Source: Candidatus Auribacterota bacterium
GTDB taxonomy: Bacteria > Auribacterota > Tritonobacteria > UBA1439
DNA: 58,367 bases
Reading direction: 5' to 3'
Assembly (NCBI GenBank): GCA_026392035.1
Contig: JAPLCX010000047.1
Location: forward strand, 1 to 58,367
The translations under genes were made by a program, and so were the position numbers. Of this stretch, positions 1-58,367 are shown one piece after another. Every line of letters starts with the position of its first letter. The stretch's first letter is position 1. The notes beneath the pieces were generated by a model. That model made no database searches and was not told the origin of the DNA. It saw only the letters and a list, made by a program, of their open reading frames with translations.

Positions 1-219
1 TTTTAACAAATGGTGAAACAAAGGAGGCTCTTTTTGTGTCCGCATCCTGCAAAAAAGTTGAAGGTTGCATGTCGCTCATTCTTGTAGGCATTCAACAAGT
101 TACGAAATCATCAACTCGATACTCGCCGATTTCGGGTTGAATATGTGATAACACTAAAAAATATTTCCGGGAATTACAGAAATCTATTCCGGGGGGACTC
201 GGGTTCCTAACTTATTCCT

Positions 220-450
220 ATGCGAGCCAAGCGTTATAATAGCAACGATCCCCGTTGGCTGAGATATCTTGAGCTTCATACACGATATCTCTATATGAGC
301 AACGGTAAATATGATTTCCGTAACACGGAGCTTGCCAGCGAATTAGGTGTAACGCGCCGTACTCTCCAGCGATGGGCTAAAGGCATTGGGTCACCAAAAG
401 AAAAGCATCTGAAGATCATAGAATCCTTCATTAATAAGCGTGGTCAATAA
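220..450 (+). CDS. small helix-turn-helix protein
   Basis: A 76-residue basic protein of unknown role. Residues about 37-56 read as a helix-turn-helix (ELASELGVTRRTLQRWAKG), with the A-x3-G-V-x3-T-x2-R pattern of DNA-binding HTHs found in XRE-like regulators and transposase or phage accessory proteins. There is no other domain, signal peptide or membrane segment. No strong Shine-Dalgarno sequence precedes the ATG; a G-run lies about 20 bases upstream. It faces the AAA+ ATPase gene at 722-1912 across about 270 bases of AT-rich DNA, and both sit in a patch that looks less GC-rich than the metabolic genes beyond 2200. It is probably a regulator of a small accessory or mobile segment. Target and partner are unknown. 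Confidence 0.55.
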   Translation: MRAKRYNSNDPRWLRYLELHTRYLYMSNGKYDFRNTELASELGVTRRTLQRWAKGIGSPKEKHLKIIESFINKRGQ

Positions 451-721
451 GCTTGTCGTGTTGGCAAATTAGTAGGTGCTTCATAACTGAAATCCCCTAA
501 AACCTCCCAGATCAACCCGTTTAGGGCCTATATTTATAATGTCGCATATACTCCCATAATGTACCTTATGTAAACTAACCGAGATAGGCCTATATGCTTC
601 TGTCTCTTCATTTATAAGCAGTTGCGTAGGTTCTTGGATAACATGTGGATAACGTTATCAGGAAGGTGAAGTCCATAGAGAGGGGCCCGCTTAGGACAAA
701 GATCGTGGCTGATAGGTCATT

Positions 722-1912
722 TTAAGAGGAATAAAAGACCTTGGCGGCCGAGCAGGCCCTATATACATGCTGCCTGCCAATGCTGTGGCAGGTCGCCAGA
801 TCACTGCGAACAAGCTCCGAAAGGGCCCTGGAAACGCTGCTTTGTTCCTTGTCGAGCAATCGGGTTAAAATCCCCGTGGTTAAGGGCCCCTTATAAGCCA
901 GGCGGCGCAATACAGTGGCGGCTAGGGGAGTCGGGTGCTTTTTGTCGATATCATGCTGGCATATAGAAAATATCGCCTTTTTTGCTTTTTTGAGCGTAAT
1001 TGACGTGATCAGGCCGTTTTCAGCCATAATCGAATTCAATAGCTTCGAGCATATGCGGAGAGTATAACCCAGGTCACCTGTGGACAGGCTGTATATGTAC
1101 TTGACTATCTGAGCGCTGATAACGGCTGGGTTTTCGGTCCACATGGGAGAGTTTTTTGGCAATCTCTTGGCGAGTATCAGGTCCAGGCTTGAAGTGGGCA
1201 GGGGATCCAGATTCAGCCAGATTAAATTTTCGAACCTGCCAGCCAGCTTTCGTCCGGACCCGGGTGGACCTGTGAAGATCCACGAAAGATGCGGCTGAAA
1301 AAGCGGACCTATCTCGTCGGGCAAAATAACGCGCCGCTCCCCTACCCTTGCTTGAAGTACGAGCCCACCCTCATATCCCATTCTCGTAGCTGCAATATTC
1401 GCGTATTCGCCCAGGCGCTCGATCCGGAAGCCATGTTTCACAGCAATTACGGGATATCGATGCTGCACCCTGGCCTGGAGCATGGCGGACGAGTGTACGC
1501 CTGCCCAGTTCATTAGTCGAATCGCATCACGATGGAGGAGATCATAGTCTCCATTGCGGCGAGGTTTCGTTTTAAGGCTATTTGCCAGCACACCCCTAAT
1601 GGCATTAATTGACGACCACAGTGCAAGCGCCACGAAATATTGTTCGGAAACATCTCCATTAAACTGTATCTCACCCACGGGGCTTATGCACGCTCCCCGG
1701 CTCGCCATCTCATATCTTAGGTAATTCCCGAGTGAGCTCTTGCCCGTGCCTCTGCCACCCTCGATAAAAACAATCCCTCCCCCATTCAGCATGGCATTTC
1801 GTGCCAGTGCGAGCTCGCTCTCTCTTCCTGCAAAAAGATTGAGGTCATGGGCAATAATAGGTGCATCACTGAATGGATTTGCTGGGCATGTTTCCCTAAT
1901 ATCTTTTTGCAT
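722..1912 (-). CDS. AAA+ ATPase with C-terminal winged helix (Orc1/Cdc6- or STAND-like)
   Basis: A 396-residue soluble ATPase. A Walker A loop (EGGRGTGKSS) lies near residue 53 after an N-terminal 'FAGRESEL' helix, the arrangement of AAA_16/Orc1-Cdc6-like NTPases. A sensor-like stretch (WIFTGPPGSGRK) is near residue 230. The last about 70 residues form a winged-helix/MarR-like region (LLDKEQSSVSRALSELVRSD). Such proteins act as DNA-binding switches in plasmids, prophages and defence loci, but nothing here fixes the role. The ATG start has GGAGG about 12 bases upstream. Two 11-base direct repeats lie 38 and 82 bases upstream (1950-2004) and could be its own operator. No obvious partner is encoded; the nearest gene is the small HTH protein at 220. 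Family assignment is by motif only. Confidence 0.7.
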   Translation of the reverse strand: MQKDIRETCPANPFSDAPIIAHDLNLFAGRESELALARNAMLNGGGIVFIEGGRGTGKSSLGNYLRYEMASRGACISPVGEIQFNGDVSEQYFVALALWSSINAIRGVLANSLKTKPRRNGDYDLLHRDAIRLMNWAGVHSSAMLQARVQHRYPVIAVKHGFRIERLGEYANIAATRMGYEGGLVLQARVGERRVILPDEIGPLFQPHLSWIFTGPPGSGRKLAGRFENLIWLNLDPLPTSSLDLILAKRLPKNSPMWTENPAVISAQIVKYIYSLSTGDLGYTLRICSKLLNSIMAENGLITSITLKKAKKAIFSICQHDIDKKHPTPLAATVLRRLAYKGPLTTGILTRLLDKEQSSVSRALSELVRSDLATCHSIGRQHVYRACSAAKVFYSS

Positions 1913-1949
1913 TATATCCCAGAGCCTCCATAGTAATTATATAGCGATA

Positions 1950-2004
1950 ATACGTTATATAACAAAATAGGCATACCCTTATTATTAACGGATATACGTT
2001 ATAT
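1950..2004. promoter_or_regulatory. direct repeats upstream of the AAA+ gene, possible operator
   Basis: The 11-mer ATACGTTATAT occurs at 1950-1960 and again at 1994-2004, 44 bases apart, within very AT-rich DNA just upstream of the minus-strand ATPase start at 1912. A related 12-base palindrome GATAACGTTATC sits at 648-659 beyond its 3' end. Direct repeats spaced by about four helical turns suggest a binding site for a dimeric regulator, perhaps the winged-helix protein itself. Inference from position only. Confidence 0.35.
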
Positions 2005-2203
2005 ATTACTATGCTCTGCGAATGGATGCAATGTACTTTGTGCTGCGGAAGCTCTTTTTGGAAGAGAACCCATTTTATTAAAGCCGGGGGGGGCGAGAGA
2101 AATCCCCTCCCTCAAGTTCTATCTGCTCGCCATATCAGGGGGAAAAGCTGCAGTGATGATCCCCAAAGGATGCAATAACGGTCATAGTGGCCCACAATAA
2201 TCG

Positions 2204-4336
2204 TTAGAGCTCGCGGCAGCTTATTTGGAGGGAGATCTTTTTGTCCCCCCGGGGAGGAAGGACAAATCGGAAATGCGGCAAAATGACGGTTCCTTGGTAA
2301 GTCAAATCAAAACCCTTTTCGGATTGCGAAACCGTTTCTATCGGGAAATGCCAGAATCCGGCTGGTTCGCTCCACGAGATACGAACCGCAAACCTGTCAG
2401 GAGTATCCACCAGTTCAACAAAACTGATTCCCTCTGCCGTACCCCTGCTCCCCGCTTTGCGGGCTGATTGCTTCTGTGATGGGATTGAAATATACCGCTC
2501 TGCCTGATTTCCGGAGAGGAGCGTCATGTTAAACTCAATACCCATCCAGAGTTCAAGAGCCTCGTCAGCCTGGCTTGAAATACAGTAGTCAATCCCGACG
2601 ATGCCGCTCCCGTTAAGGGTGTATGTCTTAAGGATATCGAGGTATCTCCTCTCTCCCGGGGAGTGAAATACTCCTCGCCGCCGGAGAGAGGCGATCACAC
2701 TGCCTTCGCGTTCCGTGAGCGCGGCGATTTCATATGGCTGGTTTACAAACCCCCCCTGTTCGGGGTACTCACAGCGGGCAAAACTCTCGAGCGTGGTGCC
2801 GTCGCCAAAAAAGTGATCCAGCAATGAACGCCGGAGATACCAGTCATAATGCAATGCATTTAACAATTCCGGGGTTACGCTCTTTACCATATCATGAATA
2901 GACTGGACCGCCCCCTCTCCTCCGTCCGCACCTTTCGCAGGCTGCTCACGCATAGCAGTATGATACGCTTCCTCCCTTCTGCTCATTGTGTTGGAGAGGT
3001 TGAAATAGCGAGGCTTGTAATCCAGTTCAAAGAGAGATCCTCCGTATCCCGGTGATAGATAGGCGTTGACGCGTGCGTTTCGCAACAGGATCTCCTCCAT
3101 CCCATCCTGATCATAATCGATTCTCTCACTCTCAACCCACTCCCCCTCCCCGTGCACGGCCCTGTCAACAGCCACCTCTGCCTTGATCATGTTGCTGTAA
3201 TTCGCGTGCCGGAGGTAGTTCAGGTAGACACCGCCGAATAGTCCATGCCAGTAAGCGCAGTTGCACTGGCTGCGCCACAGAGACTTCTTTGTTTCTAGAT
3301 CTCCTGGGAGCTCCTTATGGACCATCCGGCTCACATGGAATGACTTGCTCCGCTGAAGGTTACTCTCCGGGTATTTCACCAGGAAATTCCGCCAGAACCC
3401 TCCCCTCAAAAAGCGTGACAACTGATCGAACCGCTTCTCTCGCTTCAACTCACCGATAGTCTGCTCAAATGCAGCCTGTACTCTCGCGGGGAGCGCCCAT
3501 TCCATCATCTCGTCATACGAGGCAGTAGGAAGATATACCTTCCCCCGTGGCGGGAATCGGTCGAGGTACTCGCTGAGCGTGAGCATCGTGAGCCAATCTG
3601 AATTGTTCTCGATGAGTTCGAAAAAGCGCTCCAGATACCTCTCTTCGTAGACCCATTTATATGTACCAGGCCAGACGCCGAACTTCTCCCCATCATCGCC
3701 CAGGGTGAGCCCGACGCCTGGTGATTTCTCTCCTGCCTGCCTGAGATAGTCTATAGCGCTATGAGGTTCGCTAAACGGTATGAGATATCGTAACTGCTTA
3801 TTAACCGGGAATACGGCGAGAGTGCACCCCTCGTCCTCGGTAATGTAATATCCCGAAAGCCCCTCTCGATCCAACCCGCCATAGACAAAGTGGGAATCAT
3901 CGAGGAGGGTATAGCTGAGACCCGCAGCGCGAATGAGGCTCGTCAGCTGCGGCTCCCATACCCGTTCCGCAAGCCACAACCCGCGCGGGACACAGCCGAA
4001 GGCGGCGCGAAGGTAGTCGCTCATAAATGCGAGCTGGCCGTGCGCGTCCTCCCGGGGGATTGCCGGAAGGATCGGTTCATAAAACCCTCCTCCCAGGAGC
4101 TCCACCTGGCGGCGGTTGACAAGCTCTTTAATATCCGTGAACGCCCCCGGGCGATTGACTTCAATCCACTCGAGCAGCGGCCCGCTATAGTGAAGCGCGC
4201 AGCGGATGCCGGGGTGTTTCTTCAGCAACTCGAGGAACGGACTGTAGCATTTTTGCCACGCTTCCGTGAACACGTGCCCGAAGTTGCCCACCGGTTGATG
4301 ATTATGCACCGCGAATAGGAAATATATATGTCCCAT
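2204..4336 (-). CDS. GH57 4-alpha-glucanotransferase / alpha-amylase
   Basis: Family GH57 enzyme of about 710 residues acting on alpha-1,4-glucans, with retaining chemistry. The start was set at ATG 4336, giving MGHIYFLFAVHNHQP with GGAG 10 bases upstream, rather than the GTG at 4393. With this start the motif 'LWLAERVWEP' places the nucleophile at Glu124 and 'TLGDDGEKFG' places the acid at Asp214. These nearly coincide with Glu123/Asp214 of Thermococcus litoralis 4-alpha-glucanotransferase. The early HNHQP motif and the long C-terminal half (DUF1925/1926-like beta domains) also fit that subfamily. No signal peptide is seen, so it is likely cytosolic. It follows another GH57 gene by 63 bases and is probably co-transcribed with it. 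Likely role: disproportionation of glucan chains during storage polymer turnover. Alpha-amylase activity is the main alternative. Confidence 0.88.
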   Translation of the reverse strand: MGHIYFLFAVHNHQPVGNFGHVFTEAWQKCYSPFLELLKKHPGIRCALHYSGPLLEWIEVNRPGAFTDIKELVNRRQVELLGGGFYEPILPAIPREDAHGQLAFMSDYLRAAFGCVPRGLWLAERVWEPQLTSLIRAAGLSYTLLDDSHFVYGGLDREGLSGYYITEDEGCTLAVFPVNKQLRYLIPFSEPHSAIDYLRQAGEKSPGVGLTLGDDGEKFGVWPGTYKWVYEERYLERFFELIENNSDWLTMLTLSEYLDRFPPRGKVYLPTASYDEMMEWALPARVQAAFEQTIGELKREKRFDQLSRFLRGGFWRNFLVKYPESNLQRSKSFHVSRMVHKELPGDLETKKSLWRSQCNCAYWHGLFGGVYLNYLRHANYSNMIKAEVAVDRAVHGEGEWVESERIDYDQDGMEEILLRNARVNAYLSPGYGGSLFELDYKPRYFNLSNTMSRREEAYHTAMREQPAKGADGGEGAVQSIHDMVKSVTPELLNALHYDWYLRRSLLDHFFGDGTTLESFARCEYPEQGGFVNQPYEIAALTEREGSVIASLRRRGVFHSPGERRYLDILKTYTLNGSGIVGIDYCISSQADEALELWMGIEFNMTLLSGNQAERYISIPSQKQSARKAGSRGTAEGISFVELVDTPDRFAVRISWSEPAGFWHFPIETVSQSEKGFDLTYQGTVILPHFRFVLPPRGDKKISLQISCREL

Positions 4337-4399
4337 AGAGTACAATCTCCGATTGACCGTCTCGCCGGCTTCGCGACTGGCAGTAACCCGCACTCCTGC

Positions 4400-6574
4400 T
4401 CAGAGCGCCGTCCAGCGCTCGAGTTCAAAATCTTCAGCCGGGACGGTGAATGAGATATATCCACCGTGAGGATGCCGCTCGAGCTCCAACGTGCCGGACT
4501 TTACCTGAAGGTAGAAGCATACCTCCTCCCTCTTTTTGAAGCCTAAATCACGGAATGGTATCGCGAGCTCGATGATCCTGTCTATCGCAATGGTAGTGTA
4601 GCTTACCCTGCGCCCGTAGCGACCAGAGGCTTCACGGTGGCAGAGCTTGAACTCCGGATTCATGATTTTCTTCTGATTCAGCGAGAAAGAGATTCGGCAT
4701 TCCCGCGGCTTGGTGAAATGCAGGTGAATGTGGTAATCGGTATCATTGCGGAGTTCCTCTCGCTTCAGCGGATCAATCCTCAAGAACAATGTACGCTCGT
4801 CAAAGCCGTAGCAGATGGCCTTGATAAACGCCTCCGTCTTGCACATCGTGGTATCCGAGCGCGCCGCACGATAGTGGCCCGCGTCCACCCATTCATAGTA
4901 TGAACTCTCACGCCCATCAATGGTTGGCTTTAAAAATGCCTTCGGTTCATGAGCGACGCGCACCCTCCCCAGGTTGATGATCGGGGTGTCAAGGGCTTCG
5001 GGGACCTCTTCACCGAGCAGTTGATGCACGTTCTTCAGGTGCGTCCGAAACAGCTCATCGAATACCGGGTCGTTGTCGGTTGAAAACCGATCGCCATACC
5101 ACCAGAACCAGTCGCTCCCCTCGGCGGCATAGAGCTCCTCGCGCGCCGCATCGAGATTCTTCCGGCGCGGCGCTGATTCCTCGGCATGGCGCACTACGCG
5201 CCTCGCCCTGCCCAGGAGATTCCAGGCCTCGTTGTCCTCCTTATCGCCTATCCACACCCCGTAGTTGCTGTCGATCCATGAGCCGCTGTGGAGATTGCGG
5301 ATCACCTCAGATGGTGGATGCTCCTCAAGATAGCTGCCGATCTGCACGGTTGAGGCGAATGAACCCCTGCTGAGCTCTTCGTAGAGCTTCCGGAGAAATC
5401 CCTCTCCTCCGTCGGGATAGCCCTGCCATGGATTCTCTCCGTCCAGTATGACGCTCACCAGCGCGTCATCTGTGCGCACCATCTTTGATATTTCAGCCAG
5501 CCTCAGCAGGAAATCAGCGGAGGCGCTTTTCCCGTCATTGTGTGCGTAGCTGAAGCCAATCCTGTCGGAGAGCTCCCTGTCCCGGAACACCATCGCGATC
5601 GAGGCGTTGCCGTGCTCAATCCGGTAGGGCTGGTAGAGCACACTGAACCTGTCCCTGCTCCGCAGCGACCTGAAGAGCACCTCCTCATCGGAAGCCATCC
5701 ACCGGATCCCCTGCTTCGCAACCAGCGGCACGATCTCAGGGCACACAGACCCTTCCGGTGGCCAGAGGCCGAGGGGCTTTTGGCCGAAGAGCCGCTCGTG
5801 GTACGCGACGGCAGCTGAGAGCTGCGCCTCAACGTCGGCGGGGTAGCGATAACGATCCGGCAGCGGTACATCGGGCATGGCCCGCCGGGCAAAGTCCGTG
5901 TCGTAGAGGAGCGGCATAATCGGATGATAGTAGGGGCTGGTGGTCAATTCTATCTGGCCGCGCCTCACCGCATCCTTGTGGAGGGGAATGATCTTTTTAA
6001 AAATATCATCCTGGATTTCAATGAGCCGGGCCTTGTCATCCTCGGTAAATCCGGATCCCCTCTCCTTCATTTTACGCAACTCCGGATAGAGCGCGCACGC
6101 CCTGAATCCGAACCATGCGAGATTGAACCACACCTGCAGGTCCCTCAGATCCCTTTCTGTGAATCGACTCACCAGATCCGGCAAGGCGCTCTCCATAATC
6201 TTTGTTCCCCGTTTGTAAAGCAATTCCTTGTAGCGCGGATAGCGCATGAGGCGCGTGTCCCAGTTCACCATGAAATAATTCCAGAGGATAAACTGCTTCT
6301 CCTCCTGGGACAACTCGGCCGCCGGCTTCACGGTATGCTCAAAAAACAGATCCCTGACCTCCCCGCTGGTATACTCCTCGATCTGTTTCAGCAGGGAGGG
6401 GACATAGTTGAATGTCTGCCTGATGGCCGGGAATTCCTCGAGGAGCGAGATGAGGTCGAAGTAGCCCATCGTGGCGTGCATGCGGACCCATGGCATGGCG
6501 CTCACCTTTGTCAGCGGGTCATAGTAGTACGGCTGGTGCATGTGCCAGTAGAATGCGAGAGCGAGCTGTTTCAC
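4400..6574 (-). CDS. GH57 glycoside hydrolase (amylopullulanase/alpha-amylase type)
   Basis: Second, distinct GH57 protein, 724 residues. It opens with 'FYWHMHQPYYYDP' (GH57 motif 1). It carries the putative nucleophile Glu274 in 'LWPPEGSVCPE' and the acid Asp378 in 'VILDGENPWQGYP', the sequence style of the amylopullulanase/alpha-amylase branch rather than the glucanotransferase branch. The C-terminal about 200 residues look like a beta-sandwich carbohydrate-associated domain. No signal peptide. It lies 81 bases downstream of galT and 63 bases upstream of the other GH57 gene, so all three are probably one transcript. Having two GH57 subfamilies side by side suggests one hydrolase or debranching activity and one transferase acting on the same intracellular glucan. 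Exact bond specificity cannot be read from sequence. Confidence 0.85.
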   Translation of the reverse strand: MKQLALAFYWHMHQPYYYDPLTKVSAMPWVRMHATMGYFDLISLLEEFPAIRQTFNYVPSLLKQIEEYTSGEVRDLFFEHTVKPAAELSQEEKQFILWNYFMVNWDTRLMRYPRYKELLYKRGTKIMESALPDLVSRFTERDLRDLQVWFNLAWFGFRACALYPELRKMKERGSGFTEDDKARLIEIQDDIFKKIIPLHKDAVRRGQIELTTSPYYHPIMPLLYDTDFARRAMPDVPLPDRYRYPADVEAQLSAAVAYHERLFGQKPLGLWPPEGSVCPEIVPLVAKQGIRWMASDEEVLFRSLRSRDRFSVLYQPYRIEHGNASIAMVFRDRELSDRIGFSYAHNDGKSASADFLLRLAEISKMVRTDDALVSVILDGENPWQGYPDGGEGFLRKLYEELSRGSFASTVQIGSYLEEHPPSEVIRNLHSGSWIDSNYGVWIGDKEDNEAWNLLGRARRVVRHAEESAPRRKNLDAAREELYAAEGSDWFWWYGDRFSTDNDPVFDELFRTHLKNVHQLLGEEVPEALDTPIINLGRVRVAHEPKAFLKPTIDGRESSYYEWVDAGHYRAARSDTTMCKTEAFIKAICYGFDERTLFLRIDPLKREELRNDTDYHIHLHFTKPRECRISFSLNQKKIMNPEFKLCHREASGRYGRRVSYTTIAIDRIIELAIPFRDLGFKKREEVCFYLQVKSGTLELERHPHGGYISFTVPAEDFELERWTAL

Positions 6575-6655
6575 GCGCGATTGTCCTCGTTGTATGAGTG
6601 TGCATGTTTTGATTCGCGCAATTGCTCAATCGCCGATCGATTTCTTCTGGCCCAT

Positions 6656-7675
6656 TCAGAGATCGATCTCCTGAAGGTATTTCGCCGCTTCCTCAGGGGC
6701 TGTGGGGTTGATATAGAAGCCGGTACCCCATTCGAAACCGGCCAATTGCGTGAGGCGAGGCATAATCTCAATGTGCCAGTGGAAGTCAAACTCGAGCGTC
6801 CTCCAATAATCCTTGCGCGGCCATCGGATAGGTGCGGTGTGCAGGATGAAATTGTACTGGGGATGGTTGAGCGCCTTCCCCAGTTTGCCGAGCGTCACGA
6901 TCAGCATGTCGGCGAGTATTTGCATCTCACCGGACTGGAGGCTCTGGTAATCCGCATGGTGCGCCTTGGGGAGAATCCAGATCTCAAAGGGGAACCGTGA
7001 GGCGAATGGGCAGAATGACACAAAGAGCTCGTTCTCACAGACGATGCGGATGTGTTCCGCGAGCTCCTGTTTGAGAATATCGCAGAAGATGCAGCGGTCT
7101 TTATAGTTGTAGTAGCTGAGTGCGCCCATGAGTTCTTCTTTGACCCTCTTCGGGGTAACCGGCGTGGCGATGAGCTGTGAATGCGGATGCGAGAGCGAAG
7201 CACCCGCCGCCTTCCCCTCATTGCGAAAAATGAGGATGTATTTAAAGCGCCGGTCCTGGGTCAGGTCCACGATCCGCAGCTTGTAGGTTTCCAATATCTT
7301 GCTCAATGACTCTCGTGTGTGCATCTCCAGGCACTTGTGGTGATCGGGGGTTTCGATGATCACCTCATGCGCCCCGATGCCATTCATCCTGTCATATACC
7401 CCGCGCCCCTCTTTCCCCAGCTCCCCCTCGATACGGAGCGCGGGATATTTGTTGGGGACGACGCGCACCTCCCAGCCAGGCGAGTTGGGCCGTGAGTGGG
7501 GGCTGCGGAACGCGAAGATCTCCGGCGGGGTCATCTTTTCTCTCCCCTCGCAAAAGGGGCATCCCTTTGCATCCGGTTTATCGGGGCACGTATAAAAATC
7601 CTTCGGGCGTTGTGCCCTCTCGTCTGATATGATGACCCATCGTCCAAGTATGGGATCTTTCCTTAATTCAGGCAC
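6656..7675 (-). CDS. galT: galactose-1-phosphate uridylyltransferase
   Basis: HIT-superfamily nucleotidyltransferase, 339 residues, exchanging UMP between UDP-glucose and galactose-1-phosphate (Leloir pathway), or a close hexose-1-phosphate relative. It shows the family's catalytic His-Pro-His (SHPHSQ, His163/His165), which forms the uridylyl-histidine intermediate. The zinc-type Cys pair is 'CPFC' (39, 42) and the C-terminal 'HWHIEIMPR' is also present. Start is GTG 7675 with AGGAGG five bases upstream. It sits between the GlgM gene and two GH57 genes. In candidate-phylum genomes this GalT branch commonly travels with GH57 and glycogen genes and may serve glucose-1-phosphate supply rather than galactose use, since no galK or galE is nearby. 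Confidence 0.9.
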   Translation of the reverse strand: MPELRKDPILGRWVIISDERAQRPKDFYTCPDKPDAKGCPFCEGREKMTPPEIFAFRSPHSRPNSPGWEVRVVPNKYPALRIEGELGKEGRGVYDRMNGIGAHEVIIETPDHHKCLEMHTRESLSKILETYKLRIVDLTQDRRFKYILIFRNEGKAAGASLSHPHSQLIATPVTPKRVKEELMGALSYYNYKDRCIFCDILKQELAEHIRIVCENELFVSFCPFASRFPFEIWILPKAHHADYQSLQSGEMQILADMLIVTLGKLGKALNHPQYNFILHTAPIRWPRKDYWRTLEFDFHWHIEIMPRLTQLAGFEWGTGFYINPTAPEEAAKYLQEIDL

Positions 7676-7844
7676 ATTATCCTCCTATCGCTAAGCATGT
7701 TACGGGTATATCTGCGCATATTCCCACACAGATCGGGCCCATGAAAAATTCAACTCCGTTGCATTCCCGCGTATCCCCTGCCAGTGAGGCTGCCACCGTG
7801 AAATGCAAGGAATACAAAAAGAGAAACAGCGAGCAGCATCCTCT

Positions 7845-9020
7845 CTAGATATGCTGTTTTTTCAACATCGCATCAGCACCCCAGACGAGCTTCTCGTAGA
7901 GCTTCTTCGTTTGGTCAGCGATGAGGTCCCAGCTAAACAGCTCTTCAACCCTTCTTCTGCCATTCTCGCCGAGCGTTCTCGCCATCCCGTGATCCTTGAG
8001 CAGCCTATTGACCGCGTCGGCAATCTTCCTGGGATTCGCCGGCTCCACTAAGAGTCCTGTTTTCTCATGTAATACTACTTCGAGAATGCCACCTACGGCG
8101 CTTGCCACGACCGGCGTCTTGCATGACATTGCTTCGAGATTGATGATGCCAAATGGTTCGTAGGTCGAGGGGCAGACAAAAACCCTCGCGCTCGTATAGA
8201 GTTGAATGTATTCTTCTTCTTTTAAATGCTCGTGAATCCAGACGATTTTTTTATTCTTTTGCACTTTTGCCATCATGAGATCCTCATATTCCTTCGTGTC
8301 TGCGCCAACGGCGCCCATGACGAGCTGGCACGGGATATAGTCCATTGCATCGATCAGGAATCTCATCCCCTTCTGAGCAGTTGGCCGGCCGATGAAAAGG
8401 ATATATTCGTCTTCTATGCCATATCTCTTCTTGAGTTTGGGGTCCATCTCCTTCTGTTTCCAGGTGTCGAGGTCGATACCGTTATGGACGACTTCTACCC
8501 TATCAGCCCTGATATTGAAGTACTTCAGGATATCCTCTTTCATAATCTTGGATACCGCAATAACCTTGTCAGCCCCTTCAATCCCGGTTTTCTCCATCCA
8601 GGTGCTGACCTCGTAACCCCTTCCCAGCTGATGCACCTTCCAGGGCCGGAAAGGCTCCAGGCTGTGGCACGTGGCGACAAATGGGACCGCATAAAGGATC
8701 TTTGCGAGATACCCGGCAAAGTGGCCGTACCACGTATGGGTGTGGACGATCTGAGAATCTATTCCTTCGCAGAGCATCTCCAGGTTCGTGGCGAGGGTTT
8801 TGAATATCGAATTGAATTTGGGGTGCAATTTGCAGTCCAGATCTTTCCAGGGCATATACCCCTTGACCATTAGGTGAGGCGATTCGCTATTCACATCGCC
8901 GAAATACCTCACCTCAACGTCCATGAGCTTGGAGAGACATCGTGAAAGCTCGCGGAGGTGGACTCCTGCCCCCCCGTAGACATTGGGCGGATACTCCCGC
9001 GCTATCATTGTTACCTTCAT
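7845..9020 (-). CDS. glgM: GT4 glycogen synthase / alpha-maltose-1-phosphate synthase, GlgM-like
   Basis: Retaining GT-B glycosyltransferase of family GT4, 391 residues, with the N-terminal 'REYPPNVYGGAGVH' and the nucleotide-sugar motif 'YEPFGIINLEAMSCKTPVV' (E-x7-E) near residue 290. Sequence style matches the 'Corynebacterium-type glycogen synthase' now known in mycobacteria as GlgM, which joins glucose from ADP-glucose to glucose-1-phosphate to give maltose-1-phosphate. The start has GGAGAGAG directly upstream. The next gene upstream encodes a GlgE-type maltosyltransferase, the enzyme that consumes maltose-1-phosphate, which supports the GlgM reading over a simple glycogen synthase. Sugar-donor choice is inferred. 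Confidence 0.8.
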   Translation of the reverse strand: MKVTMIAREYPPNVYGGAGVHLRELSRCLSKLMDVEVRYFGDVNSESPHLMVKGYMPWKDLDCKLHPKFNSIFKTLATNLEMLCEGIDSQIVHTHTWYGHFAGYLAKILYAVPFVATCHSLEPFRPWKVHQLGRGYEVSTWMEKTGIEGADKVIAVSKIMKEDILKYFNIRADRVEVVHNGIDLDTWKQKEMDPKLKKRYGIEDEYILFIGRPTAQKGMRFLIDAMDYIPCQLVMGAVGADTKEYEDLMMAKVQKNKKIVWIHEHLKEEEYIQLYTSARVFVCPSTYEPFGIINLEAMSCKTPVVASAVGGILEVVLHEKTGLLVEPANPRKIADAVNRLLKDHGMARTLGENGRRRVEELFSWDLIADQTKKLYEKLVWGADAMLKKQHI

Positions 9021-9340
9021 CTCTCTCTCCTTTTTAGCTGCAGGGTAATGTCAAAAGATATTTTATAAAGCAACCACAGATTTTTCTGATTATTTACGCC
9101 TTTTCTGAGTAAATCAGTGGTGATTTATCTGTGGTAACATGCGTATAATTAAGCCCTTGTATAGAAATTCATTCCCTTCTCCATTTACCACAGATTTATT
9201 CACCACAGATTAACGCAGACTTCCTCCCCCCAAAAATAATTTACAAGTATCTGTGCAATCTGTGGTTGCATTTAGTTCTTTCATAAAACCTTTGACACTA
9301 TCAGCTGCCGCATAATAGCGTATTTCACCTGTGAACCGGC
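9021..9340. repeat. non-coding gap with scattered 'ACCACAGATT' dyad words
   Basis: No gene is seen between glgM and glgE. The 320 bases hold at least five copies, in both orientations, of a word like ACCACAGATT/AATCTGTGGT (about 9071, 9130, 9187, 9202, 9262), able to fold as a long imperfect hairpin. Similar degenerate words occur at 58195-58288 and as 'CACGGAGG' words at 52948-53124. They look like members of an interspersed non-coding repeat family rather than a promoter. Confidence 0.55.
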
Positions 9341-11062
9341 CTATAGAGTCAATGGCCTCTTCTCACAGCGGAATATGGCAGCCGGCTCCACGTTGGGATC
9401 GAGCGTTATATGGTTTTCCCTTCCCCTCCATGTGTGGAGGCTATCAGTAATAAGCTCCCTGACCTCATATTCCTCGTCAGAGGAGATACCGAACTCTTCA
9501 ACCGGCACGGTAATCCTGCTCGTCGCGGGCCTGAACGGATCGAGGTTAATCGCCACGAAGATGGTGTTCCTGCCATCCGGCGATGTCTTCCCGTAAAAGA
9601 GAATAGAATCGCAAGTCGAGTTATAGATGCGAAGGTTGTCGGTATAGTGCAGGGCAGGGTTTTCTCTTCGGATATGGTTCAACCGCGCGATGTAGCCCTT
9701 GATGTTTCCCGGAGCATCCCAGTTGCGTACCTTATACTCGTACTTTTCTGAATTCCTGAGCTCATCCTTATCTGGAAGCTTGTCATTTTCCAGAACCTCA
9801 TAACCGTTGTACATACCGTAGAGCGATGAGGATGTGGCAGCGAGGGCGATGCGCATCTTGAAAGCGGGCCGGCCTCCGGTGAAGAGTATGGGGGGGTGGA
9901 TGTCCGGCGTGTTGACGAAAAAGTTAGGGCGCAGAAATTCCTTAAGGTAGCTGTTCGTGAGCTTCAGCAGGTATTCGATGAGCTCGTTCTTGGCATTTCG
10001 CCATGTGAAGTATGTATAGGACTGGGAGAAGCCAAGCCTGGAAAGAGATTCAAGTTTATCATAATCTGTGAAAGCTTCGGAGAGGAAGACGGTTCCGGGA
10101 TAATCCTTGGTCACCTCCCTGATGATCCATTCCCAGAACTCCTGAGGTTTCGTGTGCGGGTTGTCGATTCGGAAGGCGGTCACCCCTTGGTCCAGCCAGA
10201 AAGTGAGGATGCCCTTAATCTCATTCCACAGTTCCTCCCTGTCCCCCGGCATGAGATTGAGAGGACACACATCCTCGTATTTTTTAGGGGGATTTTCGGC
10301 GTATCTGATGGACCCGTCCGGATTACGGAAGAACCAGTTGGGGTGCTCTTTGATCCAGGGATGGTCGGGGGAGCAGTTGGTCGTGAAATCCAGGGCAACT
10401 TCCATGCCCCTTTCCCTGCACGCCCGAACAAATCGTTTGAAATCGTCGAGGGTGCCAAGTTCGGGGTTGATGGCCTTATGCCCACCGCATTCGTTACCCA
10501 CCGACCATGGGCTTCCCGGGTCCGTGGGTCCCGCTTTCAGACTATTGTTCGGGCCCTTCCGGTTTGTCCTTCCGATAGGATGAATGGGGGGCAGATAGAT
10601 AACGTCAAACCCCATTCTCTTTATATCGAAGAGCCTGGCAATCATGTCGTCGAAGGTTGCGCTTTTTCCGGGCACCCCTCCCTGTGACCGGTGGAACATT
10701 TCGTACCATGCGGCGAACCTGGCGCTGACGGGCTCCACCATGATCTCGAGCCCGCGCGTATAGGTAGTCTTTCTATTTTTATCAGTTTTCAAGTTTGCTT
10801 CTACGGTATATTGGCACCATCCCAACATGTCTTTCAGCGGGAAGGCCCCCGACCAGCGAACCTCCCCTTCTTGTATCATTGGGACTCTAAACCAGGGGGA
10901 GGAGTTAGGATGCTTCTTTCTGTATAGGAGACAAGCCTCAGGCGGCTCCTTGCTATAAATATCCGCCGTAACCCGGAAGCTCCTGTCCACTTCCCGCTTG
11001 ACTGGAAAGCGCCCACCCTCTATCTCCGGGTATACATTTTTGATGCGTATTTCACTTCGCAT
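9341..11062 (-). CDS. glgE: alpha-1,4-glucan:maltose-1-phosphate maltosyltransferase, GlgE-type (GH13_3)
   Basis: GH13 subfamily 3 enzyme, 573 residues, transferring maltosyl units from maltose-1-phosphate to the non-reducing end of alpha-1,4-glucans. The N-terminal beta domain (about 1-100) precedes the TIM barrel. Diagnostic GlgE features are 'LPPIHPIGRTNRKGPNN' (157-173), the nucleophile Asp300 in 'FRIDNPHTKP', the acid/base Glu329 in 'FLSEAFTD', and 'FVNTPDI' for the third carboxylate. The family is usually about 650-700 residues, so this copy is short, mainly in the N-terminal region. It lies 320 bases upstream of the GlgM-like gene, making a GlgM-GlgE pair. No trehalose synthase or maltokinase (TreS/Pep2) is in the window, so maltose-1-phosphate would come from GlgM. 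Confidence 0.88.
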   Translation of the reverse strand: MRSEIRIKNVYPEIEGGRFPVKREVDRSFRVTADIYSKEPPEACLLYRKKHPNSSPWFRVPMIQEGEVRWSGAFPLKDMLGWCQYTVEANLKTDKNRKTTYTRGLEIMVEPVSARFAAWYEMFHRSQGGVPGKSATFDDMIARLFDIKRMGFDVIYLPPIHPIGRTNRKGPNNSLKAGPTDPGSPWSVGNECGGHKAINPELGTLDDFKRFVRACRERGMEVALDFTTNCSPDHPWIKEHPNWFFRNPDGSIRYAENPPKKYEDVCPLNLMPGDREELWNEIKGILTFWLDQGVTAFRIDNPHTKPQEFWEWIIREVTKDYPGTVFLSEAFTDYDKLESLSRLGFSQSYTYFTWRNAKNELIEYLLKLTNSYLKEFLRPNFFVNTPDIHPPILFTGGRPAFKMRIALAATSSSLYGMYNGYEVLENDKLPDKDELRNSEKYEYKVRNWDAPGNIKGYIARLNHIRRENPALHYTDNLRIYNSTCDSILFYGKTSPDGRNTIFVAINLDPFRPATSRITVPVEEFGISSDEEYEVRELITDSLHTWRGRENHITLDPNVEPAAIFRCEKRPLTL

Positions 11063-11264
11063 GTCTAAGGACTCTCCACTTCAAAAGCTGACAGAATTTT
11101 AGTTAAAAGAATGCGACTTCTCAAGAAAAATAATCATAAGAGGGAAATAGGTCAGACGGTATGAACTGACCCTTCGTGGACGGCGCTTTTCACTGGGCTT
11201 ATTTTGCAGCCGCAGTGCGTCGCACACAGAGCAAATGAGACCGCGTAGAAGACAATCAAATATC

Positions 11265-12143
11265 TCACGCGGGAGCCATGACCTTGAGCGCCCGGGGGGC
11301 TATTGAGAAGCCGATAGGAGTGGTCCCGATAATATCGCCGTCTGACTGCACCAGAACCTTATGGGCGGAACTCACGTTGACTGACTGCCCGCGGTGAAAC
11401 GTGATGCCTTCCAGAGCCCGGTGGGTATTCAAGAGCACAGATAACCCTGATCGGAGGATCACAGAGGCGTATCGCTTCTGGAGAATACACACATTGAGCC
11501 AGCCATCGTCAATTGCCGCATCCGGGCAGAGCGTGAACCTGCCGCCATAGTGCCGGGAATTGCAGACCACCATTGAATACCCGCTGAGCGATGGTTTTTG
11601 ACCGTCGATATCAATGGTGAGCTCGGGGAGACCATAGTGGATCACCGCGCGTACCGCGGCTATTGGATATGCAAACATCCCCAAAAAACCCTTCACGGTG
11701 GGATCAACTTCTCTCACCACCTGCGCATCAAGACCCACTCCCGCCATGCAGGAGAAGTAACGCCCCACCGATGTCAGGCCAAGATCGATCGTCTTGACTT
11801 TTCCCCTTGTGAGCACCTCGCACGCCCTCAGTGGATCGAGGGGAATCTCCATCTCCCAGGCGAGTACGTTACCGGTTCCCATGGGGAGTATCCCGAGAAT
11901 AAGGTCCGAGCCCGCGATGCCGTTGATCACCTCGTGTATCGTGCCGTCTCCTCCCGCGCAGATCACCATCTGGAACGATCCATCCCTCGCGCTGCATGCG
12001 AGATGCCGCGCCTCGCCCGGCTGTACCGCGGTGAACGTCTCCAGGCAAAACCCCTTCTCCGTGAGCACGCGCTCGATTCTCCGCAGCCGCGCGGCGCTCG
12101 CGGCTCTCCCGGAGGTTGGATTTACTATGAGTTTGGCGCGCAT
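11265..12143 (-). CDS. diacylglycerol/lipid kinase family protein
   Basis: DagK/YegS-type lipid kinase, 292 residues. It has the nucleotide-binding 'VICAGGDGTIHEVINGIAG' motif (about residues 60-78), the 'GILPMGTGNVLAWE' loop near 88-101, and a beta-sandwich C-terminal half ending at 'GTTPIGFSIAPRALKV'. The family phosphorylates diacylglycerol, ceramide or related lipids at the inner membrane face. The substrate cannot be read here. It starts 11 bases after the stop of the metallo-hydrolase gene at 12155, so the two are probably co-transcribed. About 200 bases without recognisable features separate it from glgE. Confidence 0.85.
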   Translation of the reverse strand: MRAKLIVNPTSGRAASAARLRRIERVLTEKGFCLETFTAVQPGEARHLACSARDGSFQMVICAGGDGTIHEVINGIAGSDLILGILPMGTGNVLAWEMEIPLDPLRACEVLTRGKVKTIDLGLTSVGRYFSCMAGVGLDAQVVREVDPTVKGFLGMFAYPIAAVRAVIHYGLPELTIDIDGQKPSLSGYSMVVCNSRHYGGRFTLCPDAAIDDGWLNVCILQKRYASVILRSGLSVLLNTHRALEGITFHRGQSVNVSSAHKVLVQSDGDIIGTTPIGFSIAPRALKVMAPA

Positions 12144-12154
12144 GGCGAAATACC

Positions 12155-12766
12155 CTACGCTCCCTTCTCCAGTATCTCGACAGGAACTCCTGCGAACTGT
12201 TTGAAACGCACCGCGTCGCTCCGGGAACCTACAATGGTTCCGTAGTGCATCGGGATTGCCACGGCGGGTTTTATTCTCTTCGCTGCCTCCGCAGCCTCAT
12301 TCGCGTTCATCACATAGGTGCCGCTCACCGGAAGCAGTGCCACATCGGCAGTGACGGTCGCCATCTCGGGGATCAGGTCGGTGTCTCCGGCGTAGTAAAT
12401 CCGGCGTGTGCCGAAGGTGATGATGAACCCAAGGCCGCCCTCAGCGCGGGGATGAAACGGCTTGTTCGTATTATAGGCGGCCACTCCCTCTACGACGATC
12501 TCTCCTATGGAAATCGACTGCCCCGGTGTGATGATCCGCACATCCCCTTTGAGCTTCCTCGCGCACTCCGCGCAGGTCACCGTCACCGTGTCAGACTTGA
12601 AAATCCGCTCAATAGCGGTTGGCGAACAATGATCGTAGTGCGAATGCGAAACGAGGATTATATCTGCAGCGGGCCCTCCCGTGATCTTATAAGGATCAAT
12701 GTAAATGAATTTCTCTCCATCGAGCCTAAAGCTCGCGTGTCCCAACCAGTGTATCCCCTCGATCAT
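12155..12766 (-). CDS. metallo-beta-lactamase-fold metal-dependent hydrolase (UPF0173-like)
   Basis: A 203-residue metallo-beta-lactamase-fold protein. The signature 'VSHSHYDHCSP' (HxHxDH) lies near residue 42, 'YYAGDTDLIPEM' gives the later Asp, and 'IPMHYGTI' gives the C-terminal His. This matches the small UPF0173/YtkL-like hydrolases, whose substrates are mostly unknown. No signal peptide. It is followed 11 bases later by the lipid kinase gene. Function beyond 'metal-dependent hydrolase' is not supported. Confidence 0.8.
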   Translation of the reverse strand: MIEGIHWLGHASFRLDGEKFIYIDPYKITGGPAADIILVSHSHYDHCSPTAIERIFKSDTVTVTCAECARKLKGDVRIITPGQSISIGEIVVEGVAAYNTNKPFHPRAEGGLGFIITFGTRRIYYAGDTDLIPEMATVTADVALLPVSGTYVMNANEAAEAAKRIKPAVAIPMHYGTIVGSRSDAVRFKQFAGVPVEILEKGA

Positions 12767-12802
12767 TTAATTTCCTCCATTGCATTCCTATCTTTGTGCA
12801 TC

Positions 12803-12822
12803 CCTGCCTGCCGGCAGGCAGG
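12803..12822. repeat. perfect 20-base palindrome, copy 1
   Basis: The sequence CCTGCCTGCCGGCAGGCAGG is a perfect palindrome in the gap upstream of the metallo-hydrolase gene. A longer 26-base palindromic version is at 30491-30516 and an imperfect one at 42289-42308. Three copies in one window show an interspersed element. Confidence 0.8.
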
Positions 12823-12893
12823 TGCGTGCATCCTGTTCCAGAATATATAATCGTTGTCCATAATTATCACGGGGAGCATTAAATATCTGACAT

Positions 12894-12980
12894 GTCATTG
12901 CGAGGAGCGTAGCGACGAAGCAATCTCAACTCTTTGGGCAGCAGGAGATTGCTTCTCCCGCTTTGCGGGATCGCAATGAC
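12894..12980. repeat. REP-like imperfect palindrome (GTCATTGCGAGGAGC family)
   Basis: About 87 bases whose ends, GTCATTGCGAGGAGC and GCGGGATCGCAATGAC, are inverted. Inner arms (GAAGCAATCTC / GAGATTGCTTC) extend the dyad. This is a widespread type of interspersed palindrome in environmental bacterial genomes. It overlaps the 3' end of the rhomboid gene and supplies its last about 27 codons and stop. Confidence 0.8.
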
Positions 12981-13764
12981 CATGGCAAAAAGTGTAAAGA
13001 ATAATGGCGATGCCGTGCGCGGACACTTTGTCCAGAATACGGTCAACACGCTCGCTCCGATCCACAGAACCGTTACCCTCCGTGGTACTGCACGATTTTG
13101 ATCTTCGAGATCCCCGCACTCCGAGCCTCCCCCATCCCCTCCCCCACCACCCCATGTAGAGATAACCGAAAAGGGCGCCGCCGAGATGGGCGAAGTGTGC
13201 CACAAAATCACCGCGCACATTTGAGATGACCAGGAGCAACTCAATCCCCGCAAAAATCAGCACCAGGTGCTTAGCTCTCATATTCACGGGGAGCACGAAG
13301 AAGAGCAGGAGCGTGACCACCCTCTCAGGGAAAAGCATGGCGAAGGCCACCATGAGACCGAAGACCGCGCCGGAGGCCCCCATGATGAGGGTATACGGCG
13401 GATAGAATACAACCGAACAGAGCCCGGCGCCGATGCCGCAAAAGAAGTAAAAACAGGTGAAGCGCCTCGTTCCAAGGGCGGCCTCGACATCGGGCCCGAA
13501 CATCCAGAGGACAAACATGTTAAAGAGGAGATGGATCAGATTCGCGTGGAGGAAGATATAGGTCGCAAATTGCCAGAAATAGAGATGCGATAACGCAAGG
13601 GCGGGAATAAGGGCGAATGTGCGGTCCACCGCTCTCCCGCCGATGCTTTGCACGACAAAGCAGATAATGGTCGCCGCAATCAGACGCTTCACGCCAGAGC
13701 TCAAAGAAGGCCCGAGAGAGAATTGAGGGGAATTGTCGCGATAGTGATATTCAGGATAGGACAT
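12895..13764 (-). CDS. rhomboid family intramembrane serine protease, repeat-altered C-terminus
   Basis: Intramembrane serine protease of 289 residues. The serine box 'MGASGAVFGLM' and the later 'FAHLGGALFGYLY' carrying the catalytic His give the Ser-His dyad. The 'FLHANLIHLLFNMFVLW' helix holds the usual H-N residues, and about six hydrophobic segments precede residue 200. The cytosolic tail is family-like up to 'VDRILDKVSAHG', where homologs normally continue into a short charged helix. Here the sequence departs, and the last about 27 residues are encoded by the REP-like palindrome at 12894-12980. The catalytic core is intact, so it is probably functional with a changed tail. It is a single gene between the repeat-rich gap and the Trk region. 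Confidence 0.85.
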   Translation of the reverse strand: MSYPEYHYRDNSPQFSLGPSLSSGVKRLIAATIICFVVQSIGGRAVDRTFALIPALALSHLYFWQFATYIFLHANLIHLLFNMFVLWMFGPDVEAALGTRRFTCFYFFCGIGAGLCSVVFYPPYTLIMGASGAVFGLMVAFAMLFPERVVTLLLFFVLPVNMRAKHLVLIFAGIELLLVISNVRGDFVAHFAHLGGALFGYLYMGWWGRGWGRLGVRGSRRSKSCSTTEGNGSVDRSERVDRILDKVSAHGIAIILYTFCHGHCDPAKREKQSPAAQRVEIASSLRSSQ

Positions 13765-13889
13765 GTTCTGCCTGGCGCGTGCTCAGCCCGAGTTAATGAT
13801 CACCTTGACCCAAGTGCTACGGGATTAAATGACGAGTGATAACCTCTTCCACAGAATACAAATGAGTAACGCGGCCCCGAGGCCAAATG

Positions 13890-14123
13890 TTATTGCAGGG
13901 ATACGTGCAAACGCCTCATGCGCAGCATTTCCATCGTCTGTTCCTGCTTGGCGATGATCGTATCGAGTTTGGCCTGGCCCTGAATGATCGTATCCAGTTT
14001 CGCGTTGAGCTGATCGAGCTGCTTTGCAATGTCTGCCGCGTCCGGCTGTTTCGCATCGGCGAAAACGAATTTCACAATTATCACACCGATAATGAGCACT
14101 ACGAGCACCAGCGTTTTATTCAT
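13890..14123 (-). CDS. small membrane-anchored coiled-coil protein
   Basis: A 77-residue protein. One N-terminal transmembrane helix or signal anchor (residues 3-22, TLVLVVLIIGVIIVKFVFA) is followed by a heptad-rich segment with a repeated 'KLDTII' unit (about 46-61). An ATG with GGAGGG four bases upstream overlaps the stop of the preceding gene by four bases (ATGA), showing translational coupling to the Trk-associated exported protein. Unknown function. Its place at the end of the trk operon suggests an accessory role at the membrane. Confidence 0.65.
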   Translation of the reverse strand: MNKTLVLVVLIIGVIIVKFVFADAKQPDAADIAKQLDQLNAKLDTIIQGQAKLDTIIAKQEQTMEMLRMRRLHVSLQ

Positions 14124-14677
14124 ACTCCCTCCTTAGTGCGATACCATTTTGAACTATCATCGCTCACAATCCTCTCCCTCGCCGCAAATCTCAGTTTATA
14201 GAAAAGAAAAACTATTACAGAACACGCCGTGAGGAGCACACTTAACACAGTTTTGCCCTTAGAGAGGCGATGTATGGTCACATACCCGTTTTTAAGCACC
14301 ATTACCTCGCGGGCAATGACACAGGTCTCCCCCTCGAGCATTGGCGCAAAGCGGTACATCACTCCCCTGACGAGAAGATGATCGCCACGATGAGAATAGC
14401 TTCCCATGGTGCGGACATTCCGTATGTGAGCCGCGTTCATTAGAACGCCGATCGCCGCCCCATCGCTCGAAAGTACATTTACCCACCCAGTATCCCCTCT
14501 CCTCATGATATCGCCAATTGCTTCTCCCTCGATCACCACCTCATTGCCATCGTATTTCTTGCCCTCCCTTATCAAAGTGCCGATAGGGATGGAGTCCGGT
14601 GCTGCATAAAGAGGGCTGCTCAATAATGCCATGAGAATGCCTGTCTGAATCCCCCTATGCCCTATCGCGCTCATCAT
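14120..14677 (-). CDS. exported OB-fold-like membrane protein in trk operon
   Basis: About 185 residues. The start was chosen at ATG 14677, just after the trkH stop, because AGGGGA lies seven bases upstream and the resulting N-terminus (MMSAIGHRG then a hydrophobic run to 'PLYAAPDS') is a clean signal peptide. The longer start at 14713 would overlap trkH. Residues about 40-125 contain 'DGNEVVIEGEAIGDIM' and 'GDHLLVRGVMYRF', a pattern resembling small OB-fold domains. A transmembrane helix follows near residue 150, then a short basic tail. It overlaps the coiled-coil gene by four bases. Role unknown; fold call is tentative. Confidence 0.6.
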   Translation of the reverse strand: MMSAIGHRGIQTGILMALLSSPLYAAPDSIPIGTLIREGKKYDGNEVVIEGEAIGDIMRRGDTGWVNVLSSDGAAIGVLMNAAHIRNVRTMGSYSHRGDHLLVRGVMYRFAPMLEGETCVIAREVMVLKNGYVTIHRLSKGKTVLSVLLTACSVIVFLFYKLRFAARERIVSDDSSKWYRTKEGV

Positions 14678-14678
14678 G

Positions 14679-16184
14679 CTATTTTCCCCTGAACACAGAA
14701 ACACCAAATGCAATTAATCCAAACAGAGCGATAAATTCCAATCGCCCGGCCCACATTGCAAATATGTAGTAGCATTTGAGCACTGCCGGCATAGACGGGG
14801 TTAAGATACCACATGAGAGCCCCGTATTGCTGCCGGCGGATACCGACTCAAACAGCGAATCGATAAACGGATATCCGCATGCGGATCCGACAATTCCGCC
14901 GCACAGGTGCATTGTCAGATAACATATAATGATGAGCCCCGCCATTTTTATATGCTGTTCGGTCAGTATAATATCTTTCACATGGTGGAATTGAGTTACA
15001 AAGTAGGAATCTTCCGCTAAAATTATTTTCTTTATTTCCTGGTAGAGGCCCTTTGCAAAAATCCCCATCCGCAATCCCTTGATACCCCCTCCCGTTGAAC
15101 AGGCGCTGGCACCGATTACCATGGCGACAATTATGGCAAGCGCCGCCAATTCTCCCCAGTCCTGAATGAGTTGACTGGCATATACCTGCATATAGCCTGT
15201 GGTGGTATGTCCCGACACGACGATATACGAAGCCCTTCTAAACACACTCACCGCATCACCGTACACACCAGATTTGATGAGGGCCCAGGCACACAGCGCA
15301 AACGCAAGCAGGACCGTTATCGTAAATGAGCGTATCTCGATATTTTTGAACATCTCCTTCGGCTTACCAGACCATACCGCATAGTGCAGGACAAAGTTAA
15401 ATGAGCCTAAAATCATAATGAACAGAGTAACTATTTCTACAGGCCAACTGTGATAATAAAGGATGTTCTGTGATTGAGGGGCAAATCCTCCCGTGCTCCA
15501 GGCGCCCATAAAGAGCCAGAGCGCGTGCAAGAGGGAATTGGGGAACGCAATACCTTCCGCAGTGAGCACAAAAAACAAAGCCGCCGTCCCCACGATAAGA
15601 TAAATCGTACTGATGAGCCAGATCGCTCTGCTGGTGTGAATCACGTTCGGGAGCAGCCTTTCATCCTTGCCCTCGCCCACGTACATCATATAGGCTCCTG
15701 CCGTTCCCTTGACAAGGAACGTGAGCACGAGGACAATCATCCCCTGGCCACCGACATAGGTCAGAAGATGACGCCACATGTTTAAGCCCTGAGATACATG
15801 ATCCAGGTCGAGAATAAGAATCAACCCCGTTGTGGTGAATCCACTCATCACGTCGAATACGCAATCAAGGTATGATGCAAAATGCCCGCTGAGATAGTGA
15901 GAGATGGCGCATAAAAGAGTGGCGAGAAACCATGTAAATGCTGCGATGACCATCGAATGAATCCACCTGAGGGACCCTGCCGCTCCATATCCGAAGATCA
16001 GTAAGATTATCCCCGTAATAAAGCATGCATTGAACCCGATAACATAATCAGGGAACACAGCCCATTCCTTGAAGATCAGGGAAGTCACCAATGGGACAAA
16101 GTGGAGAAAAGAAATTCCGCATACAATTCTACCGGTATGCTGGCTAATCAGTTTATAGTCACTCAGGTATGGTTTCGATATCAT
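14679..16184 (-). CDS. trkH: Trk/Ktr potassium uptake channel subunit TrkH
   Basis: Integral membrane K+ uptake protein, 501 residues with about ten hydrophobic helices. It shows selectivity-filter-like loops 'GFTTTGLILI', 'GAWSTGGFAPQS', 'HTTTGYMQV' and 'SAGSNTGLSCG', the four P-loop Gly regions of the TrkH/KtrB superfamily. 'SACSTGGGIKGLRMGIFAK' precedes the TrkA-facing helix. It works with the TrkA NAD-binding proteins encoded just upstream. A 44-codon membrane-protein gene lies between trkA and trkH and ends one base before the trkH start. No strong ribosome site precedes trkH, which fits coupled translation. Confidence 0.9.
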   Translation of the reverse strand: MISKPYLSDYKLISQHTGRIVCGISFLHFVPLVTSLIFKEWAVFPDYVIGFNACFITGIILLIFGYGAAGSLRWIHSMVIAAFTWFLATLLCAISHYLSGHFASYLDCVFDVMSGFTTTGLILILDLDHVSQGLNMWRHLLTYVGGQGMIVLVLTFLVKGTAGAYMMYVGEGKDERLLPNVIHTSRAIWLISTIYLIVGTAALFFVLTAEGIAFPNSLLHALWLFMGAWSTGGFAPQSQNILYYHSWPVEIVTLFIMILGSFNFVLHYAVWSGKPKEMFKNIEIRSFTITVLLAFALCAWALIKSGVYGDAVSVFRRASYIVVSGHTTTGYMQVYASQLIQDWGELAALAIIVAMVIGASACSTGGGIKGLRMGIFAKGLYQEIKKIILAEDSYFVTQFHHVKDIILTEQHIKMAGLIIICYLTMHLCGGIVGSACGYPFIDSLFESVSAGSNTGLSCGILTPSMPAVLKCYYIFAMWAGRLEFIALFGLIAFGVSVFRGK

Positions 16185-16185
16185 G

Positions 16186-16320
16186 TCAGCGAAGTACTAG
16201 CCGAGTAAGAATGGTAATACAATACATCACAAGGACCAGGGAGATCACGTACAGCACCTCTACGATAATCCCCCAGAACGAGAGGTGGACATGACTGACG
16301 ATGCGCTTCAGTTTTTGCAT
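16186..16320 (-). CDS. 44-residue single-pass membrane protein between trkA and trkH
   Basis: A short gene: ATG at 16320, TGA at 16186-16188. The product begins MQKLKRIVSHVHLSFWG, continues as one long hydrophobic helix (about residues 15-38, rich in I, V, L, Y) and ends basic (TRLVLR). It starts five bases after the trkA stop and ends one base before the trkH ATG, so it fits the operon with no leftover spacing. Topology (basic N-terminus, one helix) is like small subunits of transport complexes. No family recognised. The tight packing and transmembrane profile are the evidence that it is real. Confidence 0.5.
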   Translation of the reverse strand: MQKLKRIVSHVHLSFWGIIVEVLYVISLVLVMYCITILTRLVLR

Positions 16321-16325
16321 GGGGT

Positions 16326-16988
16326 TTATGCGCCTCTGAGAAGCTTATAAAATTCCCGTTCGTTCTCGGGAGTGGTGACGGCGAGGATATCATCGCCATC
16401 TTCTAAAATCGTCTCCCCATTGGGTACAATGACGTCTTCCCTTCTCAACACAGATGCGATGATGCATCCCGCGGGAAGCGCTATATCTTTTAGAGGGTGC
16501 CGCAACAAGGGGGAGTGTTCGGATATTTTCCCATGAACCACTGAAATCTTCCCCTGTTTCAACTTGAGTAATGTACTCAACTCCTCGAGGCTCACTTCCT
16601 GATTGAGCACCTGGGAGATGATTGTCGTCGCATCGATAGGAACATCCACGCCCAGCTTTGCAAAAGCCTCCTGGTTCCTCGGGTCATTCACCCGGGCGAT
16701 CGTTCGAGGCACTGAAAAATAGAGTTTCGCGAGCTGGCATATAATCAGGTTGTCCTCGTCGTCATTGGTTGCCGCGACAACGACGTCCGCCTTTTCTGCA
16801 TTCGCCTCTTCGAGGTACTTTGGTTCACAGGCATCCCCATGGATCACAATCGCATCGTCCAGCTCTTCTGCAACCCTCTCGCAGTTTGCCGTATCTCTAT
16901 CGACGACAACCACCTTGTGCTTCTCGCCCACGAGACGCGTCGCGAGTGAAGAGCCGACTCTCCCCGCGCCGCATATGATGACGAACAT
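16326..16988 (-). CDS. trkA: TrkA-type potassium channel regulator (RCK N + C)
   Basis: Cytosolic regulator, 220 residues. An RCK_N Rossmann domain begins with 'IICGAGRVGSSLATRL', with the acidic strand end 'VVVVDRD'. An RCK_C ligand domain follows (about 135-220, 'LPAGCIIASVLRREDVIVPNG'). TrkA proteins bind NAD(H)/ATP and gate TrkH. It abuts the second trkA copy directly (16988/16989) and is followed by the 44-residue gene and trkH in one operon. Confidence 0.88.
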   Translation of the reverse strand: MFVIICGAGRVGSSLATRLVGEKHKVVVVDRDTANCERVAEELDDAIVIHGDACEPKYLEEANAEKADVVVAATNDDEDNLIICQLAKLYFSVPRTIARVNDPRNQEAFAKLGVDVPIDATTIISQVLNQEVSLEELSTLLKLKQGKISVVHGKISEHSPLLRHPLKDIALPAGCIIASVLRREDVIVPNGETILEDGDDILAVTTPENEREFYKLLRGA

Positions 16989-17639
16989 TTAGTCCTCCAT
17001 TTTAAACATGCTCTTGATTTTTTTCACGCTCTCAGTCCTCACAATGCCGATAAGGACATCACCCAACTCAAGCCGGGTCATGGGGGAAGGAATGACCGGG
17101 TTATTCTTTTTTATGATCGTGGCAATTAAGAATTCATCGGGCCTGTTCAGTTCAGAAACCGTTTTCCCAACAAAATCCTCGGTGACATTGATCTCTATAA
17201 TACCCATCCCCCTGGTTTCAATAAAGAAGCCCGAAAAGCGGCTCTCGATCAATTTGTCGCGAATCATGGATGCGAGCAGCGTCGTACCGCTTATTATCTC
17301 GAGCCCAAACCTCTTGTAGATATCAGCCCTCCGTGGATCATACACTCGTGCAATAACCTTGGGGACATTGAATATTTTCTTCGCCACCTGAGAAGCCATT
17401 ATGTTCGTATTATCGCCATTGGTGACCACGACAAACGCATCAGCGGATTCCACACCTGCCCTCCGGAGCACCTCCAGATCGAATCCGTTCCCCGTGACAC
17501 AGAGGCCATTGAAAGTCCCGCCCAGCCGATGGAAGGATGTCTTATTGTTATCTACAACAGCAACATTGTTTCCTTCACGTGAGAGCAAAAGGGCCAATTC
17601 CGAACCGACACGTCCGCAGCCGACAATAATCACGTTCAT
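16989..17639 (-). CDS. second TrkA-type potassium channel regulator
   Basis: A 216-residue RCK protein with the same layout as its neighbour: 'VIIVGCGRVGSELALLL' at the N-terminus and a C-terminal RCK_C-like domain (about 135-205). The two differ throughout, so this is an old duplication. Tandem TrkA proteins may form a hetero-ring, or the pair may mimic the four-domain TrkA of proteobacteria split in two. It is first in the operon; its promoter should lie in 17640-17820. Confidence 0.85.
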   Translation of the reverse strand: MNVIIVGCGRVGSELALLLSREGNNVAVVDNNKTSFHRLGGTFNGLCVTGNGFDLEVLRRAGVESADAFVVVTNGDNTNIMASQVAKKIFNVPKVIARVYDPRRADIYKRFGLEIISGTTLLASMIRDKLIESRFSGFFIETRGMGIIEINVTEDFVGKTVSELNRPDEFLIATIIKKNNPVIPSPMTRLELGDVLIGIVRTESVKKIKSMFKMED

Positions 17640-17820
17640 AGAAACAGCCTCATTTCATTGGATGTATTGTACCAAAAGGCAAGAGGGCATGGGGCTCTTA
17701 ACTCCCGCAAGAGGCACGGAGGCTCCACCTGGGCATTGCAATCGGGAACACCACCCACAGGCCGCGCCTAAAGGGAAGGGAAAGACAGGTTAGTGAGGGG
17801 CCCTATTTCTCCAGCGCCCC

Positions 17821-19620
17821 TCATTTTTTCCCTGCCTTCGCTGTGGGAGCAGGCCCAGGGGTGGGCTTCTCGGCAGAGGTGAGATCCTTGCGCAGATTCT
17901 CCTCTAAAGAGGAGGGGATTGTGAAGACTGAGCTGCTGTCGGAGAGTTTGGCATAGTATGCCCCCCCCTCTGCTTTCCCGCCTATACGGAGGCTCGGGGG
18001 CGAACTCCCCTTTTCGAGATCGAGAGAAACCTCGTACGACGGTTTGTCCAGGCCATATTTTTTCAGGTCATTGGGTGATTGCTCGACAAACTCACGGGCA
18101 CACAGCTTTGAGAGATTGGAGAGGATGGTGTTGATCTGGCTCGCATTGGCCCTGCGCTTTTCAGGCTCCACCATCTGCCACTCGTTCCCCTGGCTTTTCT
18201 CGCACACCACCCGCGGCTTCTGTGATTTGGTGATGGTGAACTTCTTCACGTCACTGCTGTTGAAATCCATCACCTGCCTCTTCATGTAGTGGAGCGGATC
18301 CAGCGAACACCGCTGGAGAAAATCAGCGGAAACCGCACAGATCTCCTCCGACCTGGCCCTTTTGAGATATGCCTTTTTGCCACCGTCGAACTTCTTTCCC
18401 ACAAGGATCGTCTCCGCTTCGCCGCCCCTGGGTTTGAGCACGATCTCCATGGCCTCTTTTTTCCCATAGCGCTCATAATCAACCGGCTTATCCGCAACGA
18501 ATTCCGCAACCTTGAGCTCAGTCAGCATGCGCAATAGATCCTGCACCTGCGCCCCCTCAGCTTCTTTCTTTTCCGGCTCCTTAATTTTCCACTTCTCGCC
18601 GGCCTTTGCCAGAACCAGCTTTTTATCCCCGCTCCTGATTTGAATTTCCTCGATACCCCCCTGGGCGAGATGCGTCACCTTCAGGTCGCGAAGTTCGTGG
18701 GGCGAGCGCGTGAGATCTTTCAGGACATCATCGCCCACGGTGACCACGGCATCGGTCCCTGCCCGCGTGGCGTATATCACGTTCTTTTCCGCCTCTTTCC
18801 CGAGGAGCAGGGTCTTGGAGGATTGGCCCTTCGCGTCCCACAGCGTAATCTCACCGCGAGGTTTGTCAAGCCCGTACACAGCGAGGTCTTTCGGGGAATC
18901 GCTCGTAAAATCGCGCACCTGCGCGTGCTTAATCTTTCGGAGCATCCCGCTCACCTTATCGGGATCCGCAAGCCCCTGGACCGGCGAGGTCAGTCTCCAG
19001 ACGCCTGATTCCTGAACAAGCTCTACGCGCTGATCGCCGCTAATAATCTGAACTTTGCCAAGATCGCCGATTTCGAAATCCAGCACTCCCCTGTCGCGCA
19101 AATCCTTGACCCCTTTGTCAATGACCTGGCGAATGTTCTTGTCAACGACGAGGATATCATTTCCCCCCATGCTTTTCGCATAGACGTTGTTTCCGATGGG
19201 GGTATCGCTCCCGATGCTGAGTCCATCCTTCGTGCCGGAGGCGGTGAAGCGTACCGTCAGGCGAGGCTTCGTGAGGCCAAACTCTTCAATCTTCTTCTCA
19301 TCGAGCTCGGCACGCGGGATGATTCTTACGCTGTTCAGAGATTCAAGGCGGCTCACGATGCTGCTCAGCGGAGATTTATCCGCCTTGTACTTCAGGGGCT
19401 GCTCGATCTGCCAATCGCCCGCTTTGTCCTTGACGCATACAACGTTCTCTTTCCCCTTCACGAGCTCAATTCTGTCGATATCGTCAGCCTTCACATGGAA
19501 CACGAGCTTTCCCTTCTCCTCCTGCTCATTGGTTGACATCGTCTTCTTCTCGAAAAACCAGATGTAGCTCCCGATCCCGAGCGCCACGATCAGCAATATT
19601 AGTGTGGTGCGAAATTTCAT
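17821..19620 (-). CDS. DUF4340 domain protein of the Gld-like ABC locus
   Basis: About 600 residues. Start at ATG 19620 (MKFRTTLILLIVALGIGSY), preceded by GGAGGG four bases upstream; the longer start at 19659 is unlikely. One N-terminal transmembrane helix is followed by three or four repeats of a DUF4340-type unit, each with a 'W-x-I/L-x-x-P' strand and a 'YGLDKP'/'FGLTKP' turn (for example 'AVYGLDKPRGEITLW', 'LKKYGLDKPSYEVSL'). It is probably periplasmic or extracytoplasmic and anchored. In many genomes DUF4340 proteins follow GldG/GldF/GldA-like ABC genes, as here. Biochemical role unknown. It ends in a lysine- and proline-rich tail. Confidence 0.78.
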   Translation of the reverse strand: MKFRTTLILLIVALGIGSYIWFFEKKTMSTNEQEEKGKLVFHVKADDIDRIELVKGKENVVCVKDKAGDWQIEQPLKYKADKSPLSSIVSRLESLNSVRIIPRAELDEKKIEEFGLTKPRLTVRFTASGTKDGLSIGSDTPIGNNVYAKSMGGNDILVVDKNIRQVIDKGVKDLRDRGVLDFEIGDLGKVQIISGDQRVELVQESGVWRLTSPVQGLADPDKVSGMLRKIKHAQVRDFTSDSPKDLAVYGLDKPRGEITLWDAKGQSSKTLLLGKEAEKNVIYATRAGTDAVVTVGDDVLKDLTRSPHELRDLKVTHLAQGGIEEIQIRSGDKKLVLAKAGEKWKIKEPEKKEAEGAQVQDLLRMLTELKVAEFVADKPVDYERYGKKEAMEIVLKPRGGEAETILVGKKFDGGKKAYLKRARSEEICAVSADFLQRCSLDPLHYMKRQVMDFNSSDVKKFTITKSQKPRVVCEKSQGNEWQMVEPEKRRANASQINTILSNLSKLCAREFVEQSPNDLKKYGLDKPSYEVSLDLEKGSSPPSLRIGGKAEGGAYYAKLSDSSSVFTIPSSLEENLRKDLTSAEKPTPGPAPTAKAGKK

Positions 19621-19694
19621 CAATCCCTCCACCCCCCCCACCCTGCCCCTCCCCCTCAAGGGGGGAGGGAATAATTAACGACGGTCAACGCCTG

Positions 19695-19714
19695 ATTCCC
19701 GCTTCCGCGGGAAT
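19695..19714. repeat. ATTCCCGC...GCGGGAAT hairpin
   Basis: The palindrome ATTCCCGCTTCCGCGGGAAT sits in the 170-base gap between the GldG-like gene and the DUF4340 gene. It is a common interspersed dyad type in environmental genomes. No T-run follows, so it is not a clear terminator. Confidence 0.6.
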
Positions 19715-19793
19715 GACCTTCGGATATATAGGCACTCTAACTCTCGTGCTCACTCCGGTGCTTTGTAGCTCGATAGCTTGATAGCTTGCCCGC

Positions 19794-21257
19794 TCACTTC
19801 CTTCGCCGCCACCACACTACTATGCCGAGGGCGAGACCGAGGCCGGGGAGCACGGCAACGGAGAACCAGAATATGTTGCTCATCTGCGCCGCGTTGAGAC
19901 GCACCCTTGTCTGCTCCGGCATCTTAGGACCTATCGCAATGAGCTTTTCTCTGCTCGTGAGCCAGTTGACGATATTGAGGAAAAAGCTCGCGTTGCTCAG
20001 ATTGGGGATCTGCGTATTGTCAATAAAATCGGAGTCGCCCATAACTACCAGCCGCATGTTCTTCAGCGGTTTGTCTCCCACTGTGCGTGCGTTCGCTTCC
20101 ACCGCCACGCCGAATGGGACCGGCCCCTTCATATCCTGGCCCTCATCGAAGCGGAAGGTTTCATCGAGCATATTGGTTTCGCCCCAGCCGAGGGGCGAGG
20201 TTTGCACGAGAGTAACAGCCTTGAGGTCAGTATTGGAGGTGAGGGGTTTTACCGAGCGCACCTCCGCATAGAGCGTCGCCCGCCCCTTCATGTCGTTCGT
20301 GATCTCGTGGGAACCGTAGTTATCGGCGAAGAGATTGAGCGCGCTGAAGAAGAGCAGGCGTTGCGCGGACTCCGGGTCCACCACAATATTGGTTCCCACC
20401 TCGACGCCCCACTCCCTCAGAAATGCCTCAAGCCCTGAGTTCGTCTGCGGGTCGAGCGCGGCGAAGAGGCGCCCCCCGTTTGTGAGGTATGCGCTCAAGG
20501 CCTTCTTCTCTTCATCCATGTATGACTCCCGAGGACCGATAATCATGAGCAGGTCGCAGTCCCGCGGCGCCTCCTTCTTTTCATAAAGCGCCACCTTCTC
20601 GACCTTGAGGTTCTCTCGTTCGAGCAGCGTCCTGCAGAGCTGCAACCCGGACTGCTGTGCATCATCAATACCACGCTCCCCATGGCCGGTTACCATATAG
20701 ACAACCGGCTGTTTCTGCTGGGTGAGATTGAGGATGGCGGATGTGAAGGCCTGCTCCCCCTTGAATGCCTTTACGGTCGGCGCCTGACGGAACCTCACGC
20801 CGCTGTAGTCCATCTCGACAATGTCTTTATCGTATACATATTTGTTTCTCTCCCCCTGCGCGAAGACGACCAGGTTGCCCTGCTCGGGCGACGATATCTT
20901 GAACTTGTTCAGCAAAAAGCGCACACGCGCGGGATCTTTCTCCGGATCGACATACTCAACCTCGACATTTGCGCTCATCGCGCGGTAGCGGTTGAGGAGC
21001 TCTTTCACATCGCGGTACACGGGATTGAACGGCTGGGAAAACACGTATACCTTGATCGGCAGGTGAAGGTCCTTAATGACGTTTATGGTCTTATCAGACA
21101 AGGAGTAATATTTGTTCGCCGTCCAGTCAAATCTCTTATAGTGCCGGGAGCTCAGATAATTTACCATAAGGTAAATGGCCAGTGCCACGATGCACACCGC
21201 CGCCACATTGGCGCCTATGGCCGTCCTCCGTATCCGCGTAACCTGCTCGTTTGACAT
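19794..21257 (-). CDS. GldG-like ABC transporter auxiliary protein
   Basis: A 487-residue membrane-anchored protein with a transmembrane helix near each end (about 16-36 and 463-481) and a large extracytoplasmic domain. Family-like features are 'FDWTANKYYSLSDKT' after the first helix, 'VEVEYVDPEKDPARVR', and 'VYMVTGHGERGIDD' preceding the long substrate-binding-like region. AAGGAGG lies eight bases before the ATG. It follows the permease gene by 58 bases, in the order ATPase-permease-GldG-DUF4340. In Bacteroidetes GldAFG is needed for gliding, but homologs are widespread in non-gliders, where the cargo is unknown. Confidence 0.85.
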   Translation of the reverse strand: MSNEQVTRIRRTAIGANVAAVCIVALAIYLMVNYLSSRHYKRFDWTANKYYSLSDKTINVIKDLHLPIKVYVFSQPFNPVYRDVKELLNRYRAMSANVEVEYVDPEKDPARVRFLLNKFKISSPEQGNLVVFAQGERNKYVYDKDIVEMDYSGVRFRQAPTVKAFKGEQAFTSAILNLTQQKQPVVYMVTGHGERGIDDAQQSGLQLCRTLLERENLKVEKVALYEKKEAPRDCDLLMIIGPRESYMDEEKKALSAYLTNGGRLFAALDPQTNSGLEAFLREWGVEVGTNIVVDPESAQRLLFFSALNLFADNYGSHEITNDMKGRATLYAEVRSVKPLTSNTDLKAVTLVQTSPLGWGETNMLDETFRFDEGQDMKGPVPFGVAVEANARTVGDKPLKNMRLVVMGDSDFIDNTQIPNLSNASFFLNIVNWLTSREKLIAIGPKMPEQTRVRLNAAQMSNIFWFSVAVLPGLGLALGIVVWWRRRK

Positions 21258-21315
21258 GAACCCGACCTCCTTGCACTCTTATTTTTTACTTTTTACTTTT
21301 TGCATTAGGCTGCAG

Positions 21316-22062
21316 TTACCGCCACTTGTGCGACTCGACAATCTTGACGGTGAGAAAAAGGCACAGCACGGTACTGCTCACATAATACACGAGCGCCCTC
21401 GTGTCAATAATCCCCTTGCTGAAACTCTCAAAAAAGTGGTCCAGGATATTGATGTAAGAAAAAAAGCCCTGGGCCGACGTTCCTGTTATGAATGTCCTGA
21501 AAATACCCAATGTCCAGAGGGCGGTGATGATGACAAAACTTGAGATCGCCGCGATAATCTGGTTTCTGGTTACGGCGGAACACAGCAGCCCCACCGAGAT
21601 ACACATGCCTCCGAGAAGGGCTACCCCCAGGTAACCCGAGCAGAGAGGGCCCGCGTCGATTCCCGAATAACGCCGCAACACGGCAACGTAGGAGAGGGTG
21701 GGCAGCCAGAGAAACAGGTAGAATGCCATGGCGCCGAAGAATTTCGAGAGTACGAGATCCCAATCCGTGATGGGAGCCGTCATGAGCACCTCGATCGTGC
21801 CCGATTTGCGCTCCTCCGCGATGAGCCGCATGGTAATCACCGCGGCGACGATGGAGAGGAGCACATAGAAGAAGATCGTCCCCCCGAAGAAGAGCTGCAT
21901 CGCTGAGCCCTCTCGCGGCATCCGGGGATCGTTGAGGGCGCTCATGATTAAAAAGAAAACCAACCCGTTGAACGCGAGGAACACCACGAGCACCACGAAT
22001 GCAATCGGCGAGTAAAAATACGACTTGAGTTCTTTCACAAAAAGCGGAGCAATCTTGCGCAT
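21316..22062 (-). CDS. ABC-2 type permease (GldF-like)
   Basis: About 248 residues with six hydrophobic segments. The start was chosen at ATG 22062 (MRKIAPLFVKELKSYFYSP) with GGGAG nine bases upstream instead of the track-leading Met 17 codons earlier. 'AEERKSGTIEVLMTAPITDWDLVLSKFFG' is the conserved coupling region of ABC-2 permeases. It pairs with the ATPase immediately upstream and the GldG-like protein downstream. The exported substrate is unknown. Confidence 0.85.
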   Translation of the reverse strand: MRKIAPLFVKELKSYFYSPIAFVVLVVFLAFNGLVFFLIMSALNDPRMPREGSAMQLFFGGTIFFYVLLSIVAAVITMRLIAEERKSGTIEVLMTAPITDWDLVLSKFFGAMAFYLFLWLPTLSYVAVLRRYSGIDAGPLCSGYLGVALLGGMCISVGLLCSAVTRNQIIAAISSFVIITALWTLGIFRTFITGTSAQGFFSYINILDHFFESFSKGIIDTRALVYYVSSTVLCLFLTVKIVESHKWR

Positions 22063-22144
22063 AGTCTTAATCTCCCGATAGATAATGAGTGACGCGTCAT
22101 TCGTGAAGCGCAAACTACTTTCTACGCTTCACTCTTCACGCGCA

Positions 22145-23074
22145 TTAGGTTTCATGAGTTGTTATATGTACAAATACATCCTCAAGCGATACCGCTTCGG
22201 TCTTCATCTCCCGCAGCACCCAGCGATTATCCGCCACCGCCTTAAAAATATCTTCACGCACGTCGCGCCCTTTCTCAACCTCAACGCTGAACGTGCTCAC
22301 CCCGTTCCCACGGCGGTTGACACAGACGATCCCCTGAATCTTCTCGATCGCGCTCTGGATCTCCTGCCCCGGGCCGCGCACCTCGAGGCTGAGCCTGCTC
22401 CCCCCCCGCATGTGCTGGGTGAGATTACCGGGCGTATCCATGGCAACGATTTTGCCGTGATCGATGATAATCACGCGCCCGCAGGTCATTTCAACCTCAG
22501 GCAAGATATGGGTCGAGAGGAGGATCGTGTATTCACCCCCCAGCTCTCTGATGAGTGTGCGCACCTGCCGGACCTGATTGGGATCCAGGCCAATCGTCGG
22601 CTCGTCGAGAATGAGCACCTTCGGGTCGTGAATGAGCGCCTCCGCAAGGCCCACACGCTGCCGGTACCCCTTGGAGAGCTGGCCGATGATGCGGTGCTGA
22701 ATATCCACAATCCCGGTTTTCCCCATGACATCCTGCATGCGCTTTTTCCGTGATTTTCGCGGAATGCCCTTGAGACGCGCGCGATAGTCGAGGAACTCAC
22801 TCACGCGCATATCATGGTAGAGCGGAACGTTCTCAGGAAGGTAGCCGATCACCCTGCGCACATCGAGGGAATGCTCAAAGATATCGAAGCCCGCAACGGT
22901 GGCGGTGCCCGAGGTGGGCGGCATAAAGCATGTCAGTATGCGCATCGTCGTCGTTTTACCCGCGCCATTCGGGCCGAGGAAGCCGAGGATCTCTCCCTTG
23001 TTCACCTGAAACGAGAGGTCATCCACAGCGAGTGTGTCTGCGTAGCACTTGCTTATATTCCTGACGTCAATCAT
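22145..23074 (-). CDS. ABC transporter ATP-binding protein (GldA-like)
   Basis: A 309-residue ABC ATPase with Walker A 'GPNGAGKTT' (about 34-42), signature 'LSKGYRQRVGLAEAL', Walker B 'LILDEPTIGLDP' and the H-loop 'LLSTHIL'. A C-terminal extension (about 225-309) is typical of ABC-2 exporter ATPases. It heads the ABC block and should form the transporter with the permease at 21316. Confidence 0.9.
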   Translation of the reverse strand: MIDVRNISKCYADTLAVDDLSFQVNKGEILGFLGPNGAGKTTTMRILTCFMPPTSGTATVAGFDIFEHSLDVRRVIGYLPENVPLYHDMRVSEFLDYRARLKGIPRKSRKKRMQDVMGKTGIVDIQHRIIGQLSKGYRQRVGLAEALIHDPKVLILDEPTIGLDPNQVRQVRTLIRELGGEYTILLSTHILPEVEMTCGRVIIIDHGKIVAMDTPGNLTQHMRGGSRLSLEVRGPGQEIQSAIEKIQGIVCVNRRGNGVSTFSVEVEKGRDVREDIFKAVADNRWVLREMKTEAVSLEDVFVHITTHET

Positions 23075-23139
23075 AATGGCAAATCCCTTTCTGAATGCAA
23101 CACGGGGCGAGTTCCTTGCAGACCCTCGCTATGCGATCC

Positions 23140-23349
23140 TCACGCTTCGCGCCTTGAACGGTAACCGATCCTTCCCCCAATGAATTCCTTGAGCGCAATA
23201 TCAATGGCAGAGAGTCCATCCGTTTTCTCAAGCAGGGGCCTCGCTCCCCGGAAAAGCTGTCTCGCACGCGCCGCAATCACATTGACAAGGAGGCAGCTAT
23301 TCCCGGTCTTGCCGAGGGCCTCCATGAGTTCCCTATCGCGGTTCTCCAT
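23140..23349 (-). CDS. rpoZ: RNA polymerase omega subunit-like protein
   Basis: A 69-residue protein, taking ATG 23349 (MENRDRELMEAL) because GGGGAGG lies about ten bases upstream; an in-frame Met ten codons earlier is less likely. Residues 17-57 follow the omega pattern: 'NSCLLVNVIAARARQL' matches the conserved 'N-x4-LV-x4-RARQL' helix, and 'AIDIALKEFIGGRI' matches the 'ALxEIxxGKI' end. Omega helps assemble and stabilise RNA polymerase. It lies between the ABC block and groEL. Short and divergent, hence moderate confidence. Confidence 0.7.
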   Translation of the reverse strand: MENRDRELMEALGKTGNSCLLVNVIAARARQLFRGARPLLEKTDGLSAIDIALKEFIGGRIGYRSRREA

Positions 23350-23498
23350 CTCTCCGCACCTCCCCTCTTTCACCACCACAACCGTAAGAATCTTGAATGG
23401 CGCAATTATATCTCATGCCGCACGTTCTGAGAAGACTGATATATAACAAACGGCGCATTATGAATAACCACAGACTTTGTTAGAGTTAGTCTTACCGT

Positions 23499-23542
23499 AA
23501 AAGGTTGAATCCCGGGGGGGCGTTTTGCCTCCCCCGGGATTC
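23499..23542 (-). terminator. rho-independent terminator after groEL
   Basis: Arms 23507-23519 and 23530-23542 (GAATCCCGGGGGA type, GC-rich) form a near-perfect 13-base stem, followed on the minus strand by a short T run at 23499-23502. It lies about 20 bases after the groEL stop at 23562. Confidence 0.75.
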
Positions 23543-23561
23543 ACAGTCCACAACGGGCTGT

Positions 23562-25253
<1,692 letters not shown>

Positions 25254-25544
25254 CTACTCTATGATCGCCAGCACATCTTCTTCACGCATGATGAGGTATT
25301 CCTTATCATGCACCGTGACGTCCGTGCCGGCGTATTTTCCGATAAGCACCGTGTCTCCCTTCTTCACCTCCAGGGGAATCACCTTGCCGTCTTCGTTCCT
25401 TTTCCCTGGGCCTACCTCGATAATCTTGGCCTGCATCGGCTTCTCCTTGGCGGTGTCGGGAATGATAATGCCTCCCTTTTTCGCCTCGGCCTCCTCGATG
25501 CGATGCACCAATATCCTATCACTCAACGGTTTGATCTTCATCAC
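25254..25544 (-). CDS. groS: co-chaperonin GroES
   Basis: A 96-residue co-chaperonin. '[21 protein letters not shown]' opens the fold, the mobile loop contains '[13 protein letters not shown]', and the C-terminal 'EEDVLAIIE' is standard. It caps the GroEL ring. First gene of the groES-groEL operon, 138 bases downstream of the dnaK stop, with no terminator evident between. Confidence 0.96.
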
Positions 25545-25682
25545 ATAACTCCTTTCGTAGTAATTAAATTCACCATCATGCGCTCGCGTCTACATAATTT
25601 ATTTGCGGATCATAAGAGCAAAACCTGCGATAGCTTCACATCACCCCCTTTTCCTGATAAAATCCCAAATCCCAAATCCCAA

Positions 25683-27611
25683 TTACTTTCCCTTCTTGTC
25701 ATCATCGACGACTTCATAATCGGCGTCGATCACATCCTCGGGCTTCCCACGCGGTGGCTCCTCCTGGCCTCCGCCCTGCGGTCCCGCGTGGGGGCCGGCC
25801 TGCGTTTTGTCTCTCGCCTGAGCGTACATTTCCGCGGAAACCGCATGCCAGCTCTGCGTGAGATCCTCTGATGCCGCTTTCATCTCTTCGACGTTGTCTC
25901 GCTTCACCGCATCCTTCACGCGTTCCGTGGCCGCCCTGAGCTTCTGCTGCTGATCGGGCGATATCTTTGCTGCGTGCTCCTTGAGGAGTTTTTCAGCCTC
26001 GTAGACCGCAGCCTCGGCCCTGTTCTTGGTTTCTATCTTTTCGCGCCGCTGCTTGTCCTCACCCGCGTGCAGTTCGGCGTCGTTCACCATCCGCTTGATT
26101 TCCGACTCATTCAAGCCGCTCGAAGCGGTGATCTTGATTGACTGCTCCTTGCCCGTTCCGAGATCTTTCGCGGAGACGTGCAGGATGCCATTCGCGTCGA
26201 TATCGAAGGTAACCTCGATCTGGGGGATGCCGCGCGGCGCCGGGGGGATGCCCACGAGCTGGAAATTGCCTATGAGTTTGTTATCCGCTGCCATCTCACG
26301 CTCCCCCTGGAGGACGCGGATATCCACGCTCGTCTGGCTATCGGCAGCCGTACTGAAGATCTCGCTCTTCTTTGTGGGTATGGTGGTATTCCTCTCGATC
26401 AATTTTGTCGTCACCCCGCCGAGCGTTTCGATCCCGAGCGAGAGCGGCGTAACATCGAGCAACAGCACGTCCTTCACCTCTCCCTTGAGCACGCCCGCCT
26501 GTATCGCCGCCCCGACGGCGACCACCTCGTCAGGATTGACCCCTTTATGCGGCTCCTTCCCGAAGAGCTTCTTCACGGTTTCCTGCACCTTCGGCATGCG
26601 GGTTTGCCCGCCGACCAGGATCACTTCGTCAAGTTTTTCGACGGGGATGCCCGAGTCTTCGATCGCCCTCTTGCAGGGACCTATGGTCCGCTCGATCAGG
26701 TCAGCCACGAGCTGCTCGAGCTTTGATCGGGTGAGCTTGAGCACGAGATGCTTCGGGCCTGAGGCGTCAGCGGTGATGAAGGGAAGGTTAATTTCGGTTT
26801 CAGTGACGGACGAGAGCTCGCACTTTGCCTTTTCGGCTGCTTCCTTCAGGCGCTGGAGGGCCATCTTGTCCTTGCGGAGATCGATCCCCTGCTCACGTTT
26901 GAATTCCTCGGCAATCCAGTCCACAATCCGCTGATCAAAATCATCACCGCCGAGGTGCGTATCGCCATTGGTCGCTTTCACCTCAAAGACGCCATCGCCG
27001 ATTTCCAGTATGGAGATGTCGAAGGTTCCGCCGCCGAGATCGTACACGGCGATGCGTTCATCCTTTTTCCTGTCCAGGCCGTATGCGAGCGAGGCCGCGG
27101 TCGGTTCATTAATAATTCTCAATACGTCGAGGCCGGCGATCCGTCCCGCATCTTTCGTGGCCTGGCGCTGACTGTCGTTGAAGTACGCGGGGACGGTGAT
27201 GACCGCCTGCGTGACCTTTTCCCCGAGGTATGATTCTGCATCGTTTCTCATCTTCTGGAGGATCATGGAAGAAATCTCAGGGGGAGAGAGGACCTTGTCT
27301 CCCGCCTTCACATTGGCGTCTCCATTGCTCGCCTTTACCACCTTGAAGGGCACAAGTTTAATTTCGGAGCTCACCTCGTCGTACTTCCTGCCCATGAACC
27401 GTTTGATCGAATAAATGGTATTATCGTAGTTCGTTATTGCCTGGCGCTTCGCCGTCTGGCCGACGAGACGTTCACCGGTCTTTGTCATCGCGACCACGGA
27501 GGGTGTCACGCGATTGCCCTCGGCATTTGGGATCACCACCGGCTCCCCACCCTGCATGACCGCCACGCATGAATTTGTGGTGCCAAGATCTATTCCAATG
27601 ACTTTTCCCAT
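25683..27611 (-). CDS. dnaK: molecular chaperone DnaK (Hsp70)
   Basis: Full-length 642-residue Hsp70: '[14 protein letters not shown]' phosphate loop, '[13 protein letters not shown]', '[14 protein letters not shown]', linker '[15 protein letters not shown]', substrate-binding domain, and a lid ending in the acidic 'DADYEVVDD' tail. The ATG has AAGGAGG seven bases upstream. No dnaJ or grpE flanks it. Three tandem copies of 'CCCAAAT' lie just past its stop. Confidence 0.97.
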
Positions 27612-27661
27612 CTTATTCCTCCTTAGACATCAAAATCCAGTAAATAGACCAAAACTGAGCT

Positions 27662-27667
27662 ATTATA
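27662..27667 (-). promoter_or_regulatory. possible -10 box (TATAAT) for dnaK
   Basis: A perfect TATAAT on the minus strand lies 51 bases upstream of the dnaK ATG, giving a plausible 40-45 base leader with a strong ribosome site. No good -35 hexamer is visible at 16-18 bases, and neither a CIRCE nor a sigma32-like site is seen. The rest of this gap (27668-27880) is AT-rich with no recognised feature. Confidence 0.35.
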
Positions 27668-27880
27668 GGAGCAAGAACTATGCCATCTTGATTGATAGTT
27701 TGAATATTGATTGTAACTTATTGTCAGTGAATATATTAAGTTTTGAGTGGTTACTACAAATTAACGCATAATAACGATAGGATGGGACATTATTACTCAT
27801 GATCCGCCTTTTTACAGCTATACATGAGACATAATGACCCTTGTGGATACATCTGACCACGTGGATATCAATCAGTAGGG

Positions 27881-28006
27881 TAACTGCTCAGGAGCCAGAA
27901 TTCAGGGTTAATGCAGTTACTCGAAGAGGTCAGTAAGCTACTGGAAGCTTATTCGCGATCCATTCTTGATTCCGGCTCCCGACTTCTGACTACCTGAGTA
28001 GTTACT
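27881..28006. repeat. long inverted repeat, left copy
   Basis: About 125 bases beginning TAACTGCTCAGGAGCCAG and ending near TACCTGAGTAGTTAC. A near-identical copy (roughly eight differences by eye) lies in inverted orientation at 30244-30367. Together they enclose the secreted-protein gene and the NtrC-type regulator. The stop codon of the secreted-protein gene (28002-28004) falls inside this copy. Confidence 0.9.
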
Positions 28007-28580
28007 CAGTAGGAAGGACGCCACTTTCTGAAACCTCGGCATCGGGGTTCACGGGGCGACCGATCGCCCCGGCTATCCCCTTTCCGGGCGCTCCTTTGTA
28101 GCGGATGATTACCTCCGGTGTCGGGTCAGGGAACTGAGGGAGCGGTTCTGTCCGTCCGTAGGCGGGGATATCCTGCGCGGGGGGCGAGTGCGGACTGAAC
28201 AACTGAGGGGGGACCTTCTTCTTTATTTTCTTCTTATTGTCCGTAGAGGTCATAATGGTGACTTTAAGCTTGTCCCCACCGCTGGCCCGAATCCGCCCCG
28301 ATAAACTCCCGTCGGTGTTCACCTTCCCTGAGATTTTCTCCTTGTTCCCGGTGTTCTCAATATTGAATGTCCCGATCACATTAGGGCTGACAATCACCGA
28401 ACCGGGGGGGCCTGATATCGTTGAATAACCCTGCCCATCAGGCGGCGAGGGGTTGATCTGATCTTCAAACACCGCGAGGTCTTTCGCGTGGAGGCGGGAG
28501 GCGTGCCCTATCATCAGGCACAGAACGGCCACGCCGGATAAACACAGATTCAGCCGCGGCACTGATCGGTTCATAAACAT
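28002..28580 (-). CDS. exported protein of unknown function
   Basis: About 192 residues. Start at ATG 28580 is favoured by AGGGG four bases upstream; ATG 28574 is also possible. A signal peptide (NRSVPRLNL then LSGVAVLCLMIG, cleavage after 'RLHA') is followed by a beta-rich stretch with 'GPPGSVIVSPNVIGTFNIENTG' cut by turns, a lysine-rich segment and a proline-rich C-terminal half. No family recognised. It starts 18 bases after the sigma54 regulator stop, so it is probably co-transcribed with it. Its last codons and stop lie in the long inverted repeat, so the original C-terminus may have been changed. Confidence 0.55.
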   Translation of the reverse strand: MFMNRSVPRLNLCLSGVAVLCLMIGHASRLHAKDLAVFEDQINPSPPDGQGYSTISGPPGSVIVSPNVIGTFNIENTGNKEKISGKVNTDGSLSGRIRASGGDKLKVTIMTSTDNKKKIKKKVPPQLFSPHSPPAQDIPAYGRTEPLPQFPDPTPEVIIRYKGAPGKGIAGAIGRPVNPDAEVSESGVLPTE

Positions 28581-28598
28581 GGCACCCCTCATCGCCCG

Positions 28599-29999
28599 CT
28601 ACAAAATCTTCCCCGTTGTCGTGGAGAGCCCGTATCTCTTGATTTTCCTGTGCAGGGTACGCCTGCTGACACCGAGGAGCTTTGCCGCCTCGACCTTGCT
28701 GCCGTTCGTCTTCGCCAATGCTTCTTCGATCATCCGCCGCTCTACCGCCTTGAGCGTGCGATCACTCCTCACCTCCCGTGGGATTCCTCCGGCACGCTCT
28801 CCGGCGGTGCGTGCTAGTGGAGGCGCCTCGGAGATCCTCGAAACGCTCTCGCGGACCTTGCTCGGCAATTCCGACAGCGCGATCATGTCCCCCCGCGCGA
28901 GCACGACCAGCCCCTCGACACAGTTACGCAGCTCTCTCACATTCCCGGGCCAATCATACGCGAGCACCGCGGAAAAGGCCTCCGGCGTCAGCCCCGCCAC
29001 ACGTTTGCTATTTGCCGCGTTGAATTCAGCCAGGAAAGCGGTGATGAGGGGTGGGATATCTTCCTTCCTGTCCCTCAGCGGGGGGACTTTTAACCGTATG
29101 ACGTTCAGCCGATAGTAGAGGTCATCGCGAAACCCCCCTCGCGCGATCAGCGCTTCAAGGTTTGCGTTTGTGGCGGTGATGAGGCGCACGTCAACATGAA
29201 TCGTCTCCGCCCCCCCCACCCTTTCGAACTCCTGCTCCTGTAAAACCCGGAGCAGCTTCACCTGGGTCGCCGGGGCCATCTCGCTGACCTCGTCAAGGAA
29301 GAGTGTCCCCTTATCCGCCATTTCAAATCTTCCTTTGTGCCGCTTGAGCGCGCCGGTAAACGCTCCGCGCTCGTGGCCGAAAAGCTCGCTCTCCAGAACC
29401 CCCTCGGCGAGCACGGCGCAGTGGACTGCAATAAACGGCCGTGCGCTGCGGTCGCTCAGGTCGTGGATGGCGCGCGCGAACAACTCCTTCCCCGTGCCGC
29501 TCTCCCCCTCGATGAGGATGGCTGCCTTCGTCGGAGCAACCTGCTGCACCCTCGCCTTGATCTCCTTGATTCCCCTGCTTACGCCGATGATGGCATCGAT
29601 CCCTCCGCGGAGCGCCCCCCCTTCCCGCTCCATACGCCGGGAGTCTATCGCCCGCTGGACCACCATCTCAAGCTCGTCGAGGTTGATCGGTTTTGAAAGA
29701 TAGTCATACGCACCCTCCTTCATCGCCTCCACCGCCGTCTGCACGGTGCCGTATGCGGTGAGAAGGATGACTGTCAGTTCCGGACGAGCGCGGCGCAGGC
29801 GGCGCGTCATATCAAGGCCGTCAATCCCCGGCATCCTGAGATCGGTCAGGACCAGGGTTACCGGCGTGCGTTCCAGGATATCGAGCGCCTTGGCAGCGCT
29901 CGCGGCGAGGAGTATCCTACGATTGGGGGATTGCAATGCCCTCTCGAGGCCCTCCCGCGCGTTCTTTTCGTCATCAACAATAAGAATAACAGGTTTCAT
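28599..29999 (-). CDS. NtrC-family sigma54-dependent response regulator
   Basis: A 466-residue activator in three parts. The receiver domain has phospho-acceptor Asp53 (LTDLRMPGIDG). The AAA+ sigma54-interaction domain (about 135-375) has Walker A 'GESGTGKE' near 165 and the GAFTGA loop (212-217). The C-terminal Fis-type HTH (about 425-462) reads 'SKVEAAKLLGVSRRTLHRKI'. It activates RNA polymerase-sigma54 promoters by ATP hydrolysis. The likely partner kinase is encoded upstream at 30532-31710, but a 530-base repeat-filled spacer separates them. Regulon unknown; the exported protein just downstream is a candidate target. Confidence 0.93.
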   Translation of the reverse strand: MKPVILIVDDEKNAREGLERALQSPNRRILLAASAAKALDILERTPVTLVLTDLRMPGIDGLDMTRRLRRARPELTVILLTAYGTVQTAVEAMKEGAYDYLSKPINLDELEMVVQRAIDSRRMEREGGALRGGIDAIIGVSRGIKEIKARVQQVAPTKAAILIEGESGTGKELFARAIHDLSDRSARPFIAVHCAVLAEGVLESELFGHERGAFTGALKRHKGRFEMADKGTLFLDEVSEMAPATQVKLLRVLQEQEFERVGGAETIHVDVRLITATNANLEALIARGGFRDDLYYRLNVIRLKVPPLRDRKEDIPPLITAFLAEFNAANSKRVAGLTPEAFSAVLAYDWPGNVRELRNCVEGLVVLARGDMIALSELPSKVRESVSRISEAPPLARTAGERAGGIPREVRSDRTLKAVERRMIEEALAKTNGSKVEAAKLLGVSRRTLHRKIKRYGLSTTTGKIL

Positions 30000-30043
30000 A
30001 GTTACATTTTTAACCGGATGTATTTACCCTCCTACGCAGAAAG

Positions 30044-30205
30044 CCACGGGCTTGCCCGTGGATGAATGCGGGGAGGGTAACCCTACGAAGCTCTTGAAAA
30101 GAGCACAGTAGGGTACGCTTCGGAGGGTTGCGCTTAGCTTAGCATGATTCATGCCGTTTGAACAACCCTCCGGAGCATGTGGAGGTGCCACGGGCTTGCC
30201 CGTGG
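30044..30205. repeat. structured element bounded by two CCACGGGCTTGCCCGTGG hairpins
   Basis: Identical 18-base hairpins at 30044-30061 and 30188-30205 bound about 125 bases that hold three further stems: GCTCTT/AAGAGC, ACCCTAC/GTAGGGT and GGAGGGTTG/CAACCCTCC. No coding potential is seen. The design (terminal subterminal hairpins, no gene) resembles a small non-autonomous element of the IS200/IS605 or REP type. It lies between the response-regulator and kinase genes. Confidence 0.65.
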
Positions 30206-30243
30206 GGCTCCACAAATACAAAAACTAAATCTCTTGATCTCTT

Positions 30244-30367
30244 GTAACTACTCAGGTAGTCAGAAGCCAGGAGCCAGAATCCAGAATGGATCGCGAATAA
30301 GCTTCCAGTAGCTTGCTGACCTCTTGGAGTAACTGCATTAACCCTGAATTCTGGCTCCTGAGCAGTA
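30244..30367. repeat. long inverted repeat, right copy
   Basis: Inverted partner of 27881-28006. A further partial copy, in the same orientation, covers about 30388-30437 (ending GGCTCCTGAGCAGTTAC). The three pieces share 'CAGGAGCCAG' words, suggesting a repeat family rather than simple transposon ends. Confidence 0.9.
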
Positions 30368-30490
30368 ATGTCGCCGCTGGCGTCCTCATTCTAACTCCTG
30401 GCTCCTGACTCCTGAATTCTGGCTCCTGAGCAGTTACGATCTCTTTTACTCTTTGTTGAAACTACATTAACAAAGAGAAAAAGCTTCTGT

Positions 30491-30516
30491 GCACCTGCCT
30501 GCCGGCAGGCAGGTGC
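30491..30516. repeat. perfect 26-base palindrome, copy 2
   Basis: Extends the palindrome seen at 12803-12822 by three bases on each side (GCACCTG...CAGGTGC). It lies 16 bases past the kinase stop and could act as a 3' hairpin, but no T-run follows on the minus strand. Confidence 0.8.
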
Positions 30517-30531
30517 AGTGCCTTCAGTAGT

Positions 30532-31710
30532 TTAATTTTTTGCCTGTTTCCTCCCGGGGAGGAGCTTGCCGTATTTCGAGGGGACGGGTAATTTCACGGT
30601 CATGGTGGTGCCGCTCCCACGGCCGCTCGACACGAGCACCTCGCCGCCGTGTTCGCCCACAATCCGCTGTACAATCATCAGCCCGAGCCCGGCTCCGCCC
30701 TCCCTGGTGGTGAAGTACGGCTCGAAGATCCTCTCCCGATGCTCGTCCGTGATGCCCTTGCCGCTGTCGCTGACGCTCACCGTAACATGGCCGCGCCCGC
30801 ATTCGACAGTCACCCTGATCAAGCCGCCGCTCGGCATCGCCTGGATGGCGTTCTGTATCAGGTTGATGAACACCTGCCGCATCTGGTCAGCGTTTAGCAT
30901 CACCGGCGGTACAAAGTCTGCGTACTGCTTCTCAACCTCTATGCCGTGGCGCCTTATCTCGGGCCCCATGAAGGCCAGCGTCTTGTCCAATATGGGGATT
31001 ATCTCGCCCTCCTCGAGCGCGGGGGTGTCGGGTCTGGTCGCCTTCAGAAACTGGCCGACGATGTGTTCGAGCCGTTTTATCTCCTCCTGGGCAACCGCAA
31101 GCAGATCGAGAAGTCCCCGTTCATTCCCCTTCTTTCCCCTCTTCATCCGTTTCACGTGGCGCTCGATGAGCTGGAGGTGGATGTCCAAGCTGTTGAGCGG
31201 ATTGCCCACCTCGTGGGCGATCCCGGCGGCCATGACGCTGAATGTCTGTATCTGCTTCATCTGGGCGTACCGAAGCTGCCTCAGCATCTCCGCGGTGGTG
31301 TTGCGAAACGTGAACACTGCTCCCGTGAATTCGCCCGTGCCATCCTCGAGGGGAACCATTGACACCGTAAGACGATCCTGTGCGGGTGGCTCGAGCGTGA
31401 TTTCCTTCCCGAGAATGCCGGCGCGGTTATGCACTGCCTCCTCGATGAGGCCTCGTAGGCGGGAATCCCGCACGGTCTCCCGCAGCTCATTCCCGATGAG
31501 ATTCGTTCGGGCCTGCGCGAGGATCGACTCCGCTGCTCTGTTGGTGAAACATATCCTGCCGTCGCGATCGACCACGACGATCCCCTCGTAGAGCAGGTTT
31601 AAAACCTTATCCAAGAAATCCCGCTCCTGCGCGAGCGCCTTCAGAATGCCCTCAACGCGCTCCCGGTCAACTCGATCGAGCCTCGGTAGTACCCTATCTA
31701 GAAAAGGCAT
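30532..31710 (-). CDS. NtrB-like PAS histidine kinase
   Basis: A 392-residue soluble sensor kinase without transmembrane helices. The PAS domain covers about 30-140 (EGIVVVDRDGRICFTNRAA). The HisKA domain has His166 in 'AGIAHEVGNPLNSL'. The HATPase domain (about 255-385) has N box 'INLIQNAIQAMP', G1 'VSDSGKGI' and G2 'GGAGLGLMIV'. The cytosolic PAS-kinase layout is that of NtrB-type partners of NtrC regulators, and such a regulator is encoded next downstream. It starts nine bases after the yggT stop, so it probably sits at the end of the long rplU-to-yggT run. Confidence 0.9.
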   Translation of the reverse strand: MPFLDRVLPRLDRVDRERVEGILKALAQERDFLDKVLNLLYEGIVVVDRDGRICFTNRAAESILAQARTNLIGNELRETVRDSRLRGLIEEAVHNRAGILGKEITLEPPAQDRLTVSMVPLEDGTGEFTGAVFTFRNTTAEMLRQLRYAQMKQIQTFSVMAAGIAHEVGNPLNSLDIHLQLIERHVKRMKRGKKGNERGLLDLLAVAQEEIKRLEHIVGQFLKATRPDTPALEEGEIIPILDKTLAFMGPEIRRHGIEVEKQYADFVPPVMLNADQMRQVFINLIQNAIQAMPSGGLIRVTVECGRGHVTVSVSDSGKGITDEHRERIFEPYFTTREGGAGLGLMIVQRIVGEHGGEVLVSSGRGSGTTMTVKLPVPSKYGKLLPGRKQAKN

Positions 31711-31719
31711 ATGCCCCTC

Positions 31720-31962
31720 TCATGCATTCGCGAGGAAGCGTTTGATAATCTCTGCAAAAATGAGCACAATCAGAGGCGAAATATCAATCCGTCCCGCGAT
31801 CGGCGGGATGGACCGCCTCAGCGGACTGAGCACCGGGTCGGTGATCGCATTAATGACGCGCGCGAGCTGACCCCGCGGATACGGCTGCGTCCAGGAGTAG
31901 ATCGCCCGTATAACAATTGCCAGCATATACAGGTTGATCACGAGAGTGAAAAAATTAATCAT
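31720..31962 (-). CDS. YggT family membrane protein
   Basis: An 80-residue inner-membrane protein with two hydrophobic helices (about 3-23 and 60-78) around the family core 'AIYSWTQPYP' and 'ITDPVLSPLRRSIPPIAGRIDISP'. YggT proteins are linked to division or osmotic tolerance in various bacteria; the biochemical role is unclear. It lies between the TPR gene (24 bases) and the kinase gene (9 bases). Confidence 0.88.
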   Translation of the reverse strand: MINFFTLVINLYMLAIVIRAIYSWTQPYPRGQLARVINAITDPVLSPLRRSIPPIAGRIDISPLIVLIFAEIIKRFLANA

Positions 31963-31985
31963 TGGGCATCGTCACTGACACGACA

Positions 31986-33305
31986 TCAGCGTGCTTCCGC
32001 CTTCCGCTGTTGCTCCAGCCACCGTTTCGCCTCCGCGGCCCGCTCGCTGGACGCATCATAGAGTAGGTACATCGTGTAGTAGTGCGCTGCGGCGCGATAG
32101 TCTTTTGCATGTTCACGGCTGAGCACCGCAAGGGCGTAGTATGCGTCGGCGTAATCGCAGTTCGCGCGTATCGTTTTCTTAAATTGCGCCTCCGCCTGAT
32201 CGTACAGTTTCTTTCGGGCGCACACAAGCCCCATCTTGTAGTACGCCTTAGCAAGCCCGGGCTCAATGCCCGCGGCCTTTCTATAGGCCTCGAGCGCTCT
32301 GTCCAACTTCTCCTGCATGCTCAGGATATTCCCCTTCTCGTACCACCCGTCGTAGTTGCCAGGATCGGCCTTGAGCGCGAGCGTGTAGTGTGTATCCGCA
32401 TCATCCAGTTTTCCCGCCACTGTATACGCCTTCGCCAGGTTCACGTGAAGCTCCGCGACTCCCGGATTCAGCTTCACCGCCTCGTTCAATTGCTGGATGC
32501 TCTCTTCAGTACGTCCCTCCAGCAGGAGCACGAGCCCGAGCCTGCCCTGCGCTTCGGGGTGATCACGGTTCACGTCTATCGCCGCTTTTAAATATTTTAC
32601 TGCGCGGTCATAGTCGCCGCTCAGCGCATACGCGAGACCTGCCGCGGAGAGCGTTGAGTAGTCGTCCGGCTGTTTTTTCAGTGCCTTCTCAATGAGATCA
32701 AAGCCTTCGCGCTGCCCGCCGCTCTCAACGAGTACGAGGCCGAGCATCCGCATGGCCTCGGGCGAGGACGAGTCACTGACCAGCGCCTCACGATAGCAGG
32801 CGACCGCATCGGGAAGTCTCCCCGCGAGCAGCGAGAGGCCCGCGAGCGCCCTGAGCTTCTCCGACGGGAGCGTCTGAGTCTGAGCAGCCTTCCAGAGCTC
32901 CTTGAACATTCCCCGGTAGTCGCTCTTATTTCCCAGGAGGAATGCCAGCTGATAGCGTGGGGCCGCGCTGCCGGGATCGATCTCGATCGCCTGTCTGAAT
33001 TCCTTTTCTGCCAGGGAATCGCGCCGGACGCGCATGTGCTGCACGCCCTGGCGATAATGCCCTTCAGCTGCCGGGCTCGGCTTCGAGGGAGCAGCGGGCG
33101 CCCTGGTGAGTGCACGCACGGCGCGTATCATCTCAGTGGCAGCTTCCCGTTTCTCGCCCGCATCGAGGAGCTGCAGGGCCCTCCTGTAGAGGGCGCTCCC
33201 CTCCCCCACCCCGGACATTTTCTGTGCGCGGGCGGGGCAGATGCCCAGGAAAACGGCGGCGACGGCAATGGCACATATCGCGCACTGCGCTCTATACGGT
33301 AGCAT
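31986..33305 (-). CDS. exported TPR-repeat protein
   Basis: A 439-residue protein with a signal peptide (QCAICAIAVAAVFLGICPARA, cleavage near residue 27). About nine or ten tetratricopeptide repeats follow, recognisable by repeated 'A-x2-YR-x-A-L' and 'LG-x-VL-x-EG' helices, including 'NYDGWYEKGNILSMQ' and 'AKAYYKMGLVCARKK'. TPR superhelices act as protein-binding scaffolds, here in the periplasm or at the cell surface. Partner unknown. It follows the ferredoxin gene by 29 bases. Confidence 0.85.
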   Translation of the reverse strand: MLPYRAQCAICAIAVAAVFLGICPARAQKMSGVGEGSALYRRALQLLDAGEKREAATEMIRAVRALTRAPAAPSKPSPAAEGHYRQGVQHMRVRRDSLAEKEFRQAIEIDPGSAAPRYQLAFLLGNKSDYRGMFKELWKAAQTQTLPSEKLRALAGLSLLAGRLPDAVACYREALVSDSSSPEAMRMLGLVLVESGGQREGFDLIEKALKKQPDDYSTLSAAGLAYALSGDYDRAVKYLKAAIDVNRDHPEAQGRLGLVLLLEGRTEESIQQLNEAVKLNPGVAELHVNLAKAYTVAGKLDDADTHYTLALKADPGNYDGWYEKGNILSMQEKLDRALEAYRKAAGIEPGLAKAYYKMGLVCARKKLYDQAEAQFKKTIRANCDYADAYYALAVLSREHAKDYRAAAHYYTMYLLYDASSERAAEAKRWLEQQRKAEAR

Positions 33306-33334
33306 GGAGGTACTACTCAGTGTATGGGAGCAAA

Positions 33335-33511
33335 CTACCCTTCAGATTTGACAATCGCCTCTACGGGGCACAGCTCAACACACGAACCGCAGTCGGTGCA
33401 TTTCGCGGGATCGATTATGTACAACTGCTCACCCTGGCTGATCGCCTGCACAGGGCACTCTGCCTCACACGCGCCACAAGAAACGCAGACCTCGGTGATT
33501 TTGTGTGTCAT
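33335..33511 (-). CDS. 2x[4Fe-4S] ferredoxin
   Basis: A 58-residue bacterial-type ferredoxin. The start was set at ATG 33511 (MTHKITEVCVSCGACE), which has GAGGAA just upstream; the longer reading frame is spurious. Two CxxCxxCxxxCP clusters (CVSCGACEAECP, CTDCGSCVELCP) each bind a [4Fe-4S] centre for low-potential electron transfer, implying an anaerobic or facultatively anaerobic lifestyle. Redox partner not in the window. Confidence 0.93.
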   Translation of the reverse strand: MTHKITEVCVSCGACEAECPVQAISQGEQLYIIDPAKCTDCGSCVELCPVEAIVKSEG

Positions 33512-33661
33512 GGATTCCTCCTCATATATGATAGCATTACTCGACATACGAGTAACTATGAACTGATGATGCTCATCGCGCAACAAGAACGCCCCTCCTG
33601 GCCCTCCGTCGCCCGCATTCATAAATGCCGGATTCCCCCGCAGGACCGGACATCCGCTCGT

Positions 33662-35347
33662 TCACATCTGCTCCGGAGCCGAAACCCCGAGGAGGCAAAG
33701 ACCATTACGAACGATAATGCGGACGCCCTCCGCGAGCGCCAATCGGGCGGCGGTCAAATCAGGGTCATCGGAGATAACGGTGTGCCTGGTATAGCACTGA
33801 TGGAACATCGCGGCCAGCTCTTCGAGGTAGTTGCAGAGCTGATGTGGCTCCAGCGCCTCCGCACTGTACTCCACCGCGCAGGGAAAATCGGAGAGCAGCG
33901 TGAGGAGATTGAGTTCTTCATCCTGGCGCAGCATACCGAGAGGGACATTCTCCCACGGCGGCAGTGTGAGGCCTGGTTTCTTCTCGGCAAGCCTCTTGAA
34001 GATGCTGCATATGCGCGCGTGCACGTATTGCACGTAGTAGACGGGATTATCATTGGAACGTTTCGTCGCGAGCTCGAGGTCGAAATTCAGGTGACTGTCA
34101 GTCCTCATGCGCACCAGGAAATATCTCGCGGCGTCAACACCGACTTCATCCATCACCTCCCTCAAGGTAACGAACTCCCCCATCCTCGTTGACATGGAGA
34201 GCTTCCGTTTTCCCCTGAAGAGCGTGGTGAGCTGCACGATGACAGGGGTGAAGCGCGGGCCGTCATAGCCGAGTGCGCTCACCGCGGCCTTCATGCGGGC
34301 GACGTATCCGTGGTGGTCGGGCCCCCACAGATCGATCAGTCGGTCAAACCCGCGCGCGAACTTATCCCGATGGTAGGCTATGTCCGGCGCAAAGTACGTT
34401 CGTTCCCCGTCGCTCTTGACGAGGACCCTGTCCTTGTCATCACCAAGGGCCGAGCTGCGGAACCACACGGCTCCTTCCCTGTCGTAAATGAATCCCCTCC
34501 CCCGCAGGAAGGCCAGACACTCCTCGACTTTTCCACTCGCGGAGAACTCCTTTTCGCTCGTCCAGTGATCGAACTGCGCGCGGAAATCATCCAGATCCTT
34601 TATAATCGTCCGCACGATCTCGCCGGACGAATAATCAGAGAAAAATGTTATCGCCTCCTCTTCTCCCGCGCCGAGCCACCGGTCGCCGTCGCGGGCCTTG
34701 ATTCGCGCGGCGATCTCTTTCACGTATTCCCCGCGGTATCCGTCGTCAGGGATTTCCACCTTCTGGCCGAAGAGCTCCCGGTATCGCTGCAGCGCCGAGA
34801 AACCGAGCGTGCGGACCTGCTTCCCCTTGTCGTTCAAGTAGTACTCCCTCGCCACGCTGCATCCCGCCCGGGTGAGTATCCGCGCCAGACTATCGCCGAC
34901 AGCAGCCTGCCGCCCGTGAGCAACGGTGAGGGGTCCCGTGGGGTTGGCACTGACATACTCGATCAGCACCGTATGCGGCCGTTCTGGGCGGACGCCGCCA
35001 TAGTCGTCGCGCTCCTGTAGGATCACCTTGAGCTGCTCATGCAGCAGCGATGGGGACAGGAAGATATTTAAGAAACCGGCTCCCGCGACCTCGATCTTTT
35101 CGCAAACTTCGGGATGAAAATCGGTTCGCTCCATGAGGCGATCGGCAATCTGCTGAGCGATATCCCGCGGCCCTGCCCCCTTCTCTTTCGCGAGGAGGAG
35201 CGCGATATTTGTCGAGAGATCGCCATGCCCCGTGCGGCGCGGCTTCTGGAGGATGAGGGGGGGGAGCCGGCCTCCCGCAACGTCGCGGCAGGCCTCACGC
35301 AATGCATTCTCAACCCGAGTTCTCAGTGACGTTCCCATATATCGCAC
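33662..35347 (-). CDS. argS: arginyl-tRNA synthetase
   Basis: Class I aminoacyl-tRNA synthetase, 561 residues, charging tRNA-Arg. It has the N-terminal additional domain, a HIGH-type site 'ANPTGPLTVAHGRQ' (about 128-141), a KMSK-like loop 'GKRKLSMSTRMG' near 385, and a C-terminal DALR anticodon domain ending 'GVSAPEQM'. Start may be GTG 35347 or ATG 35338; neither has a strong ribosome site. It follows rsfS by 15 bases. Confidence 0.95.
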   Translation of the reverse strand: MRYMGTSLRTRVENALREACRDVAGGRLPPLILQKPRRTGHGDLSTNIALLLAKEKGAGPRDIAQQIADRLMERTDFHPEVCEKIEVAGAGFLNIFLSPSLLHEQLKVILQERDDYGGVRPERPHTVLIEYVSANPTGPLTVAHGRQAAVGDSLARILTRAGCSVAREYYLNDKGKQVRTLGFSALQRYRELFGQKVEIPDDGYRGEYVKEIAARIKARDGDRWLGAGEEEAITFFSDYSSGEIVRTIIKDLDDFRAQFDHWTSEKEFSASGKVEECLAFLRGRGFIYDREGAVWFRSSALGDDKDRVLVKSDGERTYFAPDIAYHRDKFARGFDRLIDLWGPDHHGYVARMKAAVSALGYDGPRFTPVIVQLTTLFRGKRKLSMSTRMGEFVTLREVMDEVGVDAARYFLVRMRTDSHLNFDLELATKRSNDNPVYYVQYVHARICSIFKRLAEKKPGLTLPPWENVPLGMLRQDEELNLLTLLSDFPCAVEYSAEALEPHQLCNYLEELAAMFHQCYTRHTVISDDPDLTAARLALAEGVRIIVRNGLCLLGVSAPEQM

Positions 35348-35362
35348 GAGAGCAATCGAGTG

Positions 35363-35752
35363 CTACTTTCCTTCGGCTTTGGGCTTTTGGCTTGTAACTG
35401 TTTTTGCGTCTCCCCATAGGCGCTCGATATGGTAGTACCGTCTGGCATCATCGTGGAAGACGTGGACGATGACATCAGTGAAGTCGAGCACAATCCAGTA
35501 ACCGTCAGCCCATCCCTCGCTGTGCCAGCAGCGCGCGCCATCCGCGCCCGTCTCATCCACGATAGATTCCGCGATCGCCCTCACGTGTCTCGTTGAAGCG
35601 CCGCTGCAAATGACAAAGTAATCGGCGATGGATGAGATCGCTCTCATGTCCAGCACCAGGATGTTCTCCGCCTTTTTCTCAGCGGCCTCCCTGGCGCAGG
35701 CCAATGCGAGCCTCTTGCCTCCCGGCACATTCTTCAGCGCAGTTTTTCGCAT
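35363..35752 (-). CDS. rsfS: ribosomal silencing factor RsfS
   Basis: A 129-residue Iojap/DUF143 protein with '[24 protein letters not shown]' interrupted by family turns and '[20 protein letters not shown]'. It binds ribosomal protein L14 and blocks subunit joining under starvation. Its start overlaps the nadD end (35734-35752), the usual nadD-rsfS order. Confidence 0.93.
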
Positions 35753-36414
35753 TGCTCCTTCTCGGTCCCCCTCCCGTGCCTGTCATGCGACACGTAGAGA
35801 CTGTGCTCAATGACGTATTGCTCCACCGCATCCGGGACCAGATACCTGATGCTCTCCCCGGATTGTCGCCTCCGGCGTATCTCTGTTGACGATATGTCGA
35901 TGAGCGGCGTCTCCATGACGTGGCGCTTGAGATCGGAGATCTCTTCCCGGGTGCATAATCCATCCTGAGATGGCCAGGAGCTCAGGTCGCACCCGGGGCG
36001 AACCGCGGTGACCACCGTACAGAGTGACAACAACCTTTTATACTCCCGCCATGCCGCGAGCTCGATCAGACTGTCCGCGCCCACGAGAAAGTAGAATTCC
36101 GTCCCGGGACCGTACTGTAATTTAAGGGAGGTGACTGTGTCCACCGAGTACGAGACGCCGCCGCGCGTCAACTCAATGTCGCACGCCCTGAATCGCGGGT
36201 TCCCCTCGATCGCGAGCTCGACCATCCGGAAGCGGCGCCCCCCCGGGGTGAGGTTCACCGCATCTTTATGGGGCGGCGTATTGCATGGGATGAAGAGCAC
36301 CGAATCCAGCGTCAGGCGCTCCGAAATCTGCTCGGCGATGATCAGGTGGCCGATATGGACCGGATCAAAGCTGCCCCCCAGTATTCCGATCTTTCTAATC
36401 ACTCGCTTCCCCAT
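35734..36414 (-). CDS. nadD: nicotinate-nucleotide adenylyltransferase
   Basis: A 226-residue nucleotidyltransferase making deamido-NAD from nicotinate mononucleotide and ATP. It has the N-terminal '[12 protein letters not shown]' (HxGH) motif and the C-terminal 'ISSTEIRRR' (ISSTxIR) motif. The C-terminal tail overlaps rsfS by 19 bases. It lies downstream of proA beyond a 97-base hairpin-bearing gap. Confidence 0.94.
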
Positions 36415-36455
36415 ACTGACACGCTGCCTTCACCATGAGTCCGCCATACCATCAA

Positions 36456-36510
36456 CGAAACGGCGAGTCGGTGAGTTTATAGCTTCGCCGATTCGCCCCT
36501 CGCCGTTTCG
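36456..36510. repeat. dyad hairpin between proA and nadD
   Basis: Arms CGAAACGGCGAG (36456-36467) and CTCGCCGTTTCG (36499-36510) are perfectly inverted, with further partial pairing inside. It ends one base before the proA stop. No T-run, so it may be an interspersed dyad rather than a terminator. Confidence 0.65.
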
Positions 36511-36511
36511 A

Positions 36512-37780
36512 TTATTCTCGCGTCTGCCCCGTTCCTCTCACGACATACTTATAGATGGTGAGCTCGGGGAGAGCCATGGGTCCACGGGCGTGGATCCGGT
36601 CAGTGCTGATGCCGATCTCCGCCCCCATCCCGAACTGACCGCCGTCATTGAAGCGCGTTGACGCGTTCCAGAAGACCGCTGATGAATCCACCTCTCTGAG
36701 GAACCGCTCGGCTGCCTCGTTGTCAGATGTGACAATCGCGTCAGAATGCTGCGAGCCATAGCGCGCGATGTGCGCCACTGCCTCGTCCAGATCATGAACC
36801 ACCTTCACGGCCAGGATGAGATCGAGGTACTCAAAGCCCCAGTCACCCTCCTTCGCGGCCTTCATGCCAGGAACTATCTTTCTGGCCGCGGGATCGCCCC
36901 TCAGCTCAACGCCCCTGGCCCTCAAGGCCGCCGCCGCGCGCGGGAGGAATGACCGAGCGATATCCGCGTGCACGAGCAGCGTTTCCGCGGCATTGCAGAC
37001 CGCCGGCTTCTGCACCTTGGCGTTGAGAATAATCTTCTCGGCCATGGCACAATCCGCACCGCGGTCAACGTACACGTGACAGATGCCCTTGTAGTGCTTG
37101 ATGACGGGTATGGTTGAGAGCTCCGTGACTTTGCGAATCAACGCCTCTCCTCCCCTCGGGATCACCAGATCGATATACGCATTGAGTTTGAGGAGTCCAT
37201 TCACCACCTCGTGCTCAGGGCACTCGATGAGCTGGAGTGAATTTTTTGGAAGCCCCGCGCGCGCCGCAGCGCCCCTCAAGACGCGCGCCAGTGCCACATT
37301 AGAATGGAGCGCCTCCCTGCCCCCTCTCAAAATGACGGCATTGCCGGCCTTGATACACAATGCCGCCGCGTCGGCGGTCACGGTGGGCCTCGCCTCGTAG
37401 ATCATGGCGATCACCCCGATGGGGACGCGCACCTTCTGGATCGTGAGCCCGTTCGGCCGTTCCCACGCGCTGAGGACCTCTCCCACCGGGTCCGGGAGGG
37501 ACGCAATCTGCCGGAGCCCCTCGCACATCTCCTGGATGGTCTTCTCGCTGACTTCGAGCCTCTGGAGGACCGCGGCTGAAATGCCCTTCTCAGCGGCCGC
37601 CTTGAGATCACGCCTGTTCGCATCGAGGATGGGACGCACCCCCTTCTCTATGGATTCCGCCATCTCGATGAGGGCGTTGCGCTTCGCCTCCGCGGAGACC
37701 GTTGCGAGCACCGAGGATGCCGCGCGCGCCTTCCTGCCGATCGCTTCGACGTACTGTTTTATGTTCGACCCCGCGCTCAT
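36512..37780 (-). CDS. proA: gamma-glutamyl phosphate reductase
   Basis: A 422-residue aldehyde-dehydrogenase-fold enzyme, second step of proline synthesis: NADPH reduction of glutamyl-5-phosphate. It shows the catalytic Cys in 'QKPAVCNAAETLLVH', the 'YEARPTVTADAAALCIKAGN' region, and the family end 'GPMALPELTIYKYVVRG'. It follows proB by five bases. Confidence 0.95.
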   Translation of the reverse strand: MSAGSNIKQYVEAIGRKARAASSVLATVSAEAKRNALIEMAESIEKGVRPILDANRRDLKAAAEKGISAAVLQRLEVSEKTIQEMCEGLRQIASLPDPVGEVLSAWERPNGLTIQKVRVPIGVIAMIYEARPTVTADAAALCIKAGNAVILRGGREALHSNVALARVLRGAAARAGLPKNSLQLIECPEHEVVNGLLKLNAYIDLVIPRGGEALIRKVTELSTIPVIKHYKGICHVYVDRGADCAMAEKIILNAKVQKPAVCNAAETLLVHADIARSFLPRAAAALRARGVELRGDPAARKIVPGMKAAKEGDWGFEYLDLILAVKVVHDLDEAVAHIARYGSQHSDAIVTSDNEAAERFLREVDSSAVFWNASTRFNDGGQFGMGAEIGISTDRIHARGPMALPELTIYKYVVRGTGQTRE

Positions 37781-37785
37781 GTATT

Positions 37786-40315
<2,530 letters not shown>

Positions 40316-40397
40316 GTCGAATCCCTCCGCGTTGTAACCGCTGAAGACGCTGAAATTTTGCAGATTGGTGGTTCGAGCGCCCTCAGTGGTTGAAACT

Positions 40398-40712
40398 TCA
40401 GACTGTCTTGATCTCCTTGATTCTCACCACACTCATGGTCTGTCGGTGCCCGATGCGTCGCCTGTAATTTTTCCGTCGCTTCTTCTTTAACGGGTAGAGC
40501 TTGGTTCCCCTCTCCTCGGACTCGGACGTCCCTATCACCACGGCATTGTCGACCGTAGGATGCCCCACGAGCACCTTATCTCCCTCCGAGATAAGGAGTA
40601 CGTCCTTGAATTCAATATCCTTCCCCTTAACGGCATCCACCTTTTCGATGACGAGCCGGTCGCCCTGTGATACTCTGTACTGCTTTGAACCACTCTGTAT
40701 TATAGCAAACAT
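40398..40712 (-). CDS. rplU: 50S ribosomal protein L21
   Basis: A 104-residue protein starting at ATG 40712 ([18 protein letters not shown]), with GGAGG five bases upstream. It ends with the family's basic '[14 protein letters not shown]' segment. It heads the rplU-rpmA-obg run. The promoter should lie in 40713-40860. Confidence 0.96.
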
Positions 40713-40865
40713 TACTTCCTCCCTCAAGTTTTACAACGATGAGATACTATACTTTTTTCATCCCCCTTTGTCAAGGTAGATCTCCCGCCTGTGTAGATCT
40801 CCCGCCCGAAATGGCGGATACCATATCGAAACGTTCACCTGATAGGTGAAATGCAATCAGAAGCA

Positions 40866-40925
40866 GTTCTCCCTGTAGGGGCTTGATTCATCAAGCCCGC
40901 CAAGCGGGTCGGATGAATCCCTGCC
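40866..40925. repeat. imperfect dyad with GGGCTTGATTCATCAAGCCC
   Basis: Contains the hairpin GGGCTTGATTCATCAAGCCC followed by GCGGGTCGGATGAATCC, giving nested inverted GATTCATC/GATGAATC words. It lies between rplU and the hicA remnant and marks the left edge of the accessory region. It is not attC-like, since core boxes are absent. Confidence 0.55.
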
Positions 40926-40960
40926 CTAGTCAATAGTGTCGAGACCCCGATATTTCCCGT

Positions 40961-41148
40961 TTATTTTGGCTTTGGAACGGAGAGACAACGGCAAATCTTC
41001 TTAGCGAGTTTTTGGAGATCTCATTATGCCGGGGAATAGCTTCAATCCACCCCGTGGCAGGATTCGTCCACAAAGAGTGAGATGCTCCCTCACGCTTAAG
41101 GAAACACCCGTGTCGCCGGAAGTGACGGAGCAGTTCCTTTTGCTTCAT
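40961..41148 (-). pseudogene. hicA: hicA toxin remnant, frameshifted
   Basis: The HicA-family mRNA interferase reading frame starts at ATG 41148 (MKQKELLRHFRRHGC) and includes the catalytic-His region 'GASHSLWTNP' and 'IPRHNEISK'. The family's next residues ('LAKKICRCLSVPKPK' then stop) are present but in another frame. One A is missing from the A-run that appears as five T at 41009-41013 on the plus strand. As written, the frame runs on to 40930 with unrelated residues. With one base restored the product would be 62 residues, normal for HicA. It overlaps the hicB stop by four bases. Sequencing error or slippage is possible, but the adjacent hicB is also broken. Confidence 0.75.
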
Positions 41149-41360
41149 CCGAGCGCCACCAATTCCCTTTCAGCATTCGGGGGAATACCGCGAAGGACAT
41201 CCTTCCTGCGGTCCTCAAGAATCAACTCGATGGCGTCTGCCAAGTTCTTCAGGCACTCCTTTTTCGTGCGTCCCTGGCCGTTCGCTCCGGGAATCTCGGG
41301 GCAGTAAGCAATGAATCACCGCCCATCGCGCTCGACAATTGCCGTGAATTCGTTGTGCAT
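41145..41360 (-). pseudogene. hicB: hicB antitoxin remnant with in-frame TGA
   Basis: Reading from ATG 41360 gives a 71-codon HicB-like protein (HNEFTAIVERDGR, then FIAYCPEIPGANGQGRTKK, ending ELVALG). The codon between these two parts is TGA (41316-41318) where relatives have Trp. A single G-to-A change explains it. TGG is used for Trp in the neighbouring hicA and elsewhere, so recoding is unlikely. HicB normally masks HicA and represses the operon. The order hicB then hicA with a four-base overlap is typical of one class. No intact antitoxin can be made from this frame. Confidence 0.75.
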
Positions 41361-41428
41361 GATTTATCTCTTCTCTTATGAAATATTATACTGCGCAGGC
41401 AATGGGGTCCTCAATCATAATTTTCCAT

Positions 41429-41487
41429 GCCCAACGTAGAAATCGGCCGCCGCGCTTTTTGCGGTCGGCTGCATTGACTCGTTATAT
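41429..41487 (-). other. degenerate attC-like recombination site (site C)
   Basis: On the minus strand the right box is GTTGGGC (fits GTTRRRY) and the left box is ATATAAC (one mismatch to RYYYAAC). Between them GCCGACCGC pairs with GCGGCGGC, leaving one extra base in the left arm, flanked by 10-11 base spacers. The bulge and orientation match the two better sites at 45571 and 48289. It lies 88 bases past the PDZ gene. The weaker left box keeps confidence moderate. Confidence 0.42.
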
Positions 41488-41574
41488 TTTTTTACAACAA
41501 ATGGCACGAATTATACGAATAAATTATTTAGTTTTCGCACAAAGCAACAAAGAACAAAATTATTTTATATCCTC

Positions 41575-42234
41575 TTATTGTTTTTTGTGTCTCGGTGCCT
41601 CTGATTGCAATATTTCTTGAGTGAGAATTTCCTTATGTCCACCAAATACCAATATTGCAAAACAGGCAGACCAGCTTTCTCTCATATTGAATTCTGAGTT
41701 TATGTTTTTTAAATATTTATTCTCTGGAGAGTTTAATTCCAGCTGGCTATTATTTTTTTCGTAATGCAAGATACCGAAAATGGAAAAATCAGGATTTGGA
41801 ATAGGATCAAATTTAAGTGATACAGGAAGTCCAATGCCCAAAAAAATACTTTTCTGATAAGTCTCTTTTCCTACTGTAATAGGACAATCTATTATTTCTC
41901 CATCGCGATATATTGTTAATGTAATTTTTGTTCCTGTCGTACTTTTTTCTATTATCTTTCTAAATGTTTTTATATTATCCACTTCCTTAGTATCTATTTT
42001 AAAGATAAGATCGCCTTCTTTAATCCCGGCATTCAATAGTGGTGTATTTTCATAAACTCTGGAGACAAATATTGCACCTGATTGATTTTGTCTTATCTTA
42101 TCCGGTAATGCAGACATTTTCGAGTAATTACCTCCAATCCAACCTGTTTGGTAAATTTGTTCGGCAGAAAGACAACCAATAAAGAAAAATATAAAAATAC
42201 CTCCCATAAATAAAAATAATCGATACTTTCCCAT
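41575..42234 (-). CDS. PDZ-domain lipoprotein, AT-rich
   Basis: A 219-residue protein. The N-terminus 'YRLFLFMGGIFIFFFIGCLS' is a signal peptide with a lipobox-like Cys near 21. A PDZ domain spans about 50-125 ('GAIFVSRVYENTPLLNAGIKEGDLIFKI' cut at the binding groove, then 'TGTKITLTIYRDGE'). No protease domain is present, so it is probably a membrane-tethered binding protein. The start has GGAGG about ten bases upstream. Base composition is clearly AT-richer than neighbours (many Ile, Lys, Asn, Phe), pointing to foreign origin. It is flanked at its 3' end by the attC-like site C and at its 5' side by repeats and an IS, consistent with being a gene cassette. Confidence 0.72.
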   Translation of the reverse strand: MGKYRLFLFMGGIFIFFFIGCLSAEQIYQTGWIGGNYSKMSALPDKIRQNQSGAIFVSRVYENTPLLNAGIKEGDLIFKIDTKEVDNIKTFRKIIEKSTTGTKITLTIYRDGEIIDCPITVGKETYQKSIFLGIGLPVSLKFDPIPNPDFSIFGILHYEKNNSQLELNSPENKYLKNINSEFNMRESWSACFAILVFGGHKEILTQEILQSEAPRHKKQ

Positions 42235-42288
42235 AATTCATTTTCCTCCTTATTAATATAACGACCGAATTGCGCGGCGATCCCACTG

Positions 42289-42308
42289 CCTGCCTGCCGG
42301 TAGGCAGG
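42289..42308. repeat. imperfect palindrome copy 3 and GC-rich spacer
   Basis: CCTGCCTGCCGGTAGGCAGG differs by one base from the perfect copies at 12803 and 30491. The same 42235-42398 gap holds another hairpin, CGAACGC/GCGTTCG, at about 42328-42345. Both are GC-rich and contrast with the AT-rich PDZ gene beside them. Confidence 0.65.
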
Positions 42309-42423
42309 AGCGGGACGCGGGGAGGAGCGAACGCATGAGCGTTCGCGCATCCGCGCCAGCAAAGCGACTGTTCCCCATGAGCATTCCTTACAGGCAATTT
42401 TCAGGCCCAAAAATCGCGTCTAA

Positions 42424-42445
42424 CTCACATTCCGCGCTTCCGGGA
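42424..42445. repeat. IS terminal inverted repeat core, left
   Basis: A 22-base core identical in inverted orientation to 44695-44716; it starts CTCACATTCCGCGC. Outer flanks of both copies are also partly alike, so the true ends are probably about 25 bases further out. Confidence 0.88.
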
Positions 42446-42479
42446 ATGAGTATTTCGTGATTTATGATGAGTTATTAGA

Positions 42480-44159
42480 TCAAAATTTCCAGAATTTCTC
42501 TTCTGTAATATCCATTAGTTTTAAGACCTGTCGTTGCGTGTGGTTTAACTGATCCCGGTACTCCTCCAGTGTGTGGCTGTTCTGAGTGATTCGGTAAGTG
42601 GAGATACCCTCAAAGGTCTTCAGGATTCGAGAAGTGGTAGGATGTGGCGCATCACGCTCTTCCGGATACAGCTTCAAGGGATCAAGCTTCTGTGCCTTGA
42701 TCCGATGACATACCAACCGCTCAATGAGCGCCTGCACCAATAACGCGAGGAAGAACACGAACATATTTGCTTCAACCCGATCAATTCGCTTGAATAACAG
42801 CGGCGCTGCCCGGTGAATGCTCTTGAATTGACTGAAGCGTTTCTCAAGCCGAGGCTGATACTTGTATATTTTCAGCACATCTCTGGGAGACACCATTGGG
42901 TCGGTACAGACCAGGGGAAACAGCCCGTCGGTTCGGGCTTCTCGGCGCAGGGCATCTTGATCGGGCGACCAATGCAGACTGTAAGAGACCCGGCAGGCTG
43001 TCCTGTATTGGGAATGGATTCCGGGGCGCCCTCGACGCCGTAGCCGCATGCGCTCAATATGGGTCCTGACATCGACGCGCATAAGATGCCGCACATCCAG
43101 CTGTGTGAGGATTCCCGTGGCAGCTCGTTCAATGCGTCCCTTTTTCTCCAAACGGCCCTTGTTGATCTTCAGGTTTAACGCCGCAAGGGACACCCCTGCC
43201 CTCCGCAGCCGATCTTCACGGCTATATCGATCCCGTTCGCGCTTCTCACTGGAGGAATACCACCATAGTGGATAGCTATCCACCCGCGTGCGGTGTTGAC
43301 CCTCATAGAGGTAAAAATATTCAGTCGTGGACTCATCACAGGGCTTTGGCCTTCTCCAGAGCAGTTTCTTTTTTATGCCGGCCACGCGGATCCCGTCCTT
43401 GAATTGACGAGCCTCCAGTCTGCCTTCCGGGAGGATGGTTATCGCCCGGCCTCCACCGGAGACGATGTGTGCAAGTTGCTTCTGCCCGCAGAGCTTGCAG
43501 TCTCCCACATAGATAAAATCAGGGCGCCCGTGAATCTGGCGCAACGTCTCCCAGGTCTCAATGTGGGTGGCATCCTCGTTCCGGTTCCCGGGATACGCCT
43601 TATGATGTACGGGAACTGCCCCGTCCTCACAGATGCTCAAGCAGAATACAAGCTGCTTGAGATCGGGCCGATGGCCCTTACTGTACCCACGGAGCATTTC
43701 AAGCCCGGAGCGCGTCCGTCCGGCGATCCTGCCGAATGTTGAGACTGTGGTGCAATCGTTGTGGATGCGACTCAGATCGATCTTGAACGTCCTGACGGCT
43801 GAAACCACAACCGATGTCATGAGGGAGGCCCGGTCGGCCTGATACAGTTTGTCAAGCGCCCGGGTAAACCTGTCATCGCTGAATTTAACGCCCGGGAGTC
43901 GTGCGTATCCCAGGCAGCGCAGATCAACTGATTCGACCCACTGTTGGAGTTCATACAGAGGATCTTTCGCCACCGCCATGTTCATTACGAGCAGCAGCAC
44001 TGCATCAACGGCGGGGATTGATCCTCGTTCAGAAGCCGGAATAGTATCGCCCAGGATTTGCCTCAGGCGCATCCGTCGCATGATCTCATCCACAAGCGGC
44101 AACCCGCCCACCTGCAAACGCATAAGTTGCCTGTCAGAGTTAGTTGACATCTTGAACAT
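42480..44159 (-). CDS. IS1634-family transposase
   Basis: About 559 residues from ATG 44159; the longer frame to 44216 would run into the divergent gene. The N-terminal DUF4277-like part (VGGLPLVDEIMRRMRLRQIL, 'IPAVDAVLLLVMNM') and the later 'HNDCTTVSTFGR', 'FIYVGDCKLCGQKQL' and 'YKYQPRLEKRFSQFKS' segments fit the DDE catalytic layout of IS1634-type enzymes. The middle Asp is in 'YVGDCKL' and the final Glu in 'RLEKRFSQ'. The frame is uninterrupted, so the element may be active. Residue assignment is by pattern. Confidence 0.85.
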   Translation of the reverse strand: MFKMSTNSDRQLMRLQVGGLPLVDEIMRRMRLRQILGDTIPASERGSIPAVDAVLLLVMNMAVAKDPLYELQQWVESVDLRCLGYARLPGVKFSDDRFTRALDKLYQADRASLMTSVVVSAVRTFKIDLSRIHNDCTTVSTFGRIAGRTRSGLEMLRGYSKGHRPDLKQLVFCLSICEDGAVPVHHKAYPGNRNEDATHIETWETLRQIHGRPDFIYVGDCKLCGQKQLAHIVSGGGRAITILPEGRLEARQFKDGIRVAGIKKKLLWRRPKPCDESTTEYFYLYEGQHRTRVDSYPLWWYSSSEKRERDRYSREDRLRRAGVSLAALNLKINKGRLEKKGRIERAATGILTQLDVRHLMRVDVRTHIERMRLRRRGRPGIHSQYRTACRVSYSLHWSPDQDALRREARTDGLFPLVCTDPMVSPRDVLKIYKYQPRLEKRFSQFKSIHRAAPLLFKRIDRVEANMFVFFLALLVQALIERLVCHRIKAQKLDPLKLYPEERDAPHPTTSRILKTFEGISTYRITQNSHTLEEYRDQLNHTQRQVLKLMDITEEKFWKF

Positions 44160-44181
44160 ATAATGCTTTAATATAATCAAG

Positions 44182-44613
44182 ATGACAACAACAAAATCCA
44201 GGACTGCATTGCTCACCCTGCACGATCAACAGACGAGACTGATCCGGCAGCTGCTCACGCTGCAGCCACTACTGCGGGGAACGGTGAGTCACGTGGTTAC
44301 TCGCTGCGGCAAGGCCAGGTGCTGGTGCGCGCAAAGTCCCAAGGGACATCCCCATGTTCGGATGTCATGGAGTCAGCAGGGTACAATCATTACCCGCAAA
44401 GTCCCTTCCTCTGATCTCGCAAATGTGCGCACGCTGACGGAAAATTACCGGAGATTTCGCTCCCTCCGGCGCAGACTGTTGGGTATGCAGTCCAAAATGA
44501 AAAAGATGTTCGACGACTATGAGATGGCATTGATTGAGCAAAGCCGAATGAGGCTCCCCTTCCTCAGCGTAGCGACAAATAATGCAGTACAAAAGAACAA
44601 AGGCGTGCAATAA
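44182..44613 (+). CDS. IS-associated DUF6788-like protein
   Basis: A 143-residue basic protein divergent from the transposase and only about 22 bases from it. 'VVTRCGKARCWCAQSPKGHPH' contains a CxxxxCxC cluster that could bind zinc, followed by a beta segment and a helix (about 75-115). Such small Cys-containing proteins occur next to some IS elements. It is inside the inverted ends here, so it is a true part of the element. Possible DNA-binding accessory; function unproven. Confidence 0.65.
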   Translation: MTTTKSRTALLTLHDQQTRLIRQLLTLQPLLRGTVSHVVTRCGKARCWCAQSPKGHPHVRMSWSQQGTIITRKVPSSDLANVRTLTENYRRFRSLRRRLLGMQSKMKKMFDDYEMALIEQSRMRLPFLSVATNNAVQKNKGVQ

Positions 44614-44694
44614 TTAGCGGAGCGATAAAAATCGGCATGCCATAACTAATTGGAGGGATTAGAGTTACAAAATTAAAATCCCTCAAAAACACCA

Positions 44695-44716
44695 TCCCGG
44701 AAGCGCGGAATGTGAG
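44695..44716. repeat. IS terminal inverted repeat core, right
   Basis: Inverted copy of 42424-42445. Beyond it, a weaker match continues to GGGCCCTGAAA-type sequence at about 44735-44744. Confidence 0.88.
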
Positions 44717-44744
44717 GTCTAAGCCACTTTTAAAGGCCCTGAAA

Positions 44745-45557
44745 TCACACAACCACCTCATTGCCAATAAGATATCGTGGTGCGACCCCGAACGCCGAAC
44801 GCCGAACGATGTCGAGTCCCGCTGACTCCAGCCGTTCTTGAGTCTCTTGGGTGTTCTTGAGGCGGACTTCGAAACGGATGAAGCCCTTCTTGGGGCGGAA
44901 CACCATGAAATTGCACGGTTGTCCGTTTCTTGCAAGCCCGATGTAGAACTTGTTGTATTTCAGTTCCAGGGTGGGGTCGTGCTGCTTGGCGATGCCAAGA
45001 AGTTGGTCCGCCATGCCCACGGTCTTCTTAGAACCTCTCGATTCCCAGTAGGCTCGATCCGTAGGCTCCTGTCCCTCTTCGTCGTCATCAACGAGGCCCA
45101 AGGACAGCAAGTCAACGACAGTCGTAAACACCAAGCCGATTTTAGAACCGGACTGAAGAGCGCGCATTTGTATGGCGATCAACGGGATCGTACCATTGAA
45201 CAGGTTGATCACATTCAGAAAGCGACTTGTAATGTCCTCTGCAACGATGACTGCCGTGTGCTCATACTGCGGATAGCGTTTCCGCTCGATATCCCAGTAC
45301 TCGATTGTGCGGATGATGTGACTTTCGTCAGTTGTGCCGAGTTGTATCTCGACCTCGTACCGTCGGGTTGACTCGGCGTCTTGCAGGAGCAGGTCCAGCC
45401 GGCCCGCCTTTGCCTGAATGCGTTCTCGGTCCTTGAGGACGATATCCCCAAGCCCAAGGATGGACGGGTCCTCGGCGATGCGATCCTGCACCCACCGCTC
45501 GTTCAACTCTGAATGATTCTGTATGGAGACGGACTCAAACTTCGTGAATTCCATCAT
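44745..45557 (-). CDS. NucS/DUF91-like PD-(D/E)XK protein
   Basis: A 270-residue protein. N-terminal residues 15-90 contain 'NERWVQDRIAEDPSILGLGD' and then 'AGRLDLLLQDAESTRRYEVEIQLG', a D-x(n)-ExE pattern of restriction-like nuclease folds. This resembles the C-terminal nuclease of NucS/DUF91 proteins but stands alone. The C-terminal half has 'IGLARNGQPCNFMVFRPKKGFIRFEV', a second domain of unknown type. The start (ATG ATG) has GGAGG close upstream and lies only 14 bases from attC-like site A, so it sits as the first gene of a cassette. Its stop abuts the IS, so its downstream attC may have been lost. Role in defence or repair is inference. Confidence 0.65.
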   Translation of the reverse strand: MMEFTKFESVSIQNHSELNERWVQDRIAEDPSILGLGDIVLKDRERIQAKAGRLDLLLQDAESTRRYEVEIQLGTTDESHIIRTIEYWDIERKRYPQYEHTAVIVAEDITSRFLNVINLFNGTIPLIAIQMRALQSGSKIGLVFTTVVDLLSLGLVDDDEEGQEPTDRAYWESRGSKKTVGMADQLLGIAKQHDPTLELKYNKFYIGLARNGQPCNFMVFRPKKGFIRFEVRLKNTQETQERLESAGLDIVRRSAFGVAPRYLIGNEVVV

Positions 45558-45570
45558 CTTCCTCCTTCAT

Positions 45571-45636
45571 GCCGAACGCCCTGCCGATAAGCTGCGGGCG
45601 CCGCAGGCGACCGTCAGCTTCATCGGCTTGTTAGGC
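45571..45636 (-). other. attC-like integron recombination site A
   Basis: A 66-base imperfect palindrome. On the minus strand the left core is GCCTAAC (perfect RYYYAAC) and the right core is GTTCGGC (one mismatch to GTTRRRY). Inner arms 45617-45627 (GCCGATGAAGC on the minus strand) and 45583-45592 pair with a single extra base in the left arm, the hallmark bulge that sets attC strand choice. The loop has its own CTGCGG/CCGCAG hairpin. It sits between the methyltransferase stop and the NucS-like gene start, as a cassette's 3' site should. Confidence 0.78.
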
Positions 45637-45669
45637 GCCCCGTGGTGCCCACTCTGATTCTGCTGCAAG

Positions 45670-47265
45670 TCACCCGAAGAGCTCCATCTGGCGTTGCACA
45701 GCGGACTTCAGCTCAGGCCAGCGCGCAATAAACGGTGCTGCCGAAATGCGGCCCAACTCACTCGGCTCAATCTTGTTGAGCCCACCGCCGTAGACGCGTC
45801 CCTCTCCGCGCAGCTCGTACCCGGTGACACATCGCAAGAACTCGTGGATCGCTGCGCCACACTCTGGTTGTAGGCGCAGTTTCGCGGCGAGGGTGCTCTG
45901 TGGATACAGCATGAGGTAGAGGTTCGTCCCTATGGCGGCCGAGCGGTTCCAGATGAAGCGAAACGGTTGCTTTTCCTCGGCGCCCCGACCCATGTACGTG
46001 CAAAGGAAGGGCGCAGGCAACCGTTGCTCCTGCCTGTACCACGGCGAGCGCTTACTGACGAGATAACCGTCTTTGATCCCCAGCGCCTCGGCGGTTTGCA
46101 GGTATGCCCAAAGGGCCGGGTACTTGGCCTCAACAACATGCTCCGGCAGCTCGCAGTCGATGACGCAGAACTGTGGGTCGATCAGCGGGTAACCATCCTC
46201 GTCGGCATTGATGATCGTCGCCTTGAGGTGGCGCGGGCTGGGGAGGATGGGGCGCAGGAACTTCTTCGGTAGGCCGCGTCTGGCCGCGTCGGTCCGCTCA
46301 AGGACGAAGAACTTGTTGCTACCCGTGGCGATACCGCGCTGGATTCGAAACAAGTCGCCGAGCGTTGGCCCTTCGCCGTTCGTGGATGTGCGACGGTCGT
46401 TCCTAGCGTGCTCGGGGTACACGGTCCACTTGCGTGAGTCGCGCAGTCGGTCGAGCGTGACGGATTCGCGGGCGTGCGGCTGAGCCATCGTGCCACCGAA
46501 GGTAAACTCCACGGTATGTTCGCGTGGCGGGGGCGCCTTGTGGAACACCAAGACGACGGATGAGACCAAAGCGTCGCCGAACTGCACATCTTCGGCGTCA
46601 AAACGATGAACGCGGAGAAGCTCCACGCGGTCCGTCAGGAAGCGTTTGAGCGCCGCGCCGTAGTTGACGTCCATGAACTCGGAGGGGATAAGCCACGCGG
46701 CATAGCCGCCTTCCTCCATCCACGCCGTGGCGAGAAGGAGGAAGTAAACGTACAGACCCGCAAGGCCGTTGACCTCGACGCCCGTCATCCGGTGCGTGAG
46801 GGCTTGCAGGCGTTCCTTGTCCTCGCGCTCCAAGTGATGATGCCGGACGTAAGGCGGGTTGGCGAGGATCAGGTTAGGCGCGACCGGGCGGCTGCTGCTT
46901 GCGACGATGCGGGTAAAGTCGCCCCGCATCACATCAAGGCCCGCCTCCGCCCACAGGTCGCGGGCGGCATCACAAAAGCCGGGATCGAGTTCGACGCCAA
47001 CGGCTTTCTCGATTTGCTCGGGACCGAAAACGGCGAGCGCGGCGCTGTAGAAGCTGCCAGTGCCAACGGAGGGGTCGGCGAAATGGACCGCGCGGAGACG
47101 GCGGCCCGCAATGGACCGAACGTAGCGGGCAATCTCGATCGCGAGGGCGTTGGGAGTCGCGAATTGACCGAGGCGGTTCCTCTCGGCGGGCGACTTCCTT
47201 GCATCGAGCGCCGCCTGCATGGCCTGTCGTCGAGCTTCAATCGTGTTCTCGTGTCGCATAATCAT
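45670..47265 (-). CDS. type II N6-adenine DNA methyltransferase (XamI-like)
   Basis: About 531 residues from ATG 47265 (ATG 47259 also possible); the longer frame overlaps the endonuclease gene. The SAM motif I is '[16 protein letters not shown]' and catalytic motif IV is '[13 protein letters not shown]' (about residues 136-139 for NPPY). A C-terminal target-recognition half follows (about 260-531, '[16 protein letters not shown]'). The fused MTase-TRD layout is usual for type II gamma-class enzymes. It starts five bases after the endonuclease stop, so both are co-expressed. It would methylate adenine in the site cut by the partner, protecting the host. XamI-type specificity is inferred from the partner. 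Confidence 0.85.
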
Positions 47266-47270
47266 CGGTG

Positions 47271-48230
47271 TTATAGCCCCAGCTTCGCGAGGTCCTCGAT
47301 CCGGTGCTCCCACACCCAGTCGATCCCCTCGGCAGCTTCGTAGCCCAGATAGTCGCTGCCAAAGTACCCACAGAGAAAGAGCACGAACGCCACGGTCGCG
47401 CCGTAGGTTGCCTGCAACTGGTGAATCTTGGTCGCCTCCTCCTTGCGGCGCTTGTTGGTGTTCGTGAAGTCGCCCGCCGACTTGGCTTCGATGAGAATCG
47501 GGAGCCGATCCTTGCGGGGCTTTCTGGGCTGAATCACCACGTCAACGGGAATGTTCACCTTGAGCACTCTGCCGACAGGTAGATTCATTCGAAACGAGTA
47601 GGTGCCAGGCTCCATGTCTATCAGTGGTTTCCCAGCCGGATGCGCCTGCTTGCGATAGCCTCGGTTGTCCAAGTACTTACCGATCAGTACGAGTTGGCGC
47701 TGCTCCTGAGCATTGCGGACGATCGGGTTGGCGACCGCGCTGCATAGGCGATCGGCAACGATCGTGGCTGCTCGTTCACGTTCGTGGTCGTTGGGGTTCC
47801 GACTCCCGGCGAGCCACGGGAAGATGTCGCGGTCCAACAGTTTCACCAAGATGCGGCACAGGGCTTTCAACTCGGTGTCGAGATCTGCACCAGGCATCCG
47901 TGCGGGGAGCTTTGCCTTTTCCATCCGGCTGACGAGATTCTTGCTCGCTTTGGCAAGCCCGATCAAACGGTCTACTGCCAAGGGTGGAGCCGTGCACATG
48001 CGGAGCGTTGGCAACGCTCCGGGGTTACTTCGCAAGGTTGCCGCATCGAGGTTCCGGAGGTCGTTTGTGGCAAGGAGCGCCGTCTTGACGTGCTCGGTCG
48101 TCTCCACCCGTGTGGAACGGAACGCCTGGGGCGCAAATCGCATGAACCACTGGTTGAATTGGTCAACAGAGGCCGCGATGTCGGCCTTCCACAGGTGCGG
48201 CTTGTTCGAGTTGATCCTTCGAGCCTTCAT
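47271..48230 (-). CDS. type II restriction endonuclease, XamI-like
   Basis: A 319-residue protein. The C-terminal third has '[27 protein letters not shown]', a PD-(D/E)XK nuclease core (D...ExK), followed by '[33 protein letters not shown]', typical of XamI-family enzymes. The helical N-terminal half may handle site recognition. Gene order endonuclease then methyltransferase, tightly spaced, forms a complete R-M system within one cassette, between attC-like sites B and A. XamI proper recognises GTCGAC; that specificity is not proven here. Confidence 0.78.
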
Positions 48231-48288
48231 GAGATCCAGCCGTTCATGGCTACTGCGTTTCCGGTTGTCGCGGCCACCACCCTGGTGC

Positions 48289-48356
48289 GCCTAACGCCCC
48301 GCCTCAGGCTGAGCGGTCCGCCGCGGACCGCGATAGCCTGGAGGCGGTTGTTGGCC
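48289..48356 (-). other. attC-like integron recombination site B
   Basis: A 68-base imperfect palindrome. On the minus strand the right core is GTTAGGC (perfect GTTRRRY) and the left core GGCCAAC (one mismatch). Arms 48335-48347 (CCGCCTCCAGGCT on the minus strand) and 48299-48310 pair with one extra base in the left arm, as in site A. The centre forms a GCGGTCC/GGACCGC hairpin. It lies between the stop of the membrane-protein gene at 48389 and the endonuclease start, in the position expected for a cassette junction. Confidence 0.78.
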
Positions 48357-48388
48357 AGTCGTTCCTTTTCTGCAGTTCGTCTGTGCGT

Positions 48389-48991
48389 TTACTCGCGCAG
48401 CACCATGAGCACGTCTGAGGACCATTCCGCTTCTGGCCAGTCTGGCAACACCATGCCCTCTTTGAGGGGCTGTACGGGCTTTCCGAGGGCAACGATCTCA
48501 AACTCCTTTCCTGAATCGGTATTCCCCGATCTGCCCAGGTAGACCTTACACCGCCAGTTACCTGCGCGACTCACGTTCGCGGCTGCTTGAACCCAGTATG
48601 CACTGACGTCCAAAGGGTGCACGACAAGCCAGACCTCTATACCAGGGTCGGAGATAGTTCCAGCCACATATCCTTCTTGGGGCATCCTTGTGCCTTGCGG
48701 GGGTTCCCGGATGACTACGTCGCCACTGACGTTGCGCGGAGTCCTCCGTGCGGTCTCGCGAGCCGGCGGCGCAATAAGAAGTGTGCTGATTGTCTCCTTC
48801 TGCTCCGTATCACGATGCTGCAGGCGTGCCACTTCGGCCAATGTCTGCCAGACCGTCAGGATGACCACTGCCAAACCGCCAACAAGCAAACACCAACCGA
48901 CACGTTTGAGCCGAGTGTGCCCCAGAATCGCACCGCCGACCGCCATCAAGGCGGACCCGATGGCCTGAAGTTGGGTCAACGCGGAATGCAC
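48389..48991 (-). CDS. membrane-anchored paralog of the exported beta-domain protein
   Basis: A 200-residue protein with two hydrophobic helices at the N-terminus (about 7-24 and 31-50), then a linker and a C-terminal domain (about 105-200). That domain closely parallels the neighbouring protein: 'VVHPLDVSAYWVQ', 'KVYLGRSGNTDSGKEFEIVA', 'VLPDWPEAEWSSDV'. Start is GTG 48991 with AAGGAG seven bases upstream, placed inside the end of the upstream gene, so translation is coupled. Possibly a surface or periplasmic binding module held in the membrane. No family recognised. Confidence 0.65.
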   Translation of the reverse strand: MHSALTQLQAIGSALMAVGGAILGHTRLKRVGWCLLVGGLAVVILTVWQTLAEVARLQHRDTEQKETISTLLIAPPARETARRTPRNVSGDVVIREPPQGTRMPQEGYVAGTISDPGIEVWLVVHPLDVSAYWVQAAANVSRAGNWRCKVYLGRSGNTDSGKEFEIVALGKPVQPLKEGMVLPDWPEAEWSSDVLMVLRE

Positions 48992-48994
48992 GCA

Positions 48995-49399
48995 TCATCT
49001 CCTTATCACTTCAACGACGCCTGACTTGTGTTTGGCCTTCGGCCAGTCGCTGAGAACACGTCCTTCTTCCAGATTCGTTTCGGGGTCGGCAAAGGCCATG
49101 ATCTCAAAATGCTTACCGACATCTATGTCTCCCGGCCTTCCGATATAGATTTGGACCTTCCAGGTTCCATCAGTCTTGACGCTCACATTCGGTTGAACCC
49201 AATAGTCGCCTGTCTCCATAGGGTGAACAACCACTTTGACAACCGCCGTTGTGTTGGAAACAGCCCCTTCAACAAGCGGACGTTCGTCAACTTTCGTTTC
49301 ATTGCCCGGCTTCGTTATGGATATCGGTGCCTTTTCTGCTTCGGCGTACGCAACGGACGCAGCAACGACACATGCAAACAACGTAACAAGGGTTTTCAT
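48995..49399 (-). CDS. small exported beta-domain protein
   Basis: About 134 residues. Start at ATG 49399 (MKTLVTLFACVVAASVAYA), preferred over GTG 49405 because AGAGGA sits eight bases before it. After the signal peptide, residues about 25-134 form one domain with 'VVHPMETGDYWVQPNV', 'KVQIYIGRPGDIDVGKHFEI' and 'VLSDWPKAKHKSGVV'. The domain is shared with the membrane-anchored protein encoded three bases downstream, so this is a tandem duplication with different localisation. The fold looks like an Ig/Big-type sandwich but this is a guess. Confidence 0.65.
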   Translation of the reverse strand: MKTLVTLFACVVAASVAYAEAEKAPISITKPGNETKVDERPLVEGAVSNTTAVVKVVVHPMETGDYWVQPNVSVKTDGTWKVQIYIGRPGDIDVGKHFEIMAFADPETNLEEGRVLSDWPKAKHKSGVVEVIRR

Positions 49400-49405
49400 C
49401 TGCAC

Positions 49406-49758
49406 ATTCCTCTCTTCTTAGTATCCGGTCCTGTCTCCTCTCGCACTTCCGTTCATCGCGGTCACTTGTTCATGGGATACCTCCTTTTTTACCTCCTCGT
49501 TGCGGCCAACTTGTTATTCTACACAAATCTCCGTTTGCCGGGGCACCCGAGTCCCCTACGCCCAGAGCATATTGTCTACGAGAGGTGCTGTCAAGCTTTT
49601 CTTGTTCGCGGGACGAAGAATCTTGACGGGAGGCGGTCAGGCGGCTACCATAACACTGGAAATTCCGTGGTTATGGTGATTTTGGTATAACACGGGAACT
49701 TCGTTATGACTGATGCCGGCGACCGATTGTATAGTCGTGCAGCATCAATCAGACCTTC
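49406..49758. other. non-coding gap upstream of cassette cluster
   Basis: About 350 bases with no convincing gene on either strand. It should hold the promoter for the 49399-48389 pair. No attI site, integrase or further attC was recognised. Confidence 0.5.
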
Positions 49759-50008
49759 ACTATACACTGACAAGTTTGTTGTGAATCTGTTTCACCCGTT
49801 TCGCCAATCTTCGGTCTTTTAACATCTGCTTCTGAAGGGGCATATGATTATTCGTCACCGCAGCTCCGCTTCCTGTCCTTGTCGTCCCGGAATATCTCCC
49901 CCCGCTCGTTCCCGCGGATTGTAACGTGGTACCATGCCCCGAATATTCAATCCTCAGTGGTCTTGCCATGCTCGCACTACATCAACTATGCTCCTCTCAG
50001 TGTATAGT
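49759..50008. repeat. 12-base inverted repeats around the RAYT remnant
   Basis: ACTATACACTGA at 49759-49770 and its exact inverse TCAGTGTATAGT at 49997-50008 enclose the transposase remnant. They may be ends of a decayed element. Confidence 0.6.
49760..49969 (-). pseudogene. remnant of REP-associated tyrosine (Y1) transposase
   Basis: The frame opens with MARPLRIEYSG, the characteristic start of RAYT/IS200-like Y1 transposases. The next family residues are found only after a one-base frameshift, where the DNA reads AWYHVTIRGNERGEIFRDDK. After that the sequence jumps to 'KDRRLAKRVKQIHNKLV', like the family's C-terminal helix. The catalytic HUH and Tyr region is missing. It is therefore a frameshifted, internally deleted relic. 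Flanking 12-base inverted repeats may be its former ends. Confidence 0.72.
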
Positions 50009-50147
50009 ATAAAGGTTTGAACCTGATTTTTTCTCCGCCGCCGGTTCTTCCTTGTGAGGTGAGCACATAATGTTTTACACTAGCATCTAATAAGCTTCAG
50101 CAATACTTCAACCGTCTGTTATACGTCTGCGAGAGAGGGTTCATATC

Positions 50148-51065
50148 ATGCGTGTGTGCGCGATAGACATAGGATCAAATTCTGTCCGCTGCCTTATCGC
50201 GGACGTCGCGCGCGGGGGGCGTATTTCCCCGGTCGAGCGCGGCATCGAGATCACGCGGCTGGGCGGGGGGATGGGGAGGAGCCCGCTGATCTCTCCCGAT
50301 GCGGCTGAGAGAACCGCTGCCGCGGTGGAGCGATACGTCGGACTGGGCAGGCGCGCCCGGGCAGAGCGCTTCCTTCTCTTCGGCACCGCCATCCTGCGCG
50401 AGGCTGAGAATGCCAAATCATTCATAGACAGGGTCAAGGAGAGAACCGGCCAGGGCGTCAGGATCCTGAGCGGTATCGAGGAGGCGGCGCTCGCCTATCG
50501 CGGTGTCACCCGGACGATCCCACCCCTACCCAAGAACGCGCTGGTCATCGACATCGGCGGCGGGAGCGTGGAGTTCATCATTCCATCCGCAAAGGGGGAA
50601 CCTGTGTTCAGAAGCGCTGCCCTCGGCTGCGTGAGGATGACGGAGCTGTTCCTCACTTCCGATCCTCCACCAGAAAGCGAGAGAAGATCACTGCGGGAAT
50701 GCATCGCTCGCACGCTTGATCGAGAGATGCCCAAAGGCGACGCTCCTACAGCGAGGCTCATCGGCGCCGGCGGCACGATCACCACCGCGGCCGCGCTCAC
50801 GCTCGGCCTCGCACGCTATGAGCCTGAGAAAATCCACGGCTGCGTGGTATCGCTCGCACAGGTCGCGGGGCTCATCGCAAAACTCTCCGGGATGCCGCTC
50901 GACGCGCGGAGGAAAATGCCAGGGCTTGAAGAAAAAAGGGCCGACATCATCGTCGCAGGTCTCATTGTCCTCCGGGGCATCATGGAGTTCTACGAATTCA
51001 GAGAGATCACCGTGAGCGATGAGGGGATTCTCCATGGCGCTGTCATGGAACTCGCCGAGGGGTGA
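50148..51065 (+). CDS. Ppx/GppA exopolyphosphatase family protein
   Basis: A 305-residue ASKHA-fold phosphatase cutting polyphosphate or pppGpp. It has 'CAIDIGSNSVRCLIADV' (phosphate 1), 'VIDIGGGSVEFII' (phosphate 2), 'GAGGTITTAAAL' (adenosine-like loop) and 'SDEGILHGAV' near the end. At about 300 residues it matches the short Ppx2-like form. It is one of three plus-strand genes and converges with the rhomboid gene, with 25 bases between the stops. Stress or (p)ppGpp link is by family only. Confidence 0.9.
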   Translation: MRVCAIDIGSNSVRCLIADVARGGRISPVERGIEITRLGGGMGRSPLISPDAAERTAAAVERYVGLGRRARAERFLLFGTAILREAENAKSFIDRVKERTGQGVRILSGIEEAALAYRGVTRTIPPLPKNALVIDIGGGSVEFIIPSAKGEPVFRSAALGCVRMTELFLTSDPPPESERRSLRECIARTLDREMPKGDAPTARLIGAGGTITTAAALTLGLARYEPEKIHGCVVSLAQVAGLIAKLSGMPLDARRKMPGLEEKRADIIVAGLIVLRGIMEFYEFREITVSDEGILHGAVMELAEG

Positions 51066-51090
51066 CAGGCTTCGCCACACGGGCTACCGC

Positions 51091-51882
51091 TCACCGGCCG
51101 TAACGTCCCCGGCTCCGGGGGCTGTACTTGACGAATCTCCTGACGAGGAAGAGCCCCGCGATAAACCCGCCAATGTGGGCGAACCACGCGACGTCTCCTC
51201 CGCTCCTGGCCATGAGGAGCTGCATCAGAAACCAGATCCCGAGAAATACCACCGCGGGGAGCTCCACGAAGGTGAAATAGAAAAAGAGCGGGACGAGCGT
51301 CAGGATGCGCGCGCGCGGATAGAGCACCAGGTATGCCCCCATGACGCCGGCGATCGCGCCGCTCGCTCCTATCGTGGGGATCTGGGAGTTGAGATTGGTG
51401 ACCACATGGATGAGGGCAGCGGCCGCGCCGCAGATCAGGTAAAAGAAGAGGAAGCGGATATGGCCCATCGCATCTTCCACGTTATTGCCGAAGACCCAGA
51501 GGAAGAGCATATTGAATCCAAGGTGGATGACACTGCCGTGCATGAAGATGGAGAGGATTATAGGGAGATAGAGGATCCTGATTGCTTCACCGAAGCCGCG
51601 CACGGGCTCGCTGACGACCCGAAGCCGCGCTTCATCAGGCCACCCGAACGAGGAGAGGGGATGCGGAAGGCGCGAGGGATGCGGGGTAAGTTTCACGCCA
51701 TGCGCAATCTCAAAGGGGATGAGGCCGTGGCGGTACACGAACGACTGAGCGGCAAAGGGGCCCTCGCTCACTCCGAGTACAAGCTGATAGACGAAGACGA
51801 TGACGCAGATGGCCACGAGTGCAACGGTCACCAACGGCGTGGCGGAAGCGGGATTGATGTCGCGGATGGGAAGCATGGGCAA
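51091..51882 (-). CDS. rhomboid family intramembrane serine protease
   Basis: A 263-residue membrane protease, second in the window. It has 'IFMHGSVIHLGFNMLFLWVFG', the active Ser in 'IGASGAIAGVMGAYL', and the catalytic His in 'FAHIGGFIAGLFLVR', with about six transmembrane helices. The long loop after helix 1 (about 55-100) is typical of this branch. The ATG follows argF's 3' palindromic element. Substrates unknown. Confidence 0.9.
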   Translation of the reverse strand: MPMLPIRDINPASATPLVTVALVAICVIVFVYQLVLGVSEGPFAAQSFVYRHGLIPFEIAHGVKLTPHPSRLPHPLSSFGWPDEARLRVVSEPVRGFGEAIRILYLPIILSIFMHGSVIHLGFNMLFLWVFGNNVEDAMGHIRFLFFYLICGAAAALIHVVTNLNSQIPTIGASGAIAGVMGAYLVLYPRARILTLVPLFFYFTFVELPAVVFLGIWFLMQLLMARSGGDVAWFAHIGGFIAGLFLVRRFVKYSPRSRGRYGR

Positions 51883-51886
51883 AACA

Positions 51887-51998
51887 GCCTAAAGTTGAAA
51901 GTGTAAAGTTTAAGGATTTTTCAATGTCACCAATAAACTTTTCACCCTAATATGGCTTTGGACGCTTTAAACTTTCAACCTTACACTTTCGACTGTAG
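51887..51998. repeat. palindromic 3' element, argF copy
   Basis: About 110 bases running from CCTAAAGTTGAAAGTGTAAA to TTCAACCTTACACTTTCGAC, inverted relative to each other. On the minus strand it begins CTACAGTCGAAAGTGTAAGG and supplies the last codons and stop of argF. The same element ends the carbamoyltransferase gene at 55890. Confidence 0.8.
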
Positions 51999-52919
51999 TA
52001 AGAGCGCCATGATCCCCTTCTGCACATGGAGGCGGTTTTCGGCCTGGTCGAAGATTATGGAAGCGGGGCCGTCGAGCACCTCATCCGTCGCCTCCTCGCC
52101 TCTGTGGGCCGGGAGGCAGTGCATCACCCTGGCACCCTTCTTGGCCTTTGACATGAGCCGCCCATTCACCCGGAATGGCTCGAAGATCTTCAGCCTCTTC
52201 TCGCGTTCTTTCTCCTGTCCCATGCTCGCCCAGACATCGGTATAGATGATATCGGCATCCGACACCGCCTTCGCCGGATCCCTTTCAATACATAGTTTCG
52301 CTCCCGCTCTTTTCGCCGCCGCCCAGATCTCCCTGTCCGGCTCGAATCCCGTGGGGGAACAGATAGTAAACGTGAAATCGAGTTTCGCGGCGGCCTCCAC
52401 CCAGGAGTTTGCCACGTTGTTGCCGTCACCGATGAACGTGACCTTGATATCGTCGAGGCGCGGAGCGTTCACGTCCCTGTGGAAATGCTCCAGCACCGTG
52501 TAGATATCGCCGAGCACCTGGCACGGGTGGAGGAGGTCCGTGAGGCCGTTGATCACCGGGATTGAGGCGTGGTTGGCAAGTTCGATCACATCCTGATGGC
52601 TGAAGGTCCGTATCATGATCCCGTTCAGGTAGCGGGACAGGGTCCTCGCGGTATCAGCGATGGTTTCTCCCCGGCCGAGTTGAAGGTCGCCCGCGCCGAG
52701 ATAGAGGGCGTGTCCGCCGAGCTGGAACATCCCCACCTCGAATGAAACCCTCGTGCGCGTGGACGGCTTATGGAAAATCATGCCGAGGGTCTTCCCCGCG
52801 AGCACGGGGGTGGGCGTGCCCCTCTTCAGCTTATCCTTGAGCTCTTTTGTCCTGGAAAAGATTTCCAATATCTCTCCCCTATCGAGTGCGTCAATGCTGA
52901 TCAGGTCCTTACTCTTCAT
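51981..52919 (-). CDS. argF: ornithine carbamoyltransferase
   Basis: A 312-residue enzyme starting at ATG 52919, with GGAGG five bases upstream. It makes citrulline from ornithine and carbamoyl phosphate (arginine synthesis, or the reverse in catabolism). It has carbamoyl-phosphate sites 'STRTR' (about 53-57), 'LLHPCQ' and 'HCLPAHRGEE', and the ornithine loop 'TDVWASMGQ' (D-x-x-x-SMG). These classical motifs mark the canonical ornithine type, unlike the two paralogs at 55890 and 57032. The last residues 'LQSKV' and stop lie in a palindromic repeat. Without other arginine genes here the direction is uncertain. Confidence 0.93.
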   Translation of the reverse strand: MKSKDLISIDALDRGEILEIFSRTKELKDKLKRGTPTPVLAGKTLGMIFHKPSTRTRVSFEVGMFQLGGHALYLGAGDLQLGRGETIADTARTLSRYLNGIMIRTFSHQDVIELANHASIPVINGLTDLLHPCQVLGDIYTVLEHFHRDVNAPRLDDIKVTFIGDGNNVANSWVEAAAKLDFTFTICSPTGFEPDREIWAAAKRAGAKLCIERDPAKAVSDADIIYTDVWASMGQEKEREKRLKIFEPFRVNGRLMSKAKKGARVMHCLPAHRGEEATDEVLDGPASIIFDQAENRLHVQKGIMALLLQSKV

Positions 52920-52947
52920 TGATTCCTCCATAACAACGTTAAATTCT

Positions 52948-53124
52948 CACCACGGAGGCACGGAGGGCACGGAGATCTTTAAAACAGCAACAACAGTTTC
53001 GCGTTTCTGGTTTCCAGGGCAAGAAATAATCCGTGTTTACCTGCGGTTAAAATTAATCCGCGAAATCAGCGTCATCCGCGGTTAAACTCTTGAGTTTCTC
53101 CGTGCCCTCCGTGCCTCCGTGGTG
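52948..53124. repeat. 27-base perfect inverted repeat (CACGGAGG words)
   Basis: The arms at 52948-52974 and 53098-53124 are exact inverse copies built from CACGGAGGCACGGAG-type words. The loop holds further CCGCG and GGTTAA dyads. It fills the gap between thrC and argF. Confidence 0.85.
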
Positions 53125-53135
53125 AAAATATATTT

Positions 53136-54374
53136 TTATTCGATGCCGGCACCGCCGATGGCCTTCTTCAGGCTGTCCAGATCGGGCTCGATGGAGATTG
53201 TCCGGCCGGCGATCTTCATGGCGGTATCGACATCCTTGAGCCCGTTCCCCGTGATCAGGCATACGATCCTCTCCGATCCCGACAAATCCCCCTTGGCGAT
53301 GAGCTTCTTCAATCCCGCCACACTCGTCGCGCCCGCGGGCTCGGCAAATATGCCGCACGTCCGGGCGAGCAGCGGTATTGTGTCTAGAATCTCCTCGTCG
53401 CGCACCGTGACGGCCATGCCCTCCGATTCCCTCACCGCGCGCACCGCCATATCACCGTCCCTCGGGAGGTCAACGGATATGCTGTCGGCGATCGTCGTCG
53501 CCTTCACCGGGCGGATGACGCCGTCGCCATTCACCGCGTCCGCCACGGCGCTGCTCTTCTCGGACTGGACGGCGACGAGCTTTGGCATGCTATGGATCAG
53601 TCCCACACCCTGCAGGTCCCTGAATCCCTTCCATATGCCACTGATGATGTTCCCGTCGCCGACAGGCACAAATACGAGATCGGGAACCTCCCAGTTCAAC
53701 TGCTCGCATATCTCGAATGAGCAGCTCTTCTTCCCCTCGCGCGTGTAGGGATTGTAGCCGGTGTTCCGGTTGTACCACCCGTACTCCTCTGCCGCCTCGA
53801 GGCATAGATCGAAGGCGTCATCGTAGGAGCCCTTCACGGCGAATACCTTTGCGCCGAAGATGAGGAGCTGGGCGATCTTGGCCTTCGGGGCCGTCTCGGG
53901 GACAAAGATGATCGGGCTCAGGCCGATGCTCGCGCAGAGGCACGCGGTTGACGATGCCGCGTTGCCTGTCGAGGCGCCGCATATTTTGTTGAAGCCGAGA
54001 TCGAGGGCCTTCGCAATGGCCACCGAGCTGGCCCTGTCCTTAAATGACGCGCTCGGGTTCCTCCCGTCATCCTTGAGGAAAAGTGTCTTGATCCCAAGCC
54101 GACTGGCGAGTGCTTCAGCCCGGTAGAGGGGGCTCCACCCGATTGCGAGCGGCATGATCGTGGAATGGTCTTCCAGGGGATAGAGATCCCAGTAGCGCCA
54201 GACTGAGAAATCGGTATTCGCCGCCAGGGTCTCGCGCGTGAGCCTTTTGCGGATGGCGGCGTAGTCATACACGACATCGAGGTTCTTCCCGCAGCGGTCG
54301 CACACGTAGCGCATGCCGCGGGCCTCAAACTCCCGCCCGCAGCCGGTGCACTTCAATCCGAGAACGTGGTGCAT
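53136..54374 (-). CDS. thrC: threonine synthase
   Basis: A 412-residue PLP fold-type II enzyme converting O-phosphohomoserine to threonine. An N-terminal zinc ribbon (Cys9, 12, 25, 28) leads into the catalytic domain, with the Schiff-base Lys112 in 'NPSASFKDRASS' and 'GASTGNAASSTACLC' binding the cofactor phosphate. The ribbon-bearing form is common in archaea and many bacteria. Its place between carbamate kinase and argF is unusual. A related PLP lyase role (as for YgeX in the E. coli ygeW locus) cannot be excluded, but motifs favour threonine synthase. Confidence 0.85.
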   Translation of the reverse strand: MHHVLGLKCTGCGREFEARGMRYVCDRCGKNLDVVYDYAAIRKRLTRETLAANTDFSVWRYWDLYPLEDHSTIMPLAIGWSPLYRAEALASRLGIKTLFLKDDGRNPSASFKDRASSVAIAKALDLGFNKICGASTGNAASSTACLCASIGLSPIIFVPETAPKAKIAQLLIFGAKVFAVKGSYDDAFDLCLEAAEEYGWYNRNTGYNPYTREGKKSCSFEICEQLNWEVPDLVFVPVGDGNIISGIWKGFRDLQGVGLIHSMPKLVAVQSEKSSAVADAVNGDGVIRPVKATTIADSISVDLPRDGDMAVRAVRESEGMAVTVRDEEILDTIPLLARTCGIFAEPAGATSVAGLKKLIAKGDLSGSERIVCLITGNGLKDVDTAMKIAGRTISIEPDLDSLKKAIGGAGIE

Positions 54375-54458
54375 TGCTCTCCAGAAATAGATGAGGGCTG
54401 AGCGTCGCGGGCTGAGAGAATACGCGCTATCAGACGCTCAACCCTCGACCACTACACG

Positions 54459-55430
54459 CTATCCGTTCACGGGGTCGGGGACAATCCGGGTCCCCGCCTT
54501 CCCTAGGAGGGCATCGATCGCCTTATCCAGGCTGGTGATGATGGCGCACTGGCCGCCCCACTCCATGAATCGTATGCACGCGAGCACCTTGGGCCCCATG
54601 CTGCCCGCCTTGAAATGACCCTCCTTGTGGAGCTTCTTTATCTCCGAGAGGGTGACGCTCCTTACCGGTTTTTCCTGAGGGGTTCCGAAGTTGATCCGCG
54701 CGGCGTCCACGTCGGTGAGGATGAGGAAGATGTCAGCCCCGACGACCTCGGCGAGCCGCTCGCCGGCCTTGTCCTTGTCTATGACGGCCGCGGTCCCCCT
54801 CAGGTTATCGTTCTTGTCATACACCACGGGGACACCGCCGCCGCCCGAGGCAATGACGACGATCCCAGAATCCACCATGCGCCGTATGGCGACGTACTCC
54901 ATGTTTCTGATCGGGTCTGGAGACGCCACGACGCGCCGGAACCGTTTCGCGACACTCTTTGGCTTGACTTCCTTGATGACGTAGTCAGGGCGCTCCTTTT
55001 TGATCCTCGCGGCCTCCTCCTCTGCATAGAACGGGCCGACCGGCTTGCTGGGGTCCTGGTAGTCCGGGTCGTCCTCGCTCACGAGCACCTGGTTCACGAT
55101 GGACACCACGGGGAGCGGCAGCTTCTCTTTCCAGAGCATGTTCTGCATGGTCTGCTGGAACATGTATCCGATCTGCCCCTGCGTCATCGCGCCGACGATG
55201 TCGAGCGGCTGGGCGGGCACTTCGCCGGTCGCCGCTTCCTGCTGGAGGAGCAGATTCCCCGCCTGCGGGCCGTTGCCATGGGTGATCACGAGCCGGTGAC
55301 CGTACTTCAGCATGCTCACGAGCTGCGTGCTGGTGATCTCGACGTTCCTGAGCTGATCCTCGGCCGTGCCCTTCTCATCGGCCTGTTTGATCGCGTTGCC
55401 TCCCAGCGCCACCACAATCACTTTTCTCAT
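54459..55430 (-). CDS. arcC: carbamate kinase
   Basis: A 323-residue amino-acid-kinase-fold enzyme catalysing carbamoyl phosphate + ADP to ATP + carbamate. It has 'VVALGGNAIKQ' at the N-terminus, 'LVITHGNGPQAGNLL' near residue 50, and 'VIASGGGGVPVV' and 'IDKDKAGERLAEVV' further on. AGGAGG lies upstream of the ATG. Together with carbamoyltransferases this enables ATP gain from carbamoyl-compound breakdown. No arginine deiminase (arcA) is present in the window. Confidence 0.94.
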   Translation of the reverse strand: MRKVIVVALGGNAIKQADEKGTAEDQLRNVEITSTQLVSMLKYGHRLVITHGNGPQAGNLLLQQEAATGEVPAQPLDIVGAMTQGQIGYMFQQTMQNMLWKEKLPLPVVSIVNQVLVSEDDPDYQDPSKPVGPFYAEEEAARIKKERPDYVIKEVKPKSVAKRFRRVVASPDPIRNMEYVAIRRMVDSGIVVIASGGGGVPVVYDKNDNLRGTAAVIDKDKAGERLAEVVGADIFLILTDVDAARINFGTPQEKPVRSVTLSEIKKLHKEGHFKAGSMGPKVLACIRFMEWGGQCAIITSLDKAIDALLGKAGTRIVPDPVNG

Positions 55431-55503
55431 CTTTGAACATACCTCCTTTTATTTCATTCTCATATTACTCAACACAGAGAGGGTTCCCAGGTCATGCGTT
55501 CCC

Positions 55504-55782
55504 TCAGTGCCCCGGGGGAGGCCGGTCACCGGGAAGGGCAGTTTTTCTCTTCTGCATGCGGGAGGAGATTGCCCAGCTCCCGCACACAAGGACAATGGAT
55601 GCCACCACAAAGCTCACGATCTGTATCGACAACCTGAAGCGCAAAATCGCCTCCACCAGCGCGAGCAACGCGGCGAGGCCGAGATAGAACAGATATGAAC
55701 CCATCTTCATCCACGCGCCCAGCATCAAAATGACGACCACAATGCTCCACGCGAGCCAGTGCTGCACCATATAAGGATCCAT
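55504..55782 (-). CDS. short NfeD-like membrane protein
   Basis: A 92-residue protein with three hydrophobic segments (about 8-24, 29-46, 50-70) patterned like the membrane part of NfeD/YbbK proteins: 'WLAWSIVVVILMLGAWM', 'YLFYLGLAALLALVEAIL'. The OB-fold that usually follows is absent; instead a short basic tail ends the protein. It lies between carbamate kinase and the second carbamoyltransferase gene in the same direction. Role unknown. Confidence 0.6.
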   Translation of the reverse strand: MDPYMVQHWLAWSIVVVILMLGAWMKMGSYLFYLGLAALLALVEAILRFRLSIQIVSFVVASIVLVCGSWAISSRMQKRKTALPGDRPPPGH

Positions 55783-55810
55783 ATCAGTTTCCCCGGACGC
55801 ACCTAAACAC

Positions 55811-55889
55811 GGCCTAAAGTTGAAAGCTTAAGGTATAAAGACATCTAGGTTTATTCTTTAAACCTTCAACCTTACACTTTCAACTGTAG
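55811..55889. repeat. palindromic 3' element, second carbamoyltransferase copy
   Basis: About 79 bases, on the minus strand starting CTACAGTTGAAAGTGTAAGG right after the TGA stop and ending with the inverted CTTTCAACTTTAGGC. It matches the element at 51887-51998 at both ends, with a shorter, different middle. Confidence 0.8.
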
Positions 55890-56900
55890 TCAGGCCATGG
55901 TGAGGGCCATGATCGCCTTCTGAACATGCAGGCGATTTTCCGCGACGTCGTAGATGATCGAGCGCGGCCCGCTCGCAACCTCATCGGTCACCTCGTTCCC
56001 ACGGTCGATCGGCATCGGGTGCGTGAACAGCGCGTTGTTGGTGAGCCTCATCTTCGCCGCGTCGCATATCCATTCCGTGTACTTCATGGCCTTCTCAACC
56101 TCGCCCTGCTTGTCGAACTCGCCCTTGTCATAGGCGTGCGGGGTCATCCAGTTGCGGGAGTACACCACATCCGCTCCCCGGTACCCCGCTCTCGGATCGT
56201 GGGTAATCGCAAATTTCGCCTTGTTGTCAGCGCAGTTCTTCTTCACCTGCTCGATCACGGCGGGGTCCAGGTCATACCCCTCGGGGTACGCGAGCGTGAC
56301 ATCCATGCCGAAGCGCGAGCAGATGAGCAAGCTCTCCTGGACGGAGCACCACGATCGGGCGAGCGCTCCCTGCCCCCACACCTGGAGCAGCTTTTTGCCC
56401 TTGATGTTCTTCCCGAGGTGCTTCCTGAGTCCCATGACGTCTGCCAGCCCCTGACAGGGGTGAAACTTGTCATGCGCCATGCTGATGACCGGGATATCAG
56501 ACCACCGTGCGTACTCGCGGATCAGCTCGTCACCTTCCCCGTACCGGCTCACCTTGTCCTCGAGTATCCGTATCCCGAGACCGCATGCGTAGCGACTCAT
56601 CACCTTCGCCGCGTCCTCAACCGTCTCACCGGCGGTCTTCGCCGTCTTGAGCCGCATCGTCTTGGGCTCGAGGAACTGCGCGTGCCCACCCAGTTCGGTG
56701 GCGGCGCACTCGAAACTCTGGCGCGTGCGGACCGATGGGTTATAGAAGAACATGAAGAATGTCTTGTTCAGCAAAAGCTTCGTATACTTTTTATCATAGC
56801 GCTTCTTGCGCATATGCTCGGCCAAGTCGAGAACCTTGGTAAGTTCCTTCACTGACCACTCCTGCGTGCACACCAGGTCTCTTCCCGTTAAATCTGACAT
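55890..56900 (-). CDS. divergent carbamoyltransferase, knotted AOTC/YgeW-like
   Basis: A 336-residue aspartate/ornithine carbamoyltransferase superfamily protein. Carbamoyl-phosphate motif is 'NPSVRTRQSFE' (56-60 SVRTR, versus STRTR). HPCQ is intact (147-150), but HCLP is replaced by HPMP (294-297). The ornithine loop SMG is absent; the aligned segment is 'VVYSRNWMTPHAYDK'. 'RFGMDVTLAYPEGYDL' is close to E. coli YgeW. So a substrate other than ornithine is likely, such as an acylated ornithine or a ureido compound. It lies between the third paralog and the NfeD-like gene. A repeat follows its stop directly. Confidence 0.8.
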   Translation of the reverse strand: MSDLTGRDLVCTQEWSVKELTKVLDLAEHMRKKRYDKKYTKLLLNKTFFMFFYNPSVRTRQSFECAATELGGHAQFLEPKTMRLKTAKTAGETVEDAAKVMSRYACGLGIRILEDKVSRYGEGDELIREYARWSDIPVISMAHDKFHPCQGLADVMGLRKHLGKNIKGKKLLQVWGQGALARSWCSVQESLLICSRFGMDVTLAYPEGYDLDPAVIEQVKKNCADNKAKFAITHDPRAGYRGADVVYSRNWMTPHAYDKGEFDKQGEVEKAMKYTEWICDAAKMRLTNNALFTHPMPIDRGNEVTDEVASGPRSIIYDVAENRLHVQKAIMALTMA

Positions 56901-56962
56901 GTGTCCCTCACCTCTCCTCTCTGAACGATTGATGGTTAGGACTCACCCGCGGCCTACAGAGC

Positions 56963-56996
56963 ACAGGTGGTAAGCGCGCATCCGCTTACCACCTGT
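56963..56996. repeat. strong hairpin between two carbamoyltransferase genes
   Basis: ACAGGTGGTAAGCG (56963-56976) and CGCTTACCACCTGT (56983-56996) form a perfect 14-base stem with a six-base loop, 35 bases past the stop at 57032. No T-run follows, so termination is uncertain. It may stabilise or separate the transcripts. Confidence 0.65.
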
Positions 56997-57031
56997 CGCT
57001 CGCGCGGGAGCACACTATACCACTGGCGGTC

Positions 57032-58042
57032 TCACATCGTCAACGCCATAATGGCCTTCTGGACATGCAGGCGGTTCTCCGCCTCGTCGTTCACGATGGA
57101 TATCTTCGGATCGTCGATGAGCTCGTCCGTCACTTCCTTGCCGCGCTTCGCGGGCAGGCAGTGCATGTAGACGGCACGTGAATTGGCCACCTCGAAATGC
57201 TTGTGAGAGATGCACCAGTCCTTTGCGTACTTCGGACCCTTCTCAGCGTGGACGTCCGGCTTCCGCGCCCAGCTCTTGCAGTAGATCACGTCGGCGCCCT
57301 TACAGGCCTTCCATATGTCATGCTCAACGGTGATCCTACCGCCGGATTCCTTCGCCGCTGCCTGAGCAAATTTCAAGTACTCCGGGTCTATGTCGTAGCA
57401 TCCCGCCTCGTCCGGGAAGGCCAGGACGATGTTCATCCCCATGATGCCGCCGGCCACGACCATCGTTTGCGGCACGCCCGCGGACTTGGCCCTGTCGTCC
57501 CACGCCCATCCCATGACGACCTTCTTCTCCTTGTAGCCCTGGCCGAACTTCTCCCGCATGGTCATGATGTCGGCCATGATCTGGCAGGGGTGCTCCTTGT
57601 CGTCGAGCATGTTGATCACCGGGATGTTCGCGTCCTTCGCGATGGCGCACAGCACCTCGCGCGCGTCGCCGTAGTCGTATTTCTCGGCACCCATCTGGGC
57701 CTTGAGGTTGTAGAGCCGGATCGCGAAGCCGTCGATGAAGCGGCTGATCATCTCGGCCGTATCCTTCCACGACTCCTTGTTCTTGAGCTGGAGCTGCTCG
57801 GGACTGTAGTACTGCGCGTGCCCGCCGAGCTGCGTCATGCCCGTTTCAAAAGAGATGCGCGTCCTGGTTGACGGGGACGCGAACAGCATTCCCAGCGTTT
57901 TCCCCTTGAGAAGCTCGTGCGATTCACCGATGGCCCACTTCATCTTGAGGTACTGGGCCACCTCGAAAATGCTCTCGATCTCCTCCAGATTGTAATCCAT
58001 GATGCTTATAAAATCCTTGCCCCTCATCCTCCTGGTAATCAC
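57032..58042 (-). CDS. carbamoyltransferase, knotted AOTC/SOTC/YgeW-like
   Basis: About 336 residues. GTG 58042 is taken as start since GGAGG lies eight bases upstream; ATG 58027 is possible. Carbamoyl-phosphate motifs are complete: 'SPSTRTRISFE', 'EHPCQIMADIM' and 'MHCLPAKRGKEV'. The ornithine SMG loop is replaced by 'VIYCKSWARKPDVHAEKG', the K-S-W arrangement seen in YgeW and N-acetylornithine transcarbamylases. 'MGWAWDDRAKSAGVPQTM' fits their knot region. A catalytic enzyme with a non-ornithine acceptor is likely. First gene of the carbamoyl block; its promoter should lie beyond 58050. Confidence 0.82.
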   Translation of the reverse strand: MITRRMRGKDFISIMDYNLEEIESIFEVAQYLKMKWAIGESHELLKGKTLGMLFASPSTRTRISFETGMTQLGGHAQYYSPEQLQLKNKESWKDTAEMISRFIDGFAIRLYNLKAQMGAEKYDYGDAREVLCAIAKDANIPVINMLDDKEHPCQIMADIMTMREKFGQGYKEKKVVMGWAWDDRAKSAGVPQTMVVAGGIMGMNIVLAFPDEAGCYDIDPEYLKFAQAAAKESGGRITVEHDIWKACKGADVIYCKSWARKPDVHAEKGPKYAKDWCISHKHFEVANSRAVYMHCLPAKRGKEVTDELIDDPKISIVNDEAENRLHVQKAIMALTM

Positions 58043-58048
58043 GTCCAC

Positions 58049-58367
58049 TCCCTCCTTTCTCAGAGTGCGGTATACGCTTACGACCTACAGCGCATTAATC
58101 CTTTTTCCTACAGTAGCGGAGTAGTGTACGCAATGCAGTACCGCCTGTCAATCAAAAATCGCTGCTTGTCGTAAGGGGTCACTTATAGAGGGGGGCCACG
58201 GATGAACACGGATTATGACGGATATCCACAGATGAAAAGAAAGCTTCATCTGCGGCCATCCGTGTGGTTATCCGTGAAAATCCGTGGCGAACATCATTTA
58301 CCGTTACCCCTGCAAAACTGATAATCATCCAAAGGCGAAAAGAACAAGTGTACAATCTCTGTGCAAG
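58049..58367. repeat. terminal gap with CCACGGAT-type dyad repeat
   Basis: No gene seen. Bases 58195-58288 hold inverted words (CCACGGATGAACACGG against CCGTGAAAATCCGTGG, and GATGAA..TTCATC), forming a long imperfect hairpin like those at 9021-9340 and 52948-53124. The promoter of the carbamoyltransferase gene is expected in 58050-58150 but no clear boxes were recognised. Confidence 0.55.

Follow-up and report, generated by a model that had tools for sequence, protein, structure and literature searches.

The window, by which we mean the whole stretch of 58,367 nucleotides analysed here (Candidatus Auribacterota bacterium, contig JAPLCX010000047.1), carries on its minus strand a cassette in the order p2, q, a small membrane-type ORF, a carbamate kinase, a PLP enzyme annotated as ‘threonine synthase’ and an ordinary ornithine carbamoyltransferase (OTC), where q is the carbamoyltransferase under study and p2 a second one (Table 1). 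Carbamate kinase uses carbamoyl phosphate and ADP to make ATP. The OTC of the window could use carbamoyl phosphate for arginine and is probably not part of the catabolic step proposed below. The ORF between q and the kinase has no Pfam match at E ≤ 0.001, and in L015, a relative of the window, this position is occupied by a 104-aa ORF. Elsewhere in the window (45670–48230, minus strand), an RE_XamI-like restriction endonuclease (Pfam, 348 bits) directly adjoins an Eco57I-type methylase, the two forming a type II restriction–modification pair.

Table 1. Genes of the cassette, in minus-strand order
Feature	Position in window	Strand	Basis
p2, second carbamoyltransferase (STRTR/HPCQ/HCLP)	57032–58048	−	next gene upstream of q, same strand
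q, 336-aa carbamoyltransferase of the HPMP clade	55890–56900	−	ORF; Pfam OTCace_N and OTCace; 80 relatives; tree; AlphaFold2 model
92-aa membrane-protein-like ORF	55504–55782	−	ORF call
Carbamate kinase	54459–55430	−	TIGR00746, 405.9 bits (above cut-off 358.25)
PLP enzyme annotated as threonine synthase	53136–54374	−	PRK08197, 317.5 bits, and TIGR00260, 225.3 bits (both above the threonine-synthase cut-offs)
Ordinary OTC (DVWASMG, HCLP)	51981–52931	−	TIGR00658, 395.1 bits (above cut-off 280.85); motifs

The ORF of q is intact over exactly the interval tabulated, and its Pfam domains OTCace_N (126.8 bits) and OTCace (119.6 bits) both exceed their gathering cut-offs. Its motif letters are YNPSVRTRQSFE, HPCQ and HPMPIDRG, and the strings SVRTR, HPCQ and HPMP given in a preliminary description of this DNA are indeed present. 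That description also took HCLP and STRTR to be normally invariant, which is wrong: in passages of a review (PMC4581275), the transcarbamylase family is defined by SxRT, HPxQ and HxLP, and the second HxLP residue is variable, being read as HDLP in DPTCase and DBTCase, H(T/S)LP in UGTCase and HPLP or HPGP in ATCases. Our own alignment shows HPLP in E. coli PyrB, HALP in a YgeW-like protein of locus L093 and SLRTR in the P3 paralogs described below; N-acetylornithine carbamoyltransferase (AOTC) has SMRTR. The superfamily motifs SxRT and HPxQ are found in q, whereas an HxLP with Leu at the third position is absent from its clade (HPMP or HCGP); as the review allows variation in HxLP, superfamily membership stands on the domains and the other motifs. 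The less usual motif feature of the q clade is the Met (or Gly) that replaces Leu at this third position. The second HxLP residue is suggested to touch the acceptor in models of DPTCase and UGTCase, and HxLP side chains are described as generally not in direct substrate contact (passages of PMC4581275).

None of the 16 NCBIfam models listed for q reaches its cut-off. The best score is that of N-acetylornithine carbamoyltransferase NF003384 (249.1 bits, cut-off 288), followed by an ornithine carbamoyltransferase model (223 bits, cut-off 306), whereas TIGR00658 (ornithine carbamoyltransferase), TIGR03316 (YgeW) and TIGR00670 (aspartate carbamoyltransferase, ATC) give 211.1, 115.9 and 101.4 bits against cut-offs of 280.85, 500 and 236.95, respectively. 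As q scores below these cut-offs, assignments of it as an ordinary OTC, AOTC, ATC or YgeW were rejected. Motif scan and alignment find neither the OTC acceptor motif DxxxSMG nor the ATC acceptor motif RxQxxER in q, and the loop at the DxxxSMG site reads YSRNWMTP. The 120’s loop (alignment columns 107–152) is extended, being longer than in OTC and PyrB and similar to that of P3 and YgeW. The loop that is proline-rich in knotted transcarbamylases corresponds to WGQGALARSWCSVQ in q and contains no prolines; in the HMMER alignment, the same loop fits AOTC without a gap.

Conservation, phylogeny and modelled fold of the HPMP clade

A scan across contigs of GTDB genomes yielded 128 regions coding for a relative of q, and the analysis retained the best 80 (59–89% identity). 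The closest named relatives are Auribacterota bins (88–89% identity), and most of the relatives were recovered from bins that bear the label Auribacterota, Elusimicrobia, Chloroflexi, Deltaproteobacteria, Cloacimonadota, Neomarinimicrobiota, Heimdall-, Thor- and Lokiarchaeota, among others, nearly all genomes examined being metagenome bins. Over these best 80 of 128 loci, SVRTR occurs in 71 and SLRTR in nine, HPCQ in 70 and HPFQ in nine (one unmatched by the pattern), and HPMP in 65 and HCGP in 15. Homologs sharing HPMP, for which the preliminary description had proposed a search, are thus found in 65 of the 80 kept loci, and HPMP is the mark of a conserved clade and not of chance or of a broken enzyme. 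The 15 HCGP carriers are Thor- and Lokiarchaeal loci (L067, L068, L070–L077 and L079–L083). An altered chemistry, which had been read earlier from the loss of the HCLP Cys, is not supported, as ATCases lack that Cys and these 15 of 80 loci have retained one.

The carbamoyl-phosphate residues checked (S56, R58, T59, R60, R111, H147, Q150 and R323) are invariant in all 78 of 78 clade members aligned, as is P148, and H294 and P297 are invariant as well. This invariance makes a dead enzyme or a non-catalytic partner unlikely, and q as a degenerate or non-catalytic copy was rejected on these residues; it speaks for a working enzyme with an acceptor of its own. Further residues invariant in 78 of 78 are R182, S183, R249, W251, D299, R300 and E303, and the positions of R182, R249 and D299 are occupied by K, K and D in P3. 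A part for these three residues in acceptor-side recognition is suggestive only. No equivalence is claimed between R182 and R167 of ATCase (a number also given in passages of PMC4581275), as they fall two columns from each other in the alignment.

In a tree rooted on PyrB as outgroup, the q clade (78 tips, support 0.97) adjoins P3 and E. coli YgeW in a group of 115 tips with support 1.0, within which it is P3 and not q that groups with YgeW (support 0.76). The p2 group, which consists of the protein of the window and five others (n = 6, support 0.999), joins next (0.99), and the ornithine enzymes fall outside. An AlphaFold2 model of q built from 47 sequences (mean pLDDT 96) has AOTC, a knotted fold, as its nearest neighbour (Z 44.1, rmsd 1.8, 320 residues, 35% identity), followed by OTC (Z up to 40.4), 2yfk, a YgeW-like protein (40.1), and 3q98, the YgeW of E. 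coli (37.1). The q clade is a real and conserved branch of the transcarbamylases that is widespread and apparently undescribed; among the PubMed Central matches listed, titles and abstract openings hold no account of this clade, of a variant pathway with two transcarbamylases or of uric-acid breakdown in Asgard archaea.

Gene neighbourhood and uric-acid genes

The reductive uric-acid pathway was published in 2025, with SsnA as its marker and with a phosphate-dependent removal of a ureido group by YgeW (PMC12507026, in part). According to passages of that paper and of a commentary (PMC12990295), 2,3-diureidopropionate has two ureido groups, one of which is removed in E. coli by YgeW with phosphate and the other by YgeY through hydrolysis, and C. 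difficile has the hydrolase UacY in place of YgeW; the order and position of the cleavages are listed as open by the commentary. For catabolic transcarbamylases generally, PMC6022934 is a source (in part), and an assayed precedent for phosphorolysis is UGTCase of Rubrobacter xylanophilus (passages of PMC4016543). Atribacterial operons that pair a carbamoyltransferase with an ‘allantoinase’ are described in part of PMC6469976 and might be the q cassette.

Neighbourhoods were counted over the best 80 of 128 loci, many of which are short, 67 having at least 1300 bases on both sides and 13 having under 1300 on one side. Carbamate kinase lies at most 700 bp from q in 54 of the 80 and was not seen within 700 bp in the other 26 (13 of the 80 loci having under 1300 bases on one side). 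A paralog is found within 1200 bp of q in 33 loci, namely P3 in 30 and p2 in three, and in all 33 it lies upstream on the same strand; the gap is at most 250 bp in 30 of these, and the kinase intervenes in L084. Six further loci have P3 or p2 within 8 kb, which in L052 and L061 is downstream, beyond the kinase. In the window, p2 stands where most paired loci carry P3. Other genes within 8 kb of q over the 80 loci are the PLP enzyme (22 loci), c2 (20), a YgeY-type M20 gene (nine), OTC (seven), YgfK, Xdh and hydantoinase (six each) and SsnA (one). The protein termed c2 is a 489-aa cysteine-synthase-like PLP protein (L093, 9035–10504) that is near q in L093 and in 19 other loci and near SsnA in L103 and L113; it scores below the cut-offs of all three NCBIfam models listed for it.

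Several loci place q among genes of the reductive pathway. An Elusimicrobia locus (L033) has the order SsnA-YgeY-P3-q-kinase-PLP-OTC, with SsnA at 479 bits (cut-off 455.5), and two Cloacimonadota loci (L087 and L093) read YgfK-P3-q-kinase-c2 with Xdh and the PLP enzyme, YgfK of L087 scoring 1420.6 bits (cut-off 835.3) and L093 also having YgeY and a third transcarbamylase before P3. Locus L097, which comes from the same family as the window, has OTC-PLP-kinase-q-P3 and, beyond ∼6.4 kb of other genes, SsnA-reductase-Xdh on the same strand. In a Heimdall record labelled chromosome (G066; L055 and L105), q, kinase, P3 and PLP enzyme lie beside an SsnA-like gene within ∼16 kb, the latter scoring 357 bits, below the cut-off. 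The genome of the window carries on one strand of contig C54 xdhA-xdhC-xdhB, an 865-aa oxidoreductase (Fer4_20, Pyr_redox_2 and a weak similarity to DHO_dh), a methyltransferase-like gene and SsnA, with a hydantoinase on contig C21.

At the genome level, 50 genomes with q were compared with 14 controls, and, separately, 39 genomes (that of the window and 38 relatives) were examined. SsnA is matched at E ≤ 1e-60 in 46 of 50 q genomes versus three of 14 controls, a threshold that is not specific, as two methanogen controls match below the cut-off; above the curated cut-off, the counts are 26 of 50 versus one of 14. All 10 Asgard genomes examined match SsnA at E ≤ 1e-60, with 216–372 bits against the cut-off of 455.5. 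Among the 39 genomes, q (E ≤ 1e-100) and SsnA (above cut-off) coincide in 11 and are both missing from 26, with one genome having q only (G038, 78% complete) and one SsnA only (G006); the Fisher probability is 8e-8 over genomes and 0.027 counted by 16 families, in sets that are phylogenetically uneven. G006, which is of the same class as the window, has SsnA next to a hydantoinase and the PLP enzyme and has no HPMP carbamoyltransferase. Through SsnA and the other pathway genes, q is thus linked to the reductive uric-acid pathway, with G006 and G038 as the exceptions.

P3 is present at 480 bits or more in 37 of the 50 q genomes, and additionally in G057, where it is split over two contig ends; p2 is found in six, one of which also has P3. 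The constant company of a paralog like that at 57032, about which the preliminary description had asked, does not hold for p2 itself (6/50), whereas p2 or the analogous P3 occurs in 43 of 50, and neither was found in the remaining seven. These seven genomes also speak against a purely regulatory q, one without catalysis that would join the upstream paralog in an assembly and tune it, as the same description had suggested in view of the altered motif. The close, same-order pairing in 33 of 80 loci and the altered HxLP would fit such a role, yet none of the 78 clade members varies at the carbamoyl-phosphate contacts checked, so that we regard this explanation as highly improbable.

A proposed catabolic role and its alternatives

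A new acceptor for q, one of the possibilities raised by the preliminary description, is supported by the failure of q to reach any NCBIfam cut-off, by the absence of the OTC and ATC acceptor motifs and by the purine-catabolic gene context. We conclude that q is very probably catabolic and very probably part of reductive uric-acid breakdown, where it would help anaerobic microbes to gain ATP from uric acid. It is probable, with some reserve, that q cleaves off by phosphorolysis one ureido group of 2,3-diureidopropionate, or of its half-product, with the paralog taking the other. The earlier steps of the published pathway convert uric acid to yanthine via an Xdh homolog and proceed through a YgfK/UacX-type reductase, SsnA and a hydantoinase. 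Running in reverse, q would then use phosphate to break down a ureido acid to carbamoyl phosphate and an amine, its substrate most likely being 2,3-diureidopropionate or the mono-ureido acid that remains once one ureido group has been lost; the neighbouring carbamate kinase would convert the carbamoyl phosphate to ATP. The second ureido group would fall to the upstream paralog (p2 here, P3 in most paired relatives), and 2,3-diaminopropionate would be split into pyruvate and ammonia by the PLP enzyme of the cassette. The gene, its clade, the intact carbamoyl-phosphate residues, the cassette and the link to SsnA are observed here, and the chemistry of the pathway comes from published work; the substrate of q, the ureido group that it removes and the PLP step are what we infer from these data.

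For the last of these steps, YgeX (TIGR03528) is matched at E ≤ 1e-30 in only two of 50 q genomes and two of 14 controls, whereas the PLP enzyme of the cassette has a second, 29%-identical copy in the same genome (G000, contig C42) and relatives that adjoin SsnA or Xdh genes elsewhere, lying beside SsnA in G047, G066 and G087. The scarcity of YgeX, the second copy and the relatives beside SsnA make the PLP enzyme a candidate for the last step, that is, a candidate diaminopropionate ammonia-lyase proposed to stand in for YgeX.

The same genomes allow a pyrimidine role to be weighed, in which q would be a beta-alanine carbamoyltransferase of reductive pyrimidine breakdown that phosphorolyses the N-carbamoyl-beta-alanine released by dihydropyrimidinase, in place of beta-ureidopropionase. 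Such an enzyme is called possible, though unproven, in passages of PMC4581275. The own-genome contig C21 (L111, 4223–9968) carries preT-preA-hydantoinase-class III aminotransferase, and the annotation of that contig includes no beta-ureidopropionase; ureidohydrolases of TIGR01879 (N-carbamoyl-amino-acid/allantoate type) are absent at E ≤ 1e-30 from all 50 q genomes and present in six of 14 controls, an absence that also counts in favour of the uric-acid reading; hydantoinase adjoins P3-q-kinase in L024 and L026; and a hydantoinase-family match (E ≤ 1e-60) is found in 12 of 12 genomes with q versus six of 27 without (Fisher 5e-6). The C21 hydantoinase thus sits in an apparent pyrimidine operon and may primarily serve pyrimidines. 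However, the contig end may truncate this operon. SsnA tracks q more closely than hydantoinase does (11 of 12 genomes with q versus one of 27 without), and in several loci the cassette directly adjoins SsnA, YgfK or xanthine-dehydrogenase genes, none of which is needed for pyrimidine breakdown, making the beta-alanine reaction an unlikely one for q.

Purine breakdown by a different substrate is less probable still. Allantoate (diureidoacetate) also carries two ureido groups, and its phosphorolysis by q, in the manner of the Rubrobacter ureidoglycine carbamoyltransferase (UGTCase), has an assayed precedent in that enzyme (passages of PMC4016543). The clusters nevertheless hold SsnA, YgfK and Xdh of the reductive route, the sole hydantoinase of the loci examined (L024) scores 481 as D-hydantoinase and 322 as allantoinase, and passages of PMC4581275 place UGTCase on the ATCase branch with H(T/S)LP, unlike the q clade. 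We consider allantoate extremely improbable as the substrate.

Within the reductive pathway, the distribution of YgeY bears on how the two ureido groups are shared out. YgeY is matched at E ≤ 1e-30 in 36 of 50 q genomes and above its cut-off in 19, against four and one of the 14 controls, respectively. The genome of the window is among those above the cut-off (448 bits, contig C85), its YgeY lying beside ZnuA/ABC-3 transport genes outside the cassette, and nine of the 50 genomes (G043, G050, G054, G055, G057, G058, G059, G060 and G086) carry YgeY or a relative of it close to q or P3/p2. The 19 genomes above the YgeY cut-off speak for a rival reading in which q would do the job of E. coli YgeW alone, with YgeY hydrolysing the other ureido group and P3/p2 serving a different role, for example on the other enantiomer or on another ureido compound. 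Consistent with this, a YgeY-family match turns up in each of the seven genomes in which P3/p2 was not found, three of these matches being weak (127–162 bits). On the other side, YgeY is missing at E ≤ 1e-30 from 14 of 50 genomes, all 14 of which have P3 or p2, and in 33 of 80 loci P3/p2 precedes q at a distance of 1200 bp or less. An assignment of q to the YgeW job alone therefore appears doubtful, with little probability in our estimate. The complementarity between YgeY and P3/p2 is itself weak (no genome of the 50 lacks both, chance 0.08).

In the simplest form of the proposed role, q would remove one ureido group, and the other would be left to P3/p2 or YgeY. Genomes that have q with P3/p2 and no YgeY would then make two carbamoyl phosphates, and we suggest, tentatively and at somewhat less than even likelihood, that q and its upstream partner constitute a doubly phosphorolytic uric-acid breakdown in which both ureido groups become carbamoyl phosphate and yield two ATP, in many uncultured bacterial phyla and, judging by these bins, in Asgard archaea, beyond the bacterial range reported. 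The YgeY hydrolases of this and other genomes speak against a scheme of strictly two phosphorolyses, and the seven genomes in which neither P3 nor p2 was found count against the proposed role as well. With YgeY present in its own genome, a second phosphorolysis is not forced for the window, and the YgeY relatives near q or P3/p2 in nine genomes imply that hydrolysis and phosphorolysis may coexist. A hydrolytic step could also be taken over by UacY-type N-acyl-D-amino-acid hydrolases or nitrilase-type beta-ureidopropionases. The notion of q as a replacement for YgeY everywhere is unsupported, as YgeY is near q or P3/p2 in several genomes.

If both phosphorolyses do occur, the pathway would give two ATP, compared with one in E. 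coli (YgeW and YgeY) and none in C. difficile (UacY and YgeY), so that purines would supply some uncultured anaerobes with more ATP than E. coli, and many lineages would need a new annotation for the clade, whose members are at present named by best score as N-acetylornithine or ornithine carbamoyltransferase. Genomes with two transcarbamylases, in some of which YgeY was not found, separate the two cleavages genetically and make the question of their order and position testable.

Comparison with known transcarbamylases

Like YgeW of E. coli, itself a knotted carbamoyltransferase, q lies on the same side of the tree (support 1.0), has the same carbamoyl-phosphate motifs and occurs in uric-acid clusters with a carbamate kinase nearby. 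It differs from YgeW, which reads HCLP, in its HPMP/HCGP motif, in an ARSW loop without prolines and in the AENRLH tail that q keeps and E. coli YgeW does not share; it reaches 115.9 bits of the 500 required by the YgeW model, has a Z of 37.1 to 3q98 versus 44.1 to AOTC, and forms a 78-member clade of its own. The N-acetylornithine carbamoyltransferase of Xanthomonas (3m5c/3kzk) provides the closest solved fold to the q model, an extended 120’s loop and the best NCBIfam score, whereas q remains below the cut-off of 288, lacks the proline-rich loop, reads HPMP, has a catabolic neighbourhood and is accompanied in the window by a separate ordinary OTC. With E. coli PyrB (HPLP), q shares HPxP at the HxLP site, but it scores 101.4 bits against the aspartate carbamoyltransferase cut-off of 236.95 and has no RxQxxER, PyrB being the outgroup of the tree. 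In predicted function q resembles UGTCase of Rubrobacter xylanophilus, where a catabolic transcarbamylase with a carbamate kinase phosphorolyses a diureido acid in purine breakdown (passages of PMC4016543), as is predicted here for q; the Rubrobacter enzyme differs in belonging to the ATCase branch, in its allantoate substrate and in its H(T/S)LP motif (passages of PMC4016543 and PMC4581275).
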